IMG/VR virus record: IMGVR_UViG_3300043446_002509
Location: 1 to 29,455 of that record
Reading direction: 5' to 3' (one strand)
DNA length: 29,455 nt
Origin: a virus
The position numbers and the translations under genes are program-made. The notes beneath the pieces were generated by a model. That model was given only the letters and a program-made list of their open reading frames with translations. It ran no database searches and was not told the origin of the DNA. Each line of letters starts with the position of its first letter. The first letter of the stretch is position 1. Of the stretch, positions 1 to 29,455 are shown in pieces.

Positions 1-38
1 CTTTTTTATGACTATAATAACTCTGTCCGGGTTCAAAG

Positions 39-46
39 GATAAATA
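39..46 (+). promoter_or_regulatory. Late-promoter-like octamer GATAAATA
   Basis: GATAAATA differs by one base from the T4 late promoter octamer TATAAATA and lies 25 bases before the first start codon. No -35 box is expected for a gp55-type late promoter. An octamer this AT-rich can arise by chance, so position is the main support. Confidence 0.4.
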
Positions 47-71
47 AGGCTCATATAATTCTAAGAGCTTT

Positions 72-509
72 ATGAGTTATGAAAACCCTTGGCTCTACAA
101 CGGGGAAATATTTGAGTCTGATCATATTCAAGATCATTTTGGTTTTGTATATCATATTCACTGCCGTAAAACTGGTCGTAGTTATATTGGTAGAAAGTAT
201 TTCTGGTCTTTCCGCACACCAAGAGGAAAATCTAGAAAAGCTAAGTCGGAGTCCGATTGGAAAAAGTATTACGGCTCCTGTCCTGAACTCAAAGCCGATA
301 TTAACATTTGGGGAAAAACATCCTGCGACAGAACAATACTTAGCCTCCATAAAACAAAAGGACAATGTAACTACGAAGAAACCAGACAATTGTTCTTAAA
401 TAATGTTTTGATAGAAACCCTTGACACTGGGGAACCGAAGTACTACAATAGCAATGTACTCGGTCGTTACTACAGGAAGGACTACTTTCATGGAACATCA
501 AATGATTGA
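72..509 (+). CDS. GIY-YIG family endonuclease, Seg-like
   Basis: The 145-residue protein starts its catalytic module with FGFVYHI (residues 23-29) and GRSYIGRKYF (residues 35-44), a GIY-YIG signature in which the second element is intact (YIG, then R). SDWKKYYGSC (about residues 60-69) matches the conserved segment after the module in phage Seg-type homing endonucleases. It would make a DNA break, either for its own spread or as a freestanding nuclease. No clear extra DNA-binding domain follows, so it is near a minimal single-domain size. It overlaps the next small gene by 20 bases, which suggests a resident gene rather than a fresh insertion. The specific target cannot be told. Confidence 0.75.
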   Translation: MSYENPWLYNGEIFESDHIQDHFGFVYHIHCRKTGRSYIGRKYFWSFRTPRGKSRKAKSESDWKKYYGSCPELKADINIWGKTSCDRTILSLHKTKGQCNYEETRQLFLNNVLIETLDTGEPKYYNSNVLGRYYRKDYFHGTSND

Positions 510-636
510 TCAAGAGGAAAACCTTAAAGATAGTATTATTGATCGTCTTCATTATCTCGCAGAGATGGGTGATTATCTTAATGCCTGTGCGGTTTATGAA
601 GAGTTTCGTGAAACAATGTTAGCATCAGAATCCTGA
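490..636 (+). CDS. Small acidic protein, 48 residues
   Basis: The ATG at 490 is preferred to an in-frame ATG at 421 because the upstream part would lie wholly inside the GIY-YIG gene, and a purine-rich AGGAAGGA sits just before 490. The product is helical and acidic (MEHQMIDQEENLKDSIIDRL at the start) with no recognised domain. It overlaps the end of the nuclease gene by 20 bases and is followed directly by a promoter. Function unknown. Confidence 0.55.
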   Translation: MEHQMIDQEENLKDSIIDRLHYLAEMGDYLNACAVYEEFRETMLASES

Positions 637-640
637 ATAA

Positions 641-669
641 TTGACAAACAACTAAATATGTGATATTAT
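641..669 (+). promoter_or_regulatory. Sigma70-type promoter for the lysozyme gene
   Basis: TTGACA at 641-646 and TATTAT at 664-669 are separated by exactly 17 bases. The predicted start, near 676, coincides with the beginning of the hairpin at 675-699. It reads toward the lysozyme gene at 803, leaving a leader of about 127 bases. Confidence 0.7.
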
Positions 670-674
670 GTTAC

Positions 675-699
675 AACCCGATACCAAAAGTGTCGGGTT
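675..699 (+). terminator. Hairpin, likely terminator of the upstream pair
   Basis: AACCCGA (675-681) pairs with TCGGGTT (693-699), extendable by one wobble and one A-T pair, and is followed by TTTCTCATT. A transcript coming from the nuclease genes would contain the full stem, whereas one starting near 676 at the overlapping promoter would lose the first base or two. Confidence 0.5.
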
Positions 700-744
700 T
701 CTCATTATGAGAAAGTGATGTGACAATTAGAGCCGTGGAAAGTG

Positions 745-772
745 CCCTTTGAGAAAAGGGTGTACCCCCTTT
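745..772 (+). promoter_or_regulatory. Two mutually exclusive hairpins in the lysozyme leader
   Basis: AAAGGG at 755-760 can pair with CCCTTT at 745-750 (GAGA loop) or with CCCTTT at 767-772 (six-base loop). Only one can form at a time. The ribosome binding site (GGAG, 796-799) is outside both, so a switch would have to act on it indirectly. Structure is seen; function is inference. Confidence 0.4.
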
Positions 773-802
773 CTATACGGATGTAGAGTTCAATCGGAGT
801 TA

Positions 803-1468
803 ATGCAAAATTTCTTTACAGTAGCCCTGCCCCTTCTGGCAACGGTTACAACCACAACGGCAACACTGCCATTCCAGAGTTACAAGATGCAAGGGCCGCC
901 GCCTCCTGTTCCAGGACAAGCGCCCTTTTCCGTTATTAAGGAATTTGATCTTGTTGATGGTCAGAAGACAGCAATCCGCGAGGTTGCATTACCAAAGCCA
1001 AAAGAGAAAAGGCTTATTTGTAAAGGGTGTAATGAACATGAGAATGCTACCCTGGCATACTTCCAGGATCGTGGTATTAAAGACAGAAACGCCCTTGCTA
1101 CCATCATGGGCAACATTAGACAGGAATCTACTTTCGTGCCTAATGTTTGTGAAGGTGGTAGTAGAACCAGTTGGCGTAGTTGCTACGGCGGTTACGGACT
1201 GATTCAATGGACATCTGCCAACAGATATTATGGATTGGGTGATTTTGCTAAAAAGATTGGTGGTTCTCCATCAGATCTTCACACGCAACTTCGTTATCTA
1301 ACGACTGAGGTTCAATGGCAACGAATTGAGGACAGGATGAAAATTCCTGGTAAATCAATTAATCGTTACATGGACTATGCGTATAGTTGGATTGGTTGGG
1401 GGCATCATGGTGCCCGTACATCTTATGCACATGACTATGCCAACCGACTGATCACGGTAGAGGTTTGA
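803..1468 (+). CDS. Secreted phage lysozyme (Phage_lysozyme2-like)
   Basis: This 221-residue protein probably cuts cell-wall peptidoglycan. The start at 803 is chosen over 749 because GGAG lies at 796-799. The N-terminus has a hydrophobic stretch (FFTVALPLLATV, about residues 4-15) that looks like a signal peptide or anchor, then a proline-rich linker and a lysozyme-like domain over the C-terminal 140 residues. MGNIRQESTF supplies the likely catalytic glutamate, and GGYGLIQWTSANRY is the family's YGLxQW motif; both are typical of tail lysozymes of the Phage_lysozyme2 family. A tail-associated role is as possible as endolysin. It stands alone between its own promoter and the tRNA cluster. Confidence 0.75.
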   Translation: MQNFFTVALPLLATVTTTTATLPFQSYKMQGPPPPVPGQAPFSVIKEFDLVDGQKTAIREVALPKPKEKRLICKGCNEHENATLAYFQDRGIKDRNALATIMGNIRQESTFVPNVCEGGSRTSWRSCYGGYGLIQWTSANRYYGLGDFAKKIGGSPSDLHTQLRYLTTEVQWQRIEDRMKIPGKSINRYMDYAYSWIGWGHHGARTSYAHDYANRLITVEV

Positions 1469-1483
1469 TACAATAGAATAGGA

Positions 1484-1508
1484 GGGAGGGGTTGACAATA
1501 CTCCTCCC
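1484..1508 (+). terminator. Hairpin after lysozyme with a -35 box in its loop
   Basis: GGGAGGGG (1484-1491) pairs with CTCCTCCC (1501-1508), eight pairs including one wobble. The loop contains TTGACA. There is no T run after the stem, so termination, if any, would be weak or rely on another factor. Confidence 0.4.
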
Positions 1509-1520
1509 CCACTCTATACT
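1492..1520 (+). promoter_or_regulatory. Sigma70-type promoter of the tRNA cluster
   Basis: TTGACA at 1492-1497, a 17-base spacer and TATACT at 1515-1520. The predicted start is next to the first tRNA at 1529, so the tRNA would lie almost at the 5' end of the transcript. The -35 box is in the loop of the hairpin at 1484-1508. Confidence 0.75.
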
Positions 1521-1528
1521 CTAAATAT

Positions 1529-1554
1529 GGAGAGGTGTCCGAGTGGCTTAAGGA
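1529..1554 (+). repeat. Direct repeat, 5' part of tRNA-Ser(GGA)
   Basis: These 26 bases recur exactly at 3890-3915 in tRNA-Ser(TGA). Together with a second shared block (1587-1615 and 3945-3973, 29 bases) they form a pair of direct repeats about 2.4 kb apart that bracket most of the tRNA cluster. Confidence 0.85.
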
Positions 1555-1615
1555 GCAGACCTGGAAAGTCTGTGTGGGGGTAACCTCACCGTGGGTTCAA
1601 ATCCCACTCTCTCCG
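1529..1615 (+). tRNA. tRNA-Ser (GGA)
   Basis: Class II cloverleaf of 87 bases. Acceptor GGAGAGG pairs with TCTCTCC, discriminator G, T arm GTGGG-TTCAAAT-CCCAC, long variable arm, anticodon GGA in the loop CTGGAAA. CCA is not encoded. The first 26 and last 29 bases are identical to tRNA-Ser(TGA) at 3890-3973. Confidence 0.93.
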
Positions 1616-1619
1616 CCTT

Positions 1620-1701
1620 GGGTAGGTTTCCGAGTGGTTAAAGGAATCTGACTGTAAATCAGACGGCTCTGCCTTCACTGGTTCAAATCCAGTCCTGCCC
1701 A
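1620..1701 (+). tRNA. tRNA-Tyr (GTA)
   Basis: Class II tRNA of 82 bases: acceptor GGGTAGG/CCTGCCC with one G-T pair, discriminator A, anticodon GTA in CTGTAAA, T arm ACTGG-TTCAAAT-CCAGT. CCA is not encoded. It starts four bases after tRNA-Ser. Confidence 0.93.
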
Positions 1702-1706
1702 CCTCT

Positions 1707-1778
1707 GGGATATTAACTCAGCGGTAGAGTATCCGGCTTTTAACCGGTTAGTCCTCGGTTCAAATCCGAGATATCCCA
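1707..1778 (+). tRNA. tRNA-Lys (TTT)
   Basis: 72-base cloverleaf: acceptor GGGATAT/ATATCCC, discriminator A, anticodon loop CTTTTAA giving TTT, T arm CTCGG-TTCAAAT-CCGAG. CCA is not encoded. Confidence 0.93.
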
Positions 1779-1781
1779 TGA

Positions 1782-1855
<74 letters not shown>

Positions 1856-1872
1856 TTGGAACTTATTGCTAG

Positions 1873-1880
1873 TATAAATA
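1873..1880 (+). promoter_or_regulatory. Late-promoter octamer TATAAATA
   Basis: Exact match to the T4 late consensus, 21 bases before the HNH gene start and just after tRNA-Ile. It could drive the HNH gene late, independently of the tRNAs. Confidence 0.5.
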
Positions 1881-1901
1881 ATATTAGTCATAGGTTCCAA
1901 T

Positions 1902-2366
1902 ATGAATTCTTGTTTAGAATGTGGTAATTTAACTAAAACTAAATTTTGTAGTAGAAGTTGTTCTGCCTCATATAACAATAGAGTTCGACCCAAACGCAGT
2001 CCAGAACACAAATGTATTGATTGTGGAAAACCAATTAATGCAAAAAGAGCAAGATGTAAAGAACATTATTTTCAATGGATAAAAACCAAAGAAGTGAAAG
2101 ACATGACTCTTTCTGAAGCAATTTATGACAAACATCATAGATCTTCTGCATATGCTTTAATTAGGACAAGAGCAAGATCTGTCGCCAAAAAACTTGGACT
2201 TGACACTTGCGAAAGATGCGGGTATGATAAACATGTTGAAATTGCTCATAAAAAAGGAATTTCAACTTTTGAGGGTAACACATTAATTAGTGCAATCAAC
2301 TCCAAAGAAAACCTAATGGCATTATGTCCAAATTGTCATTGGGAATATGATCATAATTTAGTATGA
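1902..2366 (+). CDS. HNH endonuclease inside the tRNA cluster
   Basis: The 154-residue protein begins with paired-cysteine zinc knuckles (CLECG at 4-8, FCSRSC at 15-20, CIDCG further on). It ends with an HNH-type module: CERCGYDKH, the EIAHKKGI histidine region and NLMALCPNCHWEYDH, where paired cysteines bind zinc and the histidines serve metal binding and catalysis. This layout is usual for freestanding phage homing endonucleases. It sits between tRNA-Ile and tRNA-Arg and is AT-rich with many A/T-ending codons, which fits a mobile gene that entered the array. A TATAAATA octamer lies 21 bases before its start. Target site unknown. Confidence 0.85.
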   Translation: MNSCLECGNLTKTKFCSRSCSASYNNRVRPKRSPEHKCIDCGKPINAKRARCKEHYFQWIKTKEVKDMTLSEAIYDKHHRSSAYALIRTRARSVAKKLGLDTCERCGYDKHVEIAHKKGISTFEGNTLISAINSKENLMALCPNCHWEYDHNLV

Positions 2367-2372
2367 TCTTAT

Positions 2373-2445
2373 GCCCCTGTAGCTCAGTAGATAGAGCATC
2401 GGCCTTCTAAGCCGTTGGTCGTGGGTGCAAATCCTACCAGGGGTG
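2373..2445 (+). tRNA. tRNA-Arg (TCT)
   Basis: 73-base cloverleaf: acceptor GCCCCTG/CAGGGGT with a terminal G-T pair, discriminator G, anticodon loop CTTCTAA giving TCT. It begins six bases after the HNH stop codon. Confidence 0.92.
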
Positions 2446-2472
2446 CTTGGAGATTTATCTCCAAATTTATAT

Positions 2473-2545
2473 TCCCCTATAGCTCAATTGGCAGAGCATT
2501 TGACTGTTAATCAAAGGGTTCCTGGATCGTGCCCAGGTGGGGGAG
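2473..2545 (+). tRNA. tRNA-Asn (GTT)
   Basis: 73-base cloverleaf: acceptor TCCCCTA/TGGGGGA with one T-G pair, discriminator G, anticodon loop CTGTTAA giving GTT. CCA is not encoded. Confidence 0.92.
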
Positions 2546-2548
2546 TCC

Positions 2549-2630
2549 GTCGCTGTGGCGGAATTGGTAGACGCGCTGGGTTTAGGTTCCAGTGAAGTAA
2601 TTCGTGGGGGTTCAAGTCCCTTCAGCGACA
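2549..2630 (+). tRNA. tRNA-Leu (TAG)
   Basis: Class II tRNA of 82 bases: acceptor GTCGCTG/CAGCGAC, discriminator A, anticodon loop TTTAGGT giving TAG, extra arm present. It is followed by one base and then the next promoter. Confidence 0.92.
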
Positions 2631-2631
2631 C

Positions 2632-2660
2632 TTGACAATTAAAACTACATAAGTTATAAT
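2632..2660 (+). promoter_or_regulatory. Consensus sigma70 promoter with operator-like dyad
   Basis: TTGACA (2632-2637), 17 bases, TATAAT (2655-2660): all twelve bases match consensus. GACAATT (2634-2640) and AATTGTC (2658-2664) are exact reverse complements, one arm in the -35 box and the other over the -10 box. It fires within the array, just upstream of tRNA-Gly. Confidence 0.85.
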
Positions 2661-2670
2661 TGTCTCATAA

Positions 2671-2741
2671 GCGGGTATGGTGTAGAGGTAACACGCCATC
2701 CTTCCAAGTTGGAATCACCAGTTCGATCCTGGTTACCCGCT
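2671..2741 (+). tRNA. tRNA-Gly (TCC)
   Basis: 71-base cloverleaf: acceptor GCGGGTA/TACCCGC, discriminator T, anticodon loop CTTCCAA giving TCC, T arm CCAG-TTCGATC-CTGG. It lies about four bases after the predicted transcription start. Confidence 0.93.
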
Positions 2742-2763
2742 TCCTCTTCAAAAATGAGGTATC

Positions 2764-2916
2764 ATGTCTTTAATTTCACAACGAGACCGAGAAGTTACAA
2801 TTGAAGCTCTAGATTTTTATCTATTCAGTAAGGGTAACGACTTTACTGAAGAAAAAAGAATGGAACTCAATGCACTTCTTAATTGGATTAAGTTGGAAAA
2901 ATTTAAACATGAGTGA
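2764..2916 (+). CDS. Small helical protein, 50 residues
   Basis: An ORF of 50 codons between tRNA-Gly and tRNA-Val starts MSLISQRDREVTIEAL and ends LEKFKHE. It is charged and predicted helical, without a recognised domain. Its TGA stop is directly followed by the first base of tRNA-Val, so processing of the tRNA 5' end would cut right behind the reading frame. AAATGAGG precedes the ATG and gives a weak ribosome site. Function unknown. Confidence 0.65.
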   Translation: MSLISQRDREVTIEALDFYLFSKGNDFTEEKRMELNALLNWIKLEKFKHE

Positions 2917-2988
2917 GGGAGATTAACTCAGCGGTAGAGTGGCTGCCTTACAAGCAGTAAGTCGTTGGTTCGAGTCCGACATTTCCCA
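2917..2988 (+). tRNA. tRNA-Val (TAC)
   Basis: 72-base cloverleaf: acceptor GGGAGAT/ATTTCCC with one G-T pair, discriminator A, anticodon loop CTTACAA giving TAC. It directly abuts the upstream stop codon. Confidence 0.92.
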
Positions 2989-2990
2989 CT

Positions 2991-2998
2991 TATAAATA
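2991..2998 (+). promoter_or_regulatory. Late-promoter octamer TATAAATA before dps
   Basis: Exact T4 late consensus, two bases after tRNA-Val and 20 bases before the dps start codon. The same arrangement, tRNA followed at once by TATAAATA and then a gene, occurs at 7377-7384. Confidence 0.55.
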
Positions 2999-3018
2999 CT
3001 TGAAAAAGTATCTGTATA

Positions 3019-3534
3019 ATGGAAACACTTTTTAAGCTACTGAGTGATGCACAGGCATCTCTTTTCGTCTTGTTCCATAAGACTTGGGTTTATCATTGGA
3101 ATGTTGTAGGACAAGATTTCCAACAACTTCATACCCTTTTTGGTGGACAATACGAGACTATGTTTGAGGAGATTGACAGACTCTCCGAACATATGAGATA
3201 CTTAAATGTAAAACCACTCAGCAGTCTAAAAAGAGTTCTTGAGGTATCTGGAGTCAAAGAGGCTTCCAGTTCGGTAGATGCAGAAGGAATGATTTCTGAT
3301 TTGTTAAAGTCAAATCAAGATCTTTGTGAAATGCTTACAAAAGTTTCAGAAGAAGCAGAATCGCAAAAGTCTTATGCAACTGCAAATTTGGCCCAAGATT
3401 TAATGGAATCTCATGGTAAATTTGTATGGATGTTAAGATCATTCTCAGATAAATCAACAAAGAAGGTTCAAGAAGAACTAGAAACTACGGAAGAAACTGA
3501 GGTAGAAACTACGGAAGAAACAACTGAAGAATAA
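3019..3534 (+). CDS. dps: Dps-like ferritin (DNA/iron protection)
   Basis: Dps proteins form 12-subunit shells that oxidise and store iron and shield DNA from peroxide damage. This 171-residue protein has the inter-subunit ferroxidase set with correct spacing: H26 in YHWNV, H38 in LHTLF, D53 and E57 in EEIDRLSEH, the same 12/15/4 spacing as H51, H63, D78 and E82 of E. coli Dps. The core is complete by about residue 155. The last 20 residues are an acidic Thr/Glu tail made of an in-frame repeat, unlike the basic DNA-binding tails of bacterial Dps. It sits within the tRNA cluster behind a late-type octamer, so it may be made late, possibly to protect phage DNA. Confidence 0.8.
   Translation: METLFKLLSDAQASLFVLFHKTWVYHWNVVGQDFQQLHTLFGGQYETMFEEIDRLSEHMRYLNVKPLSSLKRVLEVSGVKEASSSVDAEGMISDLLKSNQDLCEMLTKVSEEAESQKSYATANLAQDLMESHGKFVWMLRSFSDKSTKKVQEELETTEETEVETTEETTEE
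3481..3521 (+). repeat. 24-base in-frame repeat in the dps tail
   Basis: A 17-base unit (GAAACTACGGAAGAAAC) at 3481-3497 recurs exactly at 3505-3521, offset by 24 bases or eight codons. It encodes the Thr-Glu-rich acidic tail and could change length by slippage. Confidence 0.85.
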
Positions 3535-3553
3535 TTAGTTAAGGTATTGACCA

Positions 3554-3805
3554 ATGTTAAAAGTAAGATGTAAGGTGTGTAACACCGAGTTGGAGTCGCA
3601 TCCAACAAAATCAGTATGTTGTGGATGTGATAATATGACACTTGTAAAGGGAGACACCATCACTGCTGTTGACCTAAATCAAGTTGTTATGTTAAACTCA
3701 ATAAAGGAAAATAAGAAAGATAGTCTATTCAGTCCATCTGAACTTGCTTTCCAAGAGTCCAGACGAGCTCGCAAAGTTCGTAAACTGGATTTTGAAGTCC
3801 GATAG
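3554..3805 (+). CDS. Small zinc-ribbon protein
   Basis: An 83-residue protein. CKVCNTELES (residues 6-15) and CCGC (about 22-25) form a two-half zinc knuckle near the N-terminus, followed by a charged region rich in Arg and Lys at the C-terminus (ESRRARKVRK). I recognise this as a type of small conserved protein seen in T4-like cyanophages, without an assigned role. The stop codon TAG shares its G with the first base of the following tRNA-Ser. RNA or DNA contact is plausible from the zinc knuckle and basic tail, but is inference. Confidence 0.65.
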   Translation: MLKVRCKVCNTELESHPTKSVCCGCDNMTLVKGDTITAVDLNQVVMLNSIKENKKDSLFSPSELAFQESRRARKVRKLDFEVR

Positions 3806-3887
3806 GAAGATTGGCAGAGTGGTTAATGCAGCGGTTTGCTAAACCGTGAGGGTAAAACCTCCGTTGGTTCGATCCCAACATCTTCCG
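3805..3887 (+). tRNA. tRNA-Ser (GCT)
   Basis: Class II tRNA of 83 bases: acceptor GGAAGAT/ATCTTCC, discriminator G, anticodon GCT in the loop TTGCTAA, extra arm present. Its first base is the last base of the upstream TAG stop codon. Confidence 0.92.
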
Positions 3888-3889
3888 TT

Positions 3890-3973
3890 GGAGAGGTGTC
3901 CGAGTGGCTTAAGGAACTTGTCTTGAAAACAAGCGTGTTAACAGCACCGTGGGTTCAAATCCCACTCTCTCCG
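3890..3973 (+). tRNA. tRNA-Ser (TGA)
   Basis: Class II tRNA of 84 bases, anticodon TGA in the loop CTTGAAA. Its acceptor, D arm and T arm are identical to those of tRNA-Ser(GGA) at 1529-1615; only the anticodon and variable arms differ. This points to duplication followed by anticodon-arm change. Confidence 0.92.
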
Positions 3974-4060
3974 TTTAGAATTATAACAAATTTAATTATT
4001 GCTTAATGAGTGTTACGAGTTGAACACATAAGGTTGCCCTTTAGGCTTCCGTGATTAGTA

Positions 4061-4066
4061 TATAAT
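4061..4066 (+). promoter_or_regulatory. Possible -10 box for the small-gene chain
   Basis: TATAAT at 4061-4066 lies 21 bases before the ATG at 4088. There is no good -35 at 17 bases: TTGCCC at 4034-4039 is 21 bases away. The 114 bases from 3974 hold nothing else I can support. Confidence 0.35.
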
Positions 4067-4087
4067 TATGTACAATTCAATAACACT

Positions 4088-4249
4088 ATGGACGATCACA
4101 CCTATAGTAATTGGGTTAAGATCAAGGATACTTTTGAAGCCTCTGGTAATACAGATAATATGTTTTATAAAAGAGCATGTGAGATCGTCAAAACACGAAG
4201 AGATCCTCTAGCAAAGTTTCTTGGAGATAAGGATGACTACAACTCATGA
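4088..4249 (+). CDS. Small hydrophilic protein, 53 residues
   Basis: The ORF starts MDDHTYSNWVKIKDTFEASG and ends GDKDDYNS. It is a soluble, charged protein without a recognised domain, first in a chain of overlapping genes that runs to 7280. Its last 17 bases overlap the start of the next gene in another frame. AACACT before the ATG offers no strong ribosome site. Such small conserved ORFs are usual in the early regions of T4-like phages, but I cannot assign a role. Confidence 0.6.
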   Translation: MDDHTYSNWVKIKDTFEASGNTDNMFYKRACEIVKTRRDPLAKFLGDKDDYNS

Positions 4250-4457
4250 TTGGAGATTTAAAGATGAATGCTTTCAAAAGAGGGCTTATCTTCTGAGTTC
4301 TTTAGTTAGAGTTGGAATCGTAATTACTCAGGATGTTTATGAGTTTTGTGATTTTACTTTGAGTCAGGGATGGAATCCCCCTTCAGATAAAAATGAATGT
4401 GACAATCAAACTTTGGAAATGTATCGCTGTTATCTAAGGGAGATCAAAAATGGATAG
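4233..4457 (+). CDS. Small soluble protein, 74 residues
   Basis: The ATG at 4233 is chosen over an in-frame ATG at 4221 because GGAGATAAGG directly precedes it. The product begins MTTTHDWRFKDECFQKRAYL and contains WNPPSDKNECDN. It is Cys- and aromatic-containing, predicted soluble, with no known domain. It overlaps both neighbours (17 and 8 bases), which supports translational coupling. Confidence 0.65.
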   Translation: MTTTHDWRFKDECFQKRAYLLSSLVRVGIVITQDVYEFCDFTLSQGWNPPSDKNECDNQTLEMYRCYLREIKNG

Positions 4458-4653
4458 AGAACACGATGAACTTGTAAGTCGTGCAGAAGTGCAGGAGATG
4501 ATTGATGCTGCTATACGAAGGCACAATAGGAATGCTTCCATTATTTCTATGTGTGTTGGTTGGGTGGTTCTTGCTTTATTTGCTGAAGGACTGCTAAGAC
4601 TTATCGGAGTTATTCCACCAGTACTACCATGGCTAAACATTACCCTGAAATAA
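4450..4653 (+). CDS. Single-span membrane protein, 67 residues
   Basis: The first 30 residues are charged (MDREHDELVSRAEVQEMID), followed by a hydrophobic stretch from about residue 32 to 60 (IISMCVGWVVLALFAEGLL) with prolines near the end. This suggests a membrane anchor with a cytoplasmic N-terminal helix. It overlaps the preceding gene by 8 bases and the next by 25. Role unknown; holin-like size is not enough to call it one. Confidence 0.65.
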   Translation: MDREHDELVSRAEVQEMIDAAIRRHNRNASIISMCVGWVVLALFAEGLLRLIGVIPPVLPWLNITLK

Positions 4654-4808
4654 TCGGAATTGTTTTCCTTTTAGTATTTGCAGCCACGATGTTTTATCAA
4701 GGCACATGTATCATGCGAGGACAACGAGGCTATTCTCTACGGGATTATCTTAAACAAGATAGTACCAATATGCGTAAACGGATAGAAGAACTACTCAAAG
4801 ACAAATGA
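4629..4808 (+). CDS. Single-span membrane protein, 59 residues
   Basis: Starts MAKHYPEIIGIVFLLVFAAT, with one membrane span at about residues 8-24, then a basic tail (MRGQRGYSLRDYLKQ) that would face the cytoplasm under the positive-inside rule. Its final four bases (ATGA) contain the next start codon. Short length and overlaps on both sides kept it from being obvious, but the reading frame is fully open and coupled. Function unknown. Confidence 0.6.
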   Translation: MAKHYPEIIGIVFLLVFAATMFYQGTCIMRGQRGYSLRDYLKQDSTNMRKRIEELLKDK

Positions 4809-4936
4809 TTGTTCTAACAGAAGAAGACTTAAAAGAATTACAAGAAAGAGTTTTTCAACAAAAAATGAACGAACTTTTTGAAGAACCATCAAGATATGAA
4901 GACGATGACGAATATGGAATGGGTAGAGTTTATTAA
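4805..4936 (+). CDS. Small acidic protein, 43 residues
   Basis: ATGA overlap with the upstream stop. The product MIVLTEEDLKELQERVFQQK... is amphipathic then very acidic (RYEDDDEYG). No recognised domain. It overlaps the next gene by 32 bases. Confidence 0.5.
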   Translation: MIVLTEEDLKELQERVFQQKMNELFEEPSRYEDDDEYGMGRVY

Positions 4937-5027
4937 TATTGTTTCAAGAGAACTCTATCTTTTAATAGCATTCATGTGTGGACTAATTATCGGATATATA
5001 GTTGGATTCAGGAGTGGAGGAGGATAA
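4905..5027 (+). CDS. Single-span membrane microprotein, 40 residues
   Basis: Starts MTNMEWVEFINIVSRELYLL; a second ATG at 4914 is also possible. A glycine-containing membrane helix follows (LIAFMCGLIIGYIVGF) and the protein ends RSGGG. The last base of its TAA stop is the first base of the next ATG, and the preceding GGAGGAGG would serve that next gene as ribosome site. Function unknown. Confidence 0.5.
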   Translation: MTNMEWVEFINIVSRELYLLIAFMCGLIIGYIVGFRSGGG

Positions 5028-5122
5028 TGACTAGATTAACTTTTTCTACTATTTGTGTATTTGGATCAATTATATTATTCATTTATTGGGGACTTACACA
5101 CGCATATCCAGGAGTTATATGA
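5027..5122 (+). CDS. Membrane microprotein, 31 residues
   Basis: ATG at 5027 overlaps the upstream TAA by one base and has GGAGGAGG a few bases before it, the strongest ribosome site in this stretch. The product MTRLTFSTICVFGSIILFIY... is a single hydrophobic helix. Its TGA stop overlaps the gnd start as ATGA, so it probably couples translation into gnd. Confidence 0.55.
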   Translation: MTRLTFSTICVFGSIILFIYWGLTHAYPGVI

Positions 5123-6153
5123 AAGTAGGATTAATCGGACTAGGAAGGATGGGAGAAGGAATGTCCCGTCGCATGATGAAAGCCGGAATAGAAGTTTGGG
5201 GTTATAGGAGAAACTATGAAAAGGCTCAGGAAGCATACGAAAACGGATATGTCAATGGTGTTACAACTTCTATACAAGGCCTTGTTCAAGTAGTTAAACA
5301 AAAAAATAATGGTGGTACTCAACCAGGAATTTTCCAGATGGTTGTGCCTGCAGAAACAGTAGAGGAGACGATCAATGAGTTACTACGATATTGTGGTGAA
5401 GGAGATATTATTATTGATCATGGCAATAGCAATTTTAAAGACAGTCGGAAAAGATCAGAACGCCTGGCAAAACTTGGTATCCAATATATTGATTGCGGTA
5501 CTAGCGGTGGCGTTTATGGTCTGGATCGTGGATACTGTCTTATGGTTGGTGGGGGAAATACTGCGGTCTCCACTTGTTCGCGCATTTTTGATGCCCTCGC
5601 CCCAGGAATTAACGCTGCCCCCAGGACTCAATTTAACTCGGATGTAACCTCTGCTGAGTTTGGTTGGTTGCATTGTGGTGGTCCAGGTGCAGGACATTTC
5701 GTTAAAATGGTTCATAATGGAATTGAGTATGGAATCATGCAGGCTTATGCAGAAGGATTTAACATCATTAAGAATGCCAATGCGGGTGCAAAGTATGTCA
5801 GAGAAGGAGATGCAGAGGTTGCCCCTATGGCAGATCCAGAATCCTATTGTTATGACATTGATGTTGCTGAGGTGGCTGAGTTATGGCGTCGTGGTAGCGT
5901 TGTTGGTTCTTGGTTACTTGATCTTACTGCTGATGTGTTACGCGGCAACAGTGAACTTAAACAGTTCTCTGGAGGCGTATCCGATAGTGGTGAGGGTCGC
6001 TGGACGGTTACTGCCGCTGTGGATCTGGGGGTTCCCGCTCCTGTCATCACAACTGCGCTTTATGAAAGATTTAATTCACGCAATCTGGGCACTTTCGCTG
6101 CCAAGATTCTGAATGGTATGAGATTTATGTTTGGTGGCCACCATGTCAGATAA
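5119..6153 (+). CDS. gnd: 6-phosphogluconate dehydrogenase, decarboxylating, short form
   Basis: Converts 6-phosphogluconate to ribulose 5-phosphate and CO2 with formation of NADPH; in cyanophages it helps push host carbon through the oxidative pentose phosphate pathway. The 344-residue length matches the short form (about 300-340) rather than the 470-residue enteric form. MKVGLIGLGRMGEGM holds the GxGxxG nucleotide-binding loop, DHGNSNFKDS and CGTSGGVYGLDRGYCLMVGG the substrate region, and HFVKMVHNGIEYGIMQAYAE the catalytic Lys and conserved His-Asn. The ATG at 5119 is chosen over an in-frame ATG at 5053 because it forms ATGA with the upstream stop and begins at the Rossmann strand. No zwf, talC or CP12 gene is in this window. 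Confidence 0.92.
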   Translation: MKVGLIGLGRMGEGMSRRMMKAGIEVWGYRRNYEKAQEAYENGYVNGVTTSIQGLVQVVKQKNNGGTQPGIFQMVVPAETVEETINELLRYCGEGDIIIDHGNSNFKDSRKRSERLAKLGIQYIDCGTSGGVYGLDRGYCLMVGGGNTAVSTCSRIFDALAPGINAAPRTQFNSDVTSAEFGWLHCGGPGAGHFVKMVHNGIEYGIMQAYAEGFNIIKNANAGAKYVREGDAEVAPMADPESYCYDIDVAEVAELWRRGSVVGSWLLDLTADVLRGNSELKQFSGGVSDSGEGRWTVTAAVDLGVPAPVITTALYERFNSRNLGTFAAKILNGMRFMFGGHHVR

Positions 6154-6163
6154 GGAGTTATCA

Positions 6164-6331
6164 ATGGAACGATTCAAAGATTTTTCAGAGTATGAATTGC
6201 GTCTTCTTGCAGATGCAGTATGGGTAAGACAAAGACACCATATTGCTGGAGACAGAAAGTTTAAAGAGTATGGAACACTTTTGAATGAGATTCAAAAGTT
6301 AGTAGATTACCAACCAGGTGTATTTCTATGA
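6164..6331 (+). CDS. Small helical protein, 55 residues
   Basis: The start at 6164 is preferred to 6143 or 6131 because AAGGAG (6152-6157) sits six bases upstream. The product MERFKDFSEYELRLLADAVW is helical and charged, with no known domain. It ends in ATGA with the terminal oxidase gene, placing it in the same coupled chain as gnd. Confidence 0.6.
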   Translation: MERFKDFSEYELRLLADAVWVRQRHHIAGDRKFKEYGTLLNEIQKLVDYQPGVFL

Positions 6332-6828
6332 AAAAAATCAACGATACAATCCTAACAGTCACGATATCAATCATTGACTTTCTGTATCGTGACCTACCCA
6401 TACAAAGATTCTGGGTTCTGGAAACAATCGCCAGAGCACCATACTTTGCTTTTGTAAGTGTATTGCATCTCAAAGAATCATTAGGACTGAGAGATTTATC
6501 ACACTACTACTTAATGAAAGAACACTTCGCACAGACACTCAATGAAACCGAACATCTCATCGAAATGGAAAGGCGTGGTGGTGCCGACCGTTGGTATGAC
6601 CGCTTTATTGCTTATCACTTGGTTCTCATCTATTATTGGATTCTGGTGGGTTATTACTTTATTGCTCCTGTCTCTGCTTATCACCTGAACGCAGGTATTG
6701 AGTTTCACGCCACAGAAACCTATTTAAACTATCTCTGGGATCATCAGGAAGACACAAAGATTGCTGATATCGCAGTGGATGAAATGAATCATTATATTGA
6801 ACTTTCAAGAGCAATGGGGATGGTCTGA
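6328..6828 (+). CDS. Plastoquinol terminal oxidase (alternative oxidase family)
   Basis: PTOX moves electrons from plastoquinol to oxygen, forming water, and works as a safety valve when photosystem I is limiting. The 166-residue protein carries the di-iron ligands of the alternative oxidase family: E32 in LETIARAPYF, E73 and H76 in NETEHL, the E in HATETYLNYL (about 130) and DEMNHY (E152, H155). A hydrophobic segment at about residues 94-116 would hold the monotopic membrane side. It overlaps its neighbours (ATGA before, TGATG after). PTOX is an established cyanophage auxiliary gene, and its coupling with gnd here ties electron disposal to NADPH supply. Confidence 0.9.
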   Translation: MKKINDTILTVTISIIDFLYRDLPIQRFWVLETIARAPYFAFVSVLHLKESLGLRDLSHYYLMKEHFAQTLNETEHLIEMERRGGADRWYDRFIAYHLVLIYYWILVGYYFIAPVSAYHLNAGIEFHATETYLNYLWDHQEDTKIADIAVDEMNHYIELSRAMGMV

Positions 6829-6950
6829 TGTTATTGGCAAAAGCACTTTTATTTGTTTCAATTCCTTTCGTATTAACAACTCTTTATTTCGGAACAAAAG
6901 GAGGGTATTATGATACCGAAAAGTATAAAGGAAACGGAACCGCACATTAG
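6828..6950 (+). CDS. Membrane microprotein behind the terminal oxidase, 40 residues
   Basis: ATG overlaps the oxidase TGA by one base. MLLAKALLFVSIPFVLTTLY is one membrane helix, followed by a soluble tail FGTKGGYYDTEKYKGNGTAH. Position suggests it may accompany the oxidase in the thylakoid membrane. It is not a photosystem or cytochrome subunit I recognise. It overlaps the next gene by 41 bases in a different frame. Confidence 0.6.
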   Translation: MLLAKALLFVSIPFVLTTLYFGTKGGYYDTEKYKGNGTAH

Positions 6951-7131
6951 ACAGCGGTATCATTTTGCAGCATCAGCATTTGTAAGAATGTGGGGGCATA
7001 GTTCATTACACGATCGTCGTATTGTAGAATTTTGTGAGGTATGGGCTCATAGAACTGAAAATGCCCCATTAGATGATAGGGTAGTAGACCAATATTTTTA
7101 TTATGAGTTTAAGACTTGGAGGGGTTACTGA
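6910..7131 (+). CDS. Small basic protein, 73 residues
   Basis: AAAGGAGGG seven bases before the ATG at 6910 gives a very strong ribosome site. The product is soluble and rich in aromatic and basic residues (RQRYHFAASAFVRMW, QYFYYEFKTWRGY). No known domain. It ends TGATG with the next membrane microprotein. Confidence 0.65.
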   Translation: MIPKSIKETEPHIRQRYHFAASAFVRMWGHSSLHDRRIVEFCEVWAHRTENAPLDDRVVDQYFYYEFKTWRGY

Positions 7132-7280
7132 TGGGACACTTCGCACGATGGGTTCTTGAAAATCCCTATACATTGGGTATTATTGGTTATCTTTTGATTG
7201 TTTTGCCGATTATGGGTATCTGGGCAATTCATAAGTATGGATGGGAACACTGGGAACCATTTGCCAAGAAGAAACATTAG
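7131..7280 (+). CDS. Single-span membrane protein, 49 residues
   Basis: Starts MGHFARWVLENPYTLGIIGY, with one membrane helix (TLGIIGYLLIVLPIMGIWAI) and a short aromatic/basic tail (HKYGWEHWEPFAKKKH). It is the last gene of the overlapping chain from 4088 and is followed by tRNA-Pro. Function unknown. Confidence 0.6.
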   Translation: MGHFARWVLENPYTLGIIGYLLIVLPIMGIWAIHKYGWEHWEPFAKKKH

Positions 7281-7300
7281 TGGTACTATATACTAGTAAT

Positions 7301-7374
7301 CGGGCATTAGCGCAGTTTGGTAGCGCGCCTGCTTTGGGAGCAGGATGTCGGGGGTTCAAATCCCTCATGCCCGA
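7301..7374 (+). tRNA. tRNA-Pro (TGG)
   Basis: 74-base cloverleaf: acceptor CGGGCAT/ATGCCCG, discriminator A, anticodon loop TTTGGGA giving TGG, T arm GGGGG-TTCAAAT-CCCTC with one imperfect pair. A weak promoter (TTGCCA 7261-7266, 17 bases, TACTAT 7284-7289) could precede it. Confidence 0.92.
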
Positions 7375-7376
7375 CT

Positions 7377-7384
7377 TATAAATA
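7377..7384 (+). promoter_or_regulatory. Late-promoter octamer TATAAATA
   Basis: Exact T4 late consensus, two bases after tRNA-Pro and nine bases before the ATG at 7393. The spacing to the start codon is short, so the transcript would have almost no leader. Confidence 0.5.
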
Positions 7385-7392
7385 CAAAAACT

Positions 7393-7560
7393 ATGGAAAT
7401 CTACACAGTGCAAGAGTTTCAAGAACGCTGGGAAGAAATGATTGAGAGAGTTGAGAACGGTGAGAATATAGGAATATCTGACGGAAAAAATACATGTGTA
7501 ATGGTTCCTGCGGATGAAGAACTCATACGCATCTATACAAATCACGACGAAGCTTCATGA
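7393..7560 (+). CDS. Orphan Phd/YefM-like antitoxin
   Basis: Phd/YefM proteins bind operator DNA through their N-terminus and neutralise a partner toxin through the C-terminus. The 55-residue product MEIYTVQEFQERWEEMIERV has the family's opening strand and helix, then VENGENIGI and NTCVMVPADEE, matching the usual xVxxGE...VxVLVPxEE pattern. The start at 7393 excludes an upstream extension that lies in the tRNA. No toxin gene is adjacent: the next gene, overlapping by four bases (ATGA), is an oxygenase. It might act as an anti-host-toxin factor, but that is inference; sequence similarity over so short a protein is modest. Confidence 0.6.
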   Translation: MEIYTVQEFQERWEEMIERVENGENIGISDGKNTCVMVPADEELIRIYTNHDEAS

Positions 7561-8057
7561 TACAAATAATTGATAATTTTATAGAACCATATCATTTTAA
7601 TACTTTAAGAAATAGTATTTTTGATATACCTTGGTATTTTGGAACTGTGGGTATTTACAATGATCCAGAAGAAAAAATGTTATGCGATAAGTTAGATAAC
7701 TATCATTTTATACATTTGTTTTACAAAGATTGTGAAATTGTCTCTGAAAAATTTAATTTAATAACTCCAATAATTAATAAATTAAAAATAAGAGCTATTT
7801 TAAAAATAAAAGCAAATCTCACTACAAGAACCGAGAAAGTTATTCCACATACTTTTCATCGGGATGTTCCATATGATGACTCATTTACTTCAGTTTACTA
7901 CATCAATACTAATGATGGATATACAATGTTTGACGATGGTACGAAAGTAGAATCTATGGAAAACAGAATGATTACATTTCCATCTTATATGAGGCATACT
8001 GGAACTACTTGTACAAATGATAAAAGTAGAGTAGTTATTAACTTTAATTATTTTTAA
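7557..8057 (+). CDS. 2-oxoglutarate/Fe(II) oxygenase
   Basis: The 166-residue protein fits the double-stranded beta-helix oxygenase fold. HTFHRDVPYDD gives the HxD iron motif (H and D around residues 100-102), YYINTNDGYTMFDDG the middle strands, and RHTGTTCTNDKSRVVINFNY the distal His plus the Arg that would hold 2-oxoglutarate. It may hydroxylate a protein side chain; the substrate is unknown. The gene is very AT-rich compared with its neighbours, as are most oxygenase genes in this window. It overlaps the antitoxin-like gene by four bases. Confidence 0.75.
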   Translation: MIQIIDNFIEPYHFNTLRNSIFDIPWYFGTVGIYNDPEEKMLCDKLDNYHFIHLFYKDCEIVSEKFNLITPIINKLKIRAILKIKANLTTRTEKVIPHTFHRDVPYDDSFTSVYYINTNDGYTMFDDGTKVESMENRMITFPSYMRHTGTTCTNDKSRVVINFNYF

Positions 8058-8074
8058 TTGTTCCAGTTTTATTT

Positions 8075-8147
8075 GCTCGATTAGCTATCTGGTGAAAGCA
8101 CCCGACTCATAATCGGATATAGGTGGGTTCGATCCCCTCATCGAGCA
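8075..8147 (+). tRNA. tRNA with CAT anticodon (Met, or Ile2 if modified)
   Basis: 73 bases: acceptor GCTCGAT/ATCGAGC, discriminator A, anticodon loop CTCATAA. The D stem and T stem each contain a mismatch. From sequence alone, an elongator tRNA-Met cannot be separated from a tRNA-Ile whose CAT is converted to lysidine-AT. The latter would suit an AT-rich phage needing ATA codons. Confidence 0.85.
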
Positions 8148-8171
8148 TGGACACTTTCAAAATTGTCCTTC

Positions 8172-8200
8172 TTGACTTTTTCAAGTTCAAACCCTATAAT
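8172..8200 (+). promoter_or_regulatory. Sigma70-type promoter before the 8224 gene
   Basis: TTGACT (8172-8177), 17 bases, TATAAT (8195-8200). The -35 region lies in a small inverted repeat, CTTGA (8171-8175) with TCAAG (8181-8185). Predicted start is near 8207, about 17 bases before the ATG. Confidence 0.7.
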
Positions 8201-8223
8201 ATCAAGGTAAACAAAACAATCAA

Positions 8224-8445
8224 ATGTCACTCACTGCTAAATTCAAAAAAGACATTCAAACTTTGAAGTCTGCTGCGAACGGAGAATCCTATCTTGATGT
8301 AAAGAATCCGAAACTTTTCAAGAAAGTCCGTAAGTTTTATGAATCTAATGGTGCGATCTTTTCGGGGGATCCTTTGGATGATTATGATATCCTTATGGAG
8401 TATATCTATAATGATCTTGAAGCCGAAGGAGTTCTCGTATCGTGA
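8224..8445 (+). CDS. Small soluble protein, 73 residues
   Basis: Starts MSLTAKFKKDIQTLKSAANG, with an acidic C-terminus (DPLDDYDILMEYIYNDLEAE). It is predicted helical and has no recognised domain. It is the first gene after a good promoter and overlaps the next gene by four bases through a GTGA junction. Confidence 0.7.
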   Translation: MSLTAKFKKDIQTLKSAANGESYLDVKNPKLFKKVRKFYESNGAIFSGDPLDDYDILMEYIYNDLEAEGVLVS

Positions 8446-8684
8446 TTGAAACACTCCCTAAAATTCTTCTTGAACGAGAAGGGTATAGGTTTGTTCAAAA
8501 GGGCATCATTGAACTCAATGGTATGCCCGATTATAGAATGCAAAAGAAAGATCATTACACTAAACGATGGAATGACATTTATCTTTTTGATAATGTGCTA
8601 CAATGTTCTACTGCAATGGAAGATATTGAGTATGCAAAATGGTTAGATCCAGATAGAGTTCCTTGTTATATTAAAGATGAGTAA
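8442..8684 (+). CDS. Small protein with GTG start, 80 residues
   Basis: The GTG at 8442 overlaps the upstream TGA. The product (IETLPKILLEREGYRFVQKG) is charged and soluble, with one Cys near each of residues 55 and 75, and no known domain. It overlaps the following oxygenase gene by eight bases. Confidence 0.6.
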   Translation: MIETLPKILLEREGYRFVQKGIIELNGMPDYRMQKKDHYTKRWNDIYLFDNVLQCSTAMEDIEYAKWLDPDRVPCYIKDE

Positions 8685-9339
8685 AAGTAAAAATCACCCT
8701 TCAATTATTGTTGAAGATTTTGTCGGAACAAGCTATTCTGACAGAATGTATAAATTAGTTTCCGGTCCAACTGGATTTCCTTGGAACTTTAATCCCGTAG
8801 ATGTAACTTATGGAGATAATCCTGTAGATCCAACCAAAAATAAAATTGGATTTACTCATAGTCTATTACTAGAAGGTCAAGCTACAGAGTATTTAAATTT
8901 ATTTGTTCCTCTTTTGGATGACATTCAAGATCTTGTAAAAACTCAATGTAATTTTACTAGATTGAGACTATCACTACATCCAAAAACTCCAGATGCAGAG
9001 TTGCATAATACTCCTCATACTGATTATCAAGATGATCACTATTCAGCAATTTATTATTTAAATGATTCTGATGGAGATACATTTTTGTTTAATGAATATG
9101 ATGATCCAAATTGCGGACTAACTGTAGAACAAAGATGGCATTTAGGTAGAAATAGAAAAGAATATACAATACAAAAAAGAGTTACTCCACAAAAAAATAA
9201 AATTTTAATTTTTAATGGCCATCAATTCCACGCTTCTTCTCATCCAAAAGAAAGTCCGTTTAGGATTATTTTAAACATTAATTTTACTACACAAACACCA
9301 ATTTTCCCTAATACTAGTGGAACAGGATTTAAAAAATAA
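8677..9339 (+). CDS. 2-oxoglutarate/Fe(II) oxygenase
   Basis: 220 residues. NTPHTDYQDDHYSAIYYLND contains the HxD iron ligands (HTD), followed by a FLFNEYDD strand. FNGHQFHASSHPKESPFRII carries the distal His and the 2-oxoglutarate Arg. This resembles prolyl 4-hydroxylase-like phage enzymes that often act on phage or host proteins; the substrate is unknown. It overlaps the preceding small gene by eight bases. Base composition is strongly AT-rich, with runs of A at the 3' end. Confidence 0.8.
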   Translation: MSKSKNHPSIIVEDFVGTSYSDRMYKLVSGPTGFPWNFNPVDVTYGDNPVDPTKNKIGFTHSLLLEGQATEYLNLFVPLLDDIQDLVKTQCNFTRLRLSLHPKTPDAELHNTPHTDYQDDHYSAIYYLNDSDGDTFLFNEYDDPNCGLTVEQRWHLGRNRKEYTIQKRVTPQKNKILIFNGHQFHASSHPKESPFRIILNINFTTQTPIFPNTSGTGFKK

Positions 9340-9393
9340 AAAAAAAATAGTCACGGATGGACTATAACAGCACTGGTCGGGAGCAAACCCCTT

Positions 9394-9621
9394 ATGTCTA
9401 AAACAAGTATCCTAAGGTATCTTGGGAACCTTCTTCTCATAATTGGTTATCAAACTATGTTATGGGGAGATTTTAAAAATGGTTTGATAATTAAATGTAT
9501 TGGAGGATTACTGACAGTACCATTTGCCATCAAACTCAAACTTTGGGATGTACTATTCTTATGTGCTTTCTTTGGTATTACCGAGATATCAAAGTTAACC
9601 CAACTTTTCTTGGTTTCTTAA
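9394..9621 (+). CDS. Membrane protein, 75 residues
   Basis: Two or three hydrophobic stretches (YLGNLLLIIGYQTMLWG; IKCIGGLLTVPFAIKL; LFLCAFFGITEISKL) make a small polytopic membrane protein. No known domain. The 54 bases before it hold the segment CGGATGG...ATAAC, which resembles sequence after the next gene (9840-9851). The ATG lies after CCCCTT and has no strong ribosome site. Confidence 0.65.
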   Translation: MSKTSILRYLGNLLLIIGYQTMLWGDFKNGLIIKCIGGLLTVPFAIKLKLWDVLFLCAFFGITEISKLTQLFLVS

Positions 9622-9662
9622 AATCAAGTGGTGGAGTCAAATGACCCCTTTGTTTGTATCTT

Positions 9663-9833
9663 ATGTTATTTTATAAAGCAATAGGATTTAGAATAGTCGC
9701 AATCTTGTTTACATCATTGTTTACAGGACTTTCAACTTCAATCATTTTGAATGTTGGATTATTTTTACTTTACTATCTTTATGATATTGTTTGGTACAAA
9801 TATTTGGTTTCTTATTTTCCCATAAAAAAATAA
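9663..9833 (+). CDS. DUF2061-like membrane protein, 56 residues
   Basis: The sequence KAIGFRIVAILFTSLFTGLS followed by a second span and YYLYDIVWYKYL matches the pattern of the DUF2061 family: a Lys-Ala and Arg just before the first span, and an aromatic-rich YY..(E/D)..W end. These are two-span membrane proteins of unknown function. It is AT-rich, with a stop in an A run. Confidence 0.6.
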   Translation: MLFYKAIGFRIVAILFTSLFTGLSTSIILNVGLFLLYYLYDIVWYKYLVSYFPIKK

Positions 9834-9906
9834 GTGGTGCGGATGGGATAACTCCCGCCGAGTTTCCAATTTTCTCGTACTCAAAATTGGTGGCGAGCCT
9901 GAGTTA
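9834..9906 (+). ncRNA. Candidate structured RNA before the glycan block
   Basis: A long imperfect hairpin: TAACTC (9849-9854) with GAGTTA (9901-9906), CGCC (9856-9859) with GGCG (9892-9895), and CCAATTTT (9866-9873) with AAAATTGG (9883-9890). A competing stem GGGA/TCCC (9845-9848 with 9853-9856) would block the outer helix. It is followed at once by a terminator, so it may be the end of an RNA or a processed leader. No known family is recognised. Confidence 0.4.
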
Positions 9907-9910
9907 CAAA

Positions 9911-9937
9911 GGTGGGTTGCATAAACCCACCTTTTTT
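9911..9937 (+). terminator. Intrinsic terminator with -35 box in its loop
   Basis: GGTGGGTT (9911-9918) pairs with AACCCACC (9924-9931), followed by six T. It ends transcription from the small membrane genes before the glycan block. Confidence 0.85.
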
Positions 9938-9945
9938 AGTATAAT
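9917..9945 (+). promoter_or_regulatory. Promoter of the glycan gene block
   Basis: TATAAT at 9940-9945 directly follows the terminator T run. TTGCAT at 9917-9922 lies 17 bases upstream, across the loop of the terminator hairpin. The -35 is only a partial match, so strength may be moderate. It appears to be the only promoter upstream of a 10-kb coupled block. Confidence 0.6.
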
Positions 9946-9979
9946 ATATACTAAAGAGATTATTATTTTTGATCAAAAT

Positions 9980-11041
9980 ATGAGTCAATATATTAAGAAG
10001 GCACTTGTACTTGGTGCCGGTGGCTTTATCGGAAGTCATATGGTTAAGAGACTGCGATCCGAAGGATACTGGGTTCGCGGTGTAGACCTTAAGCGTCCAG
10101 AGTTTTCTCCTACTGAAGCTAATGAATTCATTCAGGGAGATCTTCGGGATGTGGAGTTTGTTCGTCGTGTGCTTGAGTACAAAGGGGATCGTGGTAACTT
10201 TTATAACCATGTTCCTTATCGTTACATCCAATCTTTTGATGAGATTTATCAGTTCGCTGCTGATATGGGTGGTGCAGGATTTGTTTTCACTGGTGAGAAC
10301 GATGCAGACATCATGCACAATTCAGTAACGATTAATCTGAATGTGCTTGAAATGCAGCGTCAGATGAACGAACGGACTGGTAAAAATACAACTAAGATTT
10401 TCTATTCTGGATCTGCTTGCATGTATCCAGAACACAATCAATTGGATCCAGATAACCCTGACTGCCGTGAAGAATCTGCCTATCCTGCAAATCCAGACTC
10501 AGAATATGGATGGGAAAAACTGTTTTCGGAGAGACTCTATTTTGCTTACCATCGTAACTACGGTATTCCTGTTCGCGTCACTCGTTATCACAACATCTTT
10601 GGCCCTGAAGGAACCTGGGACGGTGGAAGAGAGAAAGCTCCAGCTGCAATCTGCCGTAAAGTCGCTTATCTCCCAGAGGAAGGTGGAGCCATTGAGGTGT
10701 GGGGAGATGGCCTACAAACTCGTTCCTTCTTGTACATTGATGAATGCATTGAAGCATCTAGAAGATTGATGGATTCTAATTTCATTGGACCAGTTAATAT
10801 TGGTTCTGAAGAGATGGTAACCATTAATCAACTTGTTGAAACTGCTGCAAAAGTTTCTGGTAAAGAAGTCAAAAGACAACACAAACTTGATGCTCCTTTG
10901 GGTGTTCGTGGTCGTAATTCCAACAATGATGTAATCCGCAGAGAACTCGGTTGGGATTATCAACAAACTCTTGAAGAGGGTATTCGTAAAACATACGCAT
11001 GGATCTCTGAACAAATTGCTAAGAAGAATAATGAAAATTGA
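9980..11041 (+). CDS. GDP-mannose 3,5-epimerase-like
   Basis: An extended short-chain dehydrogenase/reductase of 353 residues. The plant-type enzyme turns GDP-D-mannose into GDP-L-galactose (and GDP-L-gulose). ALVLGAGGFIGSHMVKRL is the NAD loop, ADMGGAGF, YSGSACMYPEHNQL and the catalytic SEYGWEKLFSERL (YxxxK) follow, and NIFGPEGTWDGGREKAPAAI, WGDGLQTRSFLYIDECIE, VNIGSEEM and GVRGRNSNN closely match remembered plant GME sequence, so the assignment is more specific than generic epimerase. The ATG at 9980 is used because the upstream in-frame extension crosses the terminator and promoter. It is first in a twelve-gene block. Confidence 0.85.
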   Translation: MSQYIKKALVLGAGGFIGSHMVKRLRSEGYWVRGVDLKRPEFSPTEANEFIQGDLRDVEFVRRVLEYKGDRGNFYNHVPYRYIQSFDEIYQFAADMGGAGFVFTGENDADIMHNSVTINLNVLEMQRQMNERTGKNTTKIFYSGSACMYPEHNQLDPDNPDCREESAYPANPDSEYGWEKLFSERLYFAYHRNYGIPVRVTRYHNIFGPEGTWDGGREKAPAAICRKVAYLPEEGGAIEVWGDGLQTRSFLYIDECIEASRRLMDSNFIGPVNIGSEEMVTINQLVETAAKVSGKEVKRQHKLDAPLGVRGRNSNNDVIRRELGWDYQQTLEEGIRKTYAWISEQIAKKNNEN

Positions 11042-11600
11042 AATTATTAAAAAACATGTAAAGGATCTGGATGTAAGTCATCTGAGAGATATGTCTCTCA
11101 ATCAGAATGACTGGCTTCCTGCAGGTCAAAGCGAGTATAGACTTTATGCGTACCTTTCTACCTTCTTTAATAAAGCCACTATTTTGGATGTTGGTACTCG
11201 TACTGGTGGATCCGCTCTCGCTCTTTCTTATAATCCGACTAATCAGGTAATTAGTTATGATCTAGTAGAACAAGGTGCGAGTTCTATTCAAAAGGAGAAC
11301 ATTACCTGGAAGATTATGAATTTCATGGAGGATGAAACTCTTGATTGGGATAATATTCCTATCGTCATGATTGATGTAGATCCTCATGATGGAGCTCAAG
11401 AACGAGTCATGATGGATTGGTTGCGTGATAAAGGATGGAAAGGTATCCTAATTCATGATGATATTGGTCCTGGTTGGCCTGATATTCAGTTAATGTGGGA
11501 TGAGATTCCCGAAGAAAAGTTTGATGTTACTGAGATTGCTCATATGAGTGGTACTGGTATCGTCAACTTTGGAAATGCACACGAAATTACTATTGTCTGA
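11031..11600 (+). CDS. Class I methyltransferase-like protein
   Basis: 189 residues with a Rossmann methyltransferase core: ILDVGTRTGGSALAL (motif I), ISYDLVE (motif II) and VMIDVDPHDGAQER after it. LIHDDIGPGWPDI resembles the Methyltransf_24/cephalosporin hydroxylase-like group that often modifies sugars. The start at 11031 overlaps the epimerase by 11 bases; an upstream in-frame ATG (10971) lies deep in the epimerase and is rejected. It probably methylates a sugar or sugar chain made by the block. Confidence 0.65.
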   Translation: MKIEIIKKHVKDLDVSHLRDMSLNQNDWLPAGQSEYRLYAYLSTFFNKATILDVGTRTGGSALALSYNPTNQVISYDLVEQGASSIQKENITWKIMNFMEDETLDWDNIPIVMIDVDPHDGAQERVMMDWLRDKGWKGILIHDDIGPGWPDIQLMWDEIPEEKFDVTEIAHMSGTGIVNFGNAHEITIV

Positions 11601-12451
11601 TGAAAATTACAGTACTAGGTTCCAGTGGGCAGATCGGTGCCTATCTTACAGATTACCTGCGTGAAAAGGGTCATTATGTTTACGAATTTGATGTAGTAAA
11701 CAATCCTCATGAGGATATGACCCTCATTCCCAATCCTCTTCTGGAAGAAAGAATTGCAGATTCTGATTTTGTATTCTTCCTTGCATTTGATGTAGGTGGA
11801 TCTCGTTATCTCAAGAAGTATCAACATACTTTCCAATTCATTGATAACAATGGTCGTCTGATGGTGAATGCATTTGGACTTCTTAAGAAGTATAATAAGA
11901 GGTTCATTTTCGCATCATCTCAGATGAGTAATATGAGTTATTCACCATACGGTGTTCTCAAAAATGTTGGTGAACTTTATACTAAGTCATTGAATGGATT
12001 GATCGTTAAGTTTTGGAATGTTTATGGAATTGAAAAAGATCACGAAAAATCCCATGTCATTACGGACTTCATCCGCAAAGGTTTTGAGACTGGCGTTATT
12101 GACATGCTTACTGATGGCCAAGAAGAACGAGAGTTTCTTTACGCAGAAGACTGTTGCGAAGCGCTTGAAACAATCATGGAAAACTACAATGACTTTACTT
12201 CTGAAGACAATCTTCACATCACCAGTTTCCACTCTACAAAGGTCATTGACATTGCGAGCATGATTTGTGGTCAATTCAATCTGATGGGTAAGTATGATGT
12301 TAAGGTGCAACCATCAACTGAAAAAGATAGTATTCAACTTGATAAGAGGAATAGGCCAGACACTTATCTGATGAAGTGGTGGACTCCAAAAACTACCATC
12401 GCACAGGGCATCGCAAAAGTATTTGAGGCTATGAAGAATGAACAAGTTTAA
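11600..12451 (+). CDS. NAD-dependent sugar epimerase/dehydratase (SDR)
   Basis: 283 residues. MKITVLGSSGQIGAYLTDYL has the GxxGxxG loop; FIFASSQMSN and SPYGVLKNVGELYTKSL carry the serine and YxxxK catalytic positions; KFWNVYGIE and FLYAEDCCEAL are family motifs downstream. It would act on a nucleotide sugar, but the exact reaction cannot be read. The start overlaps the preceding stop by one base (TGATG). Confidence 0.75.
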   Translation: MKITVLGSSGQIGAYLTDYLREKGHYVYEFDVVNNPHEDMTLIPNPLLEERIADSDFVFFLAFDVGGSRYLKKYQHTFQFIDNNGRLMVNAFGLLKKYNKRFIFASSQMSNMSYSPYGVLKNVGELYTKSLNGLIVKFWNVYGIEKDHEKSHVITDFIRKGFETGVIDMLTDGQEEREFLYAEDCCEALETIMENYNDFTSEDNLHITSFHSTKVIDIASMICGQFNLMGKYDVKVQPSTEKDSIQLDKRNRPDTYLMKWWTPKTTIAQGIAKVFEAMKNEQV

Positions 12452-13241
12452 AGTAAATCTTCATTGCAACGATTCTCTTCTTCCTTCTACTTCTGATAAG
12501 AATGTTGCAAAACATGTTGAATGGGTTCGTGATGGATCTGGAGAAATAGAGTTATATGTGAATAATTCTATTTCAAAAGTGATGGAAGATGTCCGTAAAG
12601 TTCCAAAATATATTTGGTTATTAGAATCAAAAGATGTTATTAATAGGACTTGGGATTTTGTAGTTACAAATTATCCTTTTCTATCATATAGAACTGAAGC
12701 TATTTTTACTTGTTCTAAAAGTTTATGTAATTTTACTGGAGGAAATTTTAAGTATGCAATTAGTAATGCAGCTCCTTGGGTAGAAGATCGACAGATTTTT
12801 GAAAAAACAAAACTTGTATCAATGATTTCTTCAAATAAATCATATGTTCCTGGCCATCGGAAGAGACTTGAGTTTGTGAATAAGTTTAAAGACTCTGTAG
12901 ATCTTTACGGTAGAGGATTTAAAGATATTTCCTGTAAAGAAGAGGGACTTCGTGATTACATGTTCTCTATTGCCGTAGAGAATGCCGTCTATGATACATA
13001 CTTTACAGAGAAACTAACAGATTGTTTTGCTACTGGAACTATCCCTATCTTCTACGGTTGTAGAGGAGTAACAGAGTACTTCAACGAGGATGGAATTATA
13101 TTCTTGGACGATGACTTTGATATTTCTACATTGACAGAAGATCTTTATTATTCTAAAATTGATGCTATCAAGGATAACTTTGAACGAGCTATGGATTGGC
13201 CTGTAGCAGAAGATTACCTATACGAGAATTACTGGAAATGA
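12438..13241 (+). CDS. GT10-like fucosyltransferase
   Basis: 267 residues. The C-terminal half matches GT10 (alpha-1,3/1,4-fucosyltransferase) features: VSMISSNKSYVPGHRKRLEF, VDLYGRGF, and FSIAVENAVYDTYFTEKLTD followed by FATGTIPIFYGC, the EN..Y.TEK...G..P..YG donor-binding signature for GDP-L-fucose. The N-terminal acceptor half is short. With the upstream epimerase, GDP-L-galactose is a possible donor, since it differs from GDP-L-fucose only by an oxygen at C6; this is inference. It overlaps the SDR gene by 14 bases and the next gene by four. Confidence 0.75.
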   Translation: MNKFKVNLHCNDSLLPSTSDKNVAKHVEWVRDGSGEIELYVNNSISKVMEDVRKVPKYIWLLESKDVINRTWDFVVTNYPFLSYRTEAIFTCSKSLCNFTGGNFKYAISNAAPWVEDRQIFEKTKLVSMISSNKSYVPGHRKRLEFVNKFKDSVDLYGRGFKDISCKEEGLRDYMFSIAVENAVYDTYFTEKLTDCFATGTIPIFYGCRGVTEYFNEDGIIFLDDDFDISTLTEDLYYSKIDAIKDNFERAMDWPVAEDYLYENYWK

Positions 13242-14017
13242 GTACTTATAAGGGCTGGGAAGCCGAAGAGCAGATTGCAGTTGATTATCTGGAGACCTGT
13301 CGTAGTGCAGTTGCAGATGATGAGATCTTTGCAAAGTTTAAATCAATTCAAGGATATAAAAATATTCTTGAACATGTAACTCCAAGACAAGGTGCAGAGT
13401 ATCTTCAAGTTGCCATGGAAATGGCTGGAGATGCACTTTTAGAAAATCTAGAAGGATTCAAAGAGAATGATACTATTGGTACTCCCGATAGATTTTCTTA
13501 TCCAGAAACGGGTAAAATTTCTCCCACTACAATCCGATACATCAAGAATGTATTTGAGATGGCGACTCTTCTCGGTGATGCACCCATCAGTCGTGTAGTA
13601 GAAGTTGGTGGTGGATATGGTGGTCTCTGTAAGACTCTGAGTGTTGTATGTGATTTTGACGAGTATATCCTTGTTGATCTTCCAGAAGCTGTTGCGGTTC
13701 AGGAAAAGTATCTTAAAAACTTTCCAGAACTTCATGCAAAGTGCAAGTTTGTTAGTTGTGATAATGTAGAAGAAGTTAAAGATGTTGATCTGTTTATTAG
13801 TAACTATGCTCTTTCTGAGTGTGATTACGATACTCAAGTAAAGTACTATGATAATTTGGTATCCGATGCTAAGTATGCTTATATCATTTACAATCTTGTC
13901 AACTTTAATGATTTCTACTATAATAAGTTTACCGAAAGAATGAGTGAGCGTTTTGAGTTCACCACAAATAAAGATTACGAAAATACTGTAATTCTCGCTA
14001 AGGTAAAGGAATCATGA
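13238..14017 (+). CDS. Putative sugar O-methyltransferase
   Basis: 259 residues. ISPTTIRYIKNVFEMATLLG leads into VVEVGGGYGGLCKTLS (SAM-binding motif I), then YILVDLPEAVAVQEKYL and DLFISNYALSECDYDTQVKY, the arrangement of the putative sugar O-methyltransferase family found in polysaccharide clusters. The start at 13238 overlaps the GT10 stop (ATGA); the longer frame from 13196 is rejected for that reason. It probably caps or decorates a sugar with a methyl group. Confidence 0.75.
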   Translation: MSTYKGWEAEEQIAVDYLETCRSAVADDEIFAKFKSIQGYKNILEHVTPRQGAEYLQVAMEMAGDALLENLEGFKENDTIGTPDRFSYPETGKISPTTIRYIKNVFEMATLLGDAPISRVVEVGGGYGGLCKTLSVVCDFDEYILVDLPEAVAVQEKYLKNFPELHAKCKFVSCDNVEEVKDVDLFISNYALSECDYDTQVKYYDNLVSDAKYAYIIYNLVNFNDFYYNKFTERMSERFEFTTNKDYENTVILAKVKES

Positions 14018-14805
14018 ATCGTATCAAAGATTATGATGAGTTGGAAGATCGGATCGTAAAATGGATATCCGATTATTGTGTTACTCATCCTAAAATCAAA
14101 AGTCTTGTAGTAGGAATCTCTGGAGGAATTGATTCCTCTGTGGTTTCTACTCTTTGTGCTTTGACTGGTATGCCAACTTATGTGGTTGGAATGCCCATCA
14201 ATCAACTTGAGAATCAAGAATCACTTTCTGATGCTCATGGTGAGTGGTTATCTAAAAAATTTCACAATGTAAAGTTCATCAAGACTGATATGAGTTCTGT
14301 CTATGATTCATTCCTTCAGACAGTCTCTAATGATATTGGCGAAAACTTTGCAACAAATAAACTTGCACAAGCCAATACTCGTTCAAGACTTCGTATGGTA
14401 ACTTTGTACCAGATTGCCACAACAGTGAATGGTATTGTTGTAGGAACTGGTAATAAAGTTGAGGATTACGGTGTAGGATTCTACACTAAGTACGGTGATG
14501 GTGGTATTGATATCGCACCCATTGCTGATCTTTATAAGACTGAAGTGTGGATGCTTGGTGAACATCTTGGAGTTGACGAAAGAATTATCGCAGCTCCTCC
14601 CACTGATGGTCTTTGGGATGATGGTAGAACTGATGAAGATCAGATTGGAACTTCTTATGCAATGTTAGAGTGGGTCATGGAAAGGGGTCTTTTAGAAGAT
14701 CCATTGTTCTTGAATGAAGAACAGACCAATGCTATTAATGTGTTCCAGAAGTTTCACATGCAAAACAAACACAAGATGGTAGAAATTCCGACATTTAAGC
14801 TATGA
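14014..14805 (+). CDS. nadE: NH3-dependent NAD synthetase
   Basis: NadE amidates nicotinate adenine dinucleotide to NAD using ATP and ammonia. The 263-residue length fits the short ammonia-dependent form with no glutaminase domain. VVGISGGIDSSVVSTL (residues 32-47) is the ATP pyrophosphatase loop; NTRSRLRMVTLYQIA, GTGNKVEDYGVGFYTKYGDG and IAPIADLYKTEVW form the adenine and deamido-NAD site, and RTDEDQIGTSY is conserved. It is embedded by four-base overlaps between a methyltransferase and a sugar dehydrogenase, unlike stand-alone bacterial nadE. It may top up NAD for the NAD-using sugar enzymes, or a related amidation of a sugar may be its true role. Confidence 0.8.
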   Translation: MNRIKDYDELEDRIVKWISDYCVTHPKIKSLVVGISGGIDSSVVSTLCALTGMPTYVVGMPINQLENQESLSDAHGEWLSKKFHNVKFIKTDMSSVYDSFLQTVSNDIGENFATNKLAQANTRSRLRMVTLYQIATTVNGIVVGTGNKVEDYGVGFYTKYGDGGIDIAPIADLYKTEVWMLGEHLGVDERIIAAPPTDGLWDDGRTDEDQIGTSYAMLEWVMERGLLEDPLFLNEEQTNAINVFQKFHMQNKHKMVEIPTFKL

Positions 14806-15947
14806 AAATTGGACTAATCGGCGCAGGAAGACTAGGAATTTGTCTTGCACTCCTCATGGAAAATGCTGGATATGATGTTCTGGTCTCTGACATTCGTGAG
14901 GATTATGTAGAGAACCTCAATAAAAAAATCATTTCTAGTACAGAACCATTTGTACAAGAACATCTAAAACAAGCTAACTATCTTGAAGCAACCACTGACA
15001 ATAAGAAAGTGATTGCAGAATGTGATATTATTTTTACTTTAGTTGCAACTCCATCTCTAGACGATGGTTCTTATGATGTAAGTTCTGTATGGAATGTTGT
15101 TCGTGACTTCCAAGAATCTCCCAATGTTGAAGGTAAAACATTAGTTGTTGGATGCACTACGAATCCTGGAGATTGTGCAAGGTTCCAAGAACAACTTAGG
15201 TCTTATGGTGTAAGTGTCGTATATAACCCTGAATTTATTGCACAAGGATCTATTATTAAAGATCTGACTCATGCAGATATGGTTCTGATTGGTGGAGATA
15301 ATTCGGAAGTTTTAGAAACTCTTTCTGAGATTTACAAAAAAATTCAAGTTACCAAACCAGTCATCTCTATTATGTCGTCTACAGCGGCAGAAATAGTTAA
15401 GATTGCAGTCAACTGTTTCATGACAACTAAAATTAGTTTTGCAAATATGATCGGAGAGGTTCTTATTCTTTCCGGACTTGAAAATGAAATCGAATCTGTT
15501 CTTTCATCTATTGCAAGTGATTCTAGAATTGGAAGTAAGTATCTAAAATTTGGTTTTGGATTTGGTGGCCCTTGTTTGCCTAGAGATAATAGATCATTCG
15601 GTAGGTATGCAGAAAGACTAGGATTGAAGTATAATCTTGGTACAACTACTGATGATTTTAATAACGAACATGCAAAGTTCTTGAAAAATTATTTTATCAA
15701 TAAAAATGTTGACAGACTCCCTTTCCACTTTGACTATATTTCATATAAGAAAGGTACTGATATTCTAACTGAGAGTCAACAATATAAACTTTGTCTTGAT
15801 CTTTTGGATGCAGGTTATGAAGTTTATGTTTCAGACAATCCACATATTATTAAACAAGTAGAAGGGTTGTTAACCGACCAATATGGTGATAGAATACACT
15901 TTGGCGAACCACCAGAAAAAATTAATACATTTGCAATTAAGTTATGA
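14802..15947 (+). CDS. UDP-glucose/GDP-mannose 6-dehydrogenase
   Basis: 381 residues, oxidising a nucleotide sugar at C6 to a uronate with two NAD. MKIGLIGAGRLGICLALLM is the N-terminal Rossmann loop; TLVATPSLDDGSYD and VYNPEFIAQGSIIKDL are family motifs; STAAEIVKIAVNCFMTTKIS contains the central helix, and GFGFGGPCLPRDNRSFGRYA the catalytic cysteine. The C-terminal lobe is somewhat short compared with usual enzymes (about 390-450). UDP-glucose is the more common substrate, but GDP-mannose cannot be excluded. It overlaps neighbours on both sides by four bases. Confidence 0.85.
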   Translation: MKIGLIGAGRLGICLALLMENAGYDVLVSDIREDYVENLNKKIISSTEPFVQEHLKQANYLEATTDNKKVIAECDIIFTLVATPSLDDGSYDVSSVWNVVRDFQESPNVEGKTLVVGCTTNPGDCARFQEQLRSYGVSVVYNPEFIAQGSIIKDLTHADMVLIGGDNSEVLETLSEIYKKIQVTKPVISIMSSTAAEIVKIAVNCFMTTKISFANMIGEVLILSGLENEIESVLSSIASDSRIGSKYLKFGFGFGGPCLPRDNRSFGRYAERLGLKYNLGTTTDDFNNEHAKFLKNYFINKNVDRLPFHFDYISYKKGTDILTESQQYKLCLDLLDAGYEVYVSDNPHIIKQVEGLLTDQYGDRIHFGEPPEKINTFAIKL

Positions 15948-16804
15948 TTGGGTATAACCGACTAGGAAGTAATGGTCGTCTGGGAAATCAGATGTTTCAG
16001 TATGCAGCACTCAGGGGAATTGCTGCAAAACGAGGATATGATTGGTGTATTCCTCCAGATACTTATGACCATAAAGACAACTATGGACTCTTTGAAACAT
16101 TTGAACTTACAAATGTTAAGGAATCCAACATTGGATTTGTTGATGGACAATATATACAAGAGAATGACCATTGTTTTATTCCAGAATTTTTTGAAGAATG
16201 TCCCGATAATGTGAGTCTTGATGGATATTTCCAGACTGAAAAATATTTCAGCCACATTGCAGAGGAGATCCGTGAGGACTTCACTTTTAGAAAAGATTAT
16301 CTTGATCCTTGTAAGGAGTACATTGATTCTCTGGGCGTTAATCCTATTTTTTTGCATATTAGACAAAGTGACAATATTGGGAGAGAACAATACCATCCCA
16401 TCCTCCCGATTGGATTTTTTGAGGATGCGTTAAAAGAATTTCCTGATGACACTCCTTGTTTTGTCTTTACGGATGACATTGAGTGGTGTAAGTCTCAGGA
16501 ATTTTTTAAACAGGATCGTTTCCTGTTTAATGAAAGTAATGGTAGATATTCATATCGCACTATTGATGGTACTGGAAAAATGCAGAATACTCTTCTACCA
16601 CAGGTTGATCTGTGTCTGATGAGTCTGTGTTCTGGTGCTATTGTTGCAAACTCATCGTTCTCTTGGTGGGGAGCTTGGTTGCAAAATGATCGTGGTAAGG
16701 TAGTTGCTCCAGATCCTAAGAAGTGGTTTGGTACTGCAATGACTCACCTAGATACTTCAGACATCGTACCTGATCGTTGGATTATTCAAGAGTGGAGTAA
16801 GTAA
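15944..16804 (+). CDS. GT11-like glycosyltransferase, copy 1 with altered motif
   Basis: 286 residues of the GT11 (alpha-1,2-fucosyltransferase) type: GRLGNQMFQYAALRGIAAKR near the start, LDGYFQTEKYF, and ANSSFSWWGAWLQND near the end. The donor-binding motif, HxRRGD in the family, reads HIRQSD here: the second Arg and Gly are replaced. This may change donor use or weaken activity. It starts with ATGA overlap and ends one base into copy 2. It is one of three related GT11 genes in the block (others at 16804 and 18502). Confidence 0.8.
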   Translation: MIGYNRLGSNGRLGNQMFQYAALRGIAAKRGYDWCIPPDTYDHKDNYGLFETFELTNVKESNIGFVDGQYIQENDHCFIPEFFEECPDNVSLDGYFQTEKYFSHIAEEIREDFTFRKDYLDPCKEYIDSLGVNPIFLHIRQSDNIGREQYHPILPIGFFEDALKEFPDDTPCFVFTDDIEWCKSQEFFKQDRFLFNESNGRYSYRTIDGTGKMQNTLLPQVDLCLMSLCSGAIVANSSFSWWGAWLQNDRGKVVAPDPKKWFGTAMTHLDTSDIVPDRWIIQEWSK

Positions 16805-17700
16805 TGGCTGTATCATTTAAAGGACTTGGTAACGAGGGGCGCCTCGGAAACCAAATGTTTCAATACGCATTTATCCGTGGTCTTGCTGCGAATCGTGGAT
16901 TTGATTGGGTAATTCCTGGACCAGAAGCGGATCGTTTGGATAACTATGGGTTGTTTGATGCATTTGAACTGACCAACTGTGATATTGATAAGAATACTGG
17001 AGAACCATTCTACAAGAATGTAGAGTATCGTGATATGCACTTCAATGAAGAAATCTTCAATAAGTGTGAGGATAATACCAACTTCTCTGGTAACTTCCAA
17101 ACAGAAAGATATTTTGAAGCCATCTCTGATAGTATCCGAGAAGATTTTACTTTCAAAAGTTATTATTTAGAACCCTGTCAAGATTATATCGATTCTCTTG
17201 GTGGTAGAGAGAACTGTATCTTCCTTCATGTTCGCCGTGGATCTCCTAATCTGACTGGACGCAGAGGAGAGAAGTGGTCGTATCAGATGGTTCAAGAGTA
17301 TCATCCTCTGTGTAAGAAAGAATATTACATTGAAGCATTGAAACAGTTTCCTGAAGATAAGACTGTAATTGTTGTATCAGACCTTATTGATTGGTGTAAG
17401 CGTCAAGATTGGCTTCAAGGTGAACGATTCCAGTTCTCAGATTCTTCTTATGAGACCTTCGGAGATGGTGCTGCCGTCCCCTACATTGATCTTTGTCTCA
17501 TGAGTCTATGTGGTGGTGCAATTATTGCTAACTCTTCTCTGAGTTGGTGGGGTGCATGGTTGCAGAATGATACGGGTCAAGTTGTTGCTCCCGATCCTTG
17601 GTTCGGACCCGCTTACTCTCATTACAACATGAAAGATATGATCCCTGAAAGGTGGATCAAAATTCACAACGATCCATCTCCAGTTCCTGCAGAAACATGA
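16804..17700 (+). CDS. GT11-like glycosyltransferase, copy 2
   Basis: 298 residues, related to copies 1 and 3: GRLGNQMFQYAFIRGLAANR, FSGNFQTERYF, FLHVRRGSPN (HxRRGD with Ser for Asp), and ANSSLSWWGAWLQNDTG. The likely reaction is transfer of L-fucose or a related L-sugar from a GDP donor to a glycan. Unlike copy 1 it has a longer middle segment (TGRRGEKWSYQMVQEYH) that copy 3 also has, so 2 and 3 are closer to each other there. Confidence 0.8.
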   Translation: MAVSFKGLGNEGRLGNQMFQYAFIRGLAANRGFDWVIPGPEADRLDNYGLFDAFELTNCDIDKNTGEPFYKNVEYRDMHFNEEIFNKCEDNTNFSGNFQTERYFEAISDSIREDFTFKSYYLEPCQDYIDSLGGRENCIFLHVRRGSPNLTGRRGEKWSYQMVQEYHPLCKKEYYIEALKQFPEDKTVIVVSDLIDWCKRQDWLQGERFQFSDSSYETFGDGAAVPYIDLCLMSLCGGAIIANSSLSWWGAWLQNDTGQVVAPDPWFGPAYSHYNMKDMIPERWIKIHNDPSPVPAET

Positions 17701-18515
17701 AAGACTTAACATTCCTATTACCCTGTCGCATTGAGTCTGAAGACAGACTTAAAAATGTTGTAACTTCTGTTACTTATCTTCTTAAGAATTTTCCAGAAGC
17801 AAAAGTAATTCTAAAAGAGGTAGATACTCACTCTCATTTTAAGTTTAGGGCTCTTCCTGTAATTAATAAGTATACAGATACTAGTAATCTAACTCATATA
17901 TTTGAGCAGAGTGATGAAAAGTTTTTTCATAAAACTCGTATTCTCAATGATCTTCTAGTTGCTTCTGAGACTGAGATCGTTTATAATCATGATGTAGATG
18001 TTATTTTACCAACCAATAGCGTAAAGATTGCTTATAATGCAATCAAAGATCATGCAGATGTTGTATACCCTTTTGGATGCGGAGTATATCAATGGGCTGT
18101 AAATTATCCAGAACCCATTTTTAACCAATTCCTTGATTCTAATTTTGATATTAATGTTCTTGATGGAATGAGATATAGAGTTGCCTCTTCAATTGGTTGG
18201 GGGCAAATGATTAAGAGAGAAGTTGAAATTGAAGCTGGTCTTTGGAATGAAAACTTTATCTCTTGGGGTGCAGAAGATTGTGAGTTTTATTTTCGCCTAA
18301 ATTGTTTAGGTTATAAAGTGGGTAGAGTCAACGATGACATCTATCACTTTGAACATGGTAGAAGTTTTAACTCACACTATCATAATCCAAAGTTTATGGA
18401 TAACCATAATCTCTGGCAAAAAATAAGAACATTCGATCGTTCTGATGTAATAGCTTATTATTCACTACAGTCTTATCTAAAAGAAAGGAGGAAAGAATTA
18501 AATGTTAGCATTTAA
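17697..18515 (+). CDS. GT2-type glycosyltransferase (galactosyltransferase-like)
   Basis: 272 residues with a GT-A fold: LTFLLPCRIESEDRLKNVVT at the start, VYNHDVDVILP with the DxD metal motif, and NENFISWGAEDCEFYFRLNC followed by RVNDDIYHFEHGR, the C-terminal galactosyltransferase-like signature with the WGxED acid. The start at 17697 gives ATGA overlap; a longer frame from 17652 is rejected. It is placed between GT11 copies 2 and 3, so it may add the sugar to which they attach theirs. Confidence 0.75.
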   Translation: MKDLTFLLPCRIESEDRLKNVVTSVTYLLKNFPEAKVILKEVDTHSHFKFRALPVINKYTDTSNLTHIFEQSDEKFFHKTRILNDLLVASETEIVYNHDVDVILPTNSVKIAYNAIKDHADVVYPFGCGVYQWAVNYPEPIFNQFLDSNFDINVLDGMRYRVASSIGWGQMIKREVEIEAGLWNENFISWGAEDCEFYFRLNCLGYKVGRVNDDIYHFEHGRSFNSHYHNPKFMDNHNLWQKIRTFDRSDVIAYYSLQSYLKERRKELNVSI

Positions 18516-19356
18516 TGAATTAGGTAATAATGGTCGTCTGGGGAACCAGATGTTCCAATATGCATCACTTAGAGGAATTGCTGCATATAAAGGATATGAC
18601 TGGTGCATTCCACCATTCTCTACTCCTAGAGTGGATAATTATAGCCTTGCAAATTGTTTTCTCATGGAGAGTGTGAAATCCACAAATCAATATATTCTTG
18701 ATCGTGGATACGCTCCTATTGTGATGGAAAAAGATTTTCATTTTGATGAAGAACTCCGCAATCTTTGTCCAAATGATGTATCACTTCATGGATTCTTCCA
18801 ATCTGAAAAGTATTTTGCACATATTAAGGACGAGATTCGTAAAGACTTTACCTTCCACGATGATTTGACTATTCCTGTAATGGGATTTTTGAATGAACTT
18901 AAGGATCCGATTTTCCTTCATGTTCGTCGTGGTGACCCCAATCTTGTTGATGCTCGTGGATTTAAGTGGTCTTATACTCAGTGTTCTGAACAACATCCTC
19001 CACAACCTCTGGAGTACTATGAAGAAGCTCTTAAACTCTTCCCTGAGGATCAGGAAGTAGTTGTGGTTTCGGATTCTCCTGAATGGGTCATGGAACAGGA
19101 ACTCTTCAAACCAGATCGTTTCTATGTTTCTACTCCTGAGGAAAAGTATCCTGATGGATCTTATACTCCTTATGTAGACCTCTGCATTATGGCCAATTGC
19201 AAGGGTGGTATTATTGCAAACTCTACACTCTCTTGGTGGGGTGCTTGGTTGCAAAATGGTGCTGGTAAAATCGTAGCACCTAAGATGTGGTTTGGACCTG
19301 CTTATGCAGATAAGGACACTAGTGATCTTTATTGTGAGGGTTGGGAAGTTCTCTGA
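18502..19356 (+). CDS. GT11-like glycosyltransferase, copy 3
   Basis: 284 residues with the most canonical motifs of the three: GRLGNQMFQYASLRGIAAYK, LHGFFQSEKYF, FLHVRRGDPN (intact HxRRGD) and ANSTLSWWGAWLQNGAG. AAAGGAGGAAAG before the ATG gives a strong ribosome site, unlike the other two, so it may be the best expressed. It overlaps the GT2 gene by 14 bases. Confidence 0.82.
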   Translation: MLAFNELGNNGRLGNQMFQYASLRGIAAYKGYDWCIPPFSTPRVDNYSLANCFLMESVKSTNQYILDRGYAPIVMEKDFHFDEELRNLCPNDVSLHGFFQSEKYFAHIKDEIRKDFTFHDDLTIPVMGFLNELKDPIFLHVRRGDPNLVDARGFKWSYTQCSEQHPPQPLEYYEEALKLFPEDQEVVVVSDSPEWVMEQELFKPDRFYVSTPEEKYPDGSYTPYVDLCIMANCKGGIIANSTLSWWGAWLQNGAGKIVAPKMWFGPAYADKDTSDLYCEGWEVL

Positions 19357-20162
19357 TGGAAGTTGCAGTTATGGATAAGAATAAATCTGCCTATAAATTA
19401 AAAGGTATTGGTCCGATTTATTATATTAATTTGGACGACCAACCAGAAAGAAAAGAATACATGGAAGAGATGTTTTCTTATTGGGAAGTTGATAATTATG
19501 AACGCATTTCTGCATATGATGGTCGCAATGATGATTTAAGTGACATCATTCATGGCAGGTATCCAAGTAATATGAGTTCTGGTGAGATTGGTTGCGTAAC
19601 CTCTCACCTTAAACTTCTAAAACATTTCTTGGAAAATTCTGATGCACCATATTGTGTAGTGATGGAAGATGATGTCGATATTAGTATTGCAAAGTATTGG
19701 AACTTTACCTGGAACCAATTTGTTGCACGACTTCCTTATGACTATGATGTAGTCCAACTTGCTATTATTTGTCCAGGAACTCTGCATGTCAATCTACATC
19801 GTAGATTTGTAAATGATTTTTCTACCGCATGTTATGTTATTACTAGACACCATGCAGAAAAAATTGTAAGATTCCATTGTAGAGGTGAAAAGTATAAACT
19901 AGATTACAATATTAAACCTCGCGCAGTTGCCGATGATTTGATTTATAATTCGGGAAATACTTTTGCAATTCCTCTTTTCCTTTATAAGATTGAATTAGGT
20001 TCTTCTATTCACCCAGAACATATTGAGATTTTCCATCGTGGATCTCATGATGGTCTTAGAAATCTCTGGGAAACTCGTGGTTCTGATTTAGAATTAGAGA
20101 AACTTATGGACTATGATCCATATCTTGGAAGAACTTCTGAAGCCCAAGAACAAACTTCTTAA
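19356..20162 (+). CDS. GT25-family glycosyltransferase
   Basis: 268 residues. IYYINLDDQPERKEYMEEMF is the typical GT25 opening, SGEIGCVTSHLKLLKHFLEN and CVVMEDDVDIS (the EDD metal-binding acids) follow, then a TACYVITRHHAEKIV helix. GT25 contains lipopolysaccharide galactosyltransferases and animal procollagen hydroxylysine galactosyltransferases. The start at 19356 shares one base with the upstream stop (TGATG). It is the last gene in the block; no clear terminator follows before the next promoter at 20174. Confidence 0.8.
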   Translation: MEVAVMDKNKSAYKLKGIGPIYYINLDDQPERKEYMEEMFSYWEVDNYERISAYDGRNDDLSDIIHGRYPSNMSSGEIGCVTSHLKLLKHFLENSDAPYCVVMEDDVDISIAKYWNFTWNQFVARLPYDYDVVQLAIICPGTLHVNLHRRFVNDFSTACYVITRHHAEKIVRFHCRGEKYKLDYNIKPRAVADDLIYNSGNTFAIPLFLYKIELGSSIHPEHIEIFHRGSHDGLRNLWETRGSDLELEKLMDYDPYLGRTSEAQEQTS

Positions 20163-20173
20163 CCTTCTCTTAG

Positions 20174-20202
20174 TTGACTTCCTCATAGAATCGTAGTAAT
20201 AT
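20174..20202 (+). promoter_or_regulatory. Sigma70-type promoter before the porin gene
   Basis: TTGACT (20174-20179), 17 bases, TAATAT (20197-20202). It would give a leader of about 140 bases before the porin start, containing a short GGGT/ACCC hairpin (20297-20310) and an AACGC/GCGTT pair (20243-20247 with 20270-20274). Confidence 0.55.
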
Positions 20203-20211
20203 ATACGCAAT

Positions 20212-20241
20212 CTTAAGAATTACTTAAGACGCTCTAAATAC
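20212..20241 (+). promoter_or_regulatory. Pho-box-like 11-bp repeats before the porin gene
   Basis: CTTAAGAA (20212-20219), 3 bases, CTTAAGAC (20223-20230), 3 bases, CTAAATAC (20234-20241). The 8+3 spacing and CTTAA core resemble cyanobacterial Pho boxes, though the last three bases of each unit are off consensus and the repeats lie downstream of the predicted start at 20174. A different regulator is equally possible. Confidence 0.35.
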
Positions 20242-20350
20242 AAACGCATGAGAGACGCCCCAACTACTCGCGTTATCATGTATCCCATAACACACCGGGT
20301 TAATATACCCCTAGTGTACAATGTCGTTTAGTACAAAACACAAATCTTTT

Positions 20351-21850
20351 ATGAAACTCAAACAACTGATGCTTGCACCTGTTGCTCTTGGTATGATTGC
20401 TCCTGCTGTTGCGAATGCAGCAGATCTTAATATTGCAGCAGTCAATCAATATTCCTCTGAGCAGGTTACTAGCGTCACACAATTTACTGATGTGAAACCA
20501 GGAGACTGGGCATATCAGGCACTTAGCAATCTCGTTGAGCGTTACGGTTGCGTTGCTGGTTATGAGAATGGCACCTTTGGTGGTGGCAAGGCAATGACTC
20601 GTTTTGAAGCCGCAGCACTTCTGAATGCTTGTCTTGATCGCGTGACTGAAGTTACCGATGAAATCAATCGTCTTCTGAATGATTTTTCTAAGGAACTGAC
20701 CATTCTCAAAGGTCGTGTTGCTTCTGCCGAAAAGAAAATCGGTACTTTGGAAGCAACTCAATTCTCCACCACAACCAAACTCAAGGGTGAAGCAACCTTC
20801 GTTCTGGGTGGTGTAGATGGTGCTCGCCTTGCTAACAGCAGCAATGTTGGCAACACTGCTTTCAACTACGATCTTCGTCTGAGCTTTGATACTTCCTTCA
20901 CTGGTAAGGATCTGCTCAAGACCCGTCTGCGTTCTGGTAACTTCTCCTCGCAACCTTTCGGTTCTTCCTCGTCTCTGTTCAAACTGGACAAGGCAGAAAC
21001 CTATGCGAACACGATGACGCTTGATCGTCTGTATTATCGTTTCCCTGCCCTTGCTAAGGGTGTCTATCTGACTGCTGGTGCTCAGGTTCGTAACACTGAG
21101 ATGGCTTGGATTCCTTCTGCATACAAGTCGGACATTCTTGACTTCTTCCAAGTTGCTGGTGCTCCTGGTGTCTATAACAAGGCAACTGGTTCTGGTTTCG
21201 GTGTGGAGTGGGTACAACCTGTCAAGAAAGGTAAGCCTGGTTTCGTCGCTAACCTGAACTATGTTGCTCAGAATGGTAACGATTCTACCAAAGGTCAATT
21301 TGAAGAAGATGGTTCTCTGAACACTCTTGCTCAAGTTGGTTATCGTGCTCCTCAGTACGGCATCGCATTCGGTTACCGTTATGGTACTGAAGGTACTCGT
21401 GTTCGTAACTTCAATGCTCTGGGTGGTGGTTCTGGTGCTCTTGCTGCTAACCAAACCTCCAATGGTTATGCGATCAATGCTTACTGGCAACCCAAGAAGT
21501 CTGGCATCATTCCTTCTGTGAGTGGTGCTTATGGTTGGAACACCGTAAGTCTGTCAAATAATGTTCAGACTCCTCGTGGTGCTACCGATTCACAAACTTG
21601 GATGGCAGGTCTTCAGTGGAGCGATGTATTCGCCAAGGGTAATGCTGCTGGTTTTGCCATCGGTGCTCCTGGTAATGCTGCTTCTCTTCCCGATGACCAG
21701 AAGGCAATTATGTGGGAAGCGTTCTATCGTTACAAAGTTAGCGATGCGATCAGCGTAACTCCTGCGGTCTTCTATGTGTCTAACAATCAAGGTCTGAAGC
21801 AAGCGTCTTCTAACTATGGTGGTGTGATTCAGACCACCTTCCGTTTCTGA
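20351..21850 (+). CDS. Cyanobacterial-type SLH/OprB outer-membrane porin
   Basis: 499 residues from the ATG at 20351, chosen because it begins a clean signal peptide (KLKQLMLAPVALGMIAPAVA, cleavage after ANA at about 23). Residues 42-97 form an SLH domain (FTDVKPGDWAYQALSNLVE, YENGTFGGGKAMTRFEAAAL) that binds the peptidoglycan layer. Residues 98-135 are a short coiled coil, and 140-499 form a beta-barrel of the carbohydrate-selective porin (OprB/Som) type ending in TTFRF. It would sit in the host outer membrane and pass small solutes. Codons are richer in C- and G-ending forms than the oxygenase genes, suggesting high expression or host origin. A strong terminator follows. Confidence 0.88.
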   Translation: MKLKQLMLAPVALGMIAPAVANAADLNIAAVNQYSSEQVTSVTQFTDVKPGDWAYQALSNLVERYGCVAGYENGTFGGGKAMTRFEAAALLNACLDRVTEVTDEINRLLNDFSKELTILKGRVASAEKKIGTLEATQFSTTTKLKGEATFVLGGVDGARLANSSNVGNTAFNYDLRLSFDTSFTGKDLLKTRLRSGNFSSQPFGSSSSLFKLDKAETYANTMTLDRLYYRFPALAKGVYLTAGAQVRNTEMAWIPSAYKSDILDFFQVAGAPGVYNKATGSGFGVEWVQPVKKGKPGFVANLNYVAQNGNDSTKGQFEEDGSLNTLAQVGYRAPQYGIAFGYRYGTEGTRVRNFNALGGGSGALAANQTSNGYAINAYWQPKKSGIIPSVSGAYGWNTVSLSNNVQTPRGATDSQTWMAGLQWSDVFAKGNAAGFAIGAPGNAASLPDDQKAIMWEAFYRYKVSDAISVTPAVFYVSNNQGLKQASSNYGGVIQTTFRF

Positions 21851-21873
21851 TAAACTACTCATAAGTTGAGTGG

Positions 21874-21899
21874 AACCACCCCTTTCTGGGGTGGTTTTT
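21874..21899 (+). terminator. Intrinsic terminator after the porin gene
   Basis: AACCACCCC (21874-21882) pairs with GGGGTGGTT (21888-21896), loop TTTCT, then further T. A perfect nine-base stem. Confidence 0.9.
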
Positions 21900-21914
21900 C
21901 AGTAAATGGACATA

Positions 21915-21947
21915 TTTAACCTTCCGTTAACTTTAATCAAGTAAAAT
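21915..21947 (+). promoter_or_regulatory. Pho box and -10 box of pstS
   Basis: TTTAACCT (21915-21922), 3 bases, GTTAACTT (21926-21933), 3 bases, TCAAGTAA (21937-21944). The first unit fits PyTTAAPyPyT exactly, the second at 7 of 8, the third weakly. TAAAAT at 21942-21947 can serve as -10, which puts the box in the -35 region as expected for PhoB activation. Host PhoB control of cyanophage pstS is established. Confidence 0.65.
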
Positions 21948-21970
21948 TACTACGAAGTTTTTTAATTCTC

Positions 21971-22936
21971 ATGAAACTCAAACACATTGCTACAATCGGT
22001 CTTGCTTTTGCTCCGACTACTGCATTTGCTGGACCTGCTCTTAATGCTGCTGGTGCTACATTCCCTGCTCCCCTTTATCAGCGTTGGTTTGGTGACTATG
22101 CTGCCGCTACTGGTAACCGCGTAAATTATCAGTCTGTTGGTTCTGGAGCTGGCATCAAACAATTCATTGCTGGAACTGTTGACTTTGCTGCTTCTGATGA
22201 ACCCATCAAAGCAAAAGATGCCGCAAAAGTTAAGCGTGGATATGTTCAAATCCCAATGACTGGCGGTACTATTGCTGTTGCTTATAACAATCCTAAGTGC
22301 AAACTCCGTTTGACTCAAAAACAAGTTGTTGGAGTATTCCAAGGTGATATTACTGATTGGAAATCACTTGGTTGTGCTGGTGGCGCTATCAAAGTTGTTT
22401 ATCGTTCTGATGGTTCTGGAACTACCTTTGCTTTTACTTCTTCTCTAAAGGAATTTGGTGGTTGGCGTCCTGGTGCTGCAAAGTCAGTTAACTGGCCTAC
22501 TGGTGTTGGTGCCAAAGGTAATGAAGGTATTGCTGGTGTTCTGAGCAACACACCTGGTTCTATTGGTTATCTGACTTATAGTTATGTCAAAGGTTCCAAA
22601 CTGCAAGCTGCATCAGTTCAGAACAAATCTGGCAACTTTATTCAACCCTCGTACAAGTCTGGGTTTGCTGCGCTTAATGGCATTCAGCTTGATCCTGTAT
22701 CTCTTGCTGGCGAAGATTTCAATCCTGGTGCTCCTAATGCTTATCCCATTTCTACTCTGACTTGGGTTCTTGCATATAAGGAAGGTAATGGTGCCAAGAC
22801 TGATGACATCCGTGCTGCTCTGAATTATATGTTGAGTGGCAAAGCACAACTTCTTGCTGATGATCTGGGTTATGTTCCCCTTGCTGGTTCTATTTTGAAT
22901 CGTGCTCGCAACAAAGTAAAACAGATTGGTCAGTGA
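21971..22936 (+). CDS. pstS: Phosphate-binding protein PstS
   Basis: 321 residues; the periplasmic phosphate-binding subunit of the host Pst ABC transporter. Signal peptide at 1-20 (HIATIGLAFAPTTAFA). LNAAGATFPAPLYQRWF, VGSGAGIKQFIAGTVDF, ASDEPIK and YRSDGSGTTFAFTSSL are the phosphate-binding loops of the family. It has no membrane or ATPase partner here, so it must work with host PstABC. The first 13 bases of the gene match those of the porin gene, and codon use is similar. It ends at a terminator that also contains the hli promoter -35 box. Confidence 0.95.
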   Translation: MKLKHIATIGLAFAPTTAFAGPALNAAGATFPAPLYQRWFGDYAAATGNRVNYQSVGSGAGIKQFIAGTVDFAASDEPIKAKDAAKVKRGYVQIPMTGGTIAVAYNNPKCKLRLTQKQVVGVFQGDITDWKSLGCAGGAIKVVYRSDGSGTTFAFTSSLKEFGGWRPGAAKSVNWPTGVGAKGNEGIAGVLSNTPGSIGYLTYSYVKGSKLQAASVQNKSGNFIQPSYKSGFAALNGIQLDPVSLAGEDFNPGAPNAYPISTLTWVLAYKEGNGAKTDDIRAALNYMLSGKAQLLADDLGYVPLAGSILNRARNKVKQIGQ

Positions 22937-22967
22937 TTTCTGACAAAATAAGTATCAAATAATACTG

Positions 22968-22994
22968 AGGGGTGCTTGACACCCCTTTATTTTT
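22968..22994 (+). terminator. Terminator of pstS
   Basis: AGGGGTG (22968-22974) pairs perfectly with CACCCCT (22980-22986), loop CTTGA, followed by a T-rich tail TTATTTTT. Confidence 0.88.
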
Positions 22995-23004
22995 CCTATA
23001 TAAT
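22976..23004 (+). promoter_or_regulatory. Consensus sigma70 promoter of the hli genes
   Basis: TTGACA (22976-22981), 17 bases, TATAAT (22999-23004): twelve of twelve bases match. The -35 box spans the loop and the first bases of the 3' arm of the pstS terminator. An AATTGT-GTA-ACAATT dyad (23002-23016) covers the end of the -10 box and the predicted start. Confidence 0.88.
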
Positions 23005-23031
23005 TGTGTAACAATTCGTAATAAAACGAAA

Positions 23032-23235
23032 ATGACTGTAACAACTAATGAGTACGGCCAACAAAATATGTGGGCTAAAGAACCCCAGATGGTCTACCAA
23101 GAATACAACCGCAAGGGTCTTCTGACTCCTATGCAAACTACGGAGATGTACAATGGGCGCTGGGCAATGGTCGGTATTATTGCTGGGGCTATTTCTTATG
23201 CTCTCACTGGCAAACTCTTCTTCGGTATCTTCTGA
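23032..23235 (+). CDS. hli: High-light-inducible protein (Hli), longer form
   Basis: 67 residues. The single membrane helix carries the chlorophyll-binding motif of the LHC/Hli superfamily: TTEMYNGRWAMVGIIAGAIS (ExxNGRxAMxG). Hli proteins protect photosystem II assembly and take up excess excitation energy. The start at 23032 lies about 20 bases after the predicted transcription start; an in-frame ATG at 22972 is in the terminator and rejected. The N-terminal 35 residues are hydrophilic. Confidence 0.9.
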   Translation: MTVTTNEYGQQNMWAKEPQMVYQEYNRKGLLTPMQTTEMYNGRWAMVGIIAGAISYALTGKLFFGIF

Positions 23236-23321
23236 TGACTGAAGTTCTTTTCACTGTTACCTCAGTTGCCTTCTTTGTGCTTCTGAGTTATTCTGTAGAA
23301 AAATTATCTGAAACTTACTAA
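23235..23321 (+). CDS. Membrane microprotein between hli genes, 28 residues
   Basis: ATG shares one base with the hli stop (TGATG). MTEVLFTVTSVAFFVLLSYS is one membrane helix with a short charged tail. Size and context resemble photosystem or cytochrome b6f small subunits, but I cannot match it to a named one. AAGGAGAAAAC after its stop is the ribosome site of the next gene. Confidence 0.5.
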   Translation: MTEVLFTVTSVAFFVLLSYSVEKLSETY

Positions 23322-23332
23322 GGAGAAAACAA

Positions 23333-23455
23333 ATGAACAAATTCGGTTTTACCCCTGAGGCTGAAATCCTCAATGCTCGTCTTGCAATGATTGGATTCGT
23401 TGCAGGCGTCGGTGCTTATCTTACCACTGGTCAAATTATTCCTGGTATTCTGTGA
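23333..23455 (+). CDS. hli: High-light-inducible protein (Hli), short phage form
   Basis: 40 residues: FTPEAEILNARLAMIGFVAG contains the ExxNxRxAMxGF motif of Hli proteins and nearly nothing else. AAGGAG (23320-23325) gives a good ribosome site. Such short Hli proteins are usual in cyanophages near psbA. It ends in GTGA, which may start the next frame. Confidence 0.88.
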   Translation: MNKFGFTPEAEILNARLAMIGFVAGVGAYLTTGQIIPGIL

Positions 23456-23619
23456 CAGTACACGCACATCATGATATGCTGGGTCAACTTGCTATTGCCC
23501 TGCAAGATTTGGTAGAATCTGGTGCCTGGAACCACGACGATCAATTAAAGGTCTGTGTTGCAGGCACCCTACCTAAAGATAAATTTATCGTTATTCAAAA
23601 TACAAGTAAAAGAAATTAA
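23452..23619 (+). CDS. Possible small protein with GTG start, 55 residues
   Basis: GTG at 23452 overlaps the hli stop; an ATG at 23476 is an alternative. The product (MTVHAHHDMLGQLAIALQDL) is soluble, with no recognised domain and no clear ribosome site. An eight-base inverted repeat (23521-23528 with 23561-23568) and the palindrome GATAAATTTATC (23578-23589) lie inside it, so part of the segment may act as DNA or RNA signal rather than code. Confidence 0.5.
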   Translation: MTVHAHHDMLGQLAIALQDLVESGAWNHDDQLKVCVAGTLPKDKFIVIQNTSKRN

Positions 23620-23623
23620 AATT

Positions 23624-24160
23624 ATGCCTCAACTTGCTCCTGAAGAAAAATCTACAGTCCCTTCGGTGGACTTTATGTTCCGTGAAGATGGTGAGTTTGT
23701 GACTCGTTCAAGTGAAGAACTCTTCAACGGAAAAAAAGTAGTTCTGTTTGCACTTCCTGGTGCCTTTACTCCTACTTGTAGTGCTTATCAACTTCCTGGT
23801 TATGAAGAGAAGTACTATGAATTTAAAGAATCAGGCATTGATGAAATCTATTGTCTGTCTGTGAACGATGCCTTTGTGATGAATGCATGGGCTAAAGATC
23901 AAATGATCTCTAATGTCAAACTGATTCCCGATGGTAACGGTGAATTCACTAGTGCCATGGGTATGCTTGTGAAGAAGTTTAATCTTGGTTTCGCAGCTCG
24001 TTCTTGGCGTTATGCTGCTGTCATTAATGATGGTGTGATTGAACAAATTTTTATGGAAGATGGTATTGGTGATAATGTTTCGGAGGATCCCTATGAGTGG
24101 TCAACTCCAGAAAAACTTCTGGAATATGTTCGGTCTATTACTCCTGCAGTGGTTGTTTGA
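23624..24160 (+). CDS. Peroxiredoxin, Prx5 type
   Basis: 178 residues, reducing peroxides with a catalytic cysteine. LFALPGAFTPTCSAYQLPGY holds the PxxxT/SxxC motif with C52 as peroxidatic Cys; IDEIYCLSVNDAFVMNAWAK is the Prx5 segment with C77. RSWRYAAVINDGVIEQIFME completes the thioredoxin fold. A resolving cysteine is not obvious, so reduction may depend on host glutaredoxin/thioredoxin or on the phage thioredoxin at 25543. The ATG at 23624 is chosen over an upstream in-frame ATG (23555) because the protein begins there in the family. A very strong terminator follows. Confidence 0.88.
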   Translation: MPQLAPEEKSTVPSVDFMFREDGEFVTRSSEELFNGKKVVLFALPGAFTPTCSAYQLPGYEEKYYEFKESGIDEIYCLSVNDAFVMNAWAKDQMISNVKLIPDGNGEFTSAMGMLVKKFNLGFAARSWRYAAVINDGVIEQIFMEDGIGDNVSEDPYEWSTPEKLLEYVRSITPAVVV

Positions 24161-24166
24161 TTTCTC

Positions 24167-24194
24167 TCCCCCGAAAGGGGGATTTTTTTTTTTT
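24167..24194 (+). terminator. Strong terminator after peroxiredoxin gene
   Basis: TCCCCC (24167-24172), GAAA loop, GGGGGA (24177-24182), then twelve T. Perfect stem with a stable GNRA tetraloop. Confidence 0.95.
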
Positions 24195-24199
24195 GGCTC

Positions 24200-24228
24200 T
24201 TGACTCCTACGGGAAACCGTAGTATGAT
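24200..24228 (+). promoter_or_regulatory. psbA promoter with hairpin-forming spacer
   Basis: TTGACT (24200-24205), 17 bases, TATGAT (24223-24228). The spacer is a perfect inverted repeat: CTACGG (24207-24212), GAAA, CCGTAG (24217-24222). GATAAATA (24226-24233), one base off the T4 late octamer, overlaps the -10 box, so early and late use may share the site. Confidence 0.75.
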
Positions 24229-24245
24229 AAATAGGTAAACAAATG

Positions 24246-24395
24246 TTACGAGATTTTAATTTTTCGTAATATTGAATCATGGAGCAAAGGGACTAACACT
24301 CCTTACCGAGGCTATCCATGTAAAATACGCCTCTCATGTCTCAGTCTGAGGGTGACTGAGAAATAAGTACCTCCACCATTTCCCTGATGGACTTA
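24246..24395 (+). promoter_or_regulatory. Structured psbA leader RNA
   Basis: The roughly 175-base leader contains four helices: TTACGA/TCGTAA (24246-24251 with 24264-24269), GAGGC/GCCTC (24308-24312 with 24329-24333), TCTCAGTC/GACTGAGA (24339-24346 with 24354-24361), and TAAGT/ACTTA (24364-24368 with 24391-24395) enclosing CCAT/ATGG (24376-24379 with 24387-24390). A run of T precedes the start codon. Conserved psbA leader RNAs (PhotoRC motifs) are known from cyanobacteria and cyanophages; I cannot say whether this is one. Confidence 0.6.
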
Positions 24396-24411
24396 CTTAC
24401 TTTTTAAACAA

Positions 24412-25491
24412 ATGACTGCTTCAATCGCTCAACAACGACAATCAAATACTTGGGAACAGTTCTGCAACTGGGTTACTTCAACCGATAATCGTCTTTATGT
24501 CGGTTGGTTCGGAGTCCTCATGATTCCTTGCCTGCTTGCTGCTACCATCTGTTTCATCGTTGCCTTCATTGCCGCACCTCCTGTGGACATTGATGGTATC
24601 CGCGAACCCGTTGCTGGTTCACTCATGTACGGAAACAACATCATCTCTGGTGCTGTGGTTCCTTCGTCCAACGCTATTGGACTGCACTTTTACCCCATCT
24701 GGGAAGCTGCTTCCCTAGATGAGTGGCTTTACAACGGTGGTCCTTTCCAACTTGTTGTCTTCCACTTTCTGATTGGTATCTATGCTTATATGGGCCGTGA
24801 ATGGGAACTTTCTTACCGACTCGGTATGCGTCCTTGGATTTGCGTTGCTTACAGCGCACCCGTTGCTGCTGCTAGCGCAGTGTTTCTGGTCTATCCCTTC
24901 GGTCAGGGATCCTTCTCTGATGCAATGCCTCTGGGGATTTCGGGAACTTTCAACTACATGCTTGTTTTCCAGGCAGAACACAACATTCTTATGCATCCTT
25001 TCCACATGTTGGGAGTTGCTGGTGTCTTCGGTGGTTCTCTTTTCTCTGCTATGCATGGATCTCTTGTCACCTCTTCTCTCGTCCGTGAGACGACAGAAAA
25101 TGAGTCACAGAACTATGGATACAAGTTCGGACAAGAAGAAGAGACCTACAACATTGTAGCTGCTCATGGTTACTTCGGTCGCCTGATCTTCCAATATGCT
25201 TCGTTCAACAACTCTCGTTCACTTCACTTCTTCCTCGCTGCTTGGCCTGTTGTAGGCATCTGGTTTGCTGCTCTTGGTGTCAGCACCATGGCATTCAACC
25301 TGAATGGCTTCAATTTCAATCAATCTCTGATTGATAGTCAGCATCGTGTCATCAACACTTGGGCTGATGTTCTGAATCGTGCTAACCTGGGCTTCGAGGT
25401 CATGCATGAGCGCAACGCTCATAACTTCCCTCTGGACCTTGCTAGTGTAGAAGCAACTCCCGTTGCACTCACAGCACCTGCAATCGGTTGA
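24412..25491 (+). CDS. psbA: Photosystem II D1 protein
   Basis: 359 residues, full length. D1 binds the reaction-centre pigments and the oxygen-evolving Mn4CaO5 cluster and is replaced quickly in light, so phages bring their own copy. Key residues are in register: Y161, D170, E189, H190, H198, H215, S264, H272, H332, E333, H337, D342 and the processing site after A344 (LDLA, then SVEATPVA). Position 130 is Glu, the state found in high-light D1 forms, which speeds charge separation relative to Gln. No intron interrupts the gene. The codons are rich in C-ending forms, as in highly expressed host genes. psbD is not in this window. Confidence 0.98.
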
Positions 25492-25516
25492 TATCAAACT
25501 TAATATCTGATATAAT
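25488..25516 (+). promoter_or_regulatory. Sigma70-type promoter of the thioredoxin gene
   Basis: TTGATA (25488-25493), 17 bases, TATAAT (25511-25516). The -35 is part of the palindrome TTGATATCAA (25488-25497) and the spacer holds ATATC-T-GATAT (25503-25513). The -35 begins within the last codons of psbA. The predicted start (about 25523) falls within the psbA terminator stem. Confidence 0.7.
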
Positions 25517-25542
25517 AAGGGGGTGTAACAACCCTCTTTTTT
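25517..25542 (+). terminator. Terminator of psbA
   Basis: AAGGGGGT (25517-25524) pairs with ACCCTCTT (25531-25538) with one G-T pair, six-base loop, and a T run to 25542. It ends at the start codon of the thioredoxin gene. Confidence 0.85.
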
Positions 25543-25815
25543 ATGTTGTATATATTTTCTAAGACAGATTGTGGACCATGTATTTTGGTCAAAAAATATT
25601 TTAAGACAATGAATGATCCTCGTACAGAAGAGGTCAAAGAGATTCTTCTTGATGATGGACAAGAAGAGAACATTGAATTTGCAAGAAAGTATAAGATCAC
25701 CGCAACTCCAACTCTGATTGTTGTAGATGAAAATGATGAGAAGGTTGAAGAGTATGTTGGTGGAGTTCCCATCACTCAAAACATTGTTAAACTCCTAGAT
25801 CAATATAGTGATTAA
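25543..25815 (+). CDS. Thioredoxin-like protein
   Basis: 90 residues. KTDCGPCILVKKYF has the CGPC redox motif (C10, C13), preceded by the strand LYIFS; ITATPTLIVVDEND contains the cis-proline (P56) and the next strand. It is shorter than bacterial thioredoxin (about 105) by trimming at the N-terminus, like T4-type phage glutaredoxin/thioredoxins. It could reduce ribonucleotide reductase or the phage peroxiredoxin. No leader separates it from the terminator T run, so it has almost no room for a ribosome site. Confidence 0.85.
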   Translation: MLYIFSKTDCGPCILVKKYFKTMNDPRTEEVKEILLDDGQEENIEFARKYKITATPTLIVVDENDEKVEEYVGGVPITQNIVKLLDQYSD

Positions 25816-26068
25816 TTCGGAAACACCTTACAAACTCGCTGAAATTATTAGAGACACTTGGCCACAACTTTATAGACCGATGAAGAAGATGCAAGTAACT
25901 GAACACAACATTACTGATTGGAACCTAAACGAAGAAGAACTTAACGCACTCATCTCTCTTTCTAAGGAGAAGATGAAGTCTTGCGATGATGATAAAATGT
26001 GTGAGTTGTTTTATGGACTTCTCACTGGTAAACTTATTATTATGAAAAATTCTTATTTTGAGGGTTAA
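25808..26068 (+). CDS. Small acidic protein with GTG start, 86 residues
   Basis: The GTG at 25808 overlaps the thioredoxin gene by eight bases. The product (INSETPYKLAEIIRDTWPQL) is acidic and helical, with two Cys in KSCDDDKMCELF. No recognised domain. An ATG further in (residue 25, MKKMQVTEHN) is a shorter alternative start. Confidence 0.6.
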   Translation: MINSETPYKLAEIIRDTWPQLYRPMKKMQVTEHNITDWNLNEEELNALISLSKEKMKSCDDDKMCELFYGLLTGKLIIMKNSYFEG

Positions 26069-26074
26069 TGGTTA

Positions 26075-26743
26075 ATGTATGTTATTAAATGCGATTTTCT
26101 TACAGAAAAAGAATGTGATCAAGTGTGCAAATATGCTGAAAATAAAGAAAATCAAATACAAAAAATGTATTCAAATCAACAACCTCCATTTAAGTTGCTG
26201 ACAAATCCAAAAAACCAAGTTACTACTGGATTTTATAATTCATATTCTTTCTTTTTAGATAATCCATTTTATATTAATAAATTTTATTCCTTAATTAAAA
26301 ATAATCTTTTAGATATTGAATGGCCTGTTGTTCTTCAATCTTGGGTTAATATTTACGATAAAGGAGAAGGAATTTCTAAACATAAACATTCTGCTATATC
26401 AATACCTTTTCATAAAGTAGCCAAAAAAGTTTATGCTGCTAATGTTTTTGTTGGTGGAAATGTAGATATAGGTGTTAATTATATTATTAATGGCCAAATT
26501 AAACATGAAAAAAATAAACTTGGCGAGATTCAATTTTTTGATGGAAAAATAGAACATTATGTTGATGAAAATCCTTATGCAGAAAAAAGATATACTATAG
26601 GAATTACTATTAGTATTTTTGATGGTGGACTCGATTTGACAAAAATATTTTTTCCTTTTGAAAAAATTGATTATGTTAATAATCTTTATTTAAAAGTAGA
26701 TGGAATTGCGAATATGGTTATTTTAAAAAATCAAGACGAGTAA
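26075..26743 (+). CDS. 2-oxoglutarate/Fe(II) oxygenase-like protein
   Basis: 222 residues. GEGISKHKHSAISI gives the first iron-site region, but as HxH rather than the usual HxD; YAANVFVGGNVDIG and LGEIQFFDGKIEHYVDENPY with the distal His, and KRYTIGITISIF with the Arg, complete the fold. The HKH is an unusual ligand set if correct, so either another acid serves or activity differs. The gene is extremely AT-rich. It starts seven bases after the previous stop. Confidence 0.65.
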   Translation: MYVIKCDFLTEKECDQVCKYAENKENQIQKMYSNQQPPFKLLTNPKNQVTTGFYNSYSFFLDNPFYINKFYSLIKNNLLDIEWPVVLQSWVNIYDKGEGISKHKHSAISIPFHKVAKKVYAANVFVGGNVDIGVNYIINGQIKHEKNKLGEIQFFDGKIEHYVDENPYAEKRYTIGITISIFDGGLDLTKIFFPFEKIDYVNNLYLKVDGIANMVILKNQDE

Positions 26744-26746
26744 ATT

Positions 26747-26953
26747 ATGACAGAACTTGAAGTATTCAAACAGACATCTGATGAACCTTATCTTCGTCAT
26801 GACTATAAAGTAGTTTTTGCGAATGGAAAATCGGTTATCTTTGATAACTATGAAGATGTTCAAAGAACTTGGTTCCAAACTCCCAATCAACTTCTAGGAC
26901 ATGTTGAAGTCTTAGATCACAAAGACCCCAAACCAAAATCAAAAGGATTTTAA
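26747..26953 (+). CDS. Small conserved phage-type protein, 68 residues
   Basis: Begins MTELEVFKQTSDEPYLRHDY and contains VVFANGKSVIFDNYEDVQRT, a beta-rich core, with a basic tail PKPKSKGF. It looks like one of the short conserved proteins near psbA in cyanophages, without known function. It starts three bases after the oxygenase stop and ends one base before the next gene. Confidence 0.65.
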   Translation: MTELEVFKQTSDEPYLRHDYKVVFANGKSVIFDNYEDVQRTWFQTPNQLLGHVEVLDHKDPKPKSKGF

Positions 26954-26954
26954 A

Positions 26955-27260
26955 ATGAAAAAATATAATGAAGAATACTTTTCAGTCCTTAATAAAAAGA
27001 CTGGAAAGAAACTCCTAGATTGTGGTGATGAACAAGACGCACTTGCAATGGTTGCTTTGGATCCACAAAACAGAACTTACACTCGTAATAAGTTTCTGAT
27101 GGGGCCTGTTGTGGATGTAGAGATTCCTAAGGCACTTCCTACTAGCGAAATTGTTGTGAATATGGATGGTGGAGTTGGTGGTTCTTGGGATGTTCGTGAA
27201 CCAGAGAAACTGCCTCAGATCGGACTGCCAGAGGGTCAAGGAGAACCCGTGAGGGTATGA
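26955..27260 (+). CDS. Small protein, 101 residues, unknown
   Basis: MKKYNEEYFSVLNKKTGKKL opens a probable beta-rich N-terminal domain (residues 1-55), and a Gly/Pro-rich second half (NMDGGVGGSWDVREPEKLPQ). No recognised family. It ends four bases into the next gene (ATGA), consistent with coupling. Confidence 0.65.
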   Translation: MKKYNEEYFSVLNKKTGKKLLDCGDEQDALAMVALDPQNRTYTRNKFLMGPVVDVEIPKALPTSEIVVNMDGGVGGSWDVREPEKLPQIGLPEGQGEPVRV

Positions 27261-27448
27261 ACCATCGTAAACATAAACAATCGGAGAATCAGAAAAAGAA
27301 AAGGATGTATACGCCTGAAGGATATATCAATGATCCCCCAGACGCAGAATGTCCTTACTGCGGGGAGAAACAAAAATCATGTTCTTATGTAAATAGTCTT
27401 TCTCGTGCATGGGCTAGAGGTGCTTGTAAAAAGAAAAATGGAAAATAG
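27257..27448 (+). CDS. Small basic zinc-finger-like protein, 63 residues
   Basis: N-terminus strongly basic (NHRKHKQSENQKKKR), then ECPYCGEKQKSCSYV with CxxC and another Cys, and RAWARGACKKKNGK. A single zinc site made of C-x2-C, C and C is plausible. Possibly nucleic-acid binding. Its TAG stop lies inside the stem of a terminator. Confidence 0.6.
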   Translation: MNHRKHKQSENQKKKRMYTPEGYINDPPDAECPYCGEKQKSCSYVNSLSRAWARGACKKKNGK

Positions 27449-27464
27449 CCTTTGGCTATCTTTT
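27445..27464 (+). terminator. Terminator overlapping a stop codon
   Basis: ATAGCC (27445-27450), TTT loop, GGCTAT (27454-27459), then CTTTT. The stem includes the TAG stop of the upstream gene. Confidence 0.7.
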
Positions 27465-27519
27465 GACATCAAAAAATTTCCCGGTAAAAAATCATCCTAT
27501 AAGATTTTTACTATATAAT
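27463..27519 (+). promoter_or_regulatory. Promoter region before the 27538 gene
   Basis: TTGACA at 27463-27468 merges with the terminator T run. The best -10 at normal distance is only TAAAAA (27485-27490, 16 bases). A perfect TATAAT at 27514-27519 lies too far from that -35 but close to the ATG at 27538. It overlaps TAATATCTGAT (27516-27526), an 11-mer also in the thioredoxin promoter (25501-25511). One or two starts are possible. Confidence 0.4.
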
Positions 27520-27537
27520 ATCTGATGTTGTGTTTTT

Positions 27538-27693
27538 ATGCCAAGAAATCAGTTGACTAGGGACGAATTAAAAGTTCGTGTTTTAAAGTTAAAACATCAA
27601 GTTCAATCTGAACATCGTTATCCAGGTGAAAAAGAACTTGCCAATAAGTACTTAGATGAAGTATTATTCATTATTGACCAGTATTCTAGATGA
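27538..27693 (+). CDS. Small basic helical protein, 51 residues
   Basis: Begins MPRNQLTRDELKVRVLKLKH and ends FIIDQYSR. Charged helices, predicted coiled coil, no known domain. It follows a promoter region and precedes the next gene by three bases. Confidence 0.65.
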   Translation: MPRNQLTRDELKVRVLKLKHQVQSEHRYPGEKELANKYLDEVLFIIDQYSR

Positions 27694-27696
27694 CTT

Positions 27697-28020
27697 ATGA
27701 CCTTGCCACAACAAGAACATAACTCTCTTCTAGCTACCAGAGAGTTTCTGATTGACTTAATGAATTCGGAAAAAATTGTGGATGTGCCTGAAAAAGTCAG
27801 GTTATCTGCAAGAGCTCTTCTGAAACATTATCCTGAACGCTCTAAAATTGATGAACTTTATTCTGGGAATACCTTTGCAGATTTCATTCCTCCAAATAAT
27901 TCTGTAATAACCGAAGAAGAACAGGTAAACAATAATAAGATCTATAACAATAACCAAACTTGGGAAACTCCTGGATTTAAATGGAAAACTCAAGTTGAAT
28001 TTGTTCCAGTAAAAAAATAA
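27697..28020 (+). CDS. Small phage protein, 107 residues
   Basis: SLLATREFLIDLMNSEKIVD and VPEKVRLSARALLKHYPERS form a helical N-terminal domain of a type I recall from many phages and some bacteria, with no assigned function. The C-terminal 40 residues are Asn-rich and low in complexity (EEQVNNNKIYNNNQTWE). It is followed by an oxygenase gene three bases later. Confidence 0.65.
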   Translation: MTLPQQEHNSLLATREFLIDLMNSEKIVDVPEKVRLSARALLKHYPERSKIDELYSGNTFADFIPPNNSVITEEEQVNNNKIYNNNQTWETPGFKWKTQVEFVPVKK

Positions 28021-28022
28021 TC

Positions 28023-28634
28023 ATGACTTTTTTTGTTGACTTTAATTTCTTTAATCCTAGAGTAAAACTCTTGTCTGATAGATATGATCTTATTAAGGAA
28101 GAGTATCTTTTAAACAAAGATAATTTAGAATTTAAAGACTTTACCAAACAACAAGACCAAAACATTGTTGAACATGGTAAAGGTTATCCTATTGGAGTAG
28201 AAAGTTACTTTACTGCTCCAGAAAAAACGGAAGAAAAAGGTTGGCACATGGCTGGAATTCTTTATGAGAATTATCTCTACAATAGAAATTCTGATTTTTT
28301 GCCTACTCTAACAGAAACCTTAAAAGAAATCCAAACATTAACAGTTTGTGGTATAAACATTTTGGATTCTGGGATGTCATTAAATTGGCATAATGATGAT
28401 GATTATGTTCCTGGTGTTCCGACTCTCCGAGTTCTTTGGGGATTGGACATTCCTGTAGAGGAAGAAGGAAAATCAATTATTCAGATGAAAGATCCTTTAT
28501 CTGATGAAGTAGAAACCAAACAATTTGAGAATAATCAATTCTATTGTTTCTGGCCTTCCACAACACATAGGATAGAAAATACTCTATCTTCTCCTAGAAC
28601 TGTTGTTGCTATTGATCTAGTAACAAATCCATAA
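28023..28634 (+). CDS. Aspartyl/asparaginyl hydroxylase-like oxygenase
   Basis: 203 residues. SLNWHNDDDYVPGVP supplies the first His and nearby acid, TLRVLWGLDIPVEEEGKS a core strand with Arg, and FYCFWPSTTHRIENTLSSPR the distal His and the 2-oxoglutarate Arg, ending TVVAIDLV. The H...D/H...H-R order is that of the aspartyl/asparaginyl beta-hydroxylase branch of the 2-oxoglutarate oxygenases. The protein substrate is unknown. Its TAA stop directly abuts tRNA-Ala. Confidence 0.75.
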   Translation: MTFFVDFNFFNPRVKLLSDRYDLIKEEYLLNKDNLEFKDFTKQQDQNIVEHGKGYPIGVESYFTAPEKTEEKGWHMAGILYENYLYNRNSDFLPTLTETLKEIQTLTVCGINILDSGMSLNWHNDDDYVPGVPTLRVLWGLDIPVEEEGKSIIQMKDPLSDEVETKQFENNQFYCFWPSTTHRIENTLSSPRTVVAIDLVTNP

Positions 28635-28707
28635 GGGGAATTAGCTCATTTGGTAGAGCGCCTGCTTTGCACGCAGGAGGTAAGGGGTTCGACTCCCCTA
28701 TTCTCCA
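28635..28707 (+). tRNA. tRNA-Ala (TGC)
   Basis: 73-base cloverleaf: acceptor GGGGAAT/ATTCTCC with one G-T pair, discriminator A, anticodon loop TTTGCAC giving TGC, T arm AGGGG-TTCGACT-CCCCT. It begins right after the preceding stop codon. Confidence 0.93.
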
Positions 28708-28723
28708 TTTATTAATTTTCATT

Positions 28724-29248
28724 ATGGAAAGAATTAAATCTGTAAATTGTTATTCAACTTTGAAGGAAAAGTCTTCTGTCATTGTAGATTATTGTCAGAA
28801 AATTATTGAGAATGAGAATACTTTATGGTATCCCTATATTGGGTGGGATGTTAATCTAGTTCCAAGAGAAATTGTTTTGCAGGAACCTATCCTTGCAAAG
28901 ATTAATGAACAGTTTACGATCAATAGAGCTGCAGTTTTGATGTCCGAACCATATCAAAATTACGAGTGGCATACTGATCAGTATAGAGGTGTCTGTATCA
29001 ATATGCTTTTGTCATATGATCATGTGAGTCATTGTTTATTTGGTGTCAAAAAGAACGAGAATAATGTTTATTTTCATGAGTTGAAGTATGAACCATCCAC
29101 TTTTTACCTTTTTAATAATCAGTTCCCACACTCTGTAATTAATTTTGATAAACCAAGATATCTTTTTAGTCTAGAGTTTGCAGCTACTGCAGATGATCTT
29201 CTATACCCAGAAATATATAAGTGGGTAAAAAATGAGAATTTAATATGA
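28724..29248 (+). CDS. 2-oxoglutarate/Fe(II) oxygenase-like protein
   Basis: 174 residues from the ATG at 28724, chosen because the longer frame from 28667 runs through tRNA-Ala. YEWHTDQYRGVCINMLLSYD has the HxD iron motif (HTD), FHELKYEPSTFYLFNNQFPH the distal His, and SVINFDKPRYLFSLEF the Arg. A small member of the family, perhaps near-minimal. It overlaps the next gene by four bases (ATGA). Confidence 0.7.
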   Translation: MERIKSVNCYSTLKEKSSVIVDYCQKIIENENTLWYPYIGWDVNLVPREIVLQEPILAKINEQFTINRAAVLMSEPYQNYEWHTDQYRGVCINMLLSYDHVSHCLFGVKKNENNVYFHELKYEPSTFYLFNNQFPHSVINFDKPRYLFSLEFAATADDLLYPEIYKWVKNENLI

Positions 29249-29455
29249 TACCTTATTTTTGGGATGAATATCTTAATGATGTTCCTTTGTGTAAAGATTT
29301 AGTAGAGAATTATCAAACGATTAGACGGGAAATATTAGAATACATAAAGTTGCCAGATGCATTATTTGATTATCCAATGTATTTGGTAGAGGGTGAAAAC
29401 AATCAGGGAATACCTTTGTATGAAAATTATTGGAAAGCCATTCCAATGACTAACT
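29245..29455 (+). CDS. Partial gene, possible hydroxylase N-terminus
   Basis: Open to the window end, 70 codons visible, starting MIPYFWDEYLNDVPLCKDLV. It overlaps the oxygenase stop as ATGA. The visible part has EILEYIK and YENYWKAIPMTN, like the N-terminal region of aspartyl/asparaginyl hydroxylase-like proteins, but no catalytic residue is reached. Truncated by the window, not by mutation. Confidence 0.6.
   Translation, partial: MIPYFWDEYLNDVPLCKDLVENYQTIRREILEYIKLPDALFDYPMYLVEGENNQGIPLYENYWKAIPMTN

Follow-up and report, generated by a model that had tools for sequence, protein, structure and literature searches.

A probable composite early and late promoter upstream of psbA in a T4-like cyanophage, with a spacer dyad that is not conserved among relatives

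The psbA gene of the viral contig analyzed here (IMG/VR record IMGVR_UViG_3300043446_002509; the window is the whole stretch of 29,455 nucleotides) is very probably served by the standard composite early/late psbA promoter of cyanomyoviruses, with a conspicuous dyad in the promoter spacer being incidental. The features described between the terminator at 24163 and the end of psbA at 25491 lie on the + strand. The promoter begins with a -35 element of the early sigma-70 type, TTGACT (24200–24205), followed by a 17-nt spacer (24206–24222) and the early -10 element TATGAT (24223–24228). As TTGACT-17-TATGAT, it scores 10/12 as a host sigma-70 (SigA) promoter (TTGACA-like, 16–18 nt spacer, TATAAT-like). 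The T4-type late promoter element GATAAATA (24226–24233), which fits the gp55 consensus NATAAATA, overlaps the -10 element and lies 179 bp from the psbA start, so that both signals share a -10 region upstream of psbA, as in the composite promoters described previously (PMC5931967). The perfect composite occurs only once in the window; with up to 3 mismatches allowed, CTACGGGAAACCGTAG has 1 copy, compared to 0.04 expected in shuffles. Predicted transcription starts are at approximately 24235 for the early and 24239 for the late signal.

Based on the consensus sequences and on the work in S-PM2d, we infer which polymerase starts where and when. The host sigma-70 promoter (TTGAC-N18-TATNAT, with a 17-nt spacer) would share its -10 region with the T4-type late element, such that host RNA polymerase would use the composite early and the gp55-programmed polymerase would use it late, resulting in psbA mRNA throughout infection with a nearly identical 5′ end. 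In this mRNA, a stem-loop would come first and the PhotoRC-II motif next. Homologues of gp55 are present in cyanomyoviruses (PMC2984593).

The window is part of a T4-like cyanophage genome; away from the genes around psbA it contains a cluster of tRNA genes and a wcaG RNA. The gene order is porin-like protein, PstS, high-light-inducible protein, peroxiredoxin, and psbA; the first three names come from reading translations, and the peroxiredoxin from phage matches over 23600–24160. The open reading frame of psbA (24412–25491) encodes a photosystem II D1 protein of 359 aa that is 95% identical to S-WAM1 D1. Upstream of the psbA promoter, a terminator scan and the sequence itself place an intrinsic terminator of the peroxiredoxin-like gene (CCCCCGAAAGGGGG plus a T run) at 24163–24190. 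The terminator behind pstS (GAGGGGTG-CTTGA-CACCCCTT-TATTTTT, 22967–23004) is fused with the hli promoter, whose -35 element TTGACA lies in the terminator loop and 3′ arm, with the T tract forming the 17-nt spacer to TATAAT. TTGACnCCYY..TTTTT-like spacers are found in 10/10 large cyanophage records, and at psbA itself in loci L013, L020, and L054. Of the other four ATAAATA late-type elements in the window, three (1874–1880, 2992–2998, and 7378–7384) begin 4–19 nt past the tRNA gene ends at 1855, 2988, and 7374, as if late units start directly behind tRNA genes. Close to the tRNA cluster there is also a near-composite promoter, TTGACACTTGCGAAAGATGCGGGTATGATAAACA, with one mismatch (2200–2233).

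The composite is conserved. A search with the D1 protein alone yielded 80 loci in viral contigs, 56 of which carry TTGAC-N-TATNATAAATA upstream of psbA. The spacer is 17 nt long in 185 of 187 distinct psbA cores, and the -35 reads TTGAC in 179; highly divergent promoters would escape the filters applied, which are based on a single mismatch and on spacer length. The best conserved spacer column is a T at position 15, followed by G/A at position 16, corresponding to an extended -10 (TR before TATNAT); the conserved features of the spacer are thus its 17-nt length and the extended -10. All 119 matches to ATGATAAATAGGTAAACNAATG among viral contigs precede psbA or a PhotoRC-II leader sequence, while a search of 84,980 bacterial and archaeal species returned one match, in Paenibacillus, presumably by chance.

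In these genomes, the perfect composite is also found almost exclusively at psbA. Ten large records (138–284 kb) each contain exactly one perfect TTGAC-N18-TATNATAAATA, always at psbA, among 26 TATNATAAATA sites and ~130 TTGAC-N18-TATNAT sites; these records were picked for the TATGATAAATAGG motif, which biases the count of presence and leaves that of other sites unbiased. Fourteen isolate myoviruses contain nine perfect composites at psbA (Syn9, S-RSM4, S-RIM8, DSL-LC02, S-H25, S-PM2d, P-SSM2, S-WAM1, and S-SCSM2R) and two elsewhere (S-H25 and MED4-213), and in Syn33 and MED4-213 the composite at psbA has one mismatch. It is absent from both podoviruses tested, P-SSP7 and S-RIP2.

These counts bear on the possibility that just one of the signals is used, the other being a by-product of the AT-rich -10 sequence. 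Both signals are short, and ATAAATA is expected by chance ~10 times in the window (5 are found), so a lone ATAAATA says little. However, most T4-like cyanophages keep the two together upstream of psbA, TTGAC is mostly missing at the remaining TATNATAAATA sites of the same genomes, and the S-PM2d study names both early and late signals (PMC5931967). We therefore consider use of a single signal unlikely.

The main point, that early and late signals overlap at psbA, is already known. Overlap of a sigma-70 promoter with a gp55 late site has been described for cyanomyovirus psbA (Puxty 2018; PMC5931967), where motifs 6 and 3 correspond to the same -35/-10 with the gp55 site inside the -10 motif, and where S-PM2d likewise has a hairpin in its 5′-UTR. 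Compared to that study, we add a further phage lineage, a per-genome count, and spacer length and composition over 169–187 distinct promoters. The element NATAAATA is the late motif of S-PM2, and overlapping early/late promoters have been proposed in RB49, S-PM2, and Syn9 (PMC2984593); these similarly co-locate early and late elements for continuous or "middle" expression, but they concern homologues of T4 middle genes, whereas the promoter here serves psbA. The present analysis contributes a larger scale, shows that the perfect composite is nearly restricted to psbA, and rejects the spacer hairpin. An earlier note on this DNA had proposed that a late signal overlaps the psbA -10 box; this overlap holds up, being conserved at the psbA genes of cyanomyoviruses and nearly specific to them, and it is published (PMC5931967).

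The same note described a perfect hairpin, CTACGG-GAAA-CCGTAG, formed by all but one base of the spacer between TTGACT and TATGAT, and the letters and coordinates bear this out: the spacer reads C, CTACGG (24207–24212), GAAA, and CCGTAG (24217–24222), with the dyad occupying 24207–24222. Folded as DNA, the dyad reaches -5.5 kcal/mol (z = -2.5). A perfect 6-bp stem occurs in 4 of 177 psbA spacers of 17 nt, compared to expectations of 0.17 from shuffled bases and 0.7 from re-dealt left halves, in a set that includes loci fetched for carrying the dyad. Omitting the loci fetched by hairpin patterns (L082–L084 and L245–L254) from the frequency and covariation counts leaves 169 spacers, 2 of which have the 6-bp stem and 4 of which have TACGG-N4-CCGTA. 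The dyad, which was chosen by eye, is therefore unusual as a single sequence, and it is not conserved.

That it acts as a functional hairpin finds no support among relatives. In the alignment of psbA promoters that had been suggested as a check for compensatory changes, the left arm changes without compensation in the nearest relatives, an outcome that the note had named as refuting the hairpin. Where TTGACT and the right half match the window, the left arm appears as CTACGG, CTACAG, CTATTG, CTTCTT, TTTCTG, TTACGG, or ATACGG opposite a constant CCGTAG. Syn9 shares the core and has no left arm. L051 and L087 have CTACAG, an uncompensated left-arm mismatch, and the L051 leader is identical at 60/60 positions to that of L083, the reference here, which is listed first among the loci sharing the core of the window; the leader of the window differs slightly from that of L083, for example in having TTTTAATTTTT for TTTTAATCTTT. 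In L036 and L133 (leader identity 59/60), the spacer is TTCCGTTTCTCCCCTGG, which is unpaired, and the dyad is absent. The L036 promoter, equivalent to 24200–24233 of the window, combines a window-like leader with another spacer and resembles a recombination joint at the -10.

Covariation leads to the same result. In unthinned spacers, 1.96 of 6 pairs are formed between the arms, compared to 1.66 with left halves re-dealt, but after clustering of the 169 distinct spacers the values are 1.66 versus 1.53 (p = 0.13) and 1.61 versus 1.53 (p = 0.29), and the CCGTA-class spacers alone likewise show no significant arm covariation. Because the pairing excess fades after clustering, we attribute it to relatedness. 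The promoter core folds no better than shuffles (mean z = -0.28, compared to -2.85 for the downstream leader). With arms neither kept nor compensated in relatives, the dyad was rejected as a conserved structure.

A further possibility is cruciform extrusion of the dyad, driven by negative supercoiling and modulating promoter opening. Its perfect 6-bp stem, 4-nt GAAA loop, and -5.5 kcal/mol per strand would favor this, but a stem of 6 bp that includes GC pairs offers little length for extrusion, a cruciform and the contacts that polymerase makes with the duplex spacer would be in competition, and the dyad lacks conservation. Extrusion is thus extremely improbable.

Alternatively, TACGG-N4-CCGTA between -35 and -10 could be an operator, bound by a dimeric regulator of host or phage origin that controls psbA in dyad-bearing phages. 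TACGG-N4-CCGTA recurs beside TATNATAAATA with differing flanks in several lineages, including the window, L188, S-H25, and S-SCSM2R (14 contigs in total, as well as these two isolates). The outer pair also changes from C-G to A-T within one family (the window versus L188, L251, and L253), and facing bases in CCGTA spacers pair in more than a quarter of cases. However, the dyad is lost in the nearest relatives, its arms do not covary after thinning, most relatives have the right half without the left, and in the unbiased set TACGG-N4-CCGTA is limited to 4 of the 169 psbA spacers. Spacing also argues against an operator. A 17-bp spacer is optimal without an activator, while MerR-type operators place their dyad in long spacers of 19–20 bp, compared to 17 nt here and in 185/187 cores. 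Control of psbA through an operator is accordingly quite unlikely. The narrower proposal, in which TACGG-N4-CCGTA is a genuine palindromic host-regulator operator in a minority of T4-like cyanophages, with a half-site made full, seems to us very doubtful; if true, it would add host (perhaps light) control to psbA. Taken at most, the recurrence of the dyad and the unthinned pairing excess could reflect weak selection in a minority of phages, and the spacer hairpin would merit further attention only if a protein were shown to bind it.

Under the preferred composite-promoter model, the dyad would arise when a common right half, ACCGTAG, running into the extended -10, meets a complementary left half in this lineage, and the spacer would work as an ordinary 17-bp spacer. 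CCGTAG ends 39 of 120 distinct spacers. We also considered the right half CCGTR-TATNAT as the mark of a regulon and rejected it, as it is found beyond psbA at only one locus, in three records, which is too little. That promoter with a psbA-like right half, CCGTGCTATGAT (L444:209–240, at G009:63008 and also at G002:95614 and G006:188276), stands before a 60-aa ORF.

Unlike those of the spacer dyad, the arms of a stem-loop in the leader RNA do coevolve. Located at the predicted 5′ end of the mRNA (24242–24273; 12 pairs and an 8-nt loop) and supported by folding, z-scores, and arm swaps, it starts at about +7, and nearly all relatives retain the fold while their sequences change. Since RNAalifold gave no consensus for the leader, with stem registers shifting by one base, we turned to z-scores for individual sequences and to a test in which arms are swapped. 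Across 119 leaders the mean z is -2.85, with 78% below -2, and in the clustered main class native leaders average -8.65 kcal/mol, compared to -6.07 (sd 0.45) with 3′ halves re-dealt, a native value reached by 0 of 200 shuffles. As 5′-terminal stem-loops usually protect mRNA, this one may do so as well. The stem-loop is also found in psbA leaders that seemingly lack PhotoRC-II, such as those of L028 and L009.

The leader of the window additionally contains the PhotoRC-II RNA motif (RF01717; described in PMC2864571) at 24267–24374, upstream of psbA, detected by cmscan over the full model (1–96) with 40.9 bits, above the gathering threshold of 39. The coevolving stem-loop at 24242–24273 differs from this known motif in lying mostly outside the Rfam model. 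In S-PM2d, a 36-bp inverted repeat has been reported in the psbA 5′-UTR (PMC5931967).

Phage psbA sustains photosynthesis during infection, so the manner of its continuous expression bears on ocean productivity. The composite promoter offers a simple account of how psbA may be expressed throughout infection and, because it is nearly confined to psbA, is a clean place to test the hand-over from early to late promoters.
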